Origin: an uncultured Bryobacterales bacterium
Lineage (GTDB): Bacteria; Acidobacteriota; Terriglobia; Bryobacterales; UBA6623
DNA: 64,000 bases
Direction: 5' to 3'
Assembly (NCBI GenBank): GCA_958295955.1
Contig: OY282420.1
Span: 4,168,435-4,232,434 of the forward strand
This document shows, in pieces, positions 1 to 64,000 of the stretch. Within the stretch, counting starts at the first letter, position 1. Each line of letters begins with the position of its first letter. A program made the position numbers and the translations under genes. Under the pieces are notes generated by a model, which was not told the DNA's origin, did not search any database, and saw nothing but the letters and a program-made list of their open reading frames with translations.

Positions 1-1659
1 GTCGGACAGCGGGGGAAACCTGTCGTTTCAGAGAATTCGGTGCTGGTGGCGCGGCTTGCGGGGGATATCCCCGAACATCTCGAAGCCGATTTTTCCTTCG
101 CGCAGTTCGGAGACGACGACGGCGGGCCGCTGACGCTGCTTGCCGTGACGGAGGCGATCCGCAAGGCGGCGGCGGACGACGACATCGAGGCTCTGGTGTT
201 GGAATGCAGCGATTTCGGCGCGGGCTGGGCCAAGGCGCAGGAGATTCGTTGGGCGGTCGAAAGTTTCAAAGAGTCGGACAAGCCGGTGTGGGCCTATCTT
301 ACGGTTGCCGGCGGGCTCGGCTATTACGTTGCGTCGGCCGCCGACAGAATCGTCATTCAGCCGGAAAGCATGCTCGATGTCAAGGGGCTTCGCGCCGAGG
401 TTTCGTTCTACAAGGAGACGCTCGACAAGATCGGCGTGACCGCCGAAATGGAGAACGTCGGCAAGTACAAAAGCGCCGTGGAGCCCTACTCGCGAACCGA
501 GATGTCGGATGCGTTCCGCGAGGCGCTCAACGCGCTGCTCGACGAGCTTTACGGGCAGTTGCTGCGCGGGTTCGCCGCAGGCCGCGGGCGCGATGCGGCG
601 CATTGGCGCGGCGTCGTCGATAACGGCCCTTTTTTATCGACCCAGGCGCTGGATTACGGTTTGGTGGATGCCGTTCTTTACGAGGATCAATTTTTCCAGG
701 AATTGAACGACGCGGTCGGCGTCGACGAACTTGACCGGCTCAGCATCCGGCGGTACCGTTCGAGCGATTTTCAAGAATTCGGCGACGGCCCGGAGATCGC
801 GATGGTTTATGCAGTGGGGACGATCCTCTCGGGGCGCAGCCGGAGCGATCCGTTCAGCGGCGGGCGCATACTCGGCGCGCGGAGCTTCGTCAGCATGCTC
901 GACGGCATTCGCAAGGACGACGACATCGAGGCGGTGGTTCTGCGCATCGACTCGCCCGGCGGCGATGCGATCGCCTCGGACCAGATGCTGCGGGCCGTGC
1001 GCCGGCTGCGCGAGAAGAAACCGCTTGTGATTTCGATGTCGAACGTGGCCGCGTCGGGCGGATATTACATCGCCGCCGCCGAAGACACGAAGATCGTTGC
1101 CTATCCGAGTACGTACACGGGTTCGATCGGCGTGTATTTCGGAAAAATAAGCCTCGGCGGACTCTACGAAAAAATCGGAATCAACAAGCAGGTTCTGACG
1201 CGCGGGCGTTATGCGGGGATCGATTCCGACTCGCGGACGTTGACGCGAGACGAGCGGGCGAAATTGCGCGAGAGCATCGAGTCGGTTTACGACACTTTCG
1301 TGACGCGGGTCGCGGAGGCGCGAGGCCGGAATTACGAGACGATTCATGAGGTGGCCCAGGGGCGCGTCTGGCTGGGCGCTCAGGCGGTCGGCAACGGATT
1401 GGTCGATGATCTCGGCGGATTCGACCGCGCGCTCGAGCTGGCGCGCGAGGCCGCCGGCATCGATGCCGATGAAGAGGTCCGGCTGATCGGTTATCCGCCG
1501 CCGAAAAATTTCATCGAAGTTTTGTTCGAGAGCGGCGGCTTGATCCGTGCGGACCCCTTGGCGGAGTGGGCGCGCGCGCAACTCGGCGCCGCCGGCCGGC
1601 CGGCGCTGCTGCGCGGAGGCGTGCTGCGGCTGATGCCTTACAATCTGACGATTCGGTAG
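1..1659 (+). CDS. sppA: Signal peptide peptidase SppA, 67K type (5' end outside window)
   Basis: Membrane-bound serine protease that degrades signal peptides left after secretion. The reading frame is open back to base 1 and runs through a GTG at 40, so the window cuts the gene; about 50 N-terminal residues, including the expected membrane anchor, are missing. The protein has the duplicated S49 fold of the long SppA form. The first half carries the catalytic lysine in the YKSA motif (codon 469-471). The second half carries the nucleophilic serine in ASGGYY (codon 1054-1056). Both match the Lys/Ser dyad known from E. coli SppA, and the visible length fits the 67K class. It ends 13 bases before the stop of the convergent LRR gene. 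Confidence 0.93.
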   Translation, partial: VGQRGKPVVSENSVLVARLAGDIPEHLEADFSFAQFGDDDGGPLTLLAVTEAIRKAAADDDIEALVLECSDFGAGWAKAQEIRWAVESFKESDKPVWAYLTVAGGLGYYVASAADRIVIQPESMLDVKGLRAEVSFYKETLDKIGVTAEMENVGKYKSAVEPYSRTEMSDAFREALNALLDELYGQLLRGFAAGRGRDAAHWRGVVDNGPFLSTQALDYGLVDAVLYEDQFFQELNDAVGVDELDRLSIRRYRSSDFQEFGDGPEIAMVYAVGTILSGRSRSDPFSGGRILGARSFVSMLDGIRKDDDIEAVVLRIDSPGGDAIASDQMLRAVRRLREKKPLVISMSNVAASGGYYIAAAEDTKIVAYPSTYTGSIGVYFGKISLGGLYEKIGINKQVLTRGRYAGIDSDSRTLTRDERAKLRESIESVYDTFVTRVAEARGRNYETIHEVAQGRVWLGAQAVGNGLVDDLGGFDRALELAREAAGIDADEEVRLIGYPPPKNFIEVLFESGGLIRADPLAEWARAQLGAAGRPALLRGGVLRLMPYNLTIR

Positions 1660-1672
1660 CCGTCCGGATGCT

Positions 1673-2263
1673 TCAAGGCCGGCCCGAAGCGTTCGTTTCG
1701 GCGGCGTCTTGCGGCTGCTCGCCCGTATCCCAGCCGCGGTTGATTTCGAGATCGGGGAGCGCTTTCTGCAGTTTGGCCGCGCTGGCGTCGGTGACTTTCG
1801 TCTGCCAAAGGTACAGCTTCTCCAGGCTCTTGAGCGTGGTCAGCCGCTCCAGGCCGGCGTCGGTGACCGTCGTGCCGTAGAGGTTCAGGTACTTGAGGTT
1901 CGTCAATTTTTTCAAGGAAGACAAACCCGCATCGGTGATTTTCGTGTTTTCGAGGTGCAGCCGCTCGATGGATGTCAGCGTTTCGAGGTGCGCCAGGGCG
2001 TTGTCGGTGATCGGCGCGCCACCGAGGTGAACTTCGTAAACGTTCTGCAGCTTGGCCGCCGGAGCGATCGTCTCATCGCTGACGCCGTCGCGGAGCAAAT
2101 GGAAATCGACCGCTACCCGGTCGTCGTCGGCGGCGATTTGCCGCACGGAGCCGCCGCTCTCTTCGATCGCCTTGACGGCGTCATCGTGAGCTTGGTCGGC
2201 GCGCAGAACGTTGCCGCTGAATGCAGGAACCATCAGCAGCGAAAAAACGATGAGATGTTTCAT
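1673..2263 (-). CDS. Secreted leucine-rich-repeat protein
   Basis: A 196-residue exported protein of unknown partner. It starts with a signal peptide (MKHLIVFSLLMVPAF...) and then has about six LRR units of the RNI/internalin-like type, recognisable by repeated patterns such as 'LTNLKYLNLYGTTVTDAGL' and 'LKSLEKLYLWQTKVTDAS'. Such repeats form a curved solenoid for protein binding. I chose the ATG at 2261-2263 because a strong GGAGG lies just upstream and the signal peptide begins there; the open frame extends further but that extension has no such support. Short LRR proteins of this type are common in Planctomycetes and Acidobacteria. No enzyme domain is visible. It lies downstream of the TIGR03437 gene on the same strand, 147 bases away. 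Confidence 0.8.
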   Translation of the reverse strand: MKHLIVFSLLMVPAFSGNVLRADQAHDDAVKAIEESGGSVRQIAADDDRVAVDFHLLRDGVSDETIAPAAKLQNVYEVHLGGAPITDNALAHLETLTSIERLHLENTKITDAGLSSLKKLTNLKYLNLYGTTVTDAGLERLTTLKSLEKLYLWQTKVTDASAAKLQKALPDLEINRGWDTGEQPQDAAETNASGRP

Positions 2264-2344
2264 CGGTATCCTCCACCAGTGATTGACCTCCGCCGGACGC
2301 TCGACGGTACGGAGTTTTGTTATCGATACGAATGTAGCGAAACG

Positions 2345-2360
2345 CTTGCGCGCGCGCAAG
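2345..2360. promoter_or_regulatory. Perfect 16-bp palindrome between two minus-strand genes
   Basis: CTTGCGCGCGCGCAAG is its own reverse complement. It sits about 80 bases upstream of the LRR gene start and could be an operator or a small hairpin. No regulator is known, and GC-alternating sequence makes chance palindromes likely. Confidence 0.2.
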
Positions 2361-2410
2361 TCGAGCGGCGTGCAGGTCGAACGCGGCGCCGGCGCCGAGC
2401 GGTCAGGGCG

Positions 2411-5400
2411 TCAGCGTCGCACGGGGAGCAACGAACCCTGACTCCGTATGCCGCTCTGCGCGATCCGAATTTCCAGGTTTCCCTCGGGAGTGTCTTCGCC
2501 GACCCGGAAGTTTACCTGGTAAACGGTGTAAAGCGCCGGGGCGTAAAAGCTGCCCAGGAATTCGCCCGATGTCGCCTGCGGGACGCCGCCGAGCGTGACG
2601 CTTGCAGGGTGTACCGTTGTTGCCAACGGCGCCGGCCCCGGTGCGTTTGTCGCCACGGGCGGGTCGAGAGGGCCGCCGCCGGTGAAGAACAATGAGATAA
2701 TTTCTCCCGGTCGTGCCGGATTCGTCGGTTGCACGAGAGAGTAATCGGCATGCAGAGCGGCTGCGAACCGGTCCTCGGGCAGATCAAGCAGTGAGTATTC
2801 GAAGATGCCCGGTTGCACGACGTGGATACGCTCTTCGCTGAATGAGGCGGACACGCCGTTGTTCTCGATGGTGACGACGACGTCGTCGGCCGGCGCCGGC
2901 GTGTCAAACGGGACTTGAAGATTGATCTGCTCCCGGCCGTTGACGTTGGCCAACGAGAGAATCGGCGCCGCCTCGCCGTTGACCGTGACGCTGACGTTGC
3001 GCAAGCGCGTGGGAAACGGCGCCGCGTCCGCCACAACCACGCCGTCCACGCCCTGCATCAAGTTTGTGCCGAAGATCGTGCCGAGGCTGCCGGGCGTCCA
3101 GCCGGGATCGAAGCTCGCGCCGTTGACGAAACCGCGCGCGCTGACCATCGGCGGCGGCCGGCCGAAAGCAGAGAGTCTGAATGTCGTGCTGACGCTGTCG
3201 GCGCCGGCGGTCGAAACGGTTACGGAAAAGTCGCCCGGACGCGAGCCCATGCGCACCAGAGAGGAGATTTGGCCGTCTCGGTTGCTTTTAAGACTCTGCG
3301 ATTCCAACGTTGCCGCATCCGGCGGAACCACCTCCCAGGTGACGGGGATGTTTTCGAAAGGGTTGTCGCAGGAGTCCACGATGCGAGCGAGCAACGCCAG
3401 GCTGAGACGTTCGCCGAGGAGTCCCATCTGATGGTCGCCCTGCAGAATATCTATCGCATTCATCGGTCCGCGAACGATCTCGTAATCGAATTCCGCTCCG
3501 GGGAGATTCGGAATGCTGAGACTTGCCGTGAAGACGCCGCGGCCCGGGCGGCAGCCGAGCTTCAGGTCCGCGCGGATGAATCCATCCGAGTCGGCGGGCG
3601 CAATGTGCGGAACGGGAACGATATCGTCGTCTTCCACATCGAATTCGACGGCGATAGCGGTTCTCGGCGCGCGCCCGTTCCGCAGTCTCACGCGCAGTTC
3701 CACCGCGTTTTCAAGAGTTTCTCCGGCGATACCGCGAATCGTGCCCTCGGTTACTTTGATGGGGTTGCCCGGCGCAGGCAGAAGGGTCTCAGAGTCGTCA
3801 TCTCGGATGGTATGAATGGTGATGGGCGTTGCCAGGCTGCGGCCGTGGTCGTCTGCGACTTCAATGAGGGTAGTGCTCGGGAACCCTGAGAATAGGGGCT
3901 CACCCGCCGTGCATCGGAACGCCGCGGTTCCACCTGCGCCTGTGTTGGTCGTGGGCGGGCAAACGAGGGAGTCGTCGTCGCCACTCTTCGTTATTGTCAA
4001 TTTTGCGTCTGGAATGGCCACGCCGGCCCCGGCAACCTGCACCCAGATGGCGCGCGGCAGGGAATTGTCTTCCAGGCCGGCTTGAAAGTCTCCCGATAGG
4101 ACGGTTAACGCGCCCTTGCCTACTGGGCCGTCGTTGAACTCGAAGACCGCTTCCCGGTCGTTCGCCGTTTGCGCCCGGATCGAGAAGGTTTCACTGGTCG
4201 GGACGCTCACCGTGGTTTCGGCGATGCCGAATCTGTTGGTAGCGACGGCAAGGTCGGTAAATCCGATATTGGGGTCCGAGCTCGAGAACGTGACTTCGGC
4301 GCCGAAGACGGGGAGGCCGTTCGCGTCGCTCACGCGAACGGCAAGCGGACGCTTGAGGGTTCCTGCAGAGTCCGCTTCCTGCCTGTTGCCGCCGTAAACC
4401 TCGACCGCGTCCGGCGTCGCGCCCGCCGTGGAGAGAATTGAAAAACGGGCCGGAACGTTCGGCAAGGGGACGGCGGTCCCGAACGATCCGGCATCGGCGC
4501 TGAAACGGAGGAGATCTTCTTCACCGAGAATGAACAGATTGCGGGTCCCGATGTCGAATGCCATATCGATTGCGTATGGACGCAGGGCGGTTTGCGTGCG
4601 CGGATCTCGCAGCGCGTCGAAATCCCTTTCGCCGATGGAGTGCGTGAAGATTTGCTTCTCGGCGCGGTTCAGGAGAAACAGGCGGTCTTGGGTCGGGGCC
4701 AGGATTTTGTCGACGTCGAACCGCGGAAACGCTCCATACTCGCTGGTGAACGTCGCGAGGGTCGGCATGAAAATCTTGTTCCCGTAAGTCAGGATCAAGC
4801 GGTTGAGAGGGGTACCGCCGTGGGGGGCGAAGAAACGGGGAAGCTCTTCGTCGAAATCGAGCCGCAACTCGCCGCGGACATCGCCGGTATCGAAATCGAC
4901 GTCGTACAGCGTTGTGCGCGAGGCGGCGTAGAGCCCCGCTCCATTCGGGGCGATCGTGACCGCGTCCGGAGCCTCTTTCAGAACAATGGGGCCGGCCAAC
5001 CGCCGGGGACTGTCGCCTTGCAGGCGGACGGAATGCACGTCCGTCGAGCCTGCGATGGCGACGTGGGCGTGGTCTCCGTTGGGTTCTACGGTAACCGAGG
5101 AGATGTTCCGGTCCTGGCCGTCTTCGTCCTGGCTGTCTTCGTCCTGATCGTCTTCGTCCTGGTCGTCTTCGTCCTGGTCGTACTCGATCGGTCGAGGCCT
5201 CAAATCCGTTGGGTGTTGCGCGTCGAATACAAACAGGATGTTTCCGGCCGGAACCAGCAGCCAACGGGCGTCAGGCGTCAACATGGCGGGCCGTTCGCCG
5301 GGATTGACCGCGCGGGGCAAAGTCCTGCTGCCGATCGTAGCGAAGGGATGCTCCGGCTCTAAAACCCGCACGGCGTTGTCGTTGACGACGTAGAGCTTGA

Positions 5401-5611
5401 CGAACCGCGTGGGGTCGGAAGCATCGGGCACGCCGATTGCCTGCCGGGCGTTGGCGCCGACTTCGGGCGTGGCCGCGAGCTCCAGAGTATCGGCGTCATA
5501 GACTTCGGCCGTGACTCCTTCCTCGTAAAAAACGAATACGTAATCGGCTGCGGCCGAGACCGAACCGGCCCATGCCAGTACGGCAAAAAGAAAAATCCGA
5601 CTCGGAAACAT
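2411..5611 (-). CDS. Secreted beta-propeller/Ig-like protein with Solibacter C-terminal domain (TIGR03437-like)
   Basis: A large exported protein of about 1066 residues. From the N terminus: a signal peptide (FLFAVLAWAGSVSAAA); a propeller-like region of about 400 residues with repeated 'DARWLLVPAGNILFVFDAQ'-type blades; an acidic QDEDD tandem linker; several bacterial Ig-like modules ('VRVSDANGLPVFGAEVTF', 'VTWEVVPPDAATL'); and a C-terminal domain starting 'VSARGFVNGASF' with 'PGSLGTIFGTNL' and 'REQINLQVPF', the signature of the Solibacteres-specific domain. The function is unknown; surface adhesion or cell-wall display is an inference. Two in-frame ATGs (5617 and 5611) are possible; neither has a strong Shine-Dalgarno, and a TATACT box lies at 5676-5681. 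A second protein with the same C-terminal domain is at 45550-48210. Confidence 0.85.
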   Translation of the reverse strand: MFPSRIFLFAVLAWAGSVSAAADYVFVFYEEGVTAEVYDADTLELAATPEVGANARQAIGVPDASDPTRFVKLYVVNDNAVRVLEPEHPFATIGSRTLPRAVNPGERPAMLTPDARWLLVPAGNILFVFDAQHPTDLRPRPIEYDQDEDDQDEDDQDEDSQDEDGQDRNISSVTVEPNGDHAHVAIAGSTDVHSVRLQGDSPRRLAGPIVLKEAPDAVTIAPNGAGLYAASRTTLYDVDFDTGDVRGELRLDFDEELPRFFAPHGGTPLNRLILTYGNKIFMPTLATFTSEYGAFPRFDVDKILAPTQDRLFLLNRAEKQIFTHSIGERDFDALRDPRTQTALRPYAIDMAFDIGTRNLFILGEEDLLRFSADAGSFGTAVPLPNVPARFSILSTAGATPDAVEVYGGNRQEADSAGTLKRPLAVRVSDANGLPVFGAEVTFSSSDPNIGFTDLAVATNRFGIAETTVSVPTSETFSIRAQTANDREAVFEFNDGPVGKGALTVLSGDFQAGLEDNSLPRAIWVQVAGAGVAIPDAKLTITKSGDDDSLVCPPTTNTGAGGTAAFRCTAGEPLFSGFPSTTLIEVADDHGRSLATPITIHTIRDDDSETLLPAPGNPIKVTEGTIRGIAGETLENAVELRVRLRNGRAPRTAIAVEFDVEDDDIVPVPHIAPADSDGFIRADLKLGCRPGRGVFTASLSIPNLPGAEFDYEIVRGPMNAIDILQGDHQMGLLGERLSLALLARIVDSCDNPFENIPVTWEVVPPDAATLESQSLKSNRDGQISSLVRMGSRPGDFSVTVSTAGADSVSTTFRLSAFGRPPPMVSARGFVNGASFDPGWTPGSLGTIFGTNLMQGVDGVVVADAAPFPTRLRNVSVTVNGEAAPILSLANVNGREQINLQVPFDTPAPADDVVVTIENNGVSASFSEERIHVVQPGIFEYSLLDLPEDRFAAALHADYSLVQPTNPARPGEIISLFFTGGGPLDPPVATNAPGPAPLATTVHPASVTLGGVPQATSGEFLGSFYAPALYTVYQVNFRVGEDTPEGNLEIRIAQSGIRSQGSLLPVRR
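5111..5185. repeat. Five 15-bp tandem repeats coding an acidic QDEDD linker
   Basis: Five near-identical 15-bp units (GTCCTGG-TCGTCTTC type) lie head to tail inside the TIGR03437 gene. Read on the minus strand they code QDEDD/QDEDS/QDEDG units. The unit is a multiple of three, so copy-number change would keep the frame. Confidence 0.9.
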
Positions 5612-5675
5612 CGTCATTGGTCTGTACCGAACTCCCAAACAATTGTCATCAACCCACGCATTTTGGAGCCTCTCA

Positions 5676-5681
5676 AGTATA
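5676..5681 (-). promoter_or_regulatory. -10-like TATACT upstream of the TIGR03437 gene
   Basis: TTATACT reads on the minus strand about 65 bases before the chosen start. A weak TTTGTT lies 16 bases upstream as a possible -35. The same hexamer recurs before several other genes in the window. Confidence 0.4.
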
Positions 5682-5781
5682 ACGCTTCCCATCGTAAAAC
5701 AAAACTGCAGATTTTTGTTGGGTTCGATCTCGTGGTCCGCGGGGCGCCGGCGGCCTGCCGCGCATCTTTGTCAGGCTCTCT

Positions 5782-5787
5782 TATACT
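5782..5787 (+). promoter_or_regulatory. -10-like TATACT upstream of efp
   Basis: TTATACT lies 57 bases before the TTG start of efp. No convincing -35 hexamer is present at 16-18 bases. It is diverged from the TATACT box of the opposite gene by about 100 bases. Confidence 0.35.
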
Positions 5788-5843
5788 GAACATTGGCGGG
5801 CGGCTGCGCCCGCTCGATATTTCTTGAGGAGAAGAGGTTCGGT

Positions 5844-6404
5844 TTGGACGTTCAGGCTACACAAATGCGTCCGGGAATGATTGTTCGTTTCCGGGGGGAC
5901 ATTTGCACGATTCACAAGATGGAGCATCGCACTCCGGGCAAAGGCCGCGGTTTCGTGCAGGTCAAAATGCGCAATCACCGCTCGGGAGCGATGATCGACG
6001 AGAGATTCGCTTCGGAGGAAACGTTGCCGCGGGTCAATATCCATACCCACGAGATGCAATATCTCTACTCCGACGGCGGCATATACAACCTGATGGACAC
6101 CGAGACCTACGAGCAAATCGAGATCGGCGGCGAGCAACTCGGGGAGCAGGTCAACTATATGATTCCGGAGACGGTCGTCAAGGTTCAGTTTCTGGACGGC
6201 GTGCCGTTCAATCTCGACCTGCCGGCGGCTGTTGCCCTCAAGGTCGTCGAGACGGAGCCGGCGATCAAAGGGGCGACGGTCACGAACGTCAACAAGCCGG
6301 CGAAGATGGAAACCGGTCTGGTAGTTCAAGTGCCGCAGTTCATCAAGGAAGGCGAATCGATCAGAGTCAACACGGCCGACGGCAGCTACCTGGGCCGGGC
6401 CTAG
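5844..6404 (+). CDS. efp: Translation elongation factor P
   Basis: EF-P binds stalled ribosomes between the P and E sites and rescues peptide-bond formation at polyproline stretches. The 186-residue protein has the three-beta-barrel layout: an N-terminal KOW-like domain with 'TPGKGRGFVQVKMRN', a central domain ('MQYLYSDGGIYNLMD') and a C-terminal OB domain ending 'IRVNTADGSYLGRA'. The tip of the first-domain loop has lysine in PGKG, the residue modified in the E. coli-type (EpmA/B) and B. subtilis-type pathways. I chose the TTG at 5844 because it gives the usual N terminus (LDVQATQMRPGM) and has AGAGG six bases upstream; the ATG at 5865 is an alternative. No modification gene is in the window. 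Confidence 0.95.
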   Translation: MDVQATQMRPGMIVRFRGDICTIHKMEHRTPGKGRGFVQVKMRNHRSGAMIDERFASEETLPRVNIHTHEMQYLYSDGGIYNLMDTETYEQIEIGGEQLGEQVNYMIPETVVKVQFLDGVPFNLDLPAAVALKVVETEPAIKGATVTNVNKPAKMETGLVVQVPQFIKEGESIRVNTADGSYLGRA

Positions 6405-6503
6405 AAGAGCCTGCCGAGCTTGGGAAACGCCGGATTCGGCAACGGGCGCATGGAGCCGCCGCATGAAACCGGGAGAGCGCGCGCCGCGGCGCCGCGCCCG
6501 CTG

Positions 6504-6529
6504 CGGCCGGCGTTCTGAAATGCCGGCCG
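6504..6529. terminator. Stem-loop between efp and rmlD
   Basis: A perfect 8-bp inverted repeat (CGGCCGGC and GCCGGCCG) with a 10-base loop sits directly after the rmlD stop codon and about 100 bases after the efp stop. The two genes are convergent, so it could act on both. There is no T-tract on either side, so an intrinsic terminator is only a possibility. Confidence 0.3.
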
Positions 6530-6530
6530 T

Positions 6531-7412
6531 TCAGTGCCGCCGCGGCCGTTCGCGCTTGCGCAGGTCCATGTATTCGGCGAGGCAGTCCGCCAGAGCAGGC
6601 ATGGGCAAGATGCCTTGCGCCTCGATCTTGGCGTTCGAGAGCGCGGCATAGCGGGGCCTCTTCGCGGCCGTCGGATACTCGCGGTGGGTAACGGCGGAGA
6701 TATCGGCTTCCTTGCCGGCCGCCTCAGCGATCTTCAGCGCGTAGTCGTGCCAGGAAATCTCTTCGCCGCCACCCAGGTGGTAGAGACCGTAAGGAATCTT
6801 CTTCTCCAACAGGTCGATCGAACGGGCCGCCAGCGCCGGACCGTAAGTAGGAGTAGCGACAAAGTCTTTCACAATCCGTATCGCAGTTCTCTCATCCGCC
6901 TTGCGCAAGATCAATTCCGGAAAATTGCCGTGATTCGTGTACCGTCCCGCCGGTCCGAAGACCCCGGCCACGCGAACGACGTACTGTTTTTCGCAGTATG
7001 CCCGTGCGAAAAGCTCGCCGGCCAGCTTCGAAATCGCATAAGCCGAAGGAGGCTGCGGCCGGTCCTGCTCGGTATAGGGCGTTTTCTTGTCCCCGCGAAA
7101 AACGTGGTCGGTGGAGTAGTGGAGCAGCGCGGCCCCCGTCTCCGCGCATGCCGCGGCGATGCCCTGCACGGCAACCGCGTTGATGCGCATCGCGGCCTCG
7201 GGTTCGGTTTCGGCCAGATCGACTTTGTTGTAAGCCGCGGCGTTGATCGCCCAGTGCGGCTGATAGCGCTCGATGATTTCGAGCACGGCGGCCGCGTCGG
7301 CGATATCGAGCTTTTCCCGCCGCAAAGCCAGGATGTTGTGGCCGCGCTTGCGGCATTCGCGGATTAAATCGCTGCCAAGCTGCCCGTGCGCGCCGAAAAC
7401 GATGACTCTCAA
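6531..7412 (-). CDS. rfbD: dTDP-4-dehydrorhamnose reductase-like SDR (RmlD/RfbD family)
   Basis: RmlD makes dTDP-L-rhamnose by NAD(P)H-dependent reduction in the last step of the pathway. The 293-residue protein is full length for the family. It shows the Rossmann motif GAHGQLG (residues 7-13), the STDHVFRG motif (about 100-107) and the catalytic YAISK (Tyr125, Lys129). Its start lies only 18 bases after the sulfatase stop at 7431, so it is probably the last gene of the DUF1549-DUF1501-sulfatase operon. The other rhamnose genes (rmlA, rmlB, rmlC) are not in the window, so a related reductase role (for example SpsK- or MAT2B-type) remains possible. Confidence 0.85.
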   Translation of the reverse strand: MRVIVFGAHGQLGSDLIRECRKRGHNILALRREKLDIADAAAVLEIIERYQPHWAINAAAYNKVDLAETEPEAAMRINAVAVQGIAAACAETGAALLHYSTDHVFRGDKKTPYTEQDRPQPPSAYAISKLAGELFARAYCEKQYVVRVAGVFGPAGRYTNHGNFPELILRKADERTAIRIVKDFVATPTYGPALAARSIDLLEKKIPYGLYHLGGGEEISWHDYALKIAEAAGKEADISAVTHREYPTAAKRPRYAALSNAKIEAQGILPMPALADCLAEYMDLRKRERPRRH

Positions 7413-7430
7413 ATCGGCATTCTATCAGCC

Positions 7431-8696
7431 CTATCGGACGACCGCACGCATCGCCCGCGTCAACTCGAGACGAGCCTCGTGGGCCTCTGCGCTCGACCGA
7501 TCGACTGGAACGAATGCTTCTTCCTGCCGCCCTTGCGACATGTCGAACAGACGTCCGTCGTCGTACAATTTCCACCGCTGCGTGCGTATCGTCCGCTTTT
7601 CGTTGCGTTCCGCGAAGGCATAGCGCCGCTTGCCCGGCCCCTCGCCGCGCAGCCGCGCCGCCAGGCTCTTGCCGTTGAGGCCGACGGGCGGGGCGCCTCC
7701 TGCCAATTCGACGAACGTCGGCAGCCAATCGCTGAAATCCACGAGGTCGTCGACCGTCAGACCGGCATCGAGCACGCCCGGCCAGTTGGCAATCAACGGA
7801 ACGCGCGTCCCCGCGTCCGTCAACTCGCCCTTGCCGCCCTTGGTCTTTTGTCCCTTCCAGAAAAACTCGATCGGCTGCTTCAGCATCTCTTGACCTTGCG
7901 CCGTGTAGTAGTAACTCTTCGGCGTCCCGTTGTCGGCCGTAAAGATCACGAGCGTGCGCCCGCGGACGCCCGCCTCGTCAAGGGCGTCCACAATCCGGCC
8001 CACCCGCTCGTCCATGTTCTCGACCATGACCTTGTAGCTGTCGTAGTGGCCCTGCGGCCCCAGCGGCGGCGGTTCGCCGATGTCGTCGGTCACGTCGTGG
8101 GCCAGGGCCATCGGGTAATAGGCGAAAAACGGTTTGTCCTTATGGCGTTCGATAAATGCGGCGAGAAACTCCACGTAAACGTCGGGGCCGTAGCGGCCGC
8201 TCACGTCGGAACGCACGCGGCCGTTCTCGTAAATCAGCGGCCGGTAATAGCGGGGCCCTTCGTGCCAGCCGAAAAGCGCATAGGCGTCGAACCCCAACCT
8301 GTGCGGATGGTCGGGCTCGTCGCGCAGCATGGTCAATTGCCACTTGCCGGCGACCGCCGTCGCGTAGCCCAATTTCTTCAGCGCGTTGCCGATCGAGCCC
8401 GCCTCTTCGGCTTGAGGGAAAGAGCCCCACCGCGGGCTGCCGACGCGGAACGGATATTTGCCGGTCATGATGGCAATCCGCGAGGGGTGGCATACCGGCA
8501 TCGAGTAGCAGTGCCGGAAGCGCACGCCGCCGCCGGCCAGCGCGTCCACCCGCGGCGTTGCGTACGATTGGCCGCCGTAACAGCCGATGGCCTGGTCGCC
8601 GACGTCGTCGGCCATGATGAATACGATGTTGGGTTTCTCCGGCGCGGCGGCCGCAGCCGAGCCGCCGGCCGCGAGCAAAAGCAGCAACTTGCGCAT
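7431..8696 (-). CDS. Secreted sulfatase (formylglycine type)
   Basis: Hydrolyses sulfate esters, probably of polysaccharides, outside the cytoplasm. The 421-residue protein begins with a signal peptide (MRKLLLLLAAGGSAAAAAP), followed by the metal-binding 'NIVFIMADD' (Asp30, Asp31). The active-site motif is CHPSR, with Cys69 the residue expected to be converted to formylglycine. 'VIFTADNGTPKSYY' is the usual DNG region. I chose the ATG at 8694-8696 over an in-frame TTG at 8705 because the signal peptide starts there. A TATAAT box ends only 8 bases upstream, so the transcript could be nearly leaderless, or the box may be fortuitous given the operon. No maturation enzyme (FGE or anSME) is visible in the window. 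Confidence 0.9.
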   Translation of the reverse strand: MRKLLLLLAAGGSAAAAAPEKPNIVFIMADDVGDQAIGCYGGQSYATPRVDALAGGGVRFRHCYSMPVCHPSRIAIMTGKYPFRVGSPRWGSFPQAEEAGSIGNALKKLGYATAVAGKWQLTMLRDEPDHPHRLGFDAYALFGWHEGPRYYRPLIYENGRVRSDVSGRYGPDVYVEFLAAFIERHKDKPFFAYYPMALAHDVTDDIGEPPPLGPQGHYDSYKVMVENMDERVGRIVDALDEAGVRGRTLVIFTADNGTPKSYYYTAQGQEMLKQPIEFFWKGQKTKGGKGELTDAGTRVPLIANWPGVLDAGLTVDDLVDFSDWLPTFVELAGGAPPVGLNGKSLAARLRGEGPGKRRYAFAERNEKRTIRTQRWKLYDDGRLFDMSQGRQEEAFVPVDRSSAEAHEARLELTRAMRAVVR

Positions 8697-8783
8697 GGGA
8701 CTCAATTATACGAGCAGCGAGCCGCTTGCGCGGTGGAGTAGCGCAAGGCGTTCGGAGCGGCCGCGGGAGCCCGCCGCGGTCTC

Positions 8784-10157
8784 TTACGCAAACAACTCCT
8801 CGACCACTCGATTGGCCAGCAACTGCGTGGGCGAGAAAATCTCGATGTAATAGTAAGCCCGTCCCGAGGGGGTTTCTTCGATCTTCTTGGTCCAGTCGAT
8901 GCCCATCGCCGAATAAATCGTCGTCGCCAAATCTTCCGGGTAAACTCCGCGTCCCCCGCTCCAGCCGGGATCGACGATCTTCGCGCCGCGCTCGTCGGTG
9001 CCGCCGAGCGCTTGCCCGGGCTTGACGCCGCCGCCCGCGAACAACGCGGTAAAGGCGTACTGGTAGTGGTCGCGCCCGGCGATGTTGGTCAGCGCTCCCG
9101 GCGTGCGCCCGAACTCTCCTACGCAGACGATCAGAGTCTCGTCCAGGACCGAAGATCCGTCTGCGCGCTTGGCCGCCTCCAGATCGTCGAGGAGCCGGCT
9201 CAGCGCCGTGTCCAGTTCGTAGGAACGCTTGTAGAAATTCTGCCGGTCGTAGATTCTGCCGTGATGGTCCCAGTCTTCATGGGTCAGGAAAATGAAATGC
9301 GTTCCGGCATCCGCCGTCACCAGATTGCGCGCCAGAATGAACGCATCGCCGGTCGAATTGTCGCCGTAGCGCTTGTGCTCGTCTTCTCGAATCGAAAAAA
9401 TACCGGCGCTGCGCGGGTCCGACATCATCTCGACCGCGCCTTCGTAGTGGTTGTGAAAATCGCGGTAAGCCTTTTTCTCCAGCGCCGGGTCCGTCCGAAT
9501 GCGGCTGTCGAACCGCCGCAGCAATTCCCAACGGCGTTGAAACTCCGGCAAATCCTCTTTCGCCGGAGCCAGCGCCGAAATGTCCGAGGCCGTGTTCACG
9601 TGAAACGGCGTGTAACGCGCGGGCAGGAACCCCGAGCCGAGCAGGCCGACCTGGGGAAACGTATTGAAGCCCACGAACGGCGGCAGCGAATCGGTCTCCC
9701 GCCGGCGCGAGGCGTACTCGTAAGCGATGACCGAGCCGATCGACGGCAACTCGGGCGCCAGCGCCGGATTGTGCTGGTGCCCCGTCTGCATGTAATACTG
9801 CCCGCGGCCGTGCTGGCTCTCCCAGGCTTCCATCGAACGCAGCAGGGTATATTTGTCGCGCCGCTCGGCCAGTTTGGGATAGAGTCCCAGCGGCCACTTG
9901 CCCACGCCCGGCAGAGCGCGAATGTCGAAGTCTTGCGGCGTCCACGGGCCTTCCTTCAAATCCCACGAATCCACGTGCGACTGGCCGCCTTCGAGCATCA
10001 CGAAGATGCAAAACCGCGCGCTGCCCCGCGGCGCCGCCCGCCCGCCGGCCTTCGCCTTGGGCTGGATCAGCGGCAGGAAATGGTAGCCGGTCATGCCCAC
10101 GCCGCCGATGCGCAGCATTTGCCGGCGGGTAATGAAATGGTCTTCGAAACGTCTCAT
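8784..10157 (-). CDS. DUF1501 family protein with twin-arginine signal
   Basis: A 457-residue member of the DUF1501 family, a sulfatase/alkaline-phosphatase-like fold of unknown biochemical role found mainly in Planctomycetes, Verrucomicrobia and some Acidobacteria. The N terminus 'ITRRQMLRIGGVGMTG' has a twin-arginine motif, so Tat export is likely. Typical family blocks are visible: 'MLEGGQSHVDSWDLKEG', 'GLLGSGFLPARYTPF', 'LIVCVGEFGRTPGALTNI' and 'GRDHYQYAFTALFAGGG'. The ATG at 10155-10157 starts the signal; the open frame upstream overlaps the preceding gene. It begins 20 bases after the DUF1549/DUF1553 stop and is followed 87 bases later by the sulfatase, so the three are probably one transcript. 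Confidence 0.9.
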   Translation of the reverse strand: MRRFEDHFITRRQMLRIGGVGMTGYHFLPLIQPKAKAGGRAAPRGSARFCIFVMLEGGQSHVDSWDLKEGPWTPQDFDIRALPGVGKWPLGLYPKLAERRDKYTLLRSMEAWESQHGRGQYYMQTGHQHNPALAPELPSIGSVIAYEYASRRRETDSLPPFVGFNTFPQVGLLGSGFLPARYTPFHVNTASDISALAPAKEDLPEFQRRWELLRRFDSRIRTDPALEKKAYRDFHNHYEGAVEMMSDPRSAGIFSIREDEHKRYGDNSTGDAFILARNLVTADAGTHFIFLTHEDWDHHGRIYDRQNFYKRSYELDTALSRLLDDLEAAKRADGSSVLDETLIVCVGEFGRTPGALTNIAGRDHYQYAFTALFAGGGVKPGQALGGTDERGAKIVDPGWSGGRGVYPEDLATTIYSAMGIDWTKKIEETPSGRAYYYIEIFSPTQLLANRVVEELFA

Positions 10158-10177
10158 CGCAGCGGCTCCGTCCGATC

Positions 10178-12016
10178 TCAGCGGTGGAAGAAGAACTCCA
10201 CCTTGTTCATCAAAAGCCATTGCAGATCTTCGCCGCCGGCTTCGCGGCCGCGGTCTGCAAGCAGCGTCAATGCGGCGTCCTGCTCATGGGCTTCGGGTCC
10301 GCGGGTGAGGAACCGCCAAAACAGCGACTCGACCATCTCTTCGTCGCCCGCGCCCCGGGCGAGCAACTGCGCAAGATAGCTTCCCGGGCGCGGCTTGGCT
10401 TTTTCCTTGACCAGGCTGCTGTTCATCATCAGCGCCGCCTGAACGATCGAGCCCTCGCGCTTCGGCTCGTTGAATTCGCGGTTGGCCTGGCCGAACGATT
10501 CGGCGAAAAACTGCAAGTCCAACTGCGTTTTCAGATCGAGGTTCGGAGCGCGCTTGAGATCCGCCGGTCCGCGCATCTGCACCATGTACTTTACCGTCTT
10601 GTCCGTCTGCGGGATTTGGATCGGGATGTGCAGGTTGGTCGCTTTCACCACGGCGTCGTAAACCTGCTCCGACGACATGCGCCGCACGAACTTGCGCGCG
10701 AAATACTTCGCGTAAGCGGGTTTCCACTCGCCCGGAAAGCTCGACGCAAGCTGATATGCCGACGATTTGGCGATGGTCTTGTGCAGGCGCTGGAGGTCGT
10801 AACCGCTGTCGATAAAGTCCTGCGCCAAGCGGTCGAGCAATTCCGGATGCGTCGGCTGCGCGTCCCAGCCGTCCGGCAGGTTGTCCGGGTCCATCCGCGC
10901 CAGGTCGAAGCCGTCAACGGGGTCGACGATGCCGGCGCCCATGAACTCCGCCCAGAAGCGGTTGACCACGCCGCGGGCGAACTGCGGGTGCGCGGTAAAA
11001 ATGCGCGCCAATTCCTGCCGCAGCGGCTTGCCGGCTGCGGGCGTCTCGCCGCCGAGAATGAATCGCGGCGGGACCATCCCCTCGCCCAAGCGCGCGACGC
11101 GCACCGTGCTTGGCGCAGCCCGCGAGTAGCCTGCCCGCGTTTTGTCTTTGTCGTCGATGCGGTATTCGTCTTGCGTGTTGCGCAACTCGACCCGCCGCAG
11201 CACCCGCGTATTGCCGAAAAACGCCGCCTGCGCCCACAGTTCCTCGCGCTTGCGCTCGGTCAGCCAGACGTTGACCTGCTCCAGATGATTCGCCCCGTCA
11301 TGGCAGGAGACGCATTGCAGGTCGATGCCCATGAAATGCTTGAACATCATCACGGTCATCTCGTCGGCGGTGTCTTCGTGCATGATTTCCGTGCAGTTGT
11401 CGGCGAATTGCGCCCAGCGCACGAGATAATTCGCCGGCCCGACGTACCAGTTGCTGCGCGCCTCCGCCGTCAGAAACTCCCGCGCGAGCTCGTCGTAGGG
11501 CTGGTTGAGCAGCAAGGCGTCGGCGATGTAGTCGTGAAACAGATTGCGCCCCGCCCAGCCGATCCGGTTCTGGCTCGTGCGCCACAGGTCGAGGTGCCAG
11601 TGCGTCCACCGGTCGCGCCAATCGATGCTCCCTACCAGCTTGTCGATCAGCTTGTCTCGTTTTGCCGGGTCGCCGTCCGCCGCGAACGCGCGGGCTTCCT
11701 TGCCGCTCGGAATCCGCCCGGTAAGGTCGATGTAGAGCCGCCGCGCGAAAGTCTCGTCGTCCGCCAACGGAGCGTGCGGGACGCCGTCGCGCTCGATTTT
11801 GCCGAAAATGTATTCGTCGATGAAATTCCTGCGGGCAACCGGCCCGGCGGCGGCCGTTCCGCCAGCGCTCAAGCTCTCCGTCAACGCCGACAATTCCGCT
11901 CGGCGATCAATCGAGCGGATTTCCGGGTGGCCGTCCGGAGTCCGCGGGTTTTGCAACTGCTGCCCGAAAACCGCGGCCGAGAAGGTTCCGGCTATGAGCA
12001 TGCCCGCTAGTTTCAT
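10178..12016 (-). CDS. DUF1549/DUF1553 protein, short form without N-terminal cytochrome domain
   Basis: A 612-residue exported protein (signal peptide MKLAGMLIAGTFSAAVFGQ) with a DUF1549 region ('DEYIFGKIERDGVPHAPLADDETFARRLYIDLTGRIP', shortened here) and a C-terminal DUF1553 region ('VNRFWAEFMGAGIVDPVD', 'SSAYQLASSFPG', 'RRMSSEQVYDAVVKATN'). A CVSCH haem-binding motif lies near residue 235, so a c-type haem is plausible. The family is always found with DUF1501 partners but has no established reaction. Unlike its paralogue at 16233-19403 it lacks the N-terminal PSCyt1 domain. It is the first gene of the operon; TAAACT at 12031-12036 is a weak -10 candidate. Confidence 0.9.
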   Translation of the reverse strand: MKLAGMLIAGTFSAAVFGQQLQNPRTPDGHPEIRSIDRRAELSALTESLSAGGTAAAGPVARRNFIDEYIFGKIERDGVPHAPLADDETFARRLYIDLTGRIPSGKEARAFAADGDPAKRDKLIDKLVGSIDWRDRWTHWHLDLWRTSQNRIGWAGRNLFHDYIADALLLNQPYDELAREFLTAEARSNWYVGPANYLVRWAQFADNCTEIMHEDTADEMTVMMFKHFMGIDLQCVSCHDGANHLEQVNVWLTERKREELWAQAAFFGNTRVLRRVELRNTQDEYRIDDKDKTRAGYSRAAPSTVRVARLGEGMVPPRFILGGETPAAGKPLRQELARIFTAHPQFARGVVNRFWAEFMGAGIVDPVDGFDLARMDPDNLPDGWDAQPTHPELLDRLAQDFIDSGYDLQRLHKTIAKSSAYQLASSFPGEWKPAYAKYFARKFVRRMSSEQVYDAVVKATNLHIPIQIPQTDKTVKYMVQMRGPADLKRAPNLDLKTQLDLQFFAESFGQANREFNEPKREGSIVQAALMMNSSLVKEKAKPRPGSYLAQLLARGAGDEEMVESLFWRFLTRGPEAHEQDAALTLLADRGREAGGEDLQWLLMNKVEFFFHR

Positions 12017-12138
12017 GATGTCTTAGGCATAGTTTAGACAATCCCGCCGGCAACTGCCGCTCGATTTGCGAATTCAGGCAGGACGGTCGGGCCGGTTGGA
12101 GTTGCGGCGCAGCGCGCCGAGCATTCCGGCAACCCGTT

Positions 12139-13575
12139 TCAAATGTCGAACGGAACCTCGTCGTCGTCAGCGCCGCCGCCGGCCGGCTCGCCGCCGCCGG
12201 CTTTGCCGAGGTCCTCGGCCAGGTTCTCGAACTTGGCGAACTTGTTCAGGAACGCCAGCTTGATTTTCCCGGTGGGGCCGTTGCGCTGCTTGGAGACGAT
12301 CAACTCCGCGATCCCGTGCAGGTCTTCGCGGTCCGGCTTGTAAACCTCTTCGCGGAAGATGAAGCAAACCATGTCCGCATCCTGCTCGATCGAACCCGAA
12401 TCGCGCAGATCGCTCAGCAGCGGGCGATGGTCTCCCTGCCGCGTCTCCGGAGCCCGGCTCAACTGCGAAAGCGCCAGGATCGGCACGTCCAAATCCTTCG
12501 CCAACAGCTTCAAGCCGCGCGAAAATGCCGAAATCTCCTGCACGCGGTTTTCGACCCTGCCTTTCGATCCCAGCAATTGCAGGTAATCCACCACCACCAA
12601 GGCCAACCCGTGCTCCGCGCGCAGCCGCCGGCACTTCGCGCTGATCTCCATGATGTTGGTGTCCGCCGAATCGTCGAGAAACAACTTGCTCTGCACCAGC
12701 CGTTGGAGCGAGCGGGACAATCTCCCCCGCTCGTCCCGGTTCAGGTATCCGCCGCGGAAGCGGTGCTGATCGACCTGCGCCTCGGAGCAGAGCACGCGGG
12801 TCAACAGAGACTCCTTCGACATCTCCAGCGAAAACACCGCCACGGGCTTGCCCGCGTAGCCCGGCCGCTCCATCCCAACGTGCGCGGCGATATTCAGCGC
12901 GATGGAAGTCTTGCCCATCGCCGGACGCGCCGCGATCACGATCAATTGCCCGCCGTGCATGCCGGTGGTCAACTCCTCGAACTTGTGGAACGGCCCGGCC
13001 AAGCCCTTGGGGCGCCTGCTCGGGTCCAAAAACGTCTGCAGCCCGCCCGGATAGTTCTCGATCGTGCGCTTCGGGTCTTCCAGCCCTTTCTGCAACTGCC
13101 GGTCGCCGACCTTCATCACCGACGACTCGGCCTCGGCCAGAATCTCGTCCACGCCGCGGCTTTCGTCGATGCACGACGAAATGATCCCCTGCGAAGTGAA
13201 AATCAACTGGCGCAGCAGCGACTTGTCCTTGACGATCTTGATGTAGCTGTCGATGCTCGTCAGCCGCGGCATGCCTTCGTTCAACGAGGCGATGTAGGCA
13301 ATGCCGTCCACCGACTGCAATTGCCCGTGCTTCTCCAGCTCGTCGATCAGCGTCAGATATTCGATGCGCTCCCCGCGCTCGCTCAAATCCGTCATGCGGG
13401 CGAACATTCTGCGGTGCTTCTCGAGCGCGAAGTCCTCCGCGTCGAGCATTCCCGCCACCTGGGCGAACAGCGTATCGTCGAGCAAAACGGAGCCGAGGAC
13501 GAATTTCTCGGCTTCTACATTGGTCGGGAGCCCTTTTTCCAGGGCAAGCGCGTCAGTGGGCGTGGACGTCAACAT
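12139..13575 (-). CDS. dnaB: Replicative DNA helicase DnaB
   Basis: The hexameric helicase that unwinds DNA at the replication fork and carries primase. At 478 residues it is a normal length. The N-terminal domain begins 'LPTNVEAEKFVLGSVLLDD'. The RecA-like C-terminal domain has Walker A 'ARPAMGKTS' near residue 217, Walker B 'LVVVDYLQLL' and the 'SQLSRAPETR' sensor region. The start ATG has AAGGAAA upstream with good spacing. The C terminus ends in a low-complexity Gly/Ala tail with 'DDDEVPFDI'. The upstream region contains two DnaA-box-like sites (13684-13704). It is followed on the minus strand, after 122 bases, by the DUF1549 gene, which appears to be a separate unit. Confidence 0.97.
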   Translation of the reverse strand: MLTSTPTDALALEKGLPTNVEAEKFVLGSVLLDDTLFAQVAGMLDAEDFALEKHRRMFARMTDLSERGERIEYLTLIDELEKHGQLQSVDGIAYIASLNEGMPRLTSIDSYIKIVKDKSLLRQLIFTSQGIISSCIDESRGVDEILAEAESSVMKVGDRQLQKGLEDPKRTIENYPGGLQTFLDPSRRPKGLAGPFHKFEELTTGMHGGQLIVIAARPAMGKTSIALNIAAHVGMERPGYAGKPVAVFSLEMSKESLLTRVLCSEAQVDQHRFRGGYLNRDERGRLSRSLQRLVQSKLFLDDSADTNIMEISAKCRRLRAEHGLALVVVDYLQLLGSKGRVENRVQEISAFSRGLKLLAKDLDVPILALSQLSRAPETRQGDHRPLLSDLRDSGSIEQDADMVCFIFREEVYKPDREDLHGIAELIVSKQRNGPTGKIKLAFLNKFAKFENLAEDLGKAGGGEPAGGGADDDEVPFDI

Positions 13576-13890
13576 GGCGTTTCCTTGCGTTCCGAAAAGG
13601 CTTTCAGAATACCCGTCGGAAGCCGCGCCGAAAAGCTTTTCTTGCGCTTCAATGCCGTCAATGCCTTAGCCTCTGAACAACTCTGTGGAAAGCGCTGTGG
13701 AAAACAAACGGGGCGTTTCGAGCGCCGGACCGGCGCGTTCGCGCGGCGCGCGGCCGCGCCAAGCCTCGAAACAACCTCGCCATGAAACGTTCCGATTCGA
13801 TTCTCGCACGGCCCGCCGTCCGGGTAAAGGAAATTCCGCCTCGGCCTGCGCCGCTACTGAAGGGTTTCAGTCGCTGTTACGCTGAAATCG
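13576..13890. other. 315-base divergent intergenic region between dnaB and ctaA
   Basis: It must hold the promoters of both genes. Beyond the two DnaA-box-like sites at 13684-13704 I see no RNA gene, terminator or small gene. Open frames crossing it look like GC artefacts. Confidence 0.6.
13684..13704 (-). promoter_or_regulatory. Two DnaA-box-like sites upstream of dnaB
   Basis: TGTGGAAAG (13684-13692) and TGTGGAAAA (13696-13704) are direct repeats spaced 12 bases apart. Read on the minus strand the second is TTTTCCACA, a match to the relaxed DnaA-box consensus TTWTNCACA; the other differs at the first base. They lie 109-129 bases upstream of the dnaB start. Confidence 0.4.
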
Positions 13891-14772
13891 GTGCCGTCCG
13901 GCCGTTCCCGCTTCGCCCGCTTCGCCTGGGGCTTCGTTGCCTACCTGACCGCCGTGATTCTCTTCGGGGCGTGGGTGCGCATCAGTCATTCCGGCGCGGG
14001 CTGCGGCAGTCATTGGCCGGCCTGCAACGGCGAAATCGTTCCCGTCGAGCCGTCGGCCGCCGCGCTCATCGAATATACCCACCGGCTGACCAGCGGTTTG
14101 TGCGGTATTTTGGGGATCGTTCTGCTTGCCTGGGCACAGCGGGCGTTCGGCAAGGGGCCCGTCACCGCCGCGGCCGGGCTTACGCTGTTGTTCATCGTCT
14201 TCGAGGGCGCGATCGGGGCCGGCCTCGTGCTGGGCGGCTTGACGGCGGACGACGCCTCGGCGGCGCGGGCGGCCGCGATCGCGCTGCATCTGGTCAACAC
14301 GCTGTTCCTGACGGCGTCCGCGGCGCTCTGCGCCTACTGGGCGCGGGCGCCCGAGGCCGGCCGCCGCGTCTTCGCCGAACGCGCGCCGGCCTTCGCGCTG
14401 GGCATGGCGGCCTTCGTGCTGACCGCGGCCTGCGGAGCGGTGACGGCGCTGGGCGACACCCTTTTCACCTCCGCGGAGGTCATCGACGCCGGACATTTCC
14501 TGGTCCGTCTCAGGATCGTTCATCCTTTCGTCGCCGTGGCCGCCGCCGGATACTTGCTGTGGCTGCTGGCGCCGCAGGCCCCTGCCGACCGCTGGGCCAA
14601 GGCGGCGATGCATACGGCCGGCGCGCAAGTCGGTCTCGGCTTCCTCAACATTGCGCTGTCGGCGCCGGCCTGGCTGCAACTCGTCCACCTGCTTGCCGCC
14701 AACGTCTTATGGGTCTGCCTGGTCATCGCCGCCGGCTCGCGGACGGGAAACCGGCAGCCGGCGGAGACCTGA
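13891..14772 (+). CDS. ctaA: Haem A synthase (COX15/CtaA family)
   Basis: Oxidises haem O to haem A for aa3-type cytochrome oxidases, in the cytoplasmic membrane. The 293-residue protein has about eight hydrophobic segments. Four haem-ligand histidines are visible in their usual settings: EYTHRLTSG (His64), IALHLVNTL, RIVHPFVAV and QLVHLLAAN. A cysteine pair in the first external loop (CGSHWPAC, Cys38 and Cys45) marks the B. subtilis-like CtaA class. The start is GTG at 13891, which gives the short cytoplasmic tail typical of the family; the Shine-Dalgarno is weak. It stands alone; the next gene is convergent and its stop is 18 bases away. Confidence 0.9.
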   Translation: MPSGRSRFARFAWGFVAYLTAVILFGAWVRISHSGAGCGSHWPACNGEIVPVEPSAAALIEYTHRLTSGLCGILGIVLLAWAQRAFGKGPVTAAAGLTLLFIVFEGAIGAGLVLGGLTADDASAARAAAIALHLVNTLFLTASAALCAYWARAPEAGRRVFAERAPAFALGMAAFVLTAACGAVTALGDTLFTSAEVIDAGHFLVRLRIVHPFVAVAAAGYLLWLLAPQAPADRWAKAAMHTAGAQVGLGFLNIALSAPAWLQLVHLLAANVLWVCLVIAAGSRTGNRQPAET

Positions 14773-14790
14773 GCGCCGCCGGAAATTCGG

Positions 14791-16215
14791 CTACGTCAGC
14801 AACTCGCGGACCACGCGGCCATGAACGTCGGTCAGGCGGAAGTCGCGGCCCGCGTAGCGGTACGTAAAGCGCTCGTGGTCGAATCCCAACAAGTGGAGCA
14901 GCGTGGCGTGCAAGTCATGCACGTGAACCTTGTCCTGCTCCGCGCGGAAGCCGAACTCGTCTGTCGCGCCGTGAACGTATCCCGGCCGCGCCCCGCCGCC
15001 GGCCAGCCACATCGAAAACCCGTACGAGTTGTGGTCGCGCCCGTTTTTGCCTGTGTTCGCGCCGAAGGTGCTCAACTCGACGACGGGCGTCCGCCCGAAC
15101 TCGCCGCCCCAGATTACCAGCGTGTCGTCGAGCATTCCGCGCTGCTTGAGATCGGTCAGCAGGGCGGCGATCGGTTGGTCGCACTGGCCGGCCAGGCGGC
15201 GGTGGTTCGCCTCGATTTCGTTGTGGCTGTCCCATGGTTGGCCCGCCCCGTGCCAGACCTGCACGAAGCGCACGCCCTTTTCGAGCAGCCGCCGCGCGAT
15301 CAGCATCTGCCGTCCGTGCAGCGTTTCGCCGTACAGTTCGCGGATTTTTGCCGGCTCCGCGCCGACGTCGAACGCATCCGCGGCCTCCGCCTGCATGCGG
15401 TAAGCCAACTCGAACGACTGCACGCGGGCTTCCAGCAGCGGATCCTCGTCCCGTTGCCCGCTATGCGCCCTGTTCAGATCCGCCAGTAAATCCAGTTGCC
15501 GCCGCTGCGCTTGCCGAGCGCTGAAACGGCTGCGGACATTGGCGATCAACTTCTCCGGCTCGCTGTATTTCGTATCCACGTGCGCGGCCTGATAAGCGCC
15601 GGGCAGAAACGCCGAACGCCAGTTCTTGGCGCCCCAGATCGGATAGCCGCCGGGGCACAAAACGATGAATCCCGGAAGGTTCCGGTTCTCCGTGCCCAGG
15701 CCGTAGGTCAGCCACGAGCCGAAACTCGGCCGCGACAACTGCGTCGTGCCGGTGTTCATCATCATCAACGACGGGCCGTGATTGGGCACGTCGGTGTGCA
15801 TCGAGCGAATTACGCACAGGTCGTCCGCGTGCTCGCCGACCTGGGGGAAGATCTCGCTGACCTCGATGCCGCTGCGGCCGCGTCTGTGGAAGGCGAACGG
15901 CGAGGGGAAAGCCGCCCCGGTCGGACGCTCGGTGCGCAAATGGATGGGGATGGACTTGCCCGCGTATTTGCGCAGGGCGGGCTTGGGGTCCCAGGTATCG
16001 ACCTGCGACGGCCCGCCGTTCATGAAGATGTGAATGACCCGTTTGGCCTTCGCCGACAACGGCGGCGCTTTCGGCGCCAGCGGGTCGGCGGGGTCGAACG
16101 CGGGCGACGCATCGGCCTGCAGCGCGGCCAGCGCCACCGCGCCCATGCCCATCGTCGCGTCGCGCAAGAAACGGCGCCGGCTTACGAAATCGTTGGGAGG
16201 CTCGAGAATGGTCAT
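14791..16215 (-). CDS. DUF1501 family protein with twin-arginine signal
   Basis: A second DUF1501 protein of 474 residues, with the Tat motif 'SRRRFLRDATMGMGAVALA' at the N terminus. Family blocks include 'FMNGGPSQVDTWDPKPALR', 'SFGSWLTYGLGTENRNLPG', 'LVIWGGEFGRTPVVE' and 'GRDHNSYGFSMWLAGGG'. The ATG at 16213-16215 has GGAAGAG upstream and lies 17 bases after the stop of the PSCyt1/DUF1549/DUF1553 gene, so it is the third gene of the sulfatase operon that starts at 20781. It resembles the DUF1501 protein at 8784-10157 in layout but is not a recent duplicate: the sequences differ throughout. The reaction is unknown; a role in sulfated-polysaccharide breakdown is inferred from the neighbours. 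Confidence 0.9.
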   Translation of the reverse strand: MTILEPPNDFVSRRRFLRDATMGMGAVALAALQADASPAFDPADPLAPKAPPLSAKAKRVIHIFMNGGPSQVDTWDPKPALRKYAGKSIPIHLRTERPTGAAFPSPFAFHRRGRSGIEVSEIFPQVGEHADDLCVIRSMHTDVPNHGPSLMMMNTGTTQLSRPSFGSWLTYGLGTENRNLPGFIVLCPGGYPIWGAKNWRSAFLPGAYQAAHVDTKYSEPEKLIANVRSRFSARQAQRRQLDLLADLNRAHSGQRDEDPLLEARVQSFELAYRMQAEAADAFDVGAEPAKIRELYGETLHGRQMLIARRLLEKGVRFVQVWHGAGQPWDSHNEIEANHRRLAGQCDQPIAALLTDLKQRGMLDDTLVIWGGEFGRTPVVELSTFGANTGKNGRDHNSYGFSMWLAGGGARPGYVHGATDEFGFRAEQDKVHVHDLHATLLHLLGFDHERFTYRYAGRDFRLTDVHGRVVRELLT

Positions 16216-16232
16216 GGTCTCTTCCGTTGTTT

Positions 16233-19200
16233 CTAATCCACGAAGGCAAACTCGTTGGTCATCAACAAGACTTGCGCGTACTGCTCCCAAGCGTCGAGCG
16301 GTTTCTCGGCGGGCAGGCGGAAGTCGTCTTCCGCGCTCCAACGCCGCGCCGCCATGCCGCTTTTTTTCTGCTCGGCCGTGAGCGTTTCTTCGATTACGGG
16401 CGCCCAGGTGAAATTGTCCGCTTCGTAGTCGCCGCGCGCATCCACGACGAAATCGATCGTCTCGCCGCGTTCGACATCGAGCTGCTCGATGCCGGTTGTC
16501 GCCTGCAGGCCGGCGAGCGTCCAACTGGCGACTACGCCGCGCCGGCCGGATACGATCCAACCCCTAATGCCGTTGGAGTAGGCGAACCGTTGCGCCTGGT
16601 CGCTCATCCGGTGGCTCAAGGTTCCTTCGATAGCGACCTGTCCGTCGATGGGCGATACCCAGCGCCGCGTCACCGCCGTTGCCAGGTCGTCGCCCGGCGC
16701 GCCGCCCTGCGCGGTCAGGGAAGCCCGCCCGCCGTGCCGGGCAGGCAGGATCGCCCCGTGCTGCAAGCGCTCGCCTTGCTCGTAAGCGAACTCTCGGAAT
16801 TCGCTTACGGTTCCCGCGGTCGGATCGAGCGCAACGGTTCCGTAGCGCCAGGGGCTTGCGGGCGGCGGTTCGCTTTCCGTTGCGCCGGGATGGTTGCGGA
16901 TGAAGCGCTCGGCCGCCGCCGATTCCGCGGGGCGCGGCTCTCTGCCGAGCAGTAACTCGTAAAGCTCGGCGACCCGTCCGGGGGAATCCGTCGCCGTCAA
17001 ACCCGCGGCGATCGCCCGCGCCTGCTCGCCGACGAACGCGCTGTTCAGCAGGAACAGCGCCTGCTGCGGCACGGTGGTCAGCGAGCGCTGCGCCGTGTGC
17101 TGCTCGGGGTTCGAAAAGTCGAACGAGCGCATCAGTCCCGACGGCTCTTCCCGCGAAATGTAGGCGTAGATCGAGCGCCGCGCCGCCGCGGGCCGCGCCT
17201 CCAGGGCGAACGGAGGCCCGCCGACGGCGCCGTCGAGACGGCCCGCGACCGCCAGCATGGAATCGCGCAGAGCTTCGAAATCGAGACGGCGGCGGTTCTG
17301 CCGCCACAGCAGCCGGTTTGTCTGATCGACCGCCGCGCAGTCCGGCGCATCGCCGCTGCGCTGGCGGTAAACGCGCGAGAGCATCACCCGCCGGATCAGC
17401 TTCTTCACCGACCAGCCGTCCTCGACGAAAGTCGCCGCCAGGTAGTCGAGCAACTCGGGGTGCGAGGGGCTGTCGCCGCGCTTGCCGAAATCGCTCGGCG
17501 TGCGCGCCAGTCCCTCGCCGAAAAGATGCTGCCAGACGCGGTTGACCATCACCCGCGCGGTCAGGGGGTTGTCGGCGTCGGCGATCGCCCGCGCCAGTTC
17601 CAACCGCCCGCTGCCGTTCCGAAACGGCTCGTCGGAGACGATCGAGACGAAATGCGGCTCGACTTGCGCGCCCTTGTCGTGTTGATTCCCGCGTACGAAG
17701 ACGTAGGCCGGTTGACGTTCGGCGGCATCGGCGACGGTCATCGCGTGCCGCGGGCCGCCGCGGAAGCTCCAATCCGTCATGACGGCGTGGTACTGCCATT
17801 TGAGCGCCTTCACGACGTTGGAGTCGCCCTCGTTCTGGATCCACCAGAAATCTTCGAGGGGAACGTTCGTCGGCGCTTCGTCGCCGCGCAGCGCCTGCCG
17901 CAAGCGTTCGCGCTCGGCGTCGGGCCAGGGCGCGTTGCGGTCGGCCTCGGTCAGCCGCGCCGCGAGGTTTTTCGCTCCCTCCGCCGCATCCAGGCCGGCG
18001 ACCAGAGTCGAGCCCTCGTCTTCCCGGTCGCGAAGGTACTTGCGCCAGCGCTCCAGCAGATACTGGTTCAGGTTGTTCTCTTTGCCGAGAGCTTCCAAGC
18101 GGTGGTTCGACAGGTTGCGCCCGCTCCATGCGGCGCCGATGTAGCGCGCCAGCGCGTCCGGCTTGCGGAACTCGGCGGTGTGCCAAGCCAGCCGCTCGCG
18201 GCGGAATGCGTCGATCCACTCGCGGCGCATTTTCAGCTTTGCGTTGAAAAACCGCGCCTCGCCGCCGGCGGGCATGTCTTCGATCGGAATCAGCTCGAGC
18301 ACGTCCGGCGAGTTCAGAAAAATGCTGTAGAGGGAATAGTAATCCTTCTGCGGAATGGGGTCGAATTTATGATCGTGGCAGCGCGCGCAAGCCACCGACA
18401 GCCCCAGAAACCCGCGCGTCACGACGTCGATTCTGTCGTCCAGGTTTTCCGGAACGTCCGTGGGGCGGGGAAGGTTGATGCCCACGGTCAAGAAACCCAG
18501 GGCGGCGAGATGCCGCCGGTCGCCCGCGGTCAGGTCCGCCGCGAGTTGCCGCGTCACGAACCGGTCGTAAGGCATGTCGTCGTTGAAGGCGTCAATGACC
18601 CAATCGCGGTAGGTCCACGAGATGGGGAACGGCCGCGCCTGGAATCCTTCGTCGGAGTAGCGCGCCACGTCGAGCCAATACCGCGCCCAGCGCTCGCCGA
18701 AATGCTTGGACGCCAGCAGGCGGTCGACCAGCGCCGCATAGGCGCCGGGCGAGGGGTCCGCGACAAAGGCGCGGACTTCTTGCGGGCTCGGCGGCAGTCC
18801 GAGCAGATCGAAGTACGCGCGGCGGATGAGCGTCCGGCGGTCCGCCTCTGCCGACGGCGCCAGGCCCTCGGCGTCGAGCTTCGCTGCGATAAAGCGGTCG
18901 ATCGGGGTCAACGCCCAGTCGCCGATCTTGGCCGGCGGGGCGGGGCGTTGGGGGCGCGCGAACGCCCAGTGCCCGTCCGCGCGGTCTGCGGCCGCCGCGG
19001 ACGACGGGACGGCCTCGCCGGGCAGCGGCGCGCCCAGGCGAATCCAGCGCTCGACCGCGGCAATGTCGCCGTCAGCGAGCTTGCCCGTCGGCGGCATCTT
19101 GACTTCGTCCTCATGGCTCAGGACGCGCGTCAGCAGGCTGCGCTCGGGCTTGCCGGGGACGAGCAGCGGCCCGGCGTTGCCGCCCGCCAGAATCGCCTCC

Positions 19201-19403
19201 GGCGAATCGACCCGCAGGCCGCCCTGCGCTTGGGGGCTCTGCCGGCTGTGGCAGGCGTAGCAATTGGCCGCCAGCACCGGCCGCACGCTTTCTTCGAAAA
19301 ACCGCTCCCCCGCGCGGTCTTGGGCTTGCGCCGCGGCAACCGCCGGCAACGCCGCCGCAACGATCGTAACCACCTGCCTGAAGTTCATTGCAAATTTCTG
19401 CAT
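16233..19403 (-). CDS. PSCyt1/DUF1549/DUF1553 protein, long form
   Basis: About 1056 residues with a signal peptide ('VVTIVAAALPAVAAAQA'). From the N terminus: a planctomycete-type cytochrome C domain PSCyt1 with CYACH and 'VKMPPTGKLADGDIAAVERW'; DUF1549 ('TPIDRFIAAKLDAEGLAPS', with a second CARCH motif); a long insert; DUF1553 ('VNRVWQHLFGEGLARTPSD', 'YAYISREEPSGLMRSFDF'); and a C-terminal region that looks like a concanavalin-type beta domain. The two CxxCH motifs suggest c-type haem. Start choice is uncertain between ATGs at 19403 and 19388; neither has a clear Shine-Dalgarno. It begins 25 bases after the sulfatase stop and ends 17 bases before the DUF1501 gene, so the three form one operon. 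The reaction is unknown. Confidence 0.9.
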   Translation of the reverse strand: MQKFAMNFRQVVTIVAAALPAVAAAQAQDRAGERFFEESVRPVLAANCYACHSRQSPQAQGGLRVDSPEAILAGGNAGPLLVPGKPERSLLTRVLSHEDEVKMPPTGKLADGDIAAVERWIRLGAPLPGEAVPSSAAAADRADGHWAFARPQRPAPPAKIGDWALTPIDRFIAAKLDAEGLAPSAEADRRTLIRRAYFDLLGLPPSPQEVRAFVADPSPGAYAALVDRLLASKHFGERWARYWLDVARYSDEGFQARPFPISWTYRDWVIDAFNDDMPYDRFVTRQLAADLTAGDRRHLAALGFLTVGINLPRPTDVPENLDDRIDVVTRGFLGLSVACARCHDHKFDPIPQKDYYSLYSIFLNSPDVLELIPIEDMPAGGEARFFNAKLKMRREWIDAFRRERLAWHTAEFRKPDALARYIGAAWSGRNLSNHRLEALGKENNLNQYLLERWRKYLRDREDEGSTLVAGLDAAEGAKNLAARLTEADRNAPWPDAERERLRQALRGDEAPTNVPLEDFWWIQNEGDSNVVKALKWQYHAVMTDWSFRGGPRHAMTVADAAERQPAYVFVRGNQHDKGAQVEPHFVSIVSDEPFRNGSGRLELARAIADADNPLTARVMVNRVWQHLFGEGLARTPSDFGKRGDSPSHPELLDYLAATFVEDGWSVKKLIRRVMLSRVYRQRSGDAPDCAAVDQTNRLLWRQNRRRLDFEALRDSMLAVAGRLDGAVGGPPFALEARPAAARRSIYAYISREEPSGLMRSFDFSNPEQHTAQRSLTTVPQQALFLLNSAFVGEQARAIAAGLTATDSPGRVAELYELLLGREPRPAESAAAERFIRNHPGATESEPPPASPWRYGTVALDPTAGTVSEFREFAYEQGERLQHGAILPARHGGRASLTAQGGAPGDDLATAVTRRWVSPIDGQVAIEGTLSHRMSDQAQRFAYSNGIRGWIVSGRRGVVASWTLAGLQATTGIEQLDVERGETIDFVVDARGDYEADNFTWAPVIEETLTAEQKKSGMAARRWSAEDDFRLPAEKPLDAWEQYAQVLLMTNEFAFVD

Positions 19404-19428
19404 AATTTTATCAAGAAACAAGCATACT

Positions 19429-20781
19429 TTACCGCTTGGCGACGGTTTCTTCCCACGCCGCCATCTCCGCCGACATGCTGCTCACGCGCTGCGGCTCTTC
19501 CGCGGCGAGGTCGTTTTGCTCTCCGATGTCCGCCTGCAAATCATAGAGCTCGGGCGCGGCGGCGCCGAGTTGCACGAGCTTCCAGTCGTCCCGGCGCATC
19601 GCCCGTTCTTCGCGCATCTTCCAGAAGAGGCTCCGCTCGGCGAGCGGGGCGCCCGCGAACAGCAGCGCGGCGAGGCTCGCGCCGTCGAAGGAGAGACCGT
19701 TGGACGGCGCCCCCGCCAACTCCAGCAGCGTGGGAAACAGATCGAACGTCGCCGCCGTTTCGCCCGTGACGCCGGGAGCGATGCGCCCCGGCTGCCAGGC
19801 GATCGCCGGCACGCGGTGCCCTCCTTCGTAAACGTCGGTCTTCTGGCCGCGCAGCGGTCCGTTGCTCGAAATGTTATGGTAGCCGCCCTGGTAGGTCAGA
19901 TATCCGCCGTTGTCAGAGGTGAAAATCACCAGCGTGTTTTCCGCGAGCCCGCGCTCCCGAAGCGCCCGAACGATGGCGCCGACGCTGTCGTCCACGGCCT
20001 CGATCATCTCTTTGACTTTCGCCGAGACGTCTTTGCTCTCGTGGATGCCGAGCTTGCTGAGGTCATGGTAATCGCCGCCCTCCACCCGGTAGCCGTTCTC
20101 GTTCGGCCCCTGCCAGGGGAAATGGATGGCCTGATGCGGCACGTACAGGAAAAACGGCCGGCCGGCGTGCTTTTCGATGAAGGCGATGCTGTGCCGGGTG
20201 ATCAGATCGACGCTGTAGCCCTGCTCCATGGCGATCTCGCCGTTGCGCCACCAGTCTTTTCGTCCGGAGCGGTCGATGTGGGAGTGATGGTCGCCGCCGC
20301 CGGAGGTCAGTCCGCGAAAATCGTCGAACCCCTGATTGCCGGGCATGAACGGCGGATGGTAGCCGAGATGCCATTTGCCGTACATGCCCGCGGCGTAGCC
20401 GGCTTTGCCCAGCGCGTCGGCAATGGTGACCGCATCGGTCGGCAGCCCGAAATCGTAATGCGTCCGGCCCGAGAGCGCAGCCTCGAACTCCGGCCCGAAG
20501 CGGTGCTGGTAGCGGCCGGTGAGCAAGGCCGCCCGGGTCGGCGTACACATCGGCCCGTTGGCGTGAAAATCGGTGAAGCGCAGACCCTCCGCGGCCAGGC
20601 GGTCGATGTTCGGCGTCCGGTTCCGCGCGTTGCCGTAGCAGCCGAGGTCGCCGTAACCCAGATCGTCCGCGAGGATGATCACGAAATTCGGCGGGCGTTC
20701 TTCGGATTGAGGCGGCGGGCCGCAGCCTGCCGCCGCCGACAGCCATGCCGCGAGGCAAATCCGGGCGAATCGGGAGAGCAT
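19429..20781 (-). CDS. Sulfatase, probable lipoprotein
   Basis: A 450-residue arylsulfatase-like enzyme. The N terminus 'RICLAAWLSAAAGCGPPP' resembles a lipoprotein signal with Cys20 as the lipidated residue, which would anchor it in a membrane. Metal ligands appear in 'NFVIILADD'. The active-site motif is CTPTR, with Cys79 the expected formylglycine precursor. 'VIFTSDNGGYLTYQGGYHN' is the second conserved block. The ATG at 20779-20781 has GGAAG upstream; TTATACT lies 13 bases before it. First gene of the operon with the PSCyt1/DUF1549/DUF1553 and DUF1501 genes. Confidence 0.92.
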   Translation of the reverse strand: MLSRFARICLAAWLSAAAGCGPPPQSEERPPNFVIILADDLGYGDLGCYGNARNRTPNIDRLAAEGLRFTDFHANGPMCTPTRAALLTGRYQHRFGPEFEAALSGRTHYDFGLPTDAVTIADALGKAGYAAGMYGKWHLGYHPPFMPGNQGFDDFRGLTSGGGDHHSHIDRSGRKDWWRNGEIAMEQGYSVDLITRHSIAFIEKHAGRPFFLYVPHQAIHFPWQGPNENGYRVEGGDYHDLSKLGIHESKDVSAKVKEMIEAVDDSVGAIVRALRERGLAENTLVIFTSDNGGYLTYQGGYHNISSNGPLRGQKTDVYEGGHRVPAIAWQPGRIAPGVTGETAATFDLFPTLLELAGAPSNGLSFDGASLAALLFAGAPLAERSLFWKMREERAMRRDDWKLVQLGAAAPELYDLQADIGEQNDLAAEEPQRVSSMSAEMAAWEETVAKR

Positions 20782-20794
20782 TGCTTCCGGCGCC

Positions 20795-20800
20795 AGTATA
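20795..20800 (-). promoter_or_regulatory. -10-like TATACT upstream of the sulfatase operon
   Basis: TTATACT reads on the minus strand and ends 13 bases before the sulfatase ATG, which would give a very short 5' leader holding only the Shine-Dalgarno. No good -35 is visible. Confidence 0.35.
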
Positions 20801-20894
20801 ACCGCAAATCCCCGGCCGCCGCGCATGACTGGAAACGGTACTGTATAGACTCACGGCCCAAGCCTCGCCGGAGCATGGAAGCAGGCCGCATCTC

Positions 20895-22295
20895 ATGACC
20901 GATCGACCGGACTCCAGCGCAGCCGCTCGACCCCCCGGCGGCGACCGCTTGACCGCGGCCGCAACCTTCATCGGCGGGCTGATCCCGGACGCCATGACCA
21001 CCGCCATCGCCTTGATGGCCGCCGTAGTCGGCGCCGCGCTGCTCATCGGCAACACTTTTACGCAAATCGCCGACGCCTATTACCGCGGGTTGTGGATGCT
21101 GCTGCCCTTCACGATGCAGATGACGCTCATTCTCGTGCTGAGCTCGACACTGGCGGCCACGCCGTTTTTCCGGCGCCTGATCGTGACCTTGTCGCGGCTG
21201 CCTGACAGCCCCGGCCGGACGCTGGCGCTGGCCATGCTCACCACCGGAACGCTCGCCTACTGTTACTGGGGGCTCAGCCTGGCCATGGGTCCGCTGGTCG
21301 CGGTGCATTTTGCCCGGCAGTCCGAGCGCAAGGGCCGCCCCGTCGATTTTCCCTACCTGCTGGCCGCAGGAGGCGCGGCCGGCGCGATCTGGCAATTCGG
21401 CTTCTCGGCCAGCGCGCCGCTGCTGATGAATACGCCGGGGCATTTTCTGGAGGACATGACCGGCCTGATGCCGCTGTCCACCACGATCTTCGCGCCCGCC
21501 ACCCTGGTTTTCATTCCGCTGTTTTTGGTATCGAGCTACGCCGCAGCGCGGATCTTGCTGCCGCGGACGCCCCGCCCGATTTCGCAATTTCCCAGAGCAT
21601 GCGCCCTGGCCGACGCCGGGCCGGCCGGCGCCGCCGAGACGGAACGCAGCGCGGACATGCCCGAGGCGACTCCGGCCGCGCGCGTCGAAGCGCACCGCCT
21701 GCCGACCGCGGTCCTGGCGCTCGCCCTTGTCGGCTGGCTGATCTACCACTTCAGGGTCAAAGGCGGCGGACTCGAACTGAACTCCCTGAACACGACGCTG
21801 CTGCTGCTCTGCCTGGCGTTTCACGGCAGCGTGCGCAGCTTTTCCAAAGCGCTGCCCGCCGCCGTAGTGACCGCTTGGCCGGTGATCGTGCTCTACCATC
21901 TATACGCCGGGGTCGCCGGCCTGATCCAATACACCTCGGTCGGCGCGGACTTCGCTTCGTATGTCGCCTCCATCTCCGGGGAGCATACGTTTCCGCTTTT
22001 CACGGCGTTGTCGGCCGCCGCCGTTTCGATCTTCGTGCCTTCGAGCGGAGGCCAATGGGTGGTTCAAGGCTTCATTACGACGAAGGCCGCCGCGGCGGTG
22101 GGCGTCAGCGCGCAGCGCGGCCTGCTGGCGCTGAGCGTCGGCGATCACGTCGGCAACCTCGTATCGCCGTTCTGGGCGGTGATTGCCGCCGGAATCGCCC
22201 GCATCGACTTCCGCGTTTACATCGGCTACAACATGATCTATGTCGTCCTGTGGTTCGTCCTCGGCGTGCTCTGCTTCACTTTTTTGCCCTGCTGA
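20895..22295 (+). CDS. atoE: Short-chain fatty acid transporter (AtoE family)
   Basis: Inner-membrane permease for short-chain fatty acids such as butyrate or acetoacetate. The 466-residue, highly hydrophobic protein aligns by eye with AtoE/TIGR00366: 'GLWMLLPFTMQMTLILVLS', 'YCYWGLSLAMGPLVAVHFAR', 'SLNTTLLLLCLAFHGS', 'FVPSSGGQWVVQGFI' and 'SVGDHVGNLVSPFWAV'. About 11 membrane segments can be drawn. The end of the gene (last four codons) lies inside the 161-bp repeat that recurs at 26165, so the insertion that duplicated this sequence happened exactly at its 3' end. No other fatty-acid gene is adjacent. Confidence 0.9.
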   Translation: MTDRPDSSAAARPPGGDRLTAAATFIGGLIPDAMTTAIALMAAVVGAALLIGNTFTQIADAYYRGLWMLLPFTMQMTLILVLSSTLAATPFFRRLIVTLSRLPDSPGRTLALAMLTTGTLAYCYWGLSLAMGPLVAVHFARQSERKGRPVDFPYLLAAGGAAGAIWQFGFSASAPLLMNTPGHFLEDMTGLMPLSTTIFAPATLVFIPLFLVSSYAAARILLPRTPRPISQFPRACALADAGPAGAAETERSADMPEATPAARVEAHRLPTAVLALALVGWLIYHFRVKGGGLELNSLNTTLLLLCLAFHGSVRSFSKALPAAVVTAWPVIVLYHLYAGVAGLIQYTSVGADFASYVASISGEHTFPLFTALSAAAVSIFVPSSGGQWVVQGFITTKAAAAVGVSAQRGLLALSVGDHVGNLVSPFWAVIAAGIARIDFRVYIGYNMIYVVLWFVLGVLCFTFLPC

Positions 22296-22446
22296 CCGGC
22301 CCGCGGTGCGAACCCTTCCGGGATATACTGCGCAGATGACGCTCCGCCTGCTCTACGCGCTGCCCGCGTTCTTCCTCGCTGCCGCTTTCGCCGCGGACGG
22401 GCCGGTCAACGTCGTGCTGATCATGGCCGACGACGTGGGTTACGAG
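22286..22446 (+). repeat. Left copy of a 161-bp direct repeat flanking the R-M insert
   Basis: It matches 26165-26325 with five mismatches in 161 bases, no gaps. It contains the end of atoE, a TATACT box at 22324-22329 and the first 37 codons of a sulfatase. This copy keeps the natural junction with atoE; the right copy keeps the natural junction with the rest of the sulfatase. Confidence 0.95.
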
Positions 22447-22557
22447 AGAGTGCGGCAGCGGGGTTCTCGCGTGCGAATCACGACCCGGGTCAACGGTGAA
22501 CATCACGAAGTAATCTCCGCAACACGGGCGAGGCGAAGACGCTGTCGAGCATTCTGA
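22336..22557 (+). pseudogene. Truncated 5' end of a sulfatase gene (duplicate of the gene at 26215)
   Basis: The first 37 codons (22336-22446) repeat those of the intact sulfatase at 26215 with only three base changes inside the codons (two amino-acid changes, V8A and I24V). The copy breaks off after 'MADDVGYE', before the active-site cysteine. The frame then runs on for 36 unrelated, basic codons to a stop at 22557. It cannot make an enzyme. It marks the left edge of the inserted block. Confidence 0.9.
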
Positions 22558-22619
22558 AGAGCGTTGACCGGCGCCACGAAATAAGCGTCGAGGAACTTCT
22601 ACGTGAGCTTGACCTGTGA
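22500..22619 (+). pseudogene. 39-residue 3' remnant of an unidentified gene ahead of hsdS
   Basis: A reading frame with no start codon encodes 39 residues ending 'HEISVEELLRELDL' and stops with TGA at 22617-22619, overlapping an ATG. It sits where hsdM would normally end in an hsdM-hsdS operon, so it may be the tail of hsdM. I cannot confirm this from so short a sequence. Confidence 0.35.
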
Positions 22620-23105
22620 TGCCTCAGTACTCCCGCACGGGGAGTTGAAGCCGTATCCCGCGATGAAGGACTCCGGCGTCGAGTGGCTCGGCGACGTGCC
22701 GGCGCATTGGGATATGTGGCGGCTGAAGTCTATCTGTCGTTTTGCATATGGGGATTCCCTGCCGTCCGAATCCCGCACGGACGGCAACGTTCCCGTTTAC
22801 GGTTCGAACGGTCGGGTAGGCACTCACTATTCCCCAAATACCGATGGGCAGTGTTTGATTATTGGCCGCTTCAGCGTCTGGACAAGGCAACCTCCACTAT
22901 CGACACTGTCGTCGCTTGCGTCCGCCGCCAAATCGAGTTGCTGCGCGAATACCGCGCCCGCCTGATCGCCGACGCGGTCACCGGCAAGCTCGACGTGCGC
23001 GAAGCGGCGGCCGGCCTGCCGGATGAAGGCGATATCGCCAATGTTGAGCCGCTTGGTATTATTGACAACGTGACGGATAATGCAGATGCTTCGGACCGGC
23101 CGTAG
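22603..23105 (+). pseudogene. hsdS: hsdS remnant: type I specificity subunit with internal deletion
   Basis: HsdS provides DNA recognition for type I restriction-modification enzymes and is normally 400-450 residues. Here the first part (frame of 22603) reads 'KPYPAMKDSGVEWLGDVPAHW' style HsdS N terminus (split: MKDSGVEWLG, DVPAHW) and the beginning of the first recognition domain up to 'QCLIIGR' near 22865. The sequence then jumps frame and continues directly with the HsdS C terminus, 'LDKATSTIDTVVACVRRQIE' and 'LIADAVTGKLDVREAAAGLP', to a stop at 23105. The rest of domain one, the spacer helix and all of domain two are missing, which corresponds to roughly 0.8-0.9 kb. It cannot be functional. 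The start (GTG 22603 or TTG 22644) is unclear. Confidence 0.85.
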
Positions 23106-23140
23106 CTGGCGAATGAAGAGTCCGTAAAGATTGATCGGAT

Positions 23141-24019
23141 ATGAGATTCAACAGTCCACTCCGGTATCCGGGTGGGAAGGCGTCGCTTGCGGCTTTTCTC
23201 GCCCGAACGATCGAGTTGAACGACCTCACCGGCTGTTCGTACTTCGAACCGTTTGCCGGCGGCGCGGGCGCTGCGCTGCATCTGCTTCGGAAAGATGTCG
23301 TTTCGGATATTCACCTGAACGACCTGGATCCTCGCATCGCTGCATTCTGGCGCTCGGCGCTTGATGAACCGGAACGGTTCGCCGATACTATCCGATCGAT
23401 TCCGGTGGATATTGCCGAGTGGGAGAGGCAGCAGCGAATCTGTCGGCAATCTGACACGAGTAAGCTTTTCGAGCTTGGTTTCTCCGCTTTCTATATGAAC
23501 CGCTGCAACCGTTCGGGCGTTCTCCTGGGAGCCGCTCCCATCGGGGGCCGCGAGCAAGCAGGGAAGTGGAGGATCAATGCTCGTTTCAACAGAGAGAGCC
23601 TCACGAAGCGCATTCTCGCGATTGCGCGGCGGCGCGGGCAAATCCACATTACCAACATGGACGCGCATGCGTTTCTCGTCAAACATCTCCCTCGCGGACG
23701 CGAACGCAAGCGCGTCTTTGCCTATCTTGATCCCCCTTACTACTCAAACGGCAAGCGACTCTATATGAATTCCTACTCCAGTCGAGATCACAAGGCATTT
23801 GCTCGCTACATACGACGGCAAGACAGCCTCACATGGGTGATGTCCTACGACAACGAACTGTTCATCAAAAACCTGTATGCAAAATTCGTTGTTTCTCATT
23901 ATTCGCTCCAGTATAGTCTCCAGCGCAAGCAACGAACACAGGAGCTTTTGATCGTGCCGCCCCATGTGCAACTCCCTGTCGATGTTGCACCGCCGCTTGA
24001 GACGCAAGAATATAAATGA
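23141..24019 (+). CDS. D12-class DNA adenine N6-methyltransferase (Dam-like)
   Basis: Transfers a methyl group from S-adenosylmethionine to adenine N6 in a short DNA site, protecting it from a cognate nuclease. The 292-residue protein has the alpha-class (D12) order of motifs: RYPGGK at residues 8-13 (motif X), FEPFAGGAG at 35-43 (SAM binding), 'FYMNRCNRSGVLLGA' and the catalytic DPPYY at 197-201. It is full length. The stop TGA at 24017-24019 is 24 bases before the ParB-like gene, and the three genes run in the same direction with short gaps, so they form an operon. The base composition is less GC-rich than the flanking sulfatase genes. The target site cannot be read from the sequence. Located 36 bases after the hsdS remnant. 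Confidence 0.93.
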   Translation: MRFNSPLRYPGGKASLAAFLARTIELNDLTGCSYFEPFAGGAGAALHLLRKDVVSDIHLNDLDPRIAAFWRSALDEPERFADTIRSIPVDIAEWERQQRICRQSDTSKLFELGFSAFYMNRCNRSGVLLGAAPIGGREQAGKWRINARFNRESLTKRILAIARRRGQIHITNMDAHAFLVKHLPRGRERKRVFAYLDPPYYSNGKRLYMNSYSSRDHKAFARYIRRQDSLTWVMSYDNELFIKNLYAKFVVSHYSLQYSLQRKQRTQELLIVPPHVQLPVDVAPPLETQEYK

Positions 24020-24043
24020 TCCATGTTTAGGAAGGATGATTCA

Positions 24044-25168
24044 ATGAGCACCGAAGATATCTCTCTGAATGCTGACGAGATCACACCGATAGAAGTCTCG
24101 GATCTGGCATTCGACATCAAAAACCCTCGGCTTACCGAGTTTGACCTGCCCAGCGACGCAGCAGAATCCCGAATTATACAGATTCTGTGGGAAGCGATGG
24201 ATGTAAGAGAATTGGTATTGTCCATCGCAGCCAGTGGGTTCTTTCGTCACGAGCCGGTTATCGTTGCGCAAGAGAGTGGGAGAAATGTGGTTATCGAGGG
24301 AAATCGCCGTCTCGCGGCGGTCAAAGTTCTTCTGGATCCGGCGCTTGGCGAAGATCTAGATGAGATTCCCGACATTGCGGAAGACGCCAAAGAAGCACTC
24401 AAGGAGATTCCTACAGTACCCGGCACACGCGAAAGCGCTTGGCGCTATCTCGGTTTCAAGCATGTAAATGGGCCGGCCAAATGGAGTAGTTACGCCAAGT
24501 CGCGGTACATCGCGAATGTGCATGAAGACTTCGGTGTCCCACTCGAAGACATTGCAAATCAGATTGGAGATACTCACAAGACTGTTCAGAGGCTGTTTCG
24601 CGGCCTTATGGTTATTGAGGAAGCCGAGCGGTTGAGGGTATTCGAGCAAAAGGATCGTTGGCGAAAACATTTTTCATTTTCACATCTTTACACAGGTCTC
24701 GGACGCTCCGGCATCAGCGCCTTTATAGGCTTGCGGCCGGAGACCGAGGAGAACCGGGACCCCGTACCTCCCGAGAAGAAAAAGGAACTCGGAGAGCTTT
24801 GTCTTTGGATGTACGGCAGCAAGAAGGAGAGTAAGCCTCCTGTCATCGAGACACAGAACCCGGATCTTAAGCACCTTGATGCAGTTGTAAGCAACAGAGA
24901 AGCGCTCGTCGCTCTTCGTAATGGCGCTCCTCTTGATTCCGCTTACGAGTTGAGCCGTCCGTCATCTGCTGTTTTCGAGGGGGCTCTAGTGAGTGCGAAA
25001 CAACATCTTCAGAAGGCGCGCAGCATGCTTTCTACAGGCTATGACGGTTCAAAGGAACTGCTCAGGGTTGCGGGTACAGTGGCCAATCTGGCTGATGACC
25101 TCTACGATGAGATGCAACGCAAACACAACCCCGGCGGAAAGAAAAAACGCCTTGCGGAGGGCGATTGA
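24044..25168 (+). CDS. ParB/Srx-fold protein with HTH domain, middle gene of the methylase-nuclease operon
   Basis: A 374-residue protein with a ParB-type N-terminal domain: 'DIKNPRL' (26-30), 'ELVLSIAASGFFRHEPVIV' and the box EGNRRLAA at 85-92, equivalent to the GERRxRA nucleotide-binding box of ParB. A helix-turn-helix of KorB/ParB type follows near residues 164-185 ('LEDIANQIGDTHKTVQRLFR'). The rest is charged and helical, ending in a basic tail (GGKKKRLAEGD). ParB proteins bind CTP and slide on DNA; related ParB-fold proteins in defence systems bind or hydrolyse nucleotides. Its role here is not known: a DNA-bound regulator or NTP-dependent gate for the nuclease is my inference. The ATG at 24044 has AGGAAGGA upstream. 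Its stop overlaps the next start (TGATG), which implies translational coupling. Confidence 0.8.
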   Translation: MSTEDISLNADEITPIEVSDLAFDIKNPRLTEFDLPSDAAESRIIQILWEAMDVRELVLSIAASGFFRHEPVIVAQESGRNVVIEGNRRLAAVKVLLDPALGEDLDEIPDIAEDAKEALKEIPTVPGTRESAWRYLGFKHVNGPAKWSSYAKSRYIANVHEDFGVPLEDIANQIGDTHKTVQRLFRGLMVIEEAERLRVFEQKDRWRKHFSFSHLYTGLGRSGISAFIGLRPETEENRDPVPPEKKKELGELCLWMYGSKKESKPPVIETQNPDLKHLDAVVSNREALVALRNGAPLDSAYELSRPSSAVFEGALVSAKQHLQKARSMLSTGYDGSKELLRVAGTVANLADDLYDEMQRKHNPGGKKKRLAEGD

Positions 25169-26097
25169 TGTTTAAGTGGCCAGTGGCGCCATCTGCTCGC
25201 CCACTAGGGTATGAACTTGCCGACTACGTGGAGTTGATTTGTTGGCGAGACAAAGTCATGTCCGCGACTTCCCTATCTAAGTTACTCGGCAGACTCGATG
25301 AAAACGACTACTCCGATGGTGTGCCGGAAGAGGAGGAAGCATCTCAAATTGTTGAGGATGCGTACCGCGAGATAGAGAGGCGTTGCGAAGCGTGTCGAGG
25401 CGGTTATCCGTTTGTGATCGGCAACGAAGGATATACGCTTCACGCCAGTAAGTGTGTCGGAAACCGTAAGCATGTTATTTATAAATATATGCTCCTGGCG
25501 ACTCGGTTGAACATGAAAAGCAACAGATGTCATGCGGGTATGAATGGGGCGTTTCTTTTTGAAAAACTTGCCGCGGAAGCGGCCCGGGAGTACTTTGGCG
25601 CCCGTGCCGAGAGTCTTGTTTTCGGCACTGCCTCAGATGCCAGGTTCTGCGAAAAAGTGAACGATCTTTGCAGGCGGATAGGGGAAGGGGATGGGTTCGA
25701 GAATTGTGATGAGGCCGCGCCAACAGCGCAGGACGGCAAGCTGGATGTCGTCGTATGGAAACATTTTACCGACGGTCTGCCAGGAAAGCTCATCGCTTTC
25801 GGCCAGTGCAAAACGGGTACGAATTACCGGGATACGCTTACCCAGCTTCAGCCGGACTCATTCTGTAAGAAGTGGTTGCGGTCGTCCCCTGTACTTAATC
25901 CGATACGTATGTTCTTCGTTTCGGATGCTTTATCTCGATCTCATTGGCGCAGCAAGAGCGTCGACGCAGGCTTGTTGTTTGATCGCTGCCGAATTGTCGA
26001 TTTCTGCGACGACATCAATGAAGATGTGTTGACGAAGGTAGCCACTTGGACGGCGGCAGCGGCTGAGGCAACAGGATTGCCCGGTACAGACAATTGA
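25168..26097 (+). CDS. PD-(D/E)xK-like (QxK) restriction endonuclease candidate
   Basis: A 309-residue protein with no close family I can name. It contains a plausible nuclease core: Asp193 in 'GKLDVVVW', then 20 residues later Gln213-x-Lys215 in 'LIAFGQCKTG', the QxK variant of the PD-(D/E)xK active site known from Mrr-type and some type II enzymes. A helical segment with Glu before it ('FEKLAAEAAREYFGARAES') fits the usual first helix. The N-terminal 130 residues contain paired cysteines (CEACRGGYP), possibly a metal-binding element. The gene starts by overlapping the ParB-like stop and has GGAGGG upstream. Its place after a methylase and its fold suggest it is the nuclease of a modification-dependent or methylation-protected system. 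Substrate and cut site unknown. Confidence 0.7.
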   Translation: MFKWPVAPSARPLGYELADYVELICWRDKVMSATSLSKLLGRLDENDYSDGVPEEEEASQIVEDAYREIERRCEACRGGYPFVIGNEGYTLHASKCVGNRKHVIYKYMLLATRLNMKSNRCHAGMNGAFLFEKLAAEAAREYFGARAESLVFGTASDARFCEKVNDLCRRIGEGDGFENCDEAAPTAQDGKLDVVVWKHFTDGLPGKLIAFGQCKTGTNYRDTLTQLQPDSFCKKWLRSSPVLNPIRMFFVSDALSRSHWRSKSVDAGLLFDRCRIVDFCDDINEDVLTKVATWTAAAAEATGLPGTDN

Positions 26098-26107
26098 CAA
26101 CGCCCCC

Positions 26108-26218
26108 ATGCCCACCGATACCACCGAACGCGGCCTCGAACGGCTGATCTGCACGGCCTCGCCCGCCCTGCTGACCGGCCCCCGGCGCGAACCCTTCCGG
26201 GATATACTGCGCAGATGA
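26108..26218 (+). pseudogene. hsdR: hsdR 5' remnant (type I restriction subunit)
   Basis: The first 16-17 codons read MPTDTTERGLERLICTA, the typical N terminus of HsdR, the ATP-dependent nuclease subunit of type I enzymes (normally about 1000 residues). At about 26160 the frame runs into the 161-bp repeat and stops at 26218. The remaining 98% of the gene is gone. With the hsdS remnant it shows the former order (hsdM)-hsdS-trio-hsdR. Confidence 0.75.
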
Positions 26219-26325
26219 CGCTCCGCCTGCTCTACGTGCTGCCCGCGTTCTTCCTCGCTGCCGCTTTCGCCGCGGACGGGCCGATCAACGTCGTGCTGAT
26301 TATGGCCGACGACGTGGGTTACGAG
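26165..26325 (+). repeat. Right copy of the 161-bp direct repeat
   Basis: Matches 22286-22446 with five mismatches. It carries the TATACT box (26203-26208) and the first 37 codons of the intact sulfatase. Its left edge abuts the hsdR remnant. Confidence 0.95.
26203..26208 (+). promoter_or_regulatory. -10-like TATACT just before the sulfatase start
   Basis: TATACT ends 6 bases before the ATG at 26215, in the same place as in the left repeat copy. If used, transcription would begin at about the start codon (leaderless mRNA). No -35 is evident. Confidence 0.35.
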
Positions 26326-27552
26326 TGCTTCGGCGCCTACGGCAGCAAACAGTACAAAACGCCCCGGCTCGACAGGATGGCCGATAGCGGCGTCAAGTTC
26401 ACGCATTGCTACTCGACCCCGCTCTGCACGCCCAGCCGCGTAGCGCTGATGACCGGCAAGAGCAATGCCCGCAACTATACGGACTTCGGCGCCTTGGCGC
26501 CGGGAGAGTACACGTTCGCCGATCTTTTCCGCGAAGCCGGCTACGCCACCGCCGTCGCCGGGAAATGGCAATTGCAAGGCAACGACCGCAGCGCGGGAAT
26601 CCCCGCCGGACACGGTTTCGATACGCATTGCCTGTGGAACACCCCCATCACCGAGCGGCGCCGTTTCTGGAATCCCTCGCTCGACCGCAACGGCAAGCTG
26701 ATGGAGGTGGAAGAAGACGACTACGGCCCCGACATCTTCACCGACTTCCTGCTCGATTTCATCGCGGCGAATCGGCAACGGCCGTTTTTCGCCTACTACC
26801 CGATGGCGCTCGTCCACACGCCCTTCGTGCCCACGCCGGACTCCGCCGACCGCGACTCGAAAGACATCCAGCGGAATTTCGAAGACATGGTGGCCTATAC
26901 CGACAAGATCGTCGGCCGCTTCGAGGACAAGCTCGAAGAGCTCGGCCTGCTGGAGAAAACCCTGGTCATCTTCACCGCCGACAACGGCTCGCACCACAAC
27001 CTCTCTTCCGTTCTCGACGGGCGGCGGATCCGCGGCGACAAGGGCGCGCCCACCGACGCCGGGACGCACGTCCCCCTTTTCGTGCGCATGCCGGGCACGG
27101 TTCCGGGCGGGCGGGTTCTCGACGACCTCGTCGATTTCACCGATTTCCTGCCGACGCTGGCGGACGCCGCCGGGCTGCGGCCGGCAAACCGCCCGCAACT
27201 CGACGGGCGCAGTTTCTGGCCGCAACTGAAAGGCGAAGCGGGCAAGCCGCGCGCGTGGCACTATACCTACTATTTCCCCCGCCCGTTCGACGACAAATTC
27301 GCCACCCCCTACACCAACCCGGAAGTGCGCTACGCGCGCGATGGACGCTACAAGCTCTACGGCAGCGGCGAGCTTTTCGACCTGCAAGCCGACCCGCGCG
27401 AGGAGCGTCCGCTGCCCCCGGAGGGCGCGGCTGCGTGGGATATCCGCGTCAAGCTGCAAGGCGCCCTGGACATCATGCCCGAGCACGGCGCAAAGATACC
27501 CGAGGAGCGGGGCCGCAAGTCGCAAGCGGCCGCGCGGCCCCGCTGGGAATAG
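26215..27552 (+). CDS. Secreted sulfatase (formylglycine type)
   Basis: A 445-residue exported arylsulfatase-like enzyme. Signal peptide MTLRLLYVLPAFFLAAAFAA, then 'NVVLIMADDVGYECFGAYG' with the metal-binding aspartates, and the active-site motif CTPSR with Cys71 as formylglycine precursor. 'VIFTADNGSHHNLSS' and 'GDKGAPTDAGTHVPLFVR' are further family blocks. The C terminus has the usual 'YKLYGSGELFDLQADPREE'. It was once directly downstream of atoE (40 bases between stop and start) until the restriction block inserted and duplicated its beginning. It is convergent with the dehydratase-like gene, whose stop is 20 bases away. Substrate unknown. Confidence 0.93.
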   Translation: MTLRLLYVLPAFFLAAAFAADGPINVVLIMADDVGYECFGAYGSKQYKTPRLDRMADSGVKFTHCYSTPLCTPSRVALMTGKSNARNYTDFGALAPGEYTFADLFREAGYATAVAGKWQLQGNDRSAGIPAGHGFDTHCLWNTPITERRRFWNPSLDRNGKLMEVEEDDYGPDIFTDFLLDFIAANRQRPFFAYYPMALVHTPFVPTPDSADRDSKDIQRNFEDMVAYTDKIVGRFEDKLEELGLLEKTLVIFTADNGSHHNLSSVLDGRRIRGDKGAPTDAGTHVPLFVRMPGTVPGGRVLDDLVDFTDFLPTLADAAGLRPANRPQLDGRSFWPQLKGEAGKPRAWHYTYYFPRPFDDKFATPYTNPEVRYARDGRYKLYGSGELFDLQADPREERPLPPEGAAAWDIRVKLQGALDIMPEHGAKIPEERGRKSQAAARPRWE

Positions 27553-27571
27553 CCGCCCGGCGCGGGCGGTT

Positions 27572-28789
<1,218 letters not shown>

Positions 28790-28971
28790 GCGAGGAGACC
28801 TCCCGTGCGGGGTCATTCTACCGCTTCGGAACGGTTGTGCGCAAGCAAGAAGCTATCTTCGATTTAAAAAATTGGGGATAATATACCTGTTTACCCTACA
28901 CAGAGAGCGTCAAGTTGTGATCTGACTGAGGCACAGTGACGGGTTTCTGTAGAGTATTCATGTCCAAGTAT

Positions 28972-29880
28972 TTACGACGGCACTGCGTTTCCTGCTCCAA
29001 CATCTTCTTTGCTTTTTAAGCTCATATATTGACAATAATGTCGGAGATATCTTCCGAGTTTCTGCAAGTCTATTTCATGTTCATGGTAATCATTTCTGGA
29101 AATAACGATCGTCAATTTTTCACAGAATTTCTTTTCGTTTTCAGAGCAGGCAGCGGTGAATGAAGATATGATATCTCTGATCATATCCTCGCGTGTAACA
29201 TGAATCCGAGTTCTTCCTGTACCCAGGACAGGCACGGCAAGAGGCTCCATCTCACCTCGTTCACCAATAAAATGCCATAGTCTTTTCAGACTCTCAACTA
29301 CGCCTTCTCGTGAACCTTGAGCTGTTTTATTTTCATTAATATCGGCAATTGCAACGAAGTACAATGTTCGACTACTTTTTGATTGTATCTTGGCGACAGT
29401 GCCAATAGAGTATCGCGTTTTCTTACCATTATCATTTATCACATTTTCTTTTTGATCCTGCAAGGCCATTTTCAAATCATGATCGAGGTACTCTTCTTTA
29501 TCATAATACTTTTTCGTACACTGCCCTTGCAAGCTATCCGGAGCAATGGTTCCATCTGAGACACTCGTTTCAAATGTTGAATTTGTACCAATCACAAGCG
29601 ATCCGCTAACATCGAAAATATTGCCAATCCTAATCTCTACCCAAATATCTCGATCCTTCAACTTGTATTTTATGAAACGGACAGGACGACATTCCCATAG
29701 TGTCAGTAACGCCGATATGGGGGTCAGGACCCACCAAGGAAACCACTCTAACGTGTGAGGAAAATAGCTTGTAGAGATAGTTACTGGAAGCCATATTCTG
29801 CCAAGATTCTTGAAGAAAACATCTTTTAAATTACGCCAGTCATGCCTCCAGTTTTTCCTGGAAAAATAGAGCAAATTCAT
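28972..29880 (-). CDS. thsA: Thoeris ThsA, type II: membrane segment plus macro domain
   Basis: Predicted effector of a type II Thoeris system. The 302-residue protein has a short basic N terminus, two hydrophobic stretches (about residues 27-42 and 46-62, 'FPWWVLTPISALLTLW'), then a macro-like domain with 'SGSLVIGTNSTFETS' and 'LAVPVLGTGRTRIHV', the loops that bind ADP-ribose-type ligands. In characterised type II Thoeris, the macro domain senses a TIR-made ADP-ribose derivative and the membrane part damages the cell envelope; here this is inference from layout. The ATG at 29878-29880 lies 18 bases after the ThsB stop; an upstream in-frame ATG at 29988 would overlap thsB by 91 bases and is less likely. 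AT-rich, unlike neighbours. Confidence 0.82.
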   Translation of the reverse strand: MNLLYFSRKNWRHDWRNLKDVFFKNLGRIWLPVTISTSYFPHTLEWFPWWVLTPISALLTLWECRPVRFIKYKLKDRDIWVEIRIGNIFDVSGSLVIGTNSTFETSVSDGTIAPDSLQGQCTKKYYDKEEYLDHDLKMALQDQKENVINDNGKKTRYSIGTVAKIQSKSSRTLYFVAIADINENKTAQGSREGVVESLKRLWHFIGERGEMEPLAVPVLGTGRTRIHVTREDMIRDIISSFTAACSENEKKFCEKLTIVISRNDYHEHEIDLQKLGRYLRHYCQYMSLKSKEDVGAGNAVPS

Positions 29881-29897
29881 ATTTATTAGGAACCTTG

Positions 29898-30401
29898 TTA
29901 TAGCCCAAGATCGGTATAGATACTTTGACGATAGTGGTATGCTCCTGACTCGAGTTTCTGCCTGAGAGAATTGTGACTCGTTATCCAATTTTCCAGGGCA
30001 TACTGTAAAATAACCGCATTAAAACTGATATAAACGGCTAATTCTTCACGTATTATTGGAGGGCATCTCAGTGAATCCTGCTGACGGAGCCCATTCAAAT
30101 TCACACCAATAATCGGTATACCTAGATCAAGAGCTTGTTCCATTTCCCATCGAACAAACTTGTAGAGGTATCTTGTTTTTTCTCCAATCAAAACCACCAT
30201 AACTTTGCTATTGCGCAACCTTTCTCGAAGTTTACGCTTGATCGATTCTGGCAGGCTTGTATCCCTGGAAGTATTCAGCTCATGAGCATCGACGAAGTTG
30301 AATGACATACCGTCATTCTTTTTCCAGGCTTTCATCAGGCGATAATAATGAATATCATTATCGCCATCAAAGCAAACATATGTCTTGTTTCTATATGGCA
30401 T
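29898..30401 (-). CDS. thsB: Thoeris ThsB, TIR-like sensor (DUF1863/MTH538 family)
   Basis: A 167-residue TIR-like protein that in Thoeris senses phage infection and makes an NAD-derived signal. It matches the family strongly: 'KTYVCFDGDNDIHYYRLMKA' at the start, 'FNFVDAHELN', 'SKVMVVLIGEKTR' and 'KFVRWEMEQALDLGIPIIGV' with Glu86/Glu88 in the helix where TIR enzymes carry their acidic catalytic residue, then 'VNLNG'. I chose the ATG at 30399-30401 (MPYRNKTY), the usual family start, with GGAAA upstream; an ATG at 30431 with AGAGG before it is the alternative. It is the first gene of the pair and lies 124 bases from the tRNA-Arg 3' end. Strongly AT-rich. Confidence 0.88.
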   Translation of the reverse strand: MPYRNKTYVCFDGDNDIHYYRLMKAWKKNDGMSFNFVDAHELNTSRDTSLPESIKRKLRERLRNSKVMVVLIGEKTRYLYKFVRWEMEQALDLGIPIIGVNLNGLRQQDSLRCPPIIREELAVYISFNAVILQYALENWITSHNSLRQKLESGAYHYRQSIYTDLGL

Positions 30402-30524
30402 GACTCGGTTTCCTTTCTGTTCAGAGGTCATTGACCGCCTCTTGCCGATTGGTTTCGCCGGCGTTCGAGACGATAGTCCGTATTACCCCCAAGCGCACAC
30501 GAAGTGTCCCCTCACACGCGGGTT

Positions 30525-30601
30525 TGGTACGCCCGGCAGGATTCGAACCTGCGGCCTCTTGCTCCGGAGGCAAGCGCTCTATCCAGCTGAGCTACGGGCG
30601 C
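30525..30601 (-). tRNA. tRNA-Arg (anticodon CCG), CCA encoded
   Basis: The minus strand folds as a 77-base tRNA: acceptor stem GCGCCCG with CGGGCGT (one G-U pair at the end), D-arm AGCTCAGCTGGATAGAGC, anticodon stem CTTGC/GCAAG with loop CTCCGGA giving anticodon CCG for codon CGG, and a T-arm containing GGTTCGAATCC. The discriminator A is followed by CCA in the genome. Its 3' end faces the Thoeris islet. The remaining bases between 30402 and 30739 show no gene. Confidence 0.96.
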
Positions 30602-30739
30602 ATGGCGCCGGCCGCGAGTCCGGCGACGCTATCTTTAGCATAGCGCGGCGCCGCCGGGTCGGCGAAAGATAGTTGACAATGGGAAAATCACGCGCCGGCG
30701 CCACGAGGCTACCCGGTGCGCTGCCGGACGATCTTTACG

Positions 30740-33700
30740 ATGAACGACGAAAGCATACGCAACGAGATCAAGGCCGCGCTGGCGGCCGGCCCCGGCGGCG
30801 ATTTTACGCAGCAGGGATGCAATCTGTTGACGGCCCTGGGCTATCGCAGCGAGCGCGCGCCGGACGGGCAGACAGGCGCCGTCGATGAGTTCATCGCAAG
30901 CTTCCCGGCGAAGACCGCGGACATTCAATCGGAGCGCAACTTCCGCGGCGGCGCTCAATCCATGCGTATTCTCTTTCAGGTCACCGATACCGAGATCGCG
31001 GAGGCGGCGCCCAGCACATTGTTCGCTGCCGCCGCTTTCGACTCGGGCAACGCCAAGAGCTTCATCTTCGTTGCCGTCGAACTGAACGGTGAGTCCTATT
31101 CGCGGAGCGAGTACGCCGCATTCGCCCGAGAGATCAACAAACGGCTGCCGATGCCCATTGCGGTCCTGTTCCGCGCCGCCGGCCGTCTCACCCTGGCTTT
31201 CGTGCATCGCCGGGTAAACAGACGCAACCCCGAGCGGGATGTTTTGGGCAGCGTCTCGCTGCTCCGGGAGATCGACCCTGCAACCCCGCACCGCGCCCAT
31301 ATCGACGCGCTGGCCGAGTTGTCGCTGACCAAGCGGCTGCAATGGATGGCAAGCCGCGGCAAGCCGCTCAACTTCGACGGCCTGCTGGACGCTTGGTTGG
31401 ACACGCTGGACACCAGGGAACTCAACCGCAAGTTTTACCGGGATCTGTTCGCCTGGTTCAAGCGCGCCGTCAATGAGGCGACCTTTCCTGCCCGAGTTCC
31501 CCCTGAAGAGCACGTGATCCGCCTCGTCACGCGCTTGTTGTTCGTGTGGTTCATCAAGGAGAAGCGGCTGATTGCCGAAGAACTGTTCGTCGAAAATCGG
31601 ATTCGCCGACTGCTCAACGGCTATGACCGCGACACCGGCGATTCCTACTACCGCGCCGTGCTGCAAAACCTGTTCTTCGCCACCTTGAACACCGAAATCG
31701 ACCGGCGCCGCTTCAGCAAGGCGAACAACGCCGGCCACCGCGACTTTTCCCGCTACCGTTACAAAGACGAAATCGGCGATCCCGACCGTCTGCTGGAGCT
31801 ATTCGCCCGAACGCCCTTCATCAACGGCGGCCTGTTCGATTGTCTTGACAGCTACGAAGCGACCGGCAAGGGCGGTTACCGCATCGACTGCTTTACCGAC
31901 AACCGCAGTCGGCGCAAGCTGCTGTCAATCCCCAACCGCCTGTTTTTTGACGATTCCGCCGACAAGCCGGGGCTGATTACCCTGTTCAACCGCTACAAGT
32001 TCACGGTGGAGGAAAACACGCCGGTTTCGCAGGAAGTCGCCCTGGACCCGGAATTGCTCGGCAACGTGTTCGAGAATCTGCTGGCTGCCTACAACCCCGA
32101 AACCCGCGAAACGGCCCGCAAGCAGACCGGTTCCTACTACACCCCGCGCCCGGTGGTGGATTACATGGCGGACGAGGCGCTGACGGCAGCGCTGGCGAGG
32201 CGGTGCAAGCCCACGGATAGCGACGATGAGTTTTGGCGCGAGCGCCTGCGTTATCTGCTGGATTACAACGACGCCGGGGAACTGTTCGACCCGAACGAAA
32301 CGGAAGCCGTGGTCCGGGCGGTCGCCAAGCTGCGGGTGCTGGATCCGGCCGTCGGCTCCGGCGCATTTCCAATGAGCGTGCTGCGCAAGCTCACGTTGGC
32401 TCTGCGCCGCCTCGACCCCGATAACGAGCTTTGGAAGGAATTGCAGCGCGAGCAAGCCCGCCGCCGAGCGGATGAGGCGTTTGGCGCCGACGACCGGGCG
32501 GAGCGTGAAAGACAGCTTGCCGCAATCAGCAGCAACTTCGAACGCTATCGCGACTCCGACTTCGGGCGCAAGCTGTACCTTATCCAGAACACCATCTACG
32601 GCGTGGACATCCAGCCCATCGCCTGCCAGATCGCCAAGCTGCGCTTTTTCATCACGCTGGCTATCGAGCAGGAACCCGATCCCGCCGCCCCCAATTTCGG
32701 CATCAAGCCGCTACCCAACCTCGAAACCCGCTTCGTCGCGGCGAATACGCTGCTCGGCCTGGACAAGCCCGTCCAATCGACCCTGGGGCAAGCCGATGCG
32801 GTCATCAAGCAACTGGAACAACAGTTGAAAGAAAACCGCGAGCGGCATTTTCACGTCAACGACCGTCAGAAAAAGCTGGAGTGCCGCAAGAAGGACAGGG
32901 AACTGCGGGCTGCACTGGCCGCGGAGTTGAAAACGGGCGGCCTGCCCGCCGGGACCGCCGAAAAAGTCGCCCACTGGAACCCCTACGATCAGAACTCCAA
33001 AGCCGACTGGTTCGATGCCGAGTACATGTTCGGCGTAACCCACGGCTTCGATGCGGTCATCGGCAACCCGCCGTATGTCAAGGTCGAGCATCTTAACGAT
33101 GCGACACGCAAGCAACTTCGCAGGAAGTTCGCATGGCTGGGCGATTTGTACGAACATTTTATTTCCCGGGGTCTGCAACTTACTTCTGAGAACGGCGTGT
33201 TCTCGTACATCGCCAACGATAGTTACGTCGCGCTCTCGAGCAAGCAAAGAATTCGGGAGTTGATGCTGGAGAATCAACTTCTCCATCTCGTCAGAGCTCC
33301 GTCCCAAACATTCGATGCGTCGATATACGCAGCCATCTTTGTTCTTGCCAAGAGACGACCGGCCGCTTCGCACGCTTATATGAGCGGCGAGCTGAACGCC
33401 GCGCAGAATTTCGAGCACCGAAAGCTGGGCAAAATAGAATATGCCACAGTGCATAGACTGCCCAACAAAAAATTCCTGCTTTCAGGAGAAAGCAATCTGC
33501 TGAAGCGCCTGCTGTCGCTCGGCAAAATCAAAGACTACTGCCGCGTGCTGGATACCGGCATTCATTCCGGGAACGTCAGGAGTAAAATTTTCTTTGCCGA
33601 AGACAACGGATGCAGAGAGCGTTTGCTGCAAGGGAAGCAAATTCAAAGATTTTCACTGCAATGGGAAGCTCCCAAAGCGCGGTACAAGTTCTGCGATATC

Positions 33701-34237
33701 AATTACCGACCGCTGCCGATACCCGGAATCGGCCGCGGCGGAAGGCCGAGCAGGAAAAACGAGTATTGGCAGTTCTGTGGCGACATGGCGAACCATCGTC
33801 AGCCGGAGCGGATCCTGATGCGCCAAACCGACGACGACCTGGTTGCGGCTTATCATAGCGAGCAAGAATCCGGGCGCTTCTACACGGACAATACTCTTTT
33901 CACGGTTCTTCCCAACTCCAGAGGCGTCGAACTAAAATACTTCTTGGCGCTATTCAACAGCCGCCTGTTGAACTTTGTCTATCACTCCATTTCACAAGAA
34001 CGGGGCAAAAGCCAAGCGCAAGTAAAAATCAAGAATGTGAATGAACTTCCTGCAGTTGTTCCGGAAGGCAATAAACAAAAGCCTGTCATCCGGCTGGCGG
34101 ACCGCATCCTGCAAGCCAAAGCCGCCGACCCCGCTGCGGACACTGCCGAGTGGGAAGCGGAAATCGACCGGCTGGTCTATGCGCTCTACGACTTGACGGA
34201 GGAAGAGGTTGCGGAGGTGGAGGGCCGGCCAAGTTGA
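30740..34237 (+). CDS. Large Eco57I/type IIG-like restriction-methyltransferase
   Basis: A 1165-residue single-chain restriction-modification candidate. The methylase core is clear: motif X region 'KQTGSYYTPRPVVDYMADE', SAM-binding motif I 'LDPAVGSGAFPMSVL' near residue 533, 'YGVDIQPIACQIAKLRFF', and catalytic NPPY ('AVIGNPPYVKVEHL') near residue 775. The C-terminal third looks like a target recognition region ('ELKYFLALFNSRLLNFVYHS'). The first 450 residues ('MPIAVLFRAAGRLTLAFVHR', 'EEHVIRLVTRLLFVWFIKEK') are typical of large Eco57I-type proteins and should include the nuclease part, but I cannot point to a sure catalytic triad. No separate nuclease or specificity gene is adjacent, which fits type IIG. 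The ATG at 30740 was preferred to a GTG at 30716. Confidence 0.85.
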   Translation: MNDESIRNEIKAALAAGPGGDFTQQGCNLLTALGYRSERAPDGQTGAVDEFIASFPAKTADIQSERNFRGGAQSMRILFQVTDTEIAEAAPSTLFAAAAFDSGNAKSFIFVAVELNGESYSRSEYAAFAREINKRLPMPIAVLFRAAGRLTLAFVHRRVNRRNPERDVLGSVSLLREIDPATPHRAHIDALAELSLTKRLQWMASRGKPLNFDGLLDAWLDTLDTRELNRKFYRDLFAWFKRAVNEATFPARVPPEEHVIRLVTRLLFVWFIKEKRLIAEELFVENRIRRLLNGYDRDTGDSYYRAVLQNLFFATLNTEIDRRRFSKANNAGHRDFSRYRYKDEIGDPDRLLELFARTPFINGGLFDCLDSYEATGKGGYRIDCFTDNRSRRKLLSIPNRLFFDDSADKPGLITLFNRYKFTVEENTPVSQEVALDPELLGNVFENLLAAYNPETRETARKQTGSYYTPRPVVDYMADEALTAALARRCKPTDSDDEFWRERLRYLLDYNDAGELFDPNETEAVVRAVAKLRVLDPAVGSGAFPMSVLRKLTLALRRLDPDNELWKELQREQARRRADEAFGADDRAERERQLAAISSNFERYRDSDFGRKLYLIQNTIYGVDIQPIACQIAKLRFFITLAIEQEPDPAAPNFGIKPLPNLETRFVAANTLLGLDKPVQSTLGQADAVIKQLEQQLKENRERHFHVNDRQKKLECRKKDRELRAALAAELKTGGLPAGTAEKVAHWNPYDQNSKADWFDAEYMFGVTHGFDAVIGNPPYVKVEHLNDATRKQLRRKFAWLGDLYEHFISRGLQLTSENGVFSYIANDSYVALSSKQRIRELMLENQLLHLVRAPSQTFDASIYAAIFVLAKRRPAASHAYMSGELNAAQNFEHRKLGKIEYATVHRLPNKKFLLSGESNLLKRLLSLGKIKDYCRVLDTGIHSGNVRSKIFFAEDNGCRERLLQGKQIQRFSLQWEAPKARYKFCDINYRPLPIPGIGRGGRPSRKNEYWQFCGDMANHRQPERILMRQTDDDLVAAYHSEQESGRFYTDNTLFTVLPNSRGVELKYFLALFNSRLLNFVYHSISQERGKSQAQVKIKNVNELPAVVPEGNKQKPVIRLADRILQAKAADPAADTAEWEAEIDRLVYALYDLTEEEVAEVEGRPS

Positions 34238-34246
34238 TGCCGCTGC

Positions 34247-34276
34247 CTTTACAGACCTTGTAAAGCGCTTGTAAAG
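34247..34276 (+). promoter_or_regulatory. TTGTAAAG direct and inverted repeats ahead of the sigma factor gene
   Basis: CTTTACA (34247-34253) and TGTAAAG (34259-34265) form a 7-bp inverted repeat. A second CTTGTAAAG follows 11 bases further (ending 34276), one helical turn from the first. The cluster lies about 107-136 bases before the sigma gene and just after the restriction-methylase stop. It could be an operator or an autoregulated promoter element. Confidence 0.35.
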
Positions 34277-34382
34277 ACAGTTTAACCTGGCTTTTACCGT
34301 TTCGCGATAACCGATCCGGGAGGCAACTGCGTCTTGTCGGCATGACCGGCAATCGAGGCCGGTCGAGAAAGCAGGAACCGCA

Positions 34383-34961
34383 ATGTCTGTCGATCCCGAA
34401 ATCATCCGCCAAGCGCAAAACGGAGACGAGGCCGCCTTCGGCGCCGTCTTCCGCGCCTACAAGCAGCGCGTGTTCGGCACGGTCTATCGCATGATCGGAC
34501 GCCGCGACGTCGTCGAGGACGTGGGCCAGGATGTCTTTATCCGCCTGCACCAGTCGCTCGGGCAACTGCGCACGGTCGAGGTCTTCGAGACGTGGCTGTA
34601 CCGCCTGACCGTCAATACCGTTTACGATTATCTGCGCAAGGAGCGGCGCCGCTGCGAAATGCCGCTGGCCGACTTGAGCGAAGAGCAGATCCGTCTGGCC
34701 GACAGCGCCGCCGCCGGCAAGGATATGGCGCTTGCGCGGCGCCGGGCGGAGGCGCGCAACTTGTTGCAGTCGCTGTTCGCCAACGTCTCTGAAGAAGACA
34801 GGCGGTTGCTGACGCTGAAGGAAGTCCAGGGACTCACGTTGAAAGAGCTGACGGGCATCTATCGCTCGAATGAGAACGCCTTGAAAGTCCGGCTATTCCG
34901 AGCGCGCAAGCGGATATGCCGGATTCACGCCGAGATGCCGGCGGCGCAAGCCGCGCATTAG
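34383..34961 (+). CDS. ECF-type RNA polymerase sigma factor
   Basis: A 192-residue sigma-70 family factor with region 2 ('AFGAVFRAYKQRVFGTVYRM', 'DVVEDVGQDVFIRLHQSLGQ') and region 4 ('EEDRRLLTLKEVQGLTLKEL', 'NALKVRLFRARKRI'). Such factors redirect RNA polymerase to a small set of promoters in response to a signal. No anti-sigma gene is adjacent: upstream is a restriction gene, downstream a convergent LPS gene. AGGAA lies six bases before the ATG. Its TAG stop (34959-34961) overlaps the TAA stop of the opposite gene. The TTGTAAAG repeats upstream may be its own control site. Confidence 0.92.
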   Translation: MSVDPEIIRQAQNGDEAAFGAVFRAYKQRVFGTVYRMIGRRDVVEDVGQDVFIRLHQSLGQLRTVEVFETWLYRLTVNTVYDYLRKERRRCEMPLADLSEEQIRLADSAAAGKDMALARRRAEARNLLQSLFANVSEEDRRLLTLKEVQGLTLKELTGIYRSNENALKVRLFRARKRICRIHAEMPAAQAAH

Positions 34962-37330
34962 GGCGCCGGGCGCGGGCCGCCGCCTTGCCGGCGGTGCAGC
35001 GCTTCCGCGATGAGCGCCATAAACTCGGCCGGTTTGTCGATTTGCAACTCGATTTCGAGTGCGTACAGCGGCTGCGCGAAGCCGCGCGGCGGGTCGAGAT
35101 TCATCAGGTCTTTGGAGGTGGCGACCCATGCGTCGGCGCGGACCGCGGCCGCTGCCTCCGCGAGGCGCTTGCGGTCGGCGGGGGTGTAGCGGTGGTGGTC
35201 GGGGAAGACGCGCCAGGCGGCGATTTCGTATTCCAGGGCGGTGAGTTGGCGCCGGAAGGCGTCGGGGTTGCCGATCCCGCAAAACGCCAGGACGCGCTTG
35301 CCGCGCAGGCTGTCGAGCGGGAGCTCGCGCCGGTCTTCGGCATGGACGAGGCGCGATGCCGTTGTCCGCGAATGGAAAATCGGCGCGGAAGCGTTCCAAC
35401 GGCGGATTGCGTCCGCGAGGGCGCCGTAGCCGCGTCCGGGTTCGGCGCGGGTGAGCAGAATGACATCGGCGCGCCGCAAGCCGCGCAGGGGCTCGCGCAG
35501 CCGGCCCAGCGGCAGCAGGCAGTCGCCGAGCAACGGCCGGGAGGCGTCGATCAGCAGGATGTCGAGATCGCGGGCCAGACGCAGGTGTTGAAAGCCGTCG
35601 TCAAGCACGAAAGCGTCGGCCTCGGCCAGGAGCCGGGTCCCGACGGCGAAGCGGTCCGCGCCCACGCCGATGACGGCGTGGGGCGCCGTGCGCCGGAAAC
35701 GGGCGGCGAGCAGCGCCGGTTCGTCGCCGATGCTGCGCGGCTCGATCTTCCCGCCGCCGGGGCGGACGATGCGCGCGGCGGCGGGGCGGTCGCGCCCATA
35801 GCCGCGGGTCAGCACGGCGGCATGGATGCCGGCCTCGGCGAGACGTTCGACGAGCCAGGCGGCGGCGGGGGTTTTGCCTACCCCTCCCGCGGTCAGATTG
35901 CCGATGGAGAGCACCGGCGCGGGCAGGCGGCGCGCTTTGCGGACGCCCTTTGCGTAAAGGTAGAGCCGCAGCCTGCTTGCCAGTCCCCACAGCATGGCCG
36001 GAATGCGCAGCGCGAGTTGCCGTCCGCAGCGCGGCGGGCTGCGCGGGAGCGCGCGCTGGAACAGCGTTTCCGCTTCTGCGGCGCCGCGGGCCGACGCGCC
36101 GCGCTTCGACCGGGCGAGACGGAAGGCGTTTTCGCCGACGGCTCTGCGCTCCGCGGGGTCGTCCAGCAGCCGCAGCAGAACCGCGGTCAACTCTTCCACC
36201 GAATCGACTTGCAGCAGTCCGCCGGCCGCCAGCAGATCGTCGGCGATCCGGCGGAAGTTTTGCATCGCCGGCCCGACGATGACGGGCCGCTTGGCCAAGG
36301 CCGGTTCGAGGACGTTGTGGCCGCCCCAGCCGTTGAGCGATCCGCCCATGAAAACGACATCGGCGAGGGGGTACAGGCCGGCGAGCTCGCCCAGGGTATC
36401 GAGCAGCAGAACCGCCGGCAAATCGGGGGGCGCCGCGGCGTCGAGCTTCGAGCGGCGCACGAGCGGCAAGCCGTCGAAGGCGCGCGCCGCTTCGTCGAAG
36501 CGCTGCGGGTGGCGCGGCGCCACGACGAAGAGCGCGCGCCGCCGGCCGGCCGCCGCTGCGCGGAACGTCCGCGCCAGCAATTCCTCCTCGCCTTCGCGGG
36601 TGCTGCCCGCGACCACGACGGGGCCGGGCGCGGCGTTTTGGAAAAACGACGCCAGATCGTCGGCGATACCGGCTTTGGGGGGGGGGAAGTCGTACTTGAC
36701 GTTGCCGCCGACCTGCGTTCTCTCGGGCGGCGCGCCGGCCGCCAGAAATCTTTGCCGGTCGGCTTCGCTTTGCGTCAGGATGGCGCCGGCGCGGCGCAGG
36801 ATCGGCGCGAAGAACGGGCGCAGGCGGGCGTAGCGCGGCGCCGAGCGGTCGGACATGCGTCCGTTCAGCAGCAGCGTTTCCGCGCCGAAGCGCTCGGCCT
36901 GCAGAAAATAGTTGGGCCAGATTTCCGTCTCGACGACGATCAGCAGCCGCGGGCGCAAGGCGCGGAACGCGCGGGCTACGCACCAGGGAAATTCCAGCGG
37001 CGCGGCGAACACGGCGTCGGCCAAGCCGGCGAGCTTTTGCCCGGCGAGCTTGCGCCCGGAGGCGGTGGACGTACTGACGTAAAGCGGCGACGCGGGAAAG
37101 CGTTCGCGCAGCCGGCGCAGCAGCGGAACGGCGGACAAAACTTCGCCGACCGAAACCGCGTGTAACCAGATCGAGTCGGCAGGGGTCTGATTCGTTAGGC
37201 CGCCGAGATAACCGAGCCTCTCCGCGAGATCGCGCCGGGGTTGCCCCTTCGCCCGGCTGCGCAGCAGCCAGTAGGGAACCGCAACCGGCGCGAGCAACGT
37301 GAGAACGAGGTTGTAAAAGAAGAAGAACAA
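34958..37330 (-). CDS. waaA/lpxK: Fused Kdo transferase and lipid A 4'-kinase (WaaA-LpxK)
   Basis: One reading frame encodes two consecutive lipid A enzymes. Residues 1 to about 410 are WaaA (KdtA), which adds Kdo to lipid IVA: 'SIWLHAVSVGEVLSAVPLL', 'VVETEIWPNYF', 'GSLNGWGGHNVLEPAL'. Residues about 430 to 790 are LpxK, which phosphorylates the disaccharide 4' position: 'GNLTAGGVGKTPAAAWLVER' with the P-loop near residue 482, 'LTRGYGRD', 'LDDGFQHLRLARDLDI'. No stop or frameshift separates them. A hydrophobic N-terminal anchor (FFFFYNLVLTLLAPVAVPYW) fits WaaA. The start is unsure: no ATG exists; TTG at 37330 avoids overlap with the divergent gene at 37359, while a TTG at 37453 would overlap it by 95 bases. 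Lpx enzymes act at the inner membrane. Confidence 0.88.
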   Translation of the reverse strand: MFFFFYNLVLTLLAPVAVPYWLLRSRAKGQPRRDLAERLGYLGGLTNQTPADSIWLHAVSVGEVLSAVPLLRRLRERFPASPLYVSTSTASGRKLAGQKLAGLADAVFAAPLEFPWCVARAFRALRPRLLIVVETEIWPNYFLQAERFGAETLLLNGRMSDRSAPRYARLRPFFAPILRRAGAILTQSEADRQRFLAAGAPPERTQVGGNVKYDFPPPKAGIADDLASFFQNAAPGPVVVAGSTREGEEELLARTFRAAAAGRRRALFVVAPRHPQRFDEAARAFDGLPLVRRSKLDAAAPPDLPAVLLLDTLGELAGLYPLADVVFMGGSLNGWGGHNVLEPALAKRPVIVGPAMQNFRRIADDLLAAGGLLQVDSVEELTAVLLRLLDDPAERRAVGENAFRLARSKRGASARGAAEAETLFQRALPRSPPRCGRQLALRIPAMLWGLASRLRLYLYAKGVRKARRLPAPVLSIGNLTAGGVGKTPAAAWLVERLAEAGIHAAVLTRGYGRDRPAAARIVRPGGGKIEPRSIGDEPALLAARFRRTAPHAVIGVGADRFAVGTRLLAEADAFVLDDGFQHLRLARDLDILLIDASRPLLGDCLLPLGRLREPLRGLRRADVILLTRAEPGRGYGALADAIRRWNASAPIFHSRTTASRLVHAEDRRELPLDSLRGKRVLAFCGIGNPDAFRRQLTALEYEIAAWRVFPDHHRYTPADRKRLAEAAAAVRADAWVATSKDLMNLDPPRGFAQPLYALEIELQIDKPAEFMALIAEALHRRQGGGPRPAP

Positions 37331-37358
37331 GCGGGGGCGGCCAAGCGTCTTAAGTATT

Positions 37359-38000
37359 ATGGCAACATCGTTTTTTCGATCTTTCGTAGGGCTGTCTCTG
37401 CTGCTCGGACTGCCGCTCGGGGCTTTTGCGGCGGACGACGGCTTCAAGGCCAAGACGGCGGACCGCTATCCGGGGAAGCAGTCACAGGGCGACCTGATTG
37501 CCGCGGTCAAGCCGTTCTACTCGGAAAAGGATCAAAAGAGAGCGTTCGGCAAGACGCGGCCCTACAAACACGGCGTAATGCCGCTGCTGCTGGTGCTGAC
37601 CAATACCGGACTGCATCCCTACGACCTGAAGAATCTCAAGGTTCGCTTCATCACCGCCGGCCGCGAGGGTCTGGAGCCGATCGGCGGCGAGGACCTGGCT
37701 TATTTCAACCCCAAGGGCCACCAGCCCAGGCAGCGCAACATTCCCGGCATTCCGGCGGGCATTCCCGGGCTGAGCCGAGCGCGCGTGAAGAAGGGGCCGC
37801 TGGCGCGGTTCGAGATCACGGACAGGGAGTTTCGAGCGCCCGTGCTGACTCCCGAGAGCACGGCGGGCGGGTTTTTCTACTATTGGACCGGCACGGAAGA
37901 GCCGTTGGCCGGGGCTTCGGCCTATATTTCCGGCATCGTCGATCTGACTACCGGCCGGGAGTTGTTTTATTTCGAGATTCCGCTCGACCGCTACCGCTGA
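37359..38000 (+). CDS. Secreted protein of unknown function
   Basis: A 213-residue protein I do not recognise. It has a clear signal peptide (FVGLSLLLGLPLGAFAADD) and a mature part with predicted beta structure ('GVMPLLLVLTNTGLHPYDL', 'LARFEITDREFRAP', 'GGFFYYWTGTEEPLAGAS'). The phrase 'LLLVLTNTGLHPYDLKNLKV' resembles the way Ig-like or DUF4352-type domains describe extracellular beta sandwiches, but that is only a resemblance. The start ATG lies 28 bases from the chosen start of waaA-lpxK on the other strand, leaving little promoter space. No Shine-Dalgarno is obvious. Probably periplasmic or outer-membrane associated. Confidence 0.75.
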   Translation: MATSFFRSFVGLSLLLGLPLGAFAADDGFKAKTADRYPGKQSQGDLIAAVKPFYSEKDQKRAFGKTRPYKHGVMPLLLVLTNTGLHPYDLKNLKVRFITAGREGLEPIGGEDLAYFNPKGHQPRQRNIPGIPAGIPGLSRARVKKGPLARFEITDREFRAPVLTPESTAGGFFYYWTGTEEPLAGASAYISGIVDLTTGRELFYFEIPLDRYR

Positions 38001-38176
38001 GGCCGCGGCGCGGGGCGGCAGGCAGGTCGATCGACATCCCCGTGGACGCTGTTATGCGGCCAGGCGTCCCAACTCAACCGCCCGCGCGCATGCCGCCCAA
38101 TCCTAGGTAATCCCAGCTAATCCCATTTATCCTGCAGTGGTCCCAAAGCGGGCGGCCTCGCGCATTCGGGCTGTAG

Positions 38177-39748
38177 ATGAAAGCGGAAGAATTGGAAGGG
38201 CGGCGGCTGCGCTTGCAGGCCGAGTTGGATGCCGCCAAGGATCAGGCGGAGCGGAATCGGCTGGGTCAGTTCGCGACGCCGACAGGGCTTGCCCGCGACA
38301 TGCTGCGCTATGCCGGGACGCATCTCGGCGAAAGTACGCGCGTTCGTTTCCTCGATCCGGCGATTGGCTCCGGCTCGTTCTATGCGGCGCTGCTGCGCGT
38401 GTTTGCGCAAAGTAAAATAGCCGGCGCCGTCGGCTATGAGATCGACCCGCATTACGGTACGCCGGCGTCCGCATTGTGGGGGCGGACGGGACTGGACGTT
38501 CGTTCGGGAGACTTTACGCGGGCCGCGCCGCCGGCGGAGCGGGAAAAGTTCAACCTGTTGATCTGCAATCCGCCCTATGTGCGGCATCATCACATCGGGG
38601 GCGGCGAGAAGCAGCGGCTCAAGGTTCGAGCGCGGGAAGCCGGCGGTGTCGAAATCAACGGGTTGTCGGGCCTGTATTGCTATTTTCTAACTCTGTGCCA
38701 CGCATGGATGGCGGACGGCGGGTTGGCCGGTTGGCTGATCCCAAGCGAGTTCATGGACGTGAACTACGGCGCGTCGGTGAAGCGCTATCTGCTCGACAAG
38801 GTTACGCTGCTGCGCATTCACCGGTTCAACCCGAACGAGGTGCAGTTCGGCGATGCGCTTGTGTCGTCGGCCGTCGTCTGGTTCCGCAAGGAAAAACCGC
38901 CGCGGGATTACGAAGCCCGGTTTACCTACGGCGGCTCGTTGCAGCAGCCGGAGCTCGACCGAGCGATGCCGGCCGCGGCGCTGCGCCGGACTGCGAAATG
39001 GACAAGATATCCGGCCAAGGCCGACCATGAAGCGGCGGATGCTCCGCTTCTGGGCGATCTCTTCACGATCAAGCGCGGCCTGGTGACGGGCAGCAACGAC
39101 TTTTTCATTCTGCCGGCCGAAGAAATCGAGCGCCGCGGGCTGCCGATGGAGTGGTTCCGACCGATTTTGCCCAGCCCGCGTTATCTGCCCGCAAACGAGG
39201 CGCCGGCCGACGGCAAGGGGAACCCCGTGCTGGAGCGGCGCCTGTTCCTGTTGGATTGCCGTTTGAAAGAAGACGAGATCGAGCGCCGGCATCCGCGACT
39301 GTGGGCCTATCTTGAGGAAGGGAAGGCGCGGGGCGTAGCCGAACGGTATCTCTGCCGGCATAGGACGCCGTGGTACGCGCCCGAAAACCGGGCGCCGGCG
39401 CCGTTCCTGTGTACCTACCTCGGGCGCGGAGACAAGAAAAACGGGAAGCCGTTCCGCTTCATTCTCAACGACTCGCAAGCAACGGCCGCGAATGTTTACT
39501 TGATGCTCTACCCGAAGCCGCCGCTCGCTCGCGTTTTGCAAGGGAATCCGCATCTGAAAAGGCAGGTCTGGGCGCTCCTGAACGCTATATCCCCGGCGGC
39601 GATGCTGGGCGAGGGAAGGGTTTACGGCGGCGGGCTGCACAAGCTGGAGCCGCGGGAGTTGGGCAACGTTCCCGCGGCGGCGATTGCGGAATTGCTGCCG
39701 GGGGCGCGGCCGCGGCGGGCAGAGCAGGGAGAACTGTTCGCCGCGTAG
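38177..39748 (+). CDS. Solitary gamma-class DNA adenine methyltransferase (TaqI/Eco57I-like)
   Basis: A 523-residue N6-adenine methylase with motifs in the gamma order: GQFATP at 30-35 (motif X), 'LDPAIGSGSFYAALL' at 59-73 (motif I) and catalytic NPPY near residue 130 ('LICNPPYVRHHHIGGG'). The C-terminal half ('GDLFTIKRGLVTGSNDFFIL', 'FLCTYLGRGDKKNGKPFRFI') is a recognition region; the tail ends 'EQGELFAA' as in many Eco57I/PstI-type methylases. Such enzymes usually sit beside a nuclease gene, but the next gene (39811, opposite strand) is an esterase and the previous one a secreted protein, so this is an orphan or has lost its partner. The upstream gap (38001-38176) holds a short TAATCCCA repeat and nothing else I can name. 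Confidence 0.87.
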   Translation: MKAEELEGRRLRLQAELDAAKDQAERNRLGQFATPTGLARDMLRYAGTHLGESTRVRFLDPAIGSGSFYAALLRVFAQSKIAGAVGYEIDPHYGTPASALWGRTGLDVRSGDFTRAAPPAEREKFNLLICNPPYVRHHHIGGGEKQRLKVRAREAGGVEINGLSGLYCYFLTLCHAWMADGGLAGWLIPSEFMDVNYGASVKRYLLDKVTLLRIHRFNPNEVQFGDALVSSAVVWFRKEKPPRDYEARFTYGGSLQQPELDRAMPAAALRRTAKWTRYPAKADHEAADAPLLGDLFTIKRGLVTGSNDFFILPAEEIERRGLPMEWFRPILPSPRYLPANEAPADGKGNPVLERRLFLLDCRLKEDEIERRHPRLWAYLEEGKARGVAERYLCRHRTPWYAPENRAPAPFLCTYLGRGDKKNGKPFRFILNDSQATAANVYLMLYPKPPLARVLQGNPHLKRQVWALLNAISPAAMLGEGRVYGGGLHKLEPRELGNVPAAAIAELLPGARPRRAEQGELFAA

Positions 39749-39810
39749 GTTATGTCAAGAGTCCGGCCGACGGCGCTGCGCCGAAGAGCGGGCGGCGCGG
39801 TCGAGGCTTT

Positions 39811-40623
39811 TCATTTTCGGGCGGCGAGCGATTGGGCGAAGAGCCACTGCAGCATCTCAGGTTCTTCGTCGCAGCGGTCGCTGCTGCATCGCGTGCCGCC
39901 GTTGCCGCCGCCGAGAATCATCTTTGCGGCGACGCCGTGGCCGTCGCCGGCCCAGGTCGTCAGCTTCATGTTCCCTCTCAGTCGTTCCATCTCGGCGAAA
40001 AGTTTCTGTTCGCGCTCGTAAGGGCAGACCTTGTCGTTGTCCCCGTGAAAGGCCCATATCGGAACGTCCTTGATCAGCGATGCATCGATGAACTCTTCGT
40101 CCACGGGCCGGCCGGTCCCGGCCGAGGGCGCCGCAGCGGCGAAGTAACCGGGATCGAGTTGTATGAGGATATACGTCCCATGTCCCCCCATGGAGTGCCC
40201 GAGGATGTAGATCCTGTCCCTATCGGCGGAGGGCAACGCCGCAACGACCGTTTTGATCTTCTCGAGGTGCGCGGCGTCCCATAGACGAGTTGTCTGCGGG
40301 GCGAGCACGTAGCTCGGGTATGCTGAGCGCGTCGGCTCTTCGGTAAGAAGCTTGTTCCAGACGCGCAGTTGCTTGCGGTTATCCGTCCCTCTGCCGCCGC
40401 CGCCGTGCAGGGAAACGATGACCGGGTAAAGTTTGCTTGCATCGAAACCGTAGGGACTCATGAGACGGTACGGCATTTCGTCGCCGGCGTGGGGCTCGTA
40501 GAGACGAACCCAGTTTTCCGGATCCTCTTTTTCGACGACTTGGGCATTGGCGCATGCGGCGACCGCCAATAGCAAGACTGCCGAAGCGAGCCGGCGAGGC
40601 GTATGTATGGCCAAAGTGTTCAT
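39811..40623 (-). CDS. Secreted alpha/beta-hydrolase (esterase/peptidase-like)
   Basis: A 270-residue exported hydrolase. The N terminus 'LASAVLLLAVAACANAQ' can be read as a Sec or lipoprotein signal. The catalytic triad is visible: nucleophile Ser in GHSMGGHG, Asp in 'AFHGDNDKVCP' and His in 'AGDGHGVAAK'. 'VIVSLHGGGGRGTDN' provides the oxyanion region. The layout resembles prolyl-oligopeptidase-family and feruloyl/PHB-depolymerase-type esterases; substrate cannot be set. The ATG at 40621-40623 has a strong GGAGGAAAC upstream. It is the last gene of a minus-strand run from 44268 that also contains two esterases and an ADP-ribosylglycohydrolase-like lipoprotein. Confidence 0.85.
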   Translation of the reverse strand: MNTLAIHTPRRLASAVLLLAVAACANAQVVEKEDPENWVRLYEPHAGDEMPYRLMSPYGFDASKLYPVIVSLHGGGGRGTDNRKQLRVWNKLLTEEPTRSAYPSYVLAPQTTRLWDAAHLEKIKTVVAALPSADRDRIYILGHSMGGHGTYILIQLDPGYFAAAAPSAGTGRPVDEEFIDASLIKDVPIWAFHGDNDKVCPYEREQKLFAEMERLRGNMKLTTWAGDGHGVAAKMILGGGNGGTRCSSDRCDEEPEMLQWLFAQSLAARK

Positions 40624-40654
40624 GTTTCCTCCAAATCGAGGCCGTGTTGCTTCT

Positions 40655-42235
40655 CTAGCGGAAGACGATCAGGTTCTCGAGCCTCACGTCGTTCCCTTGG
40701 CTGCCTTGCGGCGCTTCGCCCCGCACCACGAGCCGAATCACGTGTTCGCCCGCGGGTAGCCCGAATGCATGCCATACCGCTTCGCTGTTGCGGTAATGGT
40801 CTCCGTCCGAGTAAACGTCGATCGTGCGGTGAAGCTCGCCGTCGAGGTGGACATCGGCCATGCCGCCGTTCGCCATGTACGGGCCCGAGAGAATGACGCC
40901 GGTTCCCTCGAAAGCAACCTCCGCCTCCGCGCCCTCGGTTCCGGCCGTGCGCCCGACGTAGGTTCGGCGGCGCTGCTTCGCCTCGGTGCGCTGCCAAGCT
41001 CCCTTGAACTTCCACCTCGCGTCTTCGATGGGAATCTCTTCGGCCGGTGAACCGTAGTCGTCCCATAGCTCCAGTTGCGCCGGCAGCGGCTCTTGCCTCT
41101 TGATGAGCAGGCGGTCGCCCGCGAGCCGCCCGCCGTTGCGCTCGACCAGGGCGATGGCGCGCTTGCGGGTGCTTTCAACGATCGTCTTGAAGGTGAAGTC
41201 GGTGTAGCTGAACTTCTTGTCTTCGATGGCGGGGATGCCCGACTTCCACTGCTCGGGAATCGCCTCGTAACCGAGCATGACTCCGAGGATTCCGCCGGCG
41301 CTGGCCGGGTTGCAATCGGAATCCTGGCCGCCGCGCATGGCGACAACCATTGTCTTGGCGAAATCGCGCTCGCCGTAGAGCAGGCCCAGGGCAATGTAGG
41401 CGCCGTTCAGTTTGGCGTCGATGTTGAACGGCTCGATGGAGCCCTTGGGGCAGGCTTCGCGCTTGTTCCATTTTTCTTCGAGCAGGCTCCAGACGGCGGT
41501 CCAATCGTCCGGATGCCGCTCGCGCCAGGTAAGGGTGTCGGCGATGACCTGCGCATACGGGCTCTCGGCGGGGAGGGCGGCGAGACCGGCCCGCACGACC
41601 GCTTCGGGATCGGATTCGAAGAACGCGGCAGAATACATGGCGGACGCAAACATGCCGCCGTAGATGCCGTCGCCGTGGTTCATCACGCGGCCGACGCGCC
41701 AACAGATGTCGTTCGATGCCTGCGGCAGACCGGGCGCCATCAGCCCGATGAAGTCGGCCTCGATCTGGAAGTCGATGTCGTTCGCGTGGGCGTTGTATTC
41801 GGGCGTGCCCGAAAGCGTTGCGGGCACGCCGCGGCGCAGGGCGCGGCGCGCGGCCAGGTTCGCGTGCCAGAGGCGGTAGCCGGACTCCCTGAACATCGCG
41901 CCGAAGTCTTCCGTTGTGGCGTCGAGGCCCTTCTCGTCGAGCACGGCCGCGAAGGTCATGTCCACGTAAAGGTCGTCGTTGTCGAGGGCGCTGGCGACGC
42001 GGTCGGGCGTCCATTCGGGCAGCCTGTCCTCCGGGATGATTTGGTTGTTGAAGCGGAACTCGGTCGGCAGGCCGTAGCTGACGCCGATCATCTGGCCGGC
42101 CCAGCCGCCTGCGATGCGGTCGTCGAGCTCGGCGAGTGGGATGGCGTCGAGACCTGCGGGCGTGGACGAACAGCCGAGTAAGGCGCTGCCGAGCAGGACG
42201 GCTACGGCGCTGCGCTGGATGAGGGGGGTTGCCAT
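40655..42235 (-). CDS. ADP-ribosylglycohydrolase-family lipoprotein with C-terminal beta domain
   Basis: A 526-residue protein. The N terminus 'VAVLLGSALLGCSSTP' is a lipoprotein signal. The body is an ADP-ribosylglycohydrolase fold: 'RIAGGWAGQMIGVSYGLPTE' at the start, 'DNDDLYVDMTFAAVLDEKG' and the metal-site motif 'GGQDSDCNPASAGGILGVML'. The last 120 residues ('FEGTGVILSGPYMANGG', 'HVIRLVVRGEAP') look like a carbohydrate-binding-type beta sandwich. Cytoplasmic family members remove ADP-ribose from proteins; exported forms in Planctomycetes and Acidobacteria probably act on other glycosidic substrates, which is an inference. AAGGAGAACC lies before the ATG. Same strand and close spacing with the neighbouring hydrolases. 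Confidence 0.85.
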   Translation of the reverse strand: MATPLIQRSAVAVLLGSALLGCSSTPAGLDAIPLAELDDRIAGGWAGQMIGVSYGLPTEFRFNNQIIPEDRLPEWTPDRVASALDNDDLYVDMTFAAVLDEKGLDATTEDFGAMFRESGYRLWHANLAARRALRRGVPATLSGTPEYNAHANDIDFQIEADFIGLMAPGLPQASNDICWRVGRVMNHGDGIYGGMFASAMYSAAFFESDPEAVVRAGLAALPAESPYAQVIADTLTWRERHPDDWTAVWSLLEEKWNKREACPKGSIEPFNIDAKLNGAYIALGLLYGERDFAKTMVVAMRGGQDSDCNPASAGGILGVMLGYEAIPEQWKSGIPAIEDKKFSYTDFTFKTIVESTRKRAIALVERNGGRLAGDRLLIKRQEPLPAQLELWDDYGSPAEEIPIEDARWKFKGAWQRTEAKQRRRTYVGRTAGTEGAEAEVAFEGTGVILSGPYMANGGMADVHLDGELHRTIDVYSDGDHYRNSEAVWHAFGLPAGEHVIRLVVRGEAPQGSQGNDVRLENLIVFR

Positions 42236-42321
42236 ATTGCGGTTCTCCTTGCGACCGTACGGTCTCGCTTCAAATCTTACCGCGCCGGCGTGGCGCCGGC
42301 GGAAATCCCCAAGCGGGTCGG

Positions 42322-43281
42322 TCAGTGCTTGCCGAACTTCCGAATGAAAAAGTCGGCCGCCGAGTCGTAAGTCGAGTCCGCGCCGGGATAGTGCAGGTCG
42401 GCCTCGACGCCGACAGCGTCCAGTTTCTTCTTCAGTGCGATTCCAAAGGTCACATGGTGGACTTTCCAGGCTGTTGCGCGGTCGCCTTCGGGAACAGGAT
42501 CTCCCGGAGCCATGCCGTAACTCATGAAAGTGGGAGGGTCGTCAGCCGACACCAGCGAAATCACCGAGATCTTTTTGGCGATGGCGGCCTGTTTGGCGCG
42601 GTCGTTGCCGCCAAAGATTTCGGCTGGATCGCGATGAACCTCGTCGTAGCCCGGAAGGTTCTTCAGCCACCAATCGAAATCGTTCGTGATCTGACCGCGA
42701 AGCGGCGCTACGTAGGCTATCCGAGTCGACTCGCGCGCAATGGGATCGCTGCTTGACGGGTCCGCCTGGTCGTCGTGGTAGGCCAACCACATGCATAGTT
42801 GAGCGCCCGCGGAGCCGCCGAACGCGCCGACCTGGTTCTTGTCGAAGTTCCACTCCTTGGCCTTCGACCGCAAGGTCTGCAATGCTCTTTGGGCGTCATG
42901 ATGGGCCGCCGGCAGCGGCGCTTGTCCGGCGAGGCGATAGTTGATCGCAGCAACGGAGATGCCGGCGTTCAAGAGTTGCTTCAGAGTCTCTTGGTTAACC
43001 GTACTCTTGTCGCCTCTCGTGAAACCGCCGCCGTGGATATAGAGCGTCAAAGGCGTCGGTGAAGACGACTCGGCTTTGTAGAAGTCCAACACGTGCCGCT
43101 CATGATCGCCATAGGCGAAATCGGCGACCGTGGGCTGCACTCGAGGCGCCGGGCTGCGTTGTCCGCTCTGGGCGGCTGCAGGCGATGCGGCCAGGGAGAT
43201 ACCGCAGACGAACGCGGCGAGACGAACGAATGCGCCGGCCGTTGCGCTTGTTCTCTTTTCAATGCTACTGGTTTTCTTCAA
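42322..43281 (-). CDS. Secreted alpha/beta-hydrolase (HSL/BD-FAE-like esterase)
   Basis: A 319-residue exported esterase. Signal peptide 'LAAFVCGISLAASPAAAQS'; oxyanion motif HGGGF ('LTLYIHGGGFTRGDK'); nucleophile Ser in GGSAGAQ. The acid and histidine are less sure: the final His could be in 'VEADLHYPGADS'. The start is TTG at 43281 with GAGG eight bases upstream; no ATG fits better. It is related to the next two hydrolases (43321 and 44429) in its N-terminal half ('VLDFYKAE' versus 'HLDLYVPE') and they may be paralogues. The stop of the upstream hydrolase is 40 bases away, consistent with one transcript. Substrate unknown, possibly acylated plant or algal polysaccharide. Confidence 0.83.
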   Translation of the reverse strand: MKKTSSIEKRTSATAGAFVRLAAFVCGISLAASPAAAQSGQRSPAPRVQPTVADFAYGDHERHVLDFYKAESSSPTPLTLYIHGGGFTRGDKSTVNQETLKQLLNAGISVAAINYRLAGQAPLPAAHHDAQRALQTLRSKAKEWNFDKNQVGAFGGSAGAQLCMWLAYHDDQADPSSSDPIARESTRIAYVAPLRGQITNDFDWWLKNLPGYDEVHRDPAEIFGGNDRAKQAAIAKKISVISLVSADDPPTFMSYGMAPGDPVPEGDRATAWKVHHVTFGIALKKKLDAVGVEADLHYPGADSTYDSAADFFIRKFGKH

Positions 43282-43320
43282 AATCCGCCTCGCTGCCTGC
43301 GTGACTTTTGCTGCGGACTG

Positions 43321-44268
43321 CTACGGTTTGAAGTGGCGGTCCAAAAACGCGGCAACCATCCCGAATAGCGACTCGGGCGTGTCAGTCGTCGGATTGCGGA
43401 ACCCGTGGTCCGCGCCAACCACCTTGTACAGCCGCGATTCCACGCCGGCTTTCTGGAGCGCCGCGTAGAGCAGTTCACTCTGGTTATAGGGTACCGACAA
43501 GTCCTTTTCGCCGTGCATCAGCAGCATCGGCGGATCGTCGGCGGTGACGTATGCGATCGGGTTCGCCCTTTGCGTCTTTTCGGGATGTTCCTGTATCCGG
43601 CCGCCGATGAAAAGAGACTCGGGCGAGCCCTCGGCGTCGTGATCGATGCGGCCCTCGAAGTCGTTCATCCGCAGGAAGTCGGTCGGTCCGAACCAGTTGC
43701 AGACGATGGTCGGCTTGGAGGAGACATCCTGATTTTCCGCGTGGATGGCGTCCCACTCCCTGACCTCCCAGGCCGTGCCCAGAAGAGCCGCGAGATGCCC
43801 TCCGGCGGACGAGCCCCAAACGGCCAGCCGGTCAGGGTCGATGTCGTATTGGGCTGCATTCGCGCGCAACCAGCGCAGCGCGGCCTTGCAGTCGGCGATT
43901 GCGGCGGGAAAGGTGGCTTCGCCGCTCAGGCGGTACTCGACGGAGGCCAAAATGTAGCCGCCGTGATCGAGGATGGGCCTTGGCCGGCGGAGACCCTCCT
44001 TCGACCCCCCGCGCCAGCCGCCGCCGTGGATCCAGACGACCAGAGGCAGGGGCTTGGCGGGTTTTGTCTCCGGGACATAAAGGTCGAGATGAAGTTCCCG
44101 ATTCCCGGCTGCGGCGTACGTCAGGTCGCGGTGGGCGACGACGCCGGGGGGCAACTCGATCGGCGGGCGGGACGCGCGAGAGCCGGCGCCGCGGTTTTGC
44201 CCTGGAAGCGCCGCGGCGCTCGCCAGCGCCAAGGCGATCGCTGCCGTTGCGCGCAAAGAAGCCGGCAT
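43321..44268 (-). CDS. Secreted alpha/beta-hydrolase (BD-FAE-like esterase)
   Basis: A 315-residue esterase with a signal peptide (MPASLRATAAIALALASAAA). Catalytic features: oxyanion HGGGW in 'PLVVWIHGGGWRGG', nucleophile Ser in GSSAGGH, Asp in 'LLMHGEKDLSVPYNQSE' and His in 'VVGADHGFRNP'. These fit the bacterial feruloyl/acetyl esterase group within the hormone-sensitive-lipase-like hydrolases. The ATG at 44266-44268 begins the signal peptide; the frame is open upstream but that part has no coding character and would overlap the divergent gene's promoter region. First gene of the minus-strand hydrolase run; 160 bases separate it from the divergent EF-hand esterase. Confidence 0.87.
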   Translation of the reverse strand: MPASLRATAAIALALASAAALPGQNRGAGSRASRPPIELPPGVVAHRDLTYAAAGNRELHLDLYVPETKPAKPLPLVVWIHGGGWRGGSKEGLRRPRPILDHGGYILASVEYRLSGEATFPAAIADCKAALRWLRANAAQYDIDPDRLAVWGSSAGGHLAALLGTAWEVREWDAIHAENQDVSSKPTIVCNWFGPTDFLRMNDFEGRIDHDAEGSPESLFIGGRIQEHPEKTQRANPIAYVTADDPPMLLMHGEKDLSVPYNQSELLYAALQKAGVESRLYKVVGADHGFRNPTTDTPESLFGMVAAFLDRHFKP

Positions 44269-44428
44269 GGAACGAGCCGCGCAGCAATTACGCTCGGTAA
44301 GATTATTATGCAGGCGCAACAATGTTATCGGTACGATACTACATGTGCGGGGCGATAGCAACCCTGAATTTTCGAGGCTTTTCCGCCCTGCCGCTCGGCT
44401 TTTGAGAATCCGGATCGGGAGTGCATCG

Positions 44429-45481
44429 ATGAAATACTTTTCCTTCCTTCTCGTAGGCATCGCCTTCGCTGCTGCAATTGCGCAGAACGTCCCGTCGAAG
44501 GAACAGCTCATCGAAAACTGGTTGAATACGCAGGATGCGGACAAAGACGGCCGGATTTCGCTCGCTGAAGCCGGCGGCCGGTTGGAGGCCGCCTTCAGCC
44601 GCAACGATGCAAACGACGACGGCTACCTTGACAAAGAGGAATTGGGCGCGACGGCGGAACGATTGGCCCGAAACCCGGCTGCGCGCCGCGCGCCGAGAAC
44701 GGTCACCGACGATAGGCTGCGCGGGCTCGCCCCCGAAGGGGTTTTGCTCGAGTTGAACATTCCCTACCGCGAGGGCCACGAGCTGTGGAAGCTCGACCTC
44801 GCCATGCCGGCGGCCGAGTCCGACGGGCCGCGCCCGGCAATCGTTGTTGTCCATGGCGGCGGCTGGGTCCGAGGAGATAAGCGCACGGGAGCGTTCGTGC
44901 GGCACATGCTGGAGTATGCGGCTCGAGGATACGTGGTTATCAATGTGAACTACCGACTCGACCGCGCAAAGCGGCCGTGCGTGGAAGATGTCAAATGCGC
45001 GGTCCGTTGGCTGCGGGCGCACGGGGAGAGATACAATGTCGATCCCGATCGAATTGGGGCGTATGGGAATTCCGCCGGCGCGCATCTGGCGGCCATGCTC
45101 GGACTCTCGCAGGCTGAGAAACGGCTCGATGCCGGCCCTTGGCAAGAGTATTCCAGCGCTGTTCAGGCAGTCGCCGGTTCCGCCACTCCGACCCGGCCGA
45201 ACATTCCGGGCGGAACGGAGGCGGACCGGGCGCTGATTGCCCCGATGACCTACGTCTCCGCCGATGCTCCGCCGTTTCTGCTCTTCCATGAGGTCTCCGA
45301 CCGCGTCGTCAACGTCAGCAACTCGGATGAGCTCGCTGCGGCGCTGAAGGAGGCCGGCGCCGCGGACGTCACCTACAAACGCTATGCCGACGGCTCCGGC
45401 CACGGCGTCTTTCAAGCCAATTTTGAAGAGACGGCGGCTGAGATGGAACGATTCTTTGCGCGCACGCTCGGCGCGAAGTGA
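44429..45481 (+). CDS. EF-hand-tagged secreted alpha/beta-hydrolase
   Basis: A 350-residue exported esterase with an N-terminal calcium-binding pair. After the signal peptide (MKYFSFLLVGIAFAAAIAQ) two EF-hand loops follow: DADKDGRISLAE (36-47) and DANDDGYLDKEE (60-71). The hydrolase part has HGGGW ('IVVVHGGGWVRGD'), nucleophile Ser in GNSAGAH, Asp in 'LFHEVSDRVVNVS' and His in 'GSGHGVFQ'. The EF-hands probably bind calcium for stability or docking. The ATG at 44429 has GGGAG upstream. The stop overlaps a GTG (GTGA) of the next frame, but that gene is better started at 45550. Divergent from the hydrolase gene at 43321. Confidence 0.88.
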   Translation: MKYFSFLLVGIAFAAAIAQNVPSKEQLIENWLNTQDADKDGRISLAEAGGRLEAAFSRNDANDDGYLDKEELGATAERLARNPAARRAPRTVTDDRLRGLAPEGVLLELNIPYREGHELWKLDLAMPAAESDGPRPAIVVVHGGGWVRGDKRTGAFVRHMLEYAARGYVVINVNYRLDRAKRPCVEDVKCAVRWLRAHGERYNVDPDRIGAYGNSAGAHLAAMLGLSQAEKRLDAGPWQEYSSAVQAVAGSATPTRPNIPGGTEADRALIAPMTYVSADAPPFLLFHEVSDRVVNVSNSDELAAALKEAGAADVTYKRYADGSGHGVFQANFEETAAEMERFFARTLGAK

Positions 45482-45549
45482 ACCCGATTCTCCAAACCGG
45501 TTTCGCCGGGCGATCGGCGCCTGCCTGCGGGACGCGGCAATCAACCGTG

Positions 45550-48210
45550 ATGTTCCCTTGCTCATGCTCCCGGACTGCCGGCGTGAGGTTGCGTCTCTGT
45601 TGGCTGCTGTTGTCGGCGCTTGGCGTTGCCTGGGGGCAGGGCGGGCCGCCGGGCGCTTCGGTCGGCGATCTGGTTTTTGCCGCGGACGCTCCGAACGCCG
45701 TGTTCGCCGCGACCAATGCGGGGTTTTTTGTCAGCTACACCGGCGGACAAACATGGTCCGAGGCCAACGGCGGATTGCCTGCCGTCAACGTCCGGCGGGT
45801 GGCCGGGAACGGCTCCGTGCAGTTCGCCGCCTTGCGCGAGGAAGGCGTTTACCGCTCGCGGAACGATGCGGCCTGGGAGTTTGCCGGCGACGGCCTGCAA
45901 GGGAACGACATCCTTTCCATCGAAATGTCGCCGCAGAACCCGGACGTGCTGTACGCGGGGAGCGCAACGGGGCAAATCTTCCAGAGCTTGAACGGCGGCG
46001 AAGGGTGGGTCTCCGCCGACCGAGGGACGGCCGAAGGCCCCTATATCGACATTTGGGCGTCGCCTGTCGATCCTGACCTGCTGTTTGCCTCGAATTTAAG
46101 CGGCGAGGAAGCGCTCGGGCGCCTGTTGCGGAGCACGAACGGCGGCGAAAGCTGGGAAGAGGTTCTCTCCGGCCCTGTCGTGATCGCCGGCGTTGCCTTC
46201 GCAACGGATGCGCCGGGAACGGCGTGGATTGCGACCGGAGGCGGTCTGTTCGTCACTACCGACGGGGGAGGCGGCTTTACCGGGCCGTTTCTGGCAACGG
46301 GACGTTTCCAGGACGTTGCGGTTTCTCCGCTGGATTCGCGGATCGTTTACGCCGGGACCGCGGACGGCAACGTCATCCGCACGACGGACGGCGGGCAAAA
46401 TTGGGTTTCGATTGCCTCCGGACTGCCGCGGGCGAGCATTTTGCGTCTGGAAGCGACGGAACGGAGCGTTTTTGCGGGTCTTGACGGATCGGGCGTGTTT
46501 CGTTCCGACGACGGAGGAGACAGTTGGCGGATCAGCTCCGCGGGGATGCGCGCAGCGGACGTCATGGCCGTCTCGGTTGCGCCCTCGGCCGCGGGCTCGG
46601 TTCTGGCCTCGACGGCGGGCGGCGGGATGTTCCGCACGCATACCGGCGGCAGCGTCTGGAGCGAGCCCCGCGCAGGGTTGTCGGCCTTCCGGGTGACTTC
46701 CCTGCGGCACGATCCCGCGGACGCCGATCGGGTCTATGCAGGCACGATCAATCCGTTTCTGGCGGGAGACGGCTCGCTTTTCCAAAGCGCGGACGGCGGG
46801 CGGAGTTGGCAGCCGCTGTTTACGCAGCTTTCCGTGTTCGACGTGGCCGTTCATCCAACCGACGGCCGCAGCGTATGGGTGGGAACGCCGACGGAGCGGT
46901 TCTTTGGGACGCCCGGCTTGCTGCGCTCGCGGGACGGCGGCATGACGTTCGAGGAGGTTTGGGGCGGCCGGGGCGAGTTGGGCTTTCTGGACGTTACCGC
47001 TATCGCCATCGATCCGGGAGATCCGCGCAGGGTCTATGCCATCGTCCGCAATCCGTTTTCGTTTCCCGCGGCCTATCAATTCGTCTGGACCGAAAACGAC
47101 GGCGAACGCTGGTTCGGCGCGGGTTATACGGCAACGCCCCTGACGACGGTCGCCGTCGATCCGGGCGACCGTCGACGCATCCTTCTCGGCGCCGCGCCCG
47201 GGGTTTTTCTGAGCGTCGACGGCGGTTCGAGCTTCGCGGCGGCGAACAACGGCTTGCCGGCGGATGCCGTCGTCAACTCGATCGTCTTCGACGGCAATGA
47301 CGACAACGCCGTTTACATCGCGACATCCGCCGGAGTATTCAAGAGCGAGACGCGCGGCGCCGGCTGGGTTTCGGCGGATGCGGGACTGGAGCCGTTCCCG
47401 GTGCGGCAACTTGCGGTGGATGCCGGCGCGGCCGGCCGGCTGTATGCGGCGACTCCGGGGGCGGGCGTTTTCAAGACCGTGGACGGCGGCGCCAACTGGG
47501 TCCCCGCCGGCGGCATTGCGGCGTTGAGCTCGGCCGGCGTCGTGAACGCGGCGACGTTTCAGTCCGAGGGCGTGGCGCCCGGCGGGATCGTTTCTTTGTT
47601 CGTGGGGAATGCCGGCCCGCAGACGGGGGTTGCAGCTACGGAGTTCGATCCCGAAACGGGCGGGCTGCCGACGTTCTTGGGCGGCGTGCGCGTGTTTTTC
47701 GACGATGTTGCCGCGCCGCTGTTCTTTGTCCGCCGGGATCAATTGAACGTGCAGGCGCCGTTCGAGATCGCCGGCCGGGAGTCGGTCGCTGTGCGCGTGG
47801 AATATGAGGGAGCGCCGAGCGGCGCGGTTCCGGTGAGTGTGCGCGCGGCCGATCCGGGGTTGTTTGCGCCGGTGCTGAATCAGGATTATTCGCTGAACGG
47901 CGAGGGTAATCCGGCGGCGCCCGGCAGCGTCGTGCAGCTTTTCGCCACGGGGCAGGGCGCCGTGACTCCCGTTCAGGAGACGGGGGCGCCGGCCCCCGCA
48001 GTTGCGCCGTTCCCGACGCCCGATTTGCCGGTCAAGGCGCTGGTCGACGACCGGGAGGCGGAGGTGTTGTTTGCCGGGCTGACGCCGGGACTGGTCGGCT
48101 TGATGCAGTTGAACGTGCGCCTGCCGGCAAGCGCGGGCGGGGCGGTGACGATTCGCTTGCGGATCGGGGAGTGGGAGTCGCCGACGACCGCCGCGGCGTT
48201 CGTGCGTTAA
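45550..48210 (+). CDS. Secreted BNR-repeat propeller protein with Solibacter C-terminal domain (TIGR03437-like)
   Basis: About 886 residues. After a signal peptide ('LCWLLLSALGVAWGQGG') come many Asp-box (BNR) repeats of the S/T-x-D/N-G-G-x-x-W/F type: 'STNGGESWEE', 'TTDGGQNWVS', 'SDDGGDSWR', 'SRDGGMTF' and others, which build a sialidase/sortilin-like beta propeller. The last 230 residues carry the Solibacteres domain: 'SSAGVVNAATFQSEGVAPGG', 'RDQLNVQAPFEIAG', 'VVQLFATGQGAVTP'. No sialidase catalytic residues are obvious, so binding or surface display is more likely than catalysis. The start could be ATG 45550 or an upstream GTG at 45478 that overlaps the previous stop. Its TAA stop overlaps the TAA of the convergent peptidase gene. 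Confidence 0.87.
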   Translation: MFPCSCSRTAGVRLRLCWLLLSALGVAWGQGGPPGASVGDLVFAADAPNAVFAATNAGFFVSYTGGQTWSEANGGLPAVNVRRVAGNGSVQFAALREEGVYRSRNDAAWEFAGDGLQGNDILSIEMSPQNPDVLYAGSATGQIFQSLNGGEGWVSADRGTAEGPYIDIWASPVDPDLLFASNLSGEEALGRLLRSTNGGESWEEVLSGPVVIAGVAFATDAPGTAWIATGGGLFVTTDGGGGFTGPFLATGRFQDVAVSPLDSRIVYAGTADGNVIRTTDGGQNWVSIASGLPRASILRLEATERSVFAGLDGSGVFRSDDGGDSWRISSAGMRAADVMAVSVAPSAAGSVLASTAGGGMFRTHTGGSVWSEPRAGLSAFRVTSLRHDPADADRVYAGTINPFLAGDGSLFQSADGGRSWQPLFTQLSVFDVAVHPTDGRSVWVGTPTERFFGTPGLLRSRDGGMTFEEVWGGRGELGFLDVTAIAIDPGDPRRVYAIVRNPFSFPAAYQFVWTENDGERWFGAGYTATPLTTVAVDPGDRRRILLGAAPGVFLSVDGGSSFAAANNGLPADAVVNSIVFDGNDDNAVYIATSAGVFKSETRGAGWVSADAGLEPFPVRQLAVDAGAAGRLYAATPGAGVFKTVDGGANWVPAGGIAALSSAGVVNAATFQSEGVAPGGIVSLFVGNAGPQTGVAATEFDPETGGLPTFLGGVRVFFDDVAAPLFFVRRDQLNVQAPFEIAGRESVAVRVEYEGAPSGAVPVSVRAADPGLFAPVLNQDYSLNGEGNPAAPGSVVQLFATGQGAVTPVQETGAPAPAVAPFPTPDLPVKALVDDREAEVLFAGLTPGLVGLMQLNVRLPASAGGAVTIRLRIGEWESPTTAAAFVR

Positions 48211-49133
48211 GGCCGCGCGCCGGCGGCGATGGTCTCTTCGAGCACGTGGAGGATCACCGCGAAACTGTCGGCGGACAGCTTGTCCATCGTGTCGGCCGCG
48301 GTGTGCCAGTAGGCATTGCCCGGACCGTAGTTGAAGTCGATCAGGTCGATGCTGGGGATGCCGACCGCGGCGAACGAGAGGTGATCGTCTTCGATATAGC
48401 CGATCTCGCGAGGGAAATGCCGCTCATAGCCCAGTTCCGCGGCGATGGACCAGACCCGCTTCATCAGGTCCGGGTCGGAGTTGCGGTCGAAAACCAGCGA
48501 CAGATCCGCGTCGCCGATCATGTCCACGTTGATCAATGCCCGGATACGCCGCGCCGTTCCATCCGCTGCCCAGCGGCCTGCCAAATGGCGGCTGCCGTAG
48601 GTGCGGTCGGCGGCGCTCCATCTGAGCACGGCTTCTTCTCCGTCGAGAAACGCGACCCACACCGCGGCATCGGGTTTCGCGTCGAGGCGCTCCGCCAGCG
48701 CCATGAGCAGACCGGCGGAAGACCCGCCGTCGTTGGCGCCGACGAATCTTTCCTGCCGCAGCGTGTCGTAGTGTCCCGAAACGACGACGATGCCTGCGGC
48801 GTCGGCGGCGCCGAAACGGGCCGTGATGTTCTTCATGGCCGCCGCTCCGAGCGGAGTCGCCGCGGTGAAATCGTCTTCCGTAACGCGGCACGAAAGCTTT
48901 CCGAGCGCCTCGGCGATGATGCGTTGCTGCGCCTGCAGGGCGTTCGATCCGGCGGGCCGCGGGCCGAGCGCGACGAATTTTCGGGTCCATTCGAGGGCGG
49001 CTCTACCGGCCCGGCGGTATTCTTCCGGTATGGCGGCGGGCTGCGACCGGGCCTGGCAAGACAGCGCTGCAAGGACAAGCAATCCTGTCCAGAGACCGGG
49101 CTGCCGCGGTCGCGCAGCGGTTTTGCTATCCAC
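48207..49133 (-). CDS. Secreted M28-family metallopeptidase, glutaminyl-cyclase-like
   Basis: A 308-residue zinc enzyme. Zinc ligands of the M28 fold are visible in order: GHYDT, 'GANDGGSS', 'DGEEAV', 'NVDMIGD' and 'AYWHTAAD'. The block 'FLDGEEAVLRWSAADRTYGS' followed by RHLA closely resembles animal glutaminyl-peptide cyclotransferases (DGEEAFLxWSxxDSLYGSRHLA), so it may form N-terminal pyroglutamate rather than cleave peptides. A signal segment 'LWTGLLVLAALSCQARSQ' directs it out of the cytoplasm. The start is a GTG at 49131-49133 that lies inside a dispersed repeat (49121-49170), so the first residues MDSKTAA are repeat-derived. Convergent with the BNR gene; stop codons overlap. Confidence 0.85.
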   Translation of the reverse strand: MDSKTAARPRQPGLWTGLLVLAALSCQARSQPAAIPEEYRRAGRAALEWTRKFVALGPRPAGSNALQAQQRIIAEALGKLSCRVTEDDFTAATPLGAAAMKNITARFGAADAAGIVVVSGHYDTLRQERFVGANDGGSSAGLLMALAERLDAKPDAAVWVAFLDGEEAVLRWSAADRTYGSRHLAGRWAADGTARRIRALINVDMIGDADLSLVFDRNSDPDLMKRVWSIAAELGYERHFPREIGYIEDDHLSFAAVGIPSIDLIDFNYGPGNAYWHTAADTMDKLSADSFAVILHVLEETIAAGARP

Positions 49134-49170
49134 TATTCACCATCCACTATCCACCGGCCGCGCAAGCGGC
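49121..49170. repeat. Dispersed repeat, copy 1 (GTGGATA units plus GCCGC hairpin)
   Basis: Read on the minus strand: a hairpin GCCGC-TTGC-GCGGC, then three to four imperfect GTGGATA/GTGAATA units ending GTGGATAGCAAAA. Copy 2 is at 55601-55642. It lies between the methyltransferase stop and the peptidase, and supplies the peptidase's GTG start. Confidence 0.8.
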
Positions 49171-49171
49171 G

Positions 49172-50161
49172 CTAGGCTTCCCCCCGGCGGGCGGCTTCGA
49201 TCATAACGGTCGAGCCCGCGCCGGCCGCGGCTTCAAGCAGCGTTAACGGCGCGGCGGCGGCGGCCAGGGCGAAATACAGGGCATCCCGCAGCAGCGAGCC
49301 GAAGCGAGACTCTTCCATCTTGCGCACCCGGCGGACTACCGGGTCCAGCCGCGGGCAGAGGCTTGTCGCCAAGCCGGCCGGGTTATCCCGCAGCGAAAAG
49401 AACTTGCGGCGGACGATTTCGTAACCGCAGGCATCCAGGAGATCTTCCAGGTCTTCGAGGCGGAAGCAGAGCAGGCGCCGCGGCACGTCGAAGCCGTTCC
49501 AGTTTTCCCCGAGCAGGAGGGCTTGCCATGAATCGGCGTTCGGCGCTTGAATGACGATGCGCCCGCCCGGAGCGGGCAATTCGCGGAGCGCCGCGAGCGC
49601 GGCCGACGGGTCGGGCAGACGTTCGAGGACGTACAAGGCCGTGACGACGCTGAACGAGCCGGGCCGAAAGGGAACGTCGGGGAGCCCACAGCAGACGGCC
49701 GGGACGGCGTGGCTGCGCCGGACTCGTTTGGCGTTTTCGCAGGACGGGTCGCCGCCGCAGACGGGGATGTCCCGCGACTGAAGCGCCTGCAGCAACGAAC
49801 CGCTGCCGCAGCCGATATCCAGCACCGGCTCGGGGCCGTGGACTGCGCCTTCCACGAAGCGCGCGTGGTCGCGCAAAACGAACCGGCGGCAGCCTGCGGC
49901 CAGCCTGTCCCCGGCCGCGGGCGTTGCTTGCCAACGGTAGCTGTCGGGATAGAACTCCTTGAGTTCCGCGGGGGCCGGGGCAGGGTCGAGCCGGATCAAC
50001 CCGCAATGCATGCATTCGATGACGCCGAACCGGCGGTCGGTGGTTCCGTAGAGCCGGTCCGAGCTCTGAAACAGCGTCGTGTACGACTCGGTTCGGCAGC
50101 GCGGACAGGCCGTTGGCGCAACTTGGGTCGCTGCGTCGGATGCAATGGCGGGAGACGGCAC
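49172..50161 (-). CDS. Class I SAM methyltransferase with N-terminal zinc ribbon
   Basis: About 330 residues. A zinc-ribbon comes first: CPRC and CMHC about 30 residues apart ('ACPRCRTESYTTLF', 'VIECMHCGLIRLDP'). The Rossmann methyltransferase follows, with SAM motif 'VLDIGCGSGSLLQALQ' and 'FSVVTALYVLERLPDPSAAL'. The C terminus is hydrophobic ('LAAAAAPLTLLEAAAGAG'). This is the layout of sugar/lipid-modifying methyltransferases in cell-surface gene clusters, but the substrate is not identifiable. No ATG start fits; GTG at 50161 gives the usual short lead before the ribbon, and TTG at 50221 is the alternative. Divergent from the oxidoreductase at 50284. Confidence 0.83.
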   Translation of the reverse strand: MPSPAIASDAATQVAPTACPRCRTESYTTLFQSSDRLYGTTDRRFGVIECMHCGLIRLDPAPAPAELKEFYPDSYRWQATPAAGDRLAAGCRRFVLRDHARFVEGAVHGPEPVLDIGCGSGSLLQALQSRDIPVCGGDPSCENAKRVRRSHAVPAVCCGLPDVPFRPGSFSVVTALYVLERLPDPSAALAALRELPAPGGRIVIQAPNADSWQALLLGENWNGFDVPRRLLCFRLEDLEDLLDACGYEIVRRKFFSLRDNPAGLATSLCPRLDPVVRRVRKMEESRFGSLLRDALYFALAAAAAPLTLLEAAAGAGSTVMIEAARRGEA

Positions 50162-50283
50162 ACTGGGCCGGCCGTTCGGTTCCGGCGGTCTTTCGCTACC
50201 GTAACACGGTTGCTGCGGCAATCTTCTTCTGCGGATGCTAAACTACTGCGATAAGGGATTTCGAATTTTCCCGGGAGGTGTCG

Positions 50284-51714
50284 ATGGCCGAGAAGAACAC
50301 GGATTCGATCAACGTGAACCGGCGCGATTTTGCGAAGGCCGCCGCCGCGGTCGGGGCCGCCGCCGCTGCCGCGGGGCAGGGGCCTTTCGTGCGCACGGCA
50401 AAAGCCGCCGAGCGCAAGATCAAGTACGGCTTTATCGGCCCGGGCAGCCGCGGCCGGCGCCTTTTGGAGCGCCACCTGCAATTCATGGATCACGGCGAGT
50501 GCGTCGCCATGTGCGACATCTATGAGAAGAACCTCAAGAAGGCTCTCGACATCTTCGACGGCAAGCCGACCGCCTACACGGATTACAACAAGCTGCTGGA
50601 GCAAGAAGACATCGAAGCGGTGTTCATCACGGTTCCCCTCTTCATGCACTTCCCGGTCATCAAGGCCGCTTTGCAGGCGGGCAAGCACGTCTTCTGCGAA
50701 AAGTCCCTGGTCTTTACTCCCGAGGAAGTCCACGAGTTGCGCGCGCTGCACAAGGCCAACCCGAAGCTGACGATTCAGGTCGGCTTGCAGCGGCGTTACA
50801 GCAAGTTCTACCACAAGGCCAAAGAGATGATCGACGCCGGGGCGATCGGCGAGATCACGCACATTCAGGCGATGTGGCACCGCAATACCAACTGGCGCCG
50901 CAAGGCCAAGCCGGAATTCGAGGATCAGTTCAACTGGCGCTTGTACCGCAAGTATTCCGGGGGGCTTTGCGCGGAGTTGATGTCTCACCAAGTGGATGTG
51001 TCGGACTGGTTCCTGGGTCAGCATCCGCGCTCGGTGATGGGCGTCGGCGGGCTGGACTATTGGCAGGACGGCCGCGACATTTACGACAACATCCAGCTTA
51101 TCTTCGAGTATCCGGGCGGGCAGAAATTGCAGTACAGTTCGATCATGACGAACCGCCATATCGCCGGCCGCAGAGTTCCCGGCGACGGCTGCCGCGAGAC
51201 GATCCTGGGCACGAACGGGGCGATCGAGCTTACGCTGATCCCTTATGGCGACGGCATGTACTACCCGGACAGGATGAAGGTGACGATGGAATCGCAGGCG
51301 AAAGAGAAGCCGCCGGAGGAAAATTGGGTCGCCGGCTCGACAGTGGGGACCGATACGGCCGAGCAGGGCGAGGGATTTCCAATCGACCCCGAAGCGGTCA
51401 ATCCGAACGAAGTCGGCTTCATCGAGAAGGAGTTGTTCTTCGCCAGGACATGGGCCTACAACAAGGGAATCATGCGGCCGGAAGAGTCGGTCGACCCCGA
51501 GTACGCGGAATTATCCAGCTTCTTGAAAGACGTTGCCGACGGGAATCGTCCGCGAGCGGACGTGGACGTTGGGCTGCAAGACTCGATTGCGGTGATGCTC
51601 GCCAATCTGAGCATGGACGAAGAACGGAAGGTGTATTTCTCCGAAATCGAGACGATGGGCAACGCGGCGCCCGAGATGAGCTCCACGGGCTCCGGCTCGC
51701 GCGCCGGCGACTGA
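50284..51714 (+). CDS. Tat-exported Gfo/Idh/MocA-family oxidoreductase
   Basis: A 476-residue NAD(P)-dependent oxidoreductase. The N terminus 'NVNRRDFAKAAAAVGAAAAA' is a twin-arginine signal. The Rossmann part follows ('KIKYGFIGPGSRGRRLLERH', 'VAMCDIYEKN'), then the family EKP-like motif, here 'VFCEKSLVFT' with Ser in place of Pro, and the C-terminal alpha/beta domain ('GGLCAELMSHQVDVSDWFLG'). Members act on sugars or inositols; many Tat-tagged ones occur in Planctomycetes and Acidobacteria, where the cofactor would have to be exported with the folded protein. The ATG at 50284 has GGGAGG upstream; TAAACT at 50239-50244 is a possible -10. Substrate unknown. Confidence 0.88.
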   Translation: MAEKNTDSINVNRRDFAKAAAAVGAAAAAAGQGPFVRTAKAAERKIKYGFIGPGSRGRRLLERHLQFMDHGECVAMCDIYEKNLKKALDIFDGKPTAYTDYNKLLEQEDIEAVFITVPLFMHFPVIKAALQAGKHVFCEKSLVFTPEEVHELRALHKANPKLTIQVGLQRRYSKFYHKAKEMIDAGAIGEITHIQAMWHRNTNWRRKAKPEFEDQFNWRLYRKYSGGLCAELMSHQVDVSDWFLGQHPRSVMGVGGLDYWQDGRDIYDNIQLIFEYPGGQKLQYSSIMTNRHIAGRRVPGDGCRETILGTNGAIELTLIPYGDGMYYPDRMKVTMESQAKEKPPEENWVAGSTVGTDTAEQGEGFPIDPEAVNPNEVGFIEKELFFARTWAYNKGIMRPEESVDPEYAELSSFLKDVADGNRPRADVDVGLQDSIAVMLANLSMDEERKVYFSEIETMGNAAPEMSSTGSGSRAGD

Positions 51715-51765
51715 CGCCGCGCCGCCCGCGGAGTTCGTTTCAGACCTGACGTTGCGGCTGCAAGC

Positions 51766-52425
51766 TCAAGCGGCCGACGCTTGTTCCAGCGTCTTGCGGT
51801 AATCGGCCAGGAATTTCTCCAGCCCGATATCGGTCAGAGGATGATCGAAGAGCCGGTCGAAGACTTTGTAGGGCAGCGTGGCGACGTGCGCGCCCGCCAG
51901 GGCCGCTTCCTTGACGTGCAGCGGGCCTCTGGCGGACGCCGCCAGCACTTGCGTCGCGTAACCGTAGTTTTCGTACACCGCTACGATTTCGCGGATCAGA
52001 TCGCAGCCGTCGAGAGCGATGTCGTCCAGGCGCCCCATGAACGGGCTGACCAGGTAGGCTCCCGCCTTCGCGGCGAGCAGCGCCTGCATGGGCGAGAAGC
52101 ACAGCGTGACATTGGTGCGGATGCCTTCGCCGGCAAGCGTTTTTACGGCTTTGATGCCGTTGCGGATGAGCGGAATCTTGACCACGATATTGTCGTGGAT
52201 GCGGGCCAAGTCGCGGCCTTCGGCGACCATGGCGCCGGTCTCGGTCGAAACGACTTCCGCGCTGATATCGCCGTCGATGACGCCGCAGATCGCTCGAATC
52301 TGATCGTAGGGGTCGTGCCCCTCTTTGGCGATCAACGACGGGTTGGTAGTCACGCCGTCGACAATGCCGTATTCGGCGGCCTTGCGGATTTCGTCGAGAT
52401 TGGCGCTGTCGATGAAAAGTCTCAT
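51766..52425 (-). CDS. tal: Transaldolase, small (TalC/MipB-like) type
   Basis: Pentose-phosphate enzyme or fructose-6-phosphate aldolase-like enzyme of 219 residues. The N terminus 'MRLFIDSANLDEIRKAAEYG' and 'VDGVTTNPSLIAKEG' are typical. The Schiff-base lysine is in 'NIVVKIPLI', and 'NVTLCFSPMQALLAAKAGA' and 'SPFMGRLDDIA' are the further family blocks. The short length marks the TalC subgroup. The ATG at 52423-52425 has AGAGG upstream with good spacing. It is followed by the TPR gene's stop on the same strand 53 bases upstream in transcription, so the two may share a transcript. Cytoplasmic. Confidence 0.95.
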   Translation of the reverse strand: MRLFIDSANLDEIRKAAEYGIVDGVTTNPSLIAKEGHDPYDQIRAICGVIDGDISAEVVSTETGAMVAEGRDLARIHDNIVVKIPLIRNGIKAVKTLAGEGIRTNVTLCFSPMQALLAAKAGAYLVSPFMGRLDDIALDGCDLIREIVAVYENYGYATQVLAASARGPLHVKEAALAGAHVATLPYKVFDRLFDHPLTDIGLEKFLADYRKTLEQASAA

Positions 52426-52477
52426 TGCGGTTTCCTCTGCTTGAATGTACGGTTCCCGCGGCTGCGGGCTGCGGATG

Positions 52478-54568
52478 TCAACGGCGGATCTTGCGGTTGC
52501 GATCTTTCTTCTTGGACACTTCGGTTCCGCCGCTTGCGCCGGGCATTTCGAGCGCGGCAAGTTTCTGGCGCAGCTTGCCCATCTCTTCGTCGTCGCGGTC
52601 CGCGGGAGCCGTGCGCTGCCACTCTTCGAGGCTGCGGCTCCAATGCTTTTTGGCTTCCTGCACCCGGCCTTGCTTGAAATAGACGTCGCCGAGGTGCGTG
52701 AGGACGACCGGGTCCTTTTGATATTCGGTCAGCGAACGTTCCAGGTACTTCGTCGCCAGATCGAGTTTTCCCTGGCGGTAGTAAACCCAACCCAGGCTGT
52801 CCAGATAGGCGCCGTTTTCGGGGTCTATATCGAGGGCTTTCTGGATGAGATCGTGAGCCTCGTCCAGGCGCACGCCCCGGTCCGCGAACATGTAGCCCAG
52901 ATAATTCAGGGCTCCGGCGTTTTCGGGGTCGAGCGCCAAGAGTTGGCGGAACCGTTCTTCCGCTTTCTTGTAGCGTTTGGCCCGTTCGTAAACCGAGCCG
53001 TAAGTGAACAAGACGTTGATGCGTTCCCGCTTGGACTCGGCCAGAGCTCGCGCTTTGTCGATGCGGTCGATCGCCGCGTCGAACTGCTTGCCTTTTTCGT
53101 GGATGTGAGCGATCGCAAGGTGCGTATCGAGATCGGATCTGTCGCCTTTCAGCAGCTTGCGCAAGACCGCGGCGCCCTCCTCGGGCTTGCCCCGTTCGGC
53201 CAGGACCGTGGCCAGGATGTTGGCCAGCGTCAGGTCTTGCGGATATTCTTTGACGGCTTTGCGGGCTTGGGCTTCGGCGCCGTCGAAGTCGCGGGATACC
53301 CGGCGGGTCTCGACGATTTGATGCAGCGCCCGAGGTTTCGACCGCGCATCGACTTCGCCGATCCGTCGAAACGCTTTTTCGGCTTTGTCGAATTTGTCTT
53401 GACGGCGGTTGAGCAGGCCCAGTTTTTCCAGAAACAATGCGCGGTTGCGGCGCTCGCTGGGCGTGTATTCGTCTTTTGCGGTCTGCTCGAGCAGCGTCTC
53501 GACAGCCAAGACCGCATCGGCGAGCTTTTTTTCCGATTCGAGCAGATTGATGCCGCTGAATTTGATCTCGACGGAGTCCGGCTCCAGCGCGCGGGCGCGG
53601 TCGAGGGACGCCCAGGCTTCAGCGTAATTTTTCCGTTCGCGCTCGATCATCGAGATTCTGAGGTGATGGTCGGCGTTGCGCGGTTCCAACCCGATCAGTT
53701 GGCTATAGACGTCCAGAGCGGCCCGGTACTGGCGGGAATAAACAAGGTTTTCGGCCAGGCGGCGCATGGCCTGCAGTTGGTTGCCTCCGGCGTCCACCAG
53801 CTTGCGGTACATCTCGGCGGCGTCGCGGTAACGCCCGGCTTCCTCGTATGCGCCGGCCAGGGCGCCGATATGGCGGTTCTGCACGGCAGCGCTTTCGACA
53901 ATGCTCTCGAGGGCGGCGATGGCCTCTTCGGTATTGCCGGATTCCAATTGCAGATAGGCCAGATTTACCTGCGCGTCGGCGTGGCGGGGTTGGATTTCGA
54001 TCGCCCGCTTGAGCGCCCGCTCGGCCTTCTCGGGCTCGCCGGCCGAGCGGTAGAGGGAACCCAGCGCCAGATGATTGTCGATGTCGCCTGGCTCGATCTC
54101 GGCAACCTTCTCGAACTGCTCGATCGCTTTGCGGATGAGTTCCGGGTTGACCTGCCGGCCGCGCCCGCCGGCGGCGTAACGCTGATAGACGGCGCCCAGC
54201 AGCTTGCGCGCTTCGACATTGTTCGGGTCGCGCTCGAAAATCTCTTCCGCAACGCGGACGGCCTTGTCCAACTGGTTCGTGCCCGCGTAGAGCTCGATCA
54301 ACTCGTTGCGAATTACGTCGGCCTCGCGGTCGATCTCCAAGGCCGCGTTGTACTCCTTGACGGCGCGGTCGACGTATTCGGAGCGGGCGAACCGGCCGGC
54401 CAGTTGGTGGTAGAGATGGCCGAGCGTGTAGTGGTAGTAGGCTTCGCCGCGGTCAATCGGTGTGGAGTCCGCGTCGTCTTCGGCTGCCGGCAGAAGCGGA
54501 ACGGCCCAAAGCAGAACGATAGCGGAGAGCGCGGAGCGCTTGAAAAAGCCTTTGAGCCGTCGATTCAC
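52478..54568 (-). CDS. Exported TPR-repeat protein
   Basis: A 696-residue protein with a signal peptide or anchor ('SALSAIVLLWAVPLLPAAE') and about 14-16 tetratricopeptide repeats, for example 'DNHLALGSLYRSAGEPEKAE' and 'AYLDSLGWVYYRQGKLDLAT'. Such solenoids mediate protein assembly in the periplasm, often for outer-membrane complexes or lipid A/LPS and pilus systems. No enzyme domain is seen. The C terminus is basic (KKKDRNRKIRR). The start is GTG at 54568 with GGAGGGG upstream. A TTATACT box (54619-54624) lies about 50 bases further upstream. Its partner is unknown. Confidence 0.9.
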   Translation of the reverse strand: MNRRLKGFFKRSALSAIVLLWAVPLLPAAEDDADSTPIDRGEAYYHYTLGHLYHQLAGRFARSEYVDRAVKEYNAALEIDREADVIRNELIELYAGTNQLDKAVRVAEEIFERDPNNVEARKLLGAVYQRYAAGGRGRQVNPELIRKAIEQFEKVAEIEPGDIDNHLALGSLYRSAGEPEKAERALKRAIEIQPRHADAQVNLAYLQLESGNTEEAIAALESIVESAAVQNRHIGALAGAYEEAGRYRDAAEMYRKLVDAGGNQLQAMRRLAENLVYSRQYRAALDVYSQLIGLEPRNADHHLRISMIERERKNYAEAWASLDRARALEPDSVEIKFSGINLLESEKKLADAVLAVETLLEQTAKDEYTPSERRNRALFLEKLGLLNRRQDKFDKAEKAFRRIGEVDARSKPRALHQIVETRRVSRDFDGAEAQARKAVKEYPQDLTLANILATVLAERGKPEEGAAVLRKLLKGDRSDLDTHLAIAHIHEKGKQFDAAIDRIDKARALAESKRERINVLFTYGSVYERAKRYKKAEERFRQLLALDPENAGALNYLGYMFADRGVRLDEAHDLIQKALDIDPENGAYLDSLGWVYYRQGKLDLATKYLERSLTEYQKDPVVLTHLGDVYFKQGRVQEAKKHWSRSLEEWQRTAPADRDDEEMGKLRQKLAALEMPGASGGTEVSKKKDRNRKIRR

Positions 54569-54618
54569 AAAGATACCCCTCCGGCGGAGCGGCGCTGCGC
54601 TGCGCCGTGCTTGTGTTT

Positions 54619-54624
54619 AGTATA
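54619..54624 (-). promoter_or_regulatory. -10-like TATACT upstream of the TPR gene
   Basis: TTATACT on the minus strand 50 bases before the GTG start, in the short gap to lpxL. No clear -35. Confidence 0.35.
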
Positions 54625-54657
54625 ACCCCTTGTCGCTGCGGCTGCAGGTCATTCTTC

Positions 54658-55575
54658 TCAGTAAACGGGCTTTTCGCCGGGCGGGCGCGTCTTCCAGCGG
54701 CGATGAATCCAAAGCCACTGTTCCGGATGCTTGCGCACGGCCGCTTCGACAACCGCCTGGCAACGGCGCGTATTTTCCACGACGTCCGCTTCGTCGTCTC
54801 CCGTTGCGGCCATCTCCACAGCGGGATAATACTGCAGGACATAACGCGATTCGAGGGAGTTCCAGCAGGCGAAACCCGGAACGACCGCCGCGCCGGAGCG
54901 CATGGCGAGTTGTGCGAACCCCTTGTTGGCCGCCGCGGGCTTGCCGAAGAAATCGACGAATACCGCTTCCGCTGCGGCCGTATTCTGATCGATCAGAATG
55001 CCCACGGCCTCGTTGTTGCGCAGGGCCTGGAGCACCGCTCGGGCGGAGCTTGCTTTGGGCACGATCTTGTTGCCGGAGGCGGTGCGGCTGTTGGCGACGA
55101 TGCGCTCGATCACGGGGTCTGCGATGGGGCGCGCCATGACGTGGATCGGGCCTACTGCAAGGCCGTGGGCAAGCGCCGAAAGCTCCCAATTGCCGAGATG
55201 CGCCGTCAGAAAGAGCACGCCTTTCCCTCGTTTTTGGGCATTCGTAAAGTGATGCAGGTCTTTGAAGACGATCCAGCGGGGCAGGTCCTCGCGCTTGAGC
55301 GTTTCGGCCCGCGCGATCGTCAGCAGGATGCGCCCCAGGCTTCTGAACATCGCGCGGCGAATACGGGTTCTTGCTTGCCGGTCCATCTCCGGGAAGGCGA
55401 TGGTCAGATTGCGGTCTGCGACTGCCGGCCACTTGGGCGCCAGAGCGCCGGCCGCCGCGCCCAGCCATTCCGCCGGTGTTAAAGCCGGCGCATACGGCAG
55501 CTTGCGCAACGCTGCGAGCGCGGCATGGAAAGCCATGCGCAGAGCAGATCTCTTGATGCTGGAGCGGATGGTCAC
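54658..55575 (-). CDS. lpxL: Lipid A acyltransferase (LpxL/HtrB family)
   Basis: Adds the secondary acyl chain to Kdo-lipid A at the inner membrane. The 305-residue protein has the H-x4-E catalytic motif in 'LTAHLGNWELSALA', the 'GILIDQNTAAAEAVFVDFFG' block and the C-terminal 'WLWIHRRWKTRPPGE' typical of LpxL/LpxM. Length is normal. The start is GTG at 55575 (MTIRSS). Immediately upstream a short frame (GTGGATAGCAAAACT...) derived from the dispersed repeat ends with a TGA that overlaps this GTG, so it may act as a leader. With waaA-lpxK at 34958 it shows a full lipid A pathway in this organism. The paired transporter genes begin 85 bases away, divergently. Confidence 0.92.
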   Translation of the reverse strand: MTIRSSIKRSALRMAFHAALAALRKLPYAPALTPAEWLGAAAGALAPKWPAVADRNLTIAFPEMDRQARTRIRRAMFRSLGRILLTIARAETLKREDLPRWIVFKDLHHFTNAQKRGKGVLFLTAHLGNWELSALAHGLAVGPIHVMARPIADPVIERIVANSRTASGNKIVPKASSARAVLQALRNNEAVGILIDQNTAAAEAVFVDFFGKPAAANKGFAQLAMRSGAAVVPGFACWNSLESRYVLQYYPAVEMAATGDDEADVVENTRRCQAVVEAAVRKHPEQWLWIHRRWKTRPPGEKPVY

Positions 55576-55600
55576 TGTGTCTTCCCGGCCTGCGCGGCAG

Positions 55601-55642
55601 TTTTGCTATCCACTATTTACTATCCGCCGGCCGCGCAGCGGC
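55601..55642. repeat. Dispersed repeat, copy 2 (GTGGATA units plus GCCGC hairpin)
   Basis: Shares with 49121-49170 the end GTGGATAGCAAAA (minus strand), the GTGAATA-type units (one fewer) and the GCCGC/GCGGC hairpin. It sits upstream of lpxL and opposite the start of the transporter pair. Confidence 0.8.
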
Positions 55643-55659
55643 CTTGCTAGACTCGGGCG

Positions 55660-56058
55660 TTGGCGAGAACCCATATCTGCCTGGCGGTCATTGTCGTTGC
55701 CAATGCCTTGGGCAACGTTGCGTTGGGATACGGCATGAGCCGTGTAGGCGATATTTCGTCGTTTTCGCCGCTGGAATTGCTCCGCTCCGGGGTCGCCGCG
55801 ATGGGCAATCCGTGGGTGCTGCTGGGCGTGGCGCTGCTCGTTGTCTATTTCGCGGCGCACACCTTGATTTTAAGTTGGGCGGATTTGAGCTACGTGCTGC
55901 TCGTCACCTCGAGCGGCTACGTGCTGACGGCGGCGCTGAGCCGGCTGGCGCTCGGCGAAGACATTTCTTATTTCCGGTGGGCGGGAACGGTGTTGATTAC
56001 GGTCGGGGTCGCGCTCGTCGGCTCCACTGCGGCATCGACCGCCGGGGAGCGCGGATGA
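55660..56058 (+). CDS. Small 4-TM transporter subunit (SMR/EamA-like), first of a pair
   Basis: A 132-residue membrane protein with four hydrophobic helices: 'ICLAVIVVANALGNVALG', 'WVLLGVALLVVYFAAHTLIL', 'LSYVLLVTSSGYVLTAALS' and 'WAGTVLITVGVALVGST'. The second half resembles the small multidrug resistance fold. The TGA stop overlaps the ATG of the next gene (ATGA), so the two are coupled and probably form a heterodimer, as ArnE/ArnF or paired SMR proteins do. The start is TTG at 55660; nothing better is in frame. The neighbour lpxL suggests a role with lipid carriers, but a drug or metabolite exporter is equally possible. Confidence 0.75.
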   Translation: MARTHICLAVIVVANALGNVALGYGMSRVGDISSFSPLELLRSGVAAMGNPWVLLGVALLVVYFAAHTLILSWADLSYVLLVTSSGYVLTAALSRLALGEDISYFRWAGTVLITVGVALVGSTAASTAGERG

Positions 56059-56414
56059 CTGCCTTTCTGCTGTCGCTGGTCGTCGGCGGAACCGTTGCGG
56101 GCGATCTGCTGAAGGCGCGTGGGATGCGCAGGCAGGGAGCGCCGGACAGGTTCGACGCCGGCGCGCTCGGCAGGTTCATGGCGGCGGTTGCCGGGAACCA
56201 TCTGTTCTGGTGGTCGATCGCCGCTTATGCGGTTTCGTTCTTCGCCTTCATGGCGCTGCTTTCGATTCGCGAGGTCAGCTTTGCGGTGCCTGCGACGGCT
56301 TCCGGGTATGCCGTCGAGACGGTCTTGGCGAAGCTGCTCCTGGGGGAGCGGATTTCCCGCAGGCGGCAGCTTGGCGCGGCGCTGGTGGTCGCCGGAGTTG
56401 CGCTCGCGGCGTAG
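56055..56414 (+). CDS. Small 4-TM transporter subunit (SMR/EamA-like), second of a pair
   Basis: A 119-residue membrane protein beginning 'MTAFLLSLVVGGTVAGDLLK'. Helices follow: 'FWWSIAAYAVSFFAFMALL', 'VSFAVPATASGYAVETVLA' and 'LGAALVVAGVALAA'. The block 'SGYAVETVLAKLLLGERIS' parallels 'SSGYVLTAALSRLALGEDIS' of the first subunit, so they are distant paralogues. The ATG lies in the overlap ATGA with the previous stop. It ends 27 bases before the stop of the convergent symporter gene. A role as half of a flippase or exporter is inferred from pairing. Confidence 0.77.
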   Translation: MTAFLLSLVVGGTVAGDLLKARGMRRQGAPDRFDAGALGRFMAAVAGNHLFWWSIAAYAVSFFAFMALLSIREVSFAVPATASGYAVETVLAKLLLGERISRRRQLGAALVVAGVALAA

Positions 56415-56441
56415 CGCGGCGCGGCCGGCGGCGGACTGTTC

Positions 56442-58166
56442 TCAGGACTTTGCGGGCGCCGCGCGCGAGACAAGCAGCGCGGTTGCGACAACGACCATAC
56501 AGCCGACAACGTTGAACCACAGGAACGAAACGTCCGTCGCCGCGGCGGTCCAGAATACGGTCAACTGCCCGACAACGATGCCGGTAAAGGCCGCGCCCGC
56601 TCCGATTCGCGGGAAGAAGAAAGCCAGGACGAATATGCCCAGCAGCGCCCCGTAGAACAATGAGCCGATCATGTTGATGGTTTCGATCAGCGCCCCGTAA
56701 CCGCCGGTCATTTCGGTAGTCAGCACCGCGAAGACGCCCCAGGCGGCGGTAAGAGCTTTTGCGGCGCGCAGGTAGTGGCCGTCGGACGCCTCTTTCACCC
56801 AGTGCCTGCGGTAGAGATCGACTGTCGTTACTGTGGCCAGCGAGTTGATCTGCGAGGCTATGCTCGACATGGCCGCGCCGAGAATCGAAGCCATGACGAG
56901 GCCGATCAATCCGGGCGGCAGATAGTTGACGACAAACGTGAGGAAAATGTAGTTCGTGTCGCTGAAGCGGTTTCCGCCGTCGGTTTGCTCCGCGGCGGAG
57001 AGCGCTTCCCGCCTGATTCGCTCGAAGCGCTGTTGCGCAGCGCTGAAATCGGCGGCGCCGGCCGGGTCGGCGAGCATTCCGGCCGCGGCTGCTCTGCGCG
57101 CCTCGAATGCCTCGTTGTAGCGGCTCTCGAGCGCGGCGAAATCGGGCGAGGCGGCGGCGGTGCGCTCCATGGCGGTCGGCTCGAAAATCATCGGCGGCGC
57201 GGTGAACGTGTAGAACGCAAAGACCGTGACGCCGATCAGCAGAATGAAGAACTGGAAGGGTATTTTGGCCAGCGCGTTGAAAAGCAGGCTCATGCGGCTT
57301 GCCGCCTGCGAGCGGCCCACCAAGTAACGCTGCACTTGCGTCTGATCGCAACCGAAGTAGGCCAAGGCGAGGAAAGAGCCGCCGATCAATCCCGTCCAGA
57401 GGTTGTAGCGGTCGTTCCAGTCGAAATCGAAAACGATCGGGTTCAGGCGGCCTGCGGCGCCGGCGACGGTCAGGGCGTCGCCGAGTCCGATGCCGTCGGG
57501 AAGGGCGATGACGGCGGTAACGAAGGCGGCGATCAGCCCCAGCGTCATAACGATCATTTGCAGGAACTGCGTCCAGGCGACGGCCTTGATGCCGCCCGCG
57601 GCCGTGTACAGGATGACGATGCCGCCGACGAGCATGCCGGTAATGCGGTCGGGCAGGCGGAGAATGACCGCGAGCGCGATGGCCTGGGCATGGATCGCGA
57701 TGCCGACGGCAAAACCCCGTTGGATCAGGAAGAGCAGCGTCACCAGGGCGCGCGTCTTCGCGTCGAACCGCCGTTCGAGATATTCGTACGCCGTGAAAAC
57801 GCCGGATTCCAGAAACCGCGGCAGGAAGACGGCGGCAATGACGACCATGGCGATGGGCAGGCCGAAGTAGAACTGCACGAAGCGCATGCCGTCCGTGTAG
57901 CCTTGCCCCGTGGTCGAGATGAAGGTGATGGCGCTTGCCTGCGTCGCCATGATCGAGAAGGCCATGACGGGCCAAGGCATGACGCGGCCGCCCAACAGGT
58001 AGCTTTTGTAATCGCCGCCGCCTCGGGCCTGCCATAGGCCGAAGGCGACGATGGCTGTGATCGAGCCGCTGAGTACGAGCCAGTCGAGGGCGCTCAAGGG
58101 AGAGGGGCCTTCATAGCGGATTTTCCGGGCAAGGCTTCGTTGCAAGCCGGCGGCGGGGCGCCGCAA
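56442..58166 (-). CDS. Sodium:solute symporter (SSS family)
   Basis: A 574-residue inner-membrane transporter that uses the sodium gradient to take up a solute. About 13 membrane helices can be drawn. Family signatures: 'SYLLGGRVMPWPVMAFSIMA', 'TYEYLERRF'-like 'TAYEYLERRFDAKTRALVTL', 'YTAAGGIKAVAWTQFLQMIV' and 'LGAAMSSIASQINSLATVTT', which holds the Ser pair of the sodium site. It carries a long cytoplasmic or periplasmic insert of about 90 residues rich in Ala/Glu between helices. Substrate unknown: sugars, sialic acids and proline are all handled by this family. No clear Shine-Dalgarno; the start could be internal. Convergent with the transporter pair. Confidence 0.88.
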   Translation of the reverse strand: MRRPAAGLQRSLARKIRYEGPSPLSALDWLVLSGSITAIVAFGLWQARGGGDYKSYLLGGRVMPWPVMAFSIMATQASAITFISTTGQGYTDGMRFVQFYFGLPIAMVVIAAVFLPRFLESGVFTAYEYLERRFDAKTRALVTLLFLIQRGFAVGIAIHAQAIALAVILRLPDRITGMLVGGIVILYTAAGGIKAVAWTQFLQMIVMTLGLIAAFVTAVIALPDGIGLGDALTVAGAAGRLNPIVFDFDWNDRYNLWTGLIGGSFLALAYFGCDQTQVQRYLVGRSQAASRMSLLFNALAKIPFQFFILLIGVTVFAFYTFTAPPMIFEPTAMERTAAASPDFAALESRYNEAFEARRAAAAGMLADPAGAADFSAAQQRFERIRREALSAAEQTDGGNRFSDTNYIFLTFVVNYLPPGLIGLVMASILGAAMSSIASQINSLATVTTVDLYRRHWVKEASDGHYLRAAKALTAAWGVFAVLTTEMTGGYGALIETINMIGSLFYGALLGIFVLAFFFPRIGAGAAFTGIVVGQLTVFWTAAATDVSFLWFNVVGCMVVVATALLVSRAAPAKS

Positions 58167-58269
58167 CTCCGCAAGGTCGATTCGGACGCTTCAGACTAGG
58201 CGCAGGGACGAGCGGAAACGTTACCCCGGCCCAACCTGCGCGGCGCGCGCTTGCCTGCCGCGGGAACGG

Positions 58270-60900
58270 TTAAAACCCGAGTTGCAGCGTGAATTTGAAT
58301 GCGCGGCCGTCGTTCAACGTATTCGTGATTTGCCCGAAGTTCGGAGATGTCAGATTCAGGCCGGGTTCGGCGAACTGCGGGTGGTTCAGCAGATTCAGCG
58401 ACTCGGCCCGAAAAGTCAGCGATGCGTCGCCGCCCAGCGCCCACCTCCGGGAAATGGCGGCGTTCACGTTGAAAATGCCGTCTTTGCGGAAAGTGTTGCG
58501 GCCCAGGTTGCCGGCCGTCTCGACGGCCTGAATGAAGCCGAAAGCCGACGTGGGAAGGCGGCGCGGCGCGGTGTCGGGATCGTCTATGGAGCGGCCGAGC
58601 AGTCCCGGGTCCAGAATGTTGGGCCGGTCGCCCGGAGAGCCGTCGACGTTGCCGAAGCCCTCGCCGTCCGAACCGGACCCGACGTCGAATGGAGTGCCGG
58701 CCTTGGCCAGGAGCACGGCGCTCAGTCGCCAGCCGCTGAACGCAACTGCTTTGGCGCCCCGCAAGCGCGGCATCGACCAACTCGTGCGCAACAGGAAAGC
58801 ATGCGGTTGATCGAACGAGCTTACGGAGCGCAGCTCGGCATGAGAGTTGAATTCGGACTGACTGCGCCCTAATCTTGCATCCCTGCCGGAGGCCGTATTC
58901 GAGAAGCTGTTGCCGAGATCGATGGCCTTGCTCCACCAGTAGGAGGCATCGATGCCGAACCCTTTCCAGGCGGGCACGGTCAGCACGGCTTTCGCTGCGT
59001 CGAAATAGCCGCGGGAGCCGTTGAGCACGAGGCGGTTGTCGAAGAAACGCGGGTCGGGACGGCGCCGGTTCACCGTGCGCGTGGTTTGCGCAATGCCGGC
59101 GCCCGGCCGCGCCCGGTTGGTGTACCACATGGTGAGCAGCTTGTGCGTGCGGCTGCCGACGTAACCGAGATTGAGCGTCCAATCGCCGCCGAGAGGCAGT
59201 TGCCAGTCGAAACCGTACTGGTGCGAGTAAGGCGTCGCCAGAGCCGGGTCTATGGTGAAAACGGTCGAGCGCGCGTTTGGGTCGAAGTCCTCCGGCTTGA
59301 GCCTGTTGAGCGGCTCGATCAGGTCGGGCGCCTGGACGGCGATGTTGAGGTTTTGCGGCGGACTGAAACGCGCCTGCCCGAAAGTCACGTTGAAGATTTG
59401 GCCGTAGTGAATGCCGTATGCGGCGCGCAGAACGCCGAGCCGGCGCCCGAGCCGGTAGGCGAGTCCGAAACGCGGCGCGAAGTTGTTGCAGTCGCAATCG
59501 TAGGGAATGTCGGTCAGTCGATTGACTTCCAGCGGCCGCGTGACGGGTTCGTAGCGCAATCCCAGGTCGAGCGTCAGCCGTTTGGCTGCCTGCCAGCGGT
59601 CGCCGACGTAAAACTGCATGTCCCAATTGCGGAAGCCGCGGTGAACGTTGCCGAGCGCGACGCGGTAAACGCTGGGGGCGCCGAGGCGGATGTTGGTGAT
59701 GGCGTCCCTGCCGAAGTCGTTGCGGAAGAAGAACAAGCCGCGGTGACTCTCGGCTTCGCTGCCGTTGACGTGCCTGCGCAGGATTTCGCTCCCGGCCGTC
59801 AACTCGTGGCCGCCGGCTGAGCGGCGCGCCCGCGCGGCGTAGAAAAAGCGGTTTTGGGCGCGGTCGATGGGGATGTTCGAGCTCGGGCCGAGGAATTCGA
59901 CTACGAAACCGGTGAGGACCAGCGGCCCTACCGCCGTTTCTTCCGGTACGATCAGCGAGCCGACGCGTTCGTAGCCGATGGTGAAGTCGGTGGTCGTGCG
60001 CGGCGACCAGTTGCGTGTCCAAGTCGCTTTTGCGTCGTGATTCTTGGTGGTGGTGTCGGGGTTTTGTCCGCCCACCAGTTGAAACGCCTCGACTTTCTGC
60101 GCGGTAAAGCCGTAGCGCAGCGTGATGTTGTCCCGATCGTTCGGCCCGAGGTCAAGCTGGATCGAGGTCCGGTCGTTATCGATGCTCTGAATGTCGTTGG
60201 TGTTGAGCGCCCGCGGGTTGATGTCGGTGCGGTTGGGCAACTCTTGCGGATAGGCGTCGAGCAATCGTTGGACATAGGCCCGCCGTTGCGGATCGGTTGC
60301 CAGCGGGGTGCGTTCGTCGGGGGCCGGCACGAGAACGTTGCCGTTGACGTTGCCGCGCAAGCGGACCTGCTCGGCGTTGACGGTGAGCGCCGCTCCTGCC
60401 CCGAGCGGAACTCCGGCGGTGAAGCCGTAGGAGTTATCCCGCGCCGGCTTGACGCCGCCTACCTGAAAAAAGGAGCGCGCGCTGGTGACGCTGTTCTGGT
60501 GCGTCCAATGAAGATTGCCGCGGAAGCCGGACAGAGACCCGGGCGCTCTGTGAACGGGGCGTTTGACCGGCTGTCCGAACTCGGTTGCGAAAAAACGCCG
60601 ATCGACCTGGAACTCGGTCGTGACGGTCGCCGTGGTGCCCATGCGGGCAGTGAGCTCGCGCAGGACGTTGTTGTCGATCAGGGTGATGCGCACATTTTCG
60701 TTGCGGCGGCCTTCCCCCTGCTCGGAATCGACTTCGCCCAGGAGGTTCAGAGCGGTGCGTTCGGCGTCTTGCTTCTCTCCGGTTTTCGTTTCCGGCGGCG
60801 GCGCCGGTTCGCCGGGCGCGGCGTTTTCCTGGCCGGCCGCGCCCGGGGGAATGAGCAGCAGGGCAGCCAAAATCCAGAGCGTGGAAAACGGTCTGCGCAT
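58270..60900 (-). CDS. Oar-like TonB-dependent outer-membrane receptor
   Basis: An 876-residue outer-membrane barrel. Signal peptide 'LWILAALLLIPPGAAGQ'; then a proline-rich spacer and a short, divergent plug-like part ('DNNVLRELTARMGTTATVTT'); then repeated barrel strands such as 'WTLNLGYVGSRTHKLLTMWY' and 'FRAESLNLLNHPQFAEPGLN', ending in 'GRAFKFTLQLGF' with the terminal Phe expected for BAM insertion. The strand patterns match Oar/CarboxypepD-type receptors that are very abundant in Acidobacteria, but the usual carboxypeptidase regulatory domain at the N terminus is absent. It probably imports oligosaccharides or peptides; the ligand is unknown. The ATG at 60898-60900 begins the signal peptide. 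Confidence 0.85.
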   Translation of the reverse strand: MRRPFSTLWILAALLLIPPGAAGQENAAPGEPAPPPETKTGEKQDAERTALNLLGEVDSEQGEGRRNENVRITLIDNNVLRELTARMGTTATVTTEFQVDRRFFATEFGQPVKRPVHRAPGSLSGFRGNLHWTHQNSVTSARSFFQVGGVKPARDNSYGFTAGVPLGAGAALTVNAEQVRLRGNVNGNVLVPAPDERTPLATDPQRRAYVQRLLDAYPQELPNRTDINPRALNTNDIQSIDNDRTSIQLDLGPNDRDNITLRYGFTAQKVEAFQLVGGQNPDTTTKNHDAKATWTRNWSPRTTTDFTIGYERVGSLIVPEETAVGPLVLTGFVVEFLGPSSNIPIDRAQNRFFYAARARRSAGGHELTAGSEILRRHVNGSEAESHRGLFFFRNDFGRDAITNIRLGAPSVYRVALGNVHRGFRNWDMQFYVGDRWQAAKRLTLDLGLRYEPVTRPLEVNRLTDIPYDCDCNNFAPRFGLAYRLGRRLGVLRAAYGIHYGQIFNVTFGQARFSPPQNLNIAVQAPDLIEPLNRLKPEDFDPNARSTVFTIDPALATPYSHQYGFDWQLPLGGDWTLNLGYVGSRTHKLLTMWYTNRARPGAGIAQTTRTVNRRRPDPRFFDNRLVLNGSRGYFDAAKAVLTVPAWKGFGIDASYWWSKAIDLGNSFSNTASGRDARLGRSQSEFNSHAELRSVSSFDQPHAFLLRTSWSMPRLRGAKAVAFSGWRLSAVLLAKAGTPFDVGSGSDGEGFGNVDGSPGDRPNILDPGLLGRSIDDPDTAPRRLPTSAFGFIQAVETAGNLGRNTFRKDGIFNVNAAISRRWALGGDASLTFRAESLNLLNHPQFAEPGLNLTSPNFGQITNTLNDGRAFKFTLQLGF

Positions 60901-60941
60901 AGTATCGTTTCCGGCGGGTGAACAAGGATTCGCCGCGACGG

Positions 60942-62114
60942 TCAGCGGGCCGGGTTTTCGTACCAGACTACCCCCAACAGATCGACCTCTTCGCAGGTGA
61001 GGACGTCGAGGTCTCCATCGCCGTCGAGATCGAGCAGCTCTACGCGGTCGAACTTCACGCCTGCGGGGCCTCCGATGTCGGCCGCCCGCCACTTTCGCGC
61101 GGTGGGGTCGCCCTCATGCCTCAGCAGTCCGACGCCCGACAATTCCCCGTGAGCGTTTTCGCAGGTGAAGACCAGATCGAGGACGCCGTCGAGGTCGATG
61201 TCGCCCGCGGCGACGGCCTTGCCCGTGCCGTATCCGGCGGGCAGGTCGATTTCATGGGTTTCCCAGCGAACGCCGTTGCCCGGCAGCCGCCGGAAGAACA
61301 GGATCGGCCCCTCGCGTACCGCCGCCAGCGCGTCTTCAAGCCCGTCGCCGTCGAGGTCGGCGCTGTCGAGAAACATGATTTGCCGTTCGTTGACCGCGCC
61401 GATGCGATGGGTCTTCCAGCGGCCGGCAACTCCGGTGTTTTCAAACCACAAGGCACCCCGCGCGGCGCCCTTGCGGTCGGTTGCGAGCACGTCGGAGTCG
61501 CCGTCGCCATCCACGTCGCGGGCGATCAGCGACATGATCCAGCCGGCGTCGTACCAGCGCCGCCAAGTCGGCTTGCCGCCGCCGGGGGATTCCCAGACGC
61601 CGACCGCGGCGGCGTCATTCTTTGAGCCGGCGACCAGATCGACTTTGCCCGTGCGCGCGTTGGCCATCGGCAGCACGTACATCCATTGCGTCATGCCGGC
61701 TGAGCCCGGCAGCGCTTCCGTGCGCCATCCTTTGGGATCGAGATAGTTCTCCGGCGGCGCCCAATGCACGAAGAGCGTCTTGCTCCCGCCTTCGGTCGCG
61801 CTGACCACATCGACCACTCCATCGCGGTTGAGATCGACGAACACGGCGTCTTCGGGGGAAGGGACGTTGCCGGCGGTGACCGCCGGCCAAGGCTCGCGTA
61901 CTTTGCCGGGGCCGGGGTTCAGGTAGGCGCGGACCTTGCCGCCTTCTTCCCAGCCCGTGGCAATGTCGAGTAGGCCGTCATGGTTCGCGTCGGCGAGGCG
62001 GACGCCGTCAGCGCCCCGCGAGGAAGCATCGACCGTGTGGCGCTTCCACGGCCCGGCGAGAAGCAGGCCGTGCAGCAAGATTCCGAAGGTTCCGATCGCG
62101 ACGATGCGGACCAT
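60942..62114 (-). CDS. Secreted FG-GAP/VCBS repeat protein
   Basis: A 390-residue exported protein with six or more calcium-binding DxDxDG-type repeats of the FG-GAP (integrin-like propeller) kind: 'LADANHDGLLDIATGW', 'DLNRDGVVDVVSATEGG', 'DVDGDGDSDVLATDRKG', 'DLDGDGLEDALAAV', 'DIDLDGVLDLVFTCEN' and 'DLDGDGDLDVLTCEE'. The signal peptide is 'MVRIVAIGTFGILLHGLLLA'. Such proteins are extracellular and often bind ligands or other cells. No enzymatic domain. The ATG at 62112-62114 was chosen because the signal peptide starts there; the long frame upstream overlaps the divergent gene and is unsupported. It ends 42 bases before the Oar-like gene. Confidence 0.87.
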   Translation of the reverse strand: MVRIVAIGTFGILLHGLLLAGPWKRHTVDASSRGADGVRLADANHDGLLDIATGWEEGGKVRAYLNPGPGKVREPWPAVTAGNVPSPEDAVFVDLNRDGVVDVVSATEGGSKTLFVHWAPPENYLDPKGWRTEALPGSAGMTQWMYVLPMANARTGKVDLVAGSKNDAAAVGVWESPGGGKPTWRRWYDAGWIMSLIARDVDGDGDSDVLATDRKGAARGALWFENTGVAGRWKTHRIGAVNERQIMFLDSADLDGDGLEDALAAVREGPILFFRRLPGNGVRWETHEIDLPAGYGTGKAVAAGDIDLDGVLDLVFTCENAHGELSGVGLLRHEGDPTARKWRAADIGGPAGVKFDRVELLDLDGDGDLDVLTCEEVDLLGVVWYENPAR

Positions 62115-62186
62115 GCGCCCGATTGTAGCGAACCGACAGCGAGGGCTTGCGGTCGGTTTGTTCCCTTGCGCCCGGTTCGGTATTCT

Positions 62187-62558
62187 ATGTCCATGACGAT
62201 TCGTGCATCGGCGCTCGGCATTTTTACCGCGGTCGGGTTGTTGGTTTCCGCGCTGCCGACGGCCGCGGCCGACATCGGCGGCAAGTGGGACATGGTGTGG
62301 GATACCGAGGGCGGCGTCCGCCGCACAGTCTGGGAGATTCGCCAAACCGGCGAAAAAATCACGGTCGAAACCGGCGGAAGCGAGTTGACGGGCGCATTCA
62401 AGGACAACCGCCTGACGGTCGAGGGCCGGTTTTATGCCGCGGAGGCAGGCTATAGCGCGACGCTCAAGTTGTCGGCATTGCTGGAAAACGGCGAGCTCAA
62501 GGGCAGCGGCTCGTGGGACCAATACGCGATGACGTTTACCGGCACGCGGGCGGAGTAG
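62187..62558 (+). CDS. Small secreted beta-rich protein
   Basis: A 123-residue exported protein. Signal peptide 'LGIFTAVGLLVSALPTAAAD'. The mature part of about 95 residues is beta-rich and reads like a small lipocalin or META-type barrel: 'IGGKWDMVWDTEGGVRRTVW', 'TVETGGSELTGAFKDNRLTV', 'LKGSGSWDQYAMTFTGTRAE'. Similar short proteins are widespread in Acidobacteria and Bacteroidetes without known function. Two close ATGs (62187, 62193) are possible; TATTCT lies directly before. It is divergent from the FG-GAP gene with 72 bases between, and convergent with the HupE-like gene. Confidence 0.75.
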   Translation: MSMTIRASALGIFTAVGLLVSALPTAAADIGGKWDMVWDTEGGVRRTVWEIRQTGEKITVETGGSELTGAFKDNRLTVEGRFYAAEAGYSATLKLSALLENGELKGSGSWDQYAMTFTGTRAE

Positions 62559-62565
62559 GCGCCTG

Positions 62566-63546
62566 TCAGCCCTGAAGGCGAATGAGGAACCAGCCGAGGC
62601 CGACGACGAGCAGCAGCAAGGCCGCAAGCCGTTCCGCGCGGCGGCTGCGCGTTTTCAGCCGGATGCCGCCGAGAACGGCCAGCACGACAAGCTCGCACAG
62701 CGCCGCGCCCGGCAGGAAATAGAGCGGCTGCATCCCCGCCCGGCGTAGAAAACCGCCGAAGAAGAGGCCGTGGAACAAGCCCATGCCGCCCGCGACGAGC
62801 CAGCGTTTTCCCGCCTCGGGGAGCAGCAGGATCTCGACGGCGAGATAGGCGACGGTCAAGGCCGCGGCGCTTTCGATGAAGCGCGCGGGCAGCGGCTGCG
62901 CAACGGCCTGAAAAACGAGCGCCGCCGAAACTTCGACCGCCAGGAACGCCGCGGCGATGCCGAGAGCTTCTTGCCGCGTCCTTGCCGACAGGGCAAGCGC
63001 CAGCAAAAAGAGCACGAGCACCGGGTTGACGATGACCCGGCGCATGCCGGCGCCGAATTGCGAGCGGAAGATCTCGGCCGGAGTGGGCGCCGCGAAACGA
63101 ATCTCGGCTTCCGGCGAAACGACGTCGAACATCGTCCGGCGCGCGCTCTCCGCCTCGCCGGAACGCAGGATATGGACGTGATTGGGGACAGTCACGGCAT
63201 GGTATGCGCAACGCACGCGGACGCTGCGGGGAGGTTGCGCAAAGGTGAACGACGCTCGGCAAACGTACATCTCTTCCGCCGGATCTTCCGCGCAATTCCA
63301 GGTTGAGGCAACCGGCTCGCCGCCGCCGGAAGCGATGCGAAAGGCCCCGCGCAGGGCGCTTTCGGGCGAATCGACGGCGGCTGTTTCGTAAAGCGGCATT
63401 TGCAGCTCGTAGTACGCTTCGTTGCCGGCGAGGCGCAGCGTTCCCCGGCTTGTGCTCATGACGTGAGCGCCCGCCGGCGAGGCCGCGAGCCAGAGCAACG
63501 AGAGCGGCAGCAGAAAAGCCGCGCGAAACGTCCGGGGCGCCTGCAT
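62566..63546 (-). CDS. HupE/UreJ-like membrane protein
   Basis: A 326-residue protein. A signal peptide ('AFLLPLSLLWLAASPAGAHV') leads to an extracytoplasmic domain of about 170 residues ('HVMSTSRGTLRLAGNEAYYE', with several Cys), then about six membrane helices of the HupE/UreJ_2 type: 'NPVLVLFLLALALSARTRQ', 'AAALTVAYLAVEILLLPE', 'MGLFHGLFFGGFLRRAGM' and 'ALCELVVLAVLGGIRLKT'. HupE and UreJ proteins are nickel or cobalt permeases in hydrogenase and urease loci, but this subgroup is broader and no such locus is here. Function open. The ATG at 63544-63546 starts the signal. Confidence 0.83.
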   Translation of the reverse strand: MQAPRTFRAAFLLPLSLLWLAASPAGAHVMSTSRGTLRLAGNEAYYELQMPLYETAAVDSPESALRGAFRIASGGGEPVASTWNCAEDPAEEMYVCRASFTFAQPPRSVRVRCAYHAVTVPNHVHILRSGEAESARRTMFDVVSPEAEIRFAAPTPAEIFRSQFGAGMRRVIVNPVLVLFLLALALSARTRQEALGIAAAFLAVEVSAALVFQAVAQPLPARFIESAAALTVAYLAVEILLLPEAGKRWLVAGGMGLFHGLFFGGFLRRAGMQPLYFLPGAALCELVVLAVLGGIRLKTRSRRAERLAALLLLVVGLGWFLIRLQG

Positions 63547-63569
63547 TGCGGCCGGCGGCAAGCGGCGAC

Positions 63570-64000
63570 TCACCGCGGGCCGAATGCGTAGAGCGCGCTC
63601 ATCGCGCGCAGGTAGAAACGGCCGCCAGCCAGCGCTGGAGTGGCGAAGCAGGTATCGTCGACGCTGCCGGCCGCGACGACTTTCCAGTCGGCGCCCGGGG
63701 CGATCACGCTGACGGCGCAACCCTCGCTCACGGTGTAGATTTTGCCGTCTCCGGCGACGGGCGAGGCCCAGTATTTGTCGATCGCGTTGCCCAGCCTCGC
63801 CACGCGTTGCGAACGGCCGGCCGCAGGATCGATGCTGCTGAAGATGCCGCCGTCTTTGACCAGGTAGAGCATCCCGCGGTAGAGCAGGGGCGAGGGCGTG
63901 TTCGGCAGCGATTTGGTATAGCGCCAGCGTACGCCGCTTGCCGAGATGTCGCCCTTGAGATTGCCGGGGCGGATGGCCACGAGGTTGTTGATCGGGGCGC
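63570..64000 (-). CDS. PQQ-type beta-propeller protein (5' end outside window)
   Basis: The last 143 residues of a propeller protein. The frame is open through base 64000, so the gene continues beyond the window. Visible blades carry the PQQ/WD40-like pattern: 'PSPLLYRGMLYLVKDGGIFS', 'ASPVAGDGKIYTVSEG', 'CFATPALAGGRFYLRAMSAL'. Such proteins (BamB-like or PQQ-binding-like) are common secreted proteins in this phylum; the exact class cannot be set from the C-terminal end. Its stop is 24 bases upstream of the HupE-like gene's start on the same strand, so the two are probably co-transcribed. Confidence 0.85.
   Translation of the reverse strand, partial: APINNLVAIRPGNLKGDISASGVRWRYTKSLPNTPSPLLYRGMLYLVKDGGIFSSIDPAAGRSQRVARLGNAIDKYWASPVAGDGKIYTVSEGCAVSVIAPGADWKVVAAGSVDDTCFATPALAGGRFYLRAMSALYAFGPR

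Follow-up and report, generated by a model that had tools for sequence, protein, structure and literature searches.

The Kdo transferase WaaA (KdtA) and the lipid A 4'-kinase LpxK are encoded as a single fused gene in an uncultured member of the Bryobacterales, and this fusion is genuine, inherited by the lineage, old and widely kept. Bryobacterales is an order of soil bacteria, and waaA and lpxK specify two successive reactions in making the lipid A of the outer membrane. The gene lies in a 64,000-nucleotide stretch of contig OY282420.1 (hereafter the window). We consider it very probable that the fusion goes back to a single ancestral stop loss and that it yields one membrane-associated bifunctional enzyme, acting first as a kinase and then as a Kdo transferase.

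Reading the open reading frames of the window, we found that the minus strand holds a single 790-codon frame without a stop (Table 1). An initial annotation of this DNA had given the correct interval while leaving the strand unstated, and the plus-strand reading of the interval does not encode the protein. The furthest in-frame TTG, at position 37453, produces a mechanical minus-strand ORF of 831 codons. The TTG at 37330 is matched in an exact alignment by a TTG in 11 of 18 fused relatives, several of which have an in-frame stop 5–7 codons upstream of the aligned TTG. Because of these aligned TTGs and the nearby upstream stops, 790 residues is the likely length of the fusion protein and is preferred to 831 codons. 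The nearest relatives (L004–L013) retain this TTG start. In some of them an ATAATAC-like stretch precedes it by about 20 bases and no clear ribosome-binding site is seen, and the fusion mRNA is possibly leaderless or nearly leaderless.

We assessed the conservation of the fusion in related genomes. Of the nearest 21 genomes, the window's own included, 19 have a match and all 19 matches run in one frame across the junction; the two genomes with no match are 74% and 64% complete. We sampled 120 genomes of the order and obtained a match in 118; that in G015 (64% complete) is only a weak fragment, leaving 117 usable genomes. A single frame spans the junction in 116 of these, single-contig genomes among them. 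The frame carries both domains over at least 700 codons in 113 of the 116; in the other three (G504, G462 and G496) the match is partial, lying at a contig end or close to one, yet it spans the junction. In the 117th genome (G435) an assembly gap between two contig ends coincides with the junction. In-frame stops flagged in four genomes (G016, G438, G433 and G492) lie at the C-terminal end of frames of 780–806 codons. The 19 aligned order members are 41–52% identical to the window protein, and no fission was seen in the order sample. The search of the Acidobacteriota that the initial annotation had proposed thus recovers the fusion throughout the Bryobacterales, and its suggestion that all close relatives might have separate genes does not hold. 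Its guess at the phylum, Acidobacteriota, is supported.

These data bear directly on whether the fusion is an artefact, with two genes seemingly joined because a base error conceals the intervening stop and start. In much of the phylum waaA and lpxK abut or share a 4-base overlap, such that one indel would join them, and an error of this kind is still a live worry for two isolated cases (L062 and L146) considered below. However, the presence of the fusion in 116 of 117 usable genomes, including single-contig assemblies, makes this explanation extremely unlikely for the order as a whole. Because close relatives are also fused, there is no base error in the window, and the error near residue 415 that had been raised as a concern is not needed to account for the frame.

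Our view beyond the phylum comes solely from a scan of named genomes. Among the best 80 of 588 candidate loci, 12 are fused, 38 have a separate lpxK downstream of waaA, one has the reversed order and for 29 the retrieved sequence contains no lpxK. The fused loci come from Bryobacterales bacteria, one Candidatus Solibacter, several Acidobacteria, and records titled Acidimicrobiia and Nevskia. Since the fused named rows are intermixed with the order genomes in our tree, we infer that the sampled order is the Bryobacterales, within the Acidobacteriota. The fused record titled Acidimicrobiia (L055) sits inside the Bryobacterales clade, and a fused record titled Nevskia soli (L064) is not in the tree; the titles or bins of both are probably wrong.

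Profile searches identify both domains in the uninterrupted frame, as originally annotated, and support the gene names waaA and lpxK. The Pfam LpxK model (PF02606) matches with E=4.5e-81 (272.9 bits against a cut-off of 27) and Glycos_transf_N (PF04413) with E=3.2e-57 (193.4 bits against 23.9); a weak match to Glycos_transf_1 lies between the two. Among NCBIfam models, TIGR00682 (lpxK) scores 194.7 bits against a cut-off of 91.95 over residues 487–813 of the 831-codon ORF, and the WaaA match covers residues 45–461 of the same ORF. Five NCBIfam models for WaaA align along the greater part of their length, all scoring below their equivalog cut-offs (best 314.3 bits against 438). On these scores the WaaA half is outside the five narrow equivalog subfamilies and still within the WaaA family as a whole.

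The low equivalog scores could also reflect a lost or changed activity in one half of the protein, such as a WaaA that uses another sugar or an LpxK that uses another lipid. We mapped functional residues by aligning the window protein to the Aquifex aeolicus structures 4ehx (LpxK) and 2xci (WaaA). The WaaA chain in the alignment is presumably numbered 21 above the published residues, an offset with which these match the expected letters. The LpxK residues K51, D99, E100, D138, D139 and H261 correspond to K486, D536, E537, D577, D578 and H712, and the WaaA residues G30, E31, E98, K162, R212, N273 and E276 correspond to G62, E63, E134, K212, R273, N339 and E342. Every one of these positions is invariant in 19 of 19 fused proteins; the roles of the residues are reviewed in the available text of PMC6286764. 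With the mapped catalytic and CMP-Kdo- or ATP-contacting residues unchanged, and with KdsB encoded in the genome, an altered activity is very unlikely.

A structure model of the fusion (mean pLDDT 87.5, pTM 0.81) begins with a helix (residues 2–27), continues through the two WaaA Rossmann halves, which end in a helix (412–426), and enters LpxK through a further helix (435–460). Compared with known structures, the LpxK half of the model has a TMt of 0.88 to 4ehy and the WaaA half a TMt of 0.79 to 2xci. The membrane elements of both halves are predicted to be retained; one of them, the LpxK amphipathic helix, is required for activity according to the available text of PMC6286764. Because the two modelled helices bracket the junction, the linker amounts to about 8 residues, which are proline-rich.

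This architecture raises the question of whether one gene could give two proteins, either by cleavage of the chain near the junction or by additional synthesis of LpxK from an internal start. The junction is short and proline-rich, LpxK retains its entire native N-terminal helix, and in some of the 19 aligned rows a Shine-Dalgarno-like stretch accompanies an in-frame start close to the junction. Against this, no start codon with a Shine-Dalgarno-like sequence at the junction is conserved over the 19 fused sequences, leaving no conserved candidate for an internal lpxK start, and the window's own junction has no start backed by such a sequence. The length of the junction also varies little among fused sequences. 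We consider the production of two proteins improbable.

A search of the window's genome found no second lpxK or waaA. Besides KdsB, LpxC and two LpxB homologues, the genome encodes a lipid A acyltransferase; the surrounding pathway is therefore present. The LpxB homologues are at G000:C1:596672-597706 and, on a second contig, at G000:C2:59827-60879. Restriction-modification-like genes flank the fusion (Table 1), an arrangement that suggests that a small defence cluster surrounds the fusion gene. A Thoeris-like pair lies about 5 kb from it.

Table 1. Positions in the window of the fusion gene, its parts and neighbouring genes
Feature	Position	Strand	Basis or remark
waaA-lpxK fusion gene, 790 aa	34958..37330	(-)	TTG start 37330, stop 34958-34960
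WaaA (KdtA) Kdo transferase part, residues 1-427, GT-B fold	36050..37330	(-)	profiles, 2xci, 4bfc
WaaA N-terminal helix, model residues 2-27, probable membrane anchor	37250..37327	(-)	model, hydrophobic sequence
E63, equivalent to A. aeolicus WaaA E31, proposed catalytic base	37142..37144	(-)	invariant 19/19
Junction between WaaA helix 412-426 and LpxK helix 435-460	36029..36049	(-)	model, alignment
LpxK tetraacyldisaccharide 4'-kinase part, residues 435-790	34961..36028	(-)	profiles, 4ehx
LpxK N-terminal helix 435-460, counterpart of A. aeolicus LpxK amphipathic membrane helix	35951..36028	(-)	alignment, model
P-loop GGVGKT, residues 482-487; K486 equivalent to A. aeolicus K51	35870..35887	(-)	alignment
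Walker B D577-D578, equivalent to D138-D139	35597..35602	(-)	alignment
D536, equivalent to D99, partner of H712	35723-35725	(-)	alignment
H712, equivalent to H261, catalytic base	35195..35197	(-)	alignment
Lipid A acyltransferase, later pathway step	54658-55575	(-)	PF03279, 212 bits; ~17 kb from fusion
ECF-type sigma factor gene, converges on fusion	34383-34961	(+)	gene ends overlap by 4 bases
ThsA macro-domain protein, Thoeris-like anti-phage pair	28972-29988	(-)	PF20016, 170 bits
ThsB TIR-like protein, Thoeris-like anti-phage pair	29898-30431	(-)	PF08937; PADLOC ThsB 256 bits
Type IIG restriction enzyme-methyltransferase-like protein, flanks fusion	30716-34237	(+)	
Eco57I-type methyltransferase, flanks fusion	38177-39748	(+)	

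We investigated how often the fusion has arisen using a phylum sample of 396 genomes and a tree of 92 waaA–lpxK pairs, from which the incomplete fused locus L064 was left out. Among the matches listed for the phylum sample, in which fused ones rank first, only the three Bryobacterales included and one further genome (G298, locus L146) cross the junction without a stop. At least 22 other phylum genomes have a single match that crosses both genes with a stop between them, and these were checked as separate. In the tree, 29 of 29 Bryobacterales rows form one clade with support of 100, which places the origin of the order's fusion on one branch. The fused locus L062 adjoins a separate pair (L089) among Acidobacteriaceae-like rows, and L146 occupies a third place. 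The starred branches of the tree force three state changes; such changes do not separate gain from loss, but unfused genes are much the more frequent state. In an AU test of 11 fused and 23 separate rows chosen from the 92, a single clade of all fused rows was rejected (p-AU 0.0001), and likewise when L146 was removed (p=0.002). The fusions of L062 and L146 thus appear independent of that in the order, on the strength of draft data. The record title of the L062 contig gives a coverage of 3.27, and L062 has one extra base between the hits compared with its sister L089; this fusion is possibly a sequence error. L146 is a single draft genome. In family f45, 12 genomes that are at least 90% complete have no match to the fused WaaA–LpxK profile among the matches listed, and another genome of the family (G283) has matches. 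Perhaps this lineage has lost Kdo-lipid A.

In other lineages waaA and lpxK are adjacent but separate (30 of 30 loci, L022–L051). Lineages with separate pairs include Acidobacteriaceae, Candidatus Acidiferrales, Geobacter and Omnitrophota. Two of the 38 separate pairs from the named genomes (L079 and L096) are at least several hundred bases apart. Of 93 separate pairs, in which some genomes are counted twice, 46 have the nearest possible lpxK start 4 bases inside the waaA stop. The available text of Opiyo et al. 2010 (PMC3087551) describes waaA–lpxK as an often-found gene cluster of consecutive steps. The initial annotation had described the two as normally separate genes, a description that passes over how commonly they form an adjacent pair with waaA first. 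It had also rightly pointed out that the later enzyme is N-terminal in the fusion. As judged from the sequences of relatives, this seemingly reversed domain order is the ancestral gene order. Because waaA then lpxK was already a common gene pair, the N-terminal place of the later enzyme needs no functional reason. Long LpxK frames of 678–821 codons in families f21, f44, f59 and f68 were considered as further fusions and rejected; their phase differs from that of waaA, the genes are separate and the long frame is an open-frame by-product.

The correspondence between domain order and gene order would also fit a neutral by-product of operon compaction, in which the two activities are co-expressed without channelling. 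This is a rival to channelling and not to the fusion itself. Such fusions should arise easily, since at least 22 pairs elsewhere share one frame and have hardly more than a stop codon between the two genes. On the other hand, the fusion has been kept in 116 of 117 genomes of a diverse order with no fission seen, a pattern that fits selection against splitting and is no proof of it. We regard a neutral origin as a serious possibility.

We propose the following account for the Bryobacterales gene. In an ancestral waaA–lpxK pair the waaA stop would have overlapped or touched the lpxK start, and this stop would have been lost in frame with lpxK, once, before the order diversified. The product would be one membrane-associated bifunctional enzyme, whose C-terminal LpxK half would convert the lipid A disaccharide to lipid IVA by phosphorylating its 4' position and whose N-terminal WaaA half would then transfer Kdo from CMP-Kdo onto lipid IVA. 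The kinase is placed first because LpxK is inactive on substrates that already carry Kdo and the E. coli WaaA prefers a 4'-phosphorylated acceptor (both from the available text of PMC6286764). The benefit would be a fixed 1:1 dosage and co-localisation of the two activities, and local hand-over of lipid IVA would be possible. Equal dosage and co-localisation follow from the fusion, provided that the chain is uncut. The analysis shows the open frame, both folds, the catalytic residues, the sole copies, the conservation across the order and the separate pair elsewhere; we infer that one polypeptide is made and kept, that each half has its activity, and that dosage and co-localisation are the benefit. 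Channelling of lipid IVA is possible and compatible with the data, as is mere equal dosage with co-localisation. We are more doubtful about a stronger version of events, in which the kinase half of a single Bryobacterales membrane enzyme passes lipid IVA straight to the Kdo transferase half and the fusion arose at least three times in the Acidobacteriota from an overlapping pair. If this were true, it would point to repeated selection for coupling the LpxK and WaaA steps.

We found no account of a WaaA–LpxK fusion in searches of an open-access library that lacks most subscription papers. In the available text of PMC4412817, 'gene fusion' refers to an LpxK–GFP construct and not to waaA–lpxK, and the only fusion mentioned in that of PMC3087551 is lpxC/fabZ. 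The waaA–lpxK fusion may be listed automatically in protein-architecture databases. What appears to be new here is the fusion; the two enzymes, their gene order and the fusion of neighbouring pathway genes (lpxC/fabZ, in the available text of PMC3087551) were known. The fusion provides a natural, order-wide case of two consecutive lipid A enzymes that are covalently joined, and it makes LpxK/WaaA channelling and fixed stoichiometry testable with one purified protein and half-specific point mutants. The fusion also cleanly marks the order Bryobacterales, and relatives that retain the 4-base overlap show directly how it originated from the gene order.

The closest structural references for the fusion are the A. 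aeolicus LpxK (4ehx, 4ehy) and WaaA (2xci, 2xcu), which have the same folds and catalytic residues as its two halves but, unlike the fusion, are separate single-function proteins. The known waaA–lpxK cluster, as described in the available text of PMC3087551, consists of two genes in the order seen in the fusion, whereas here there is one gene. A related precedent is the fused lpxC/fabZ gene of Bacteroidetes, Chlorobi and Verrucomicrobia reported in the same text, likewise a fusion of neighbouring lipid A genes that has been kept over large lineages. However, LpxC and FabZ, unlike LpxK and WaaA, do not act consecutively on one intermediate.
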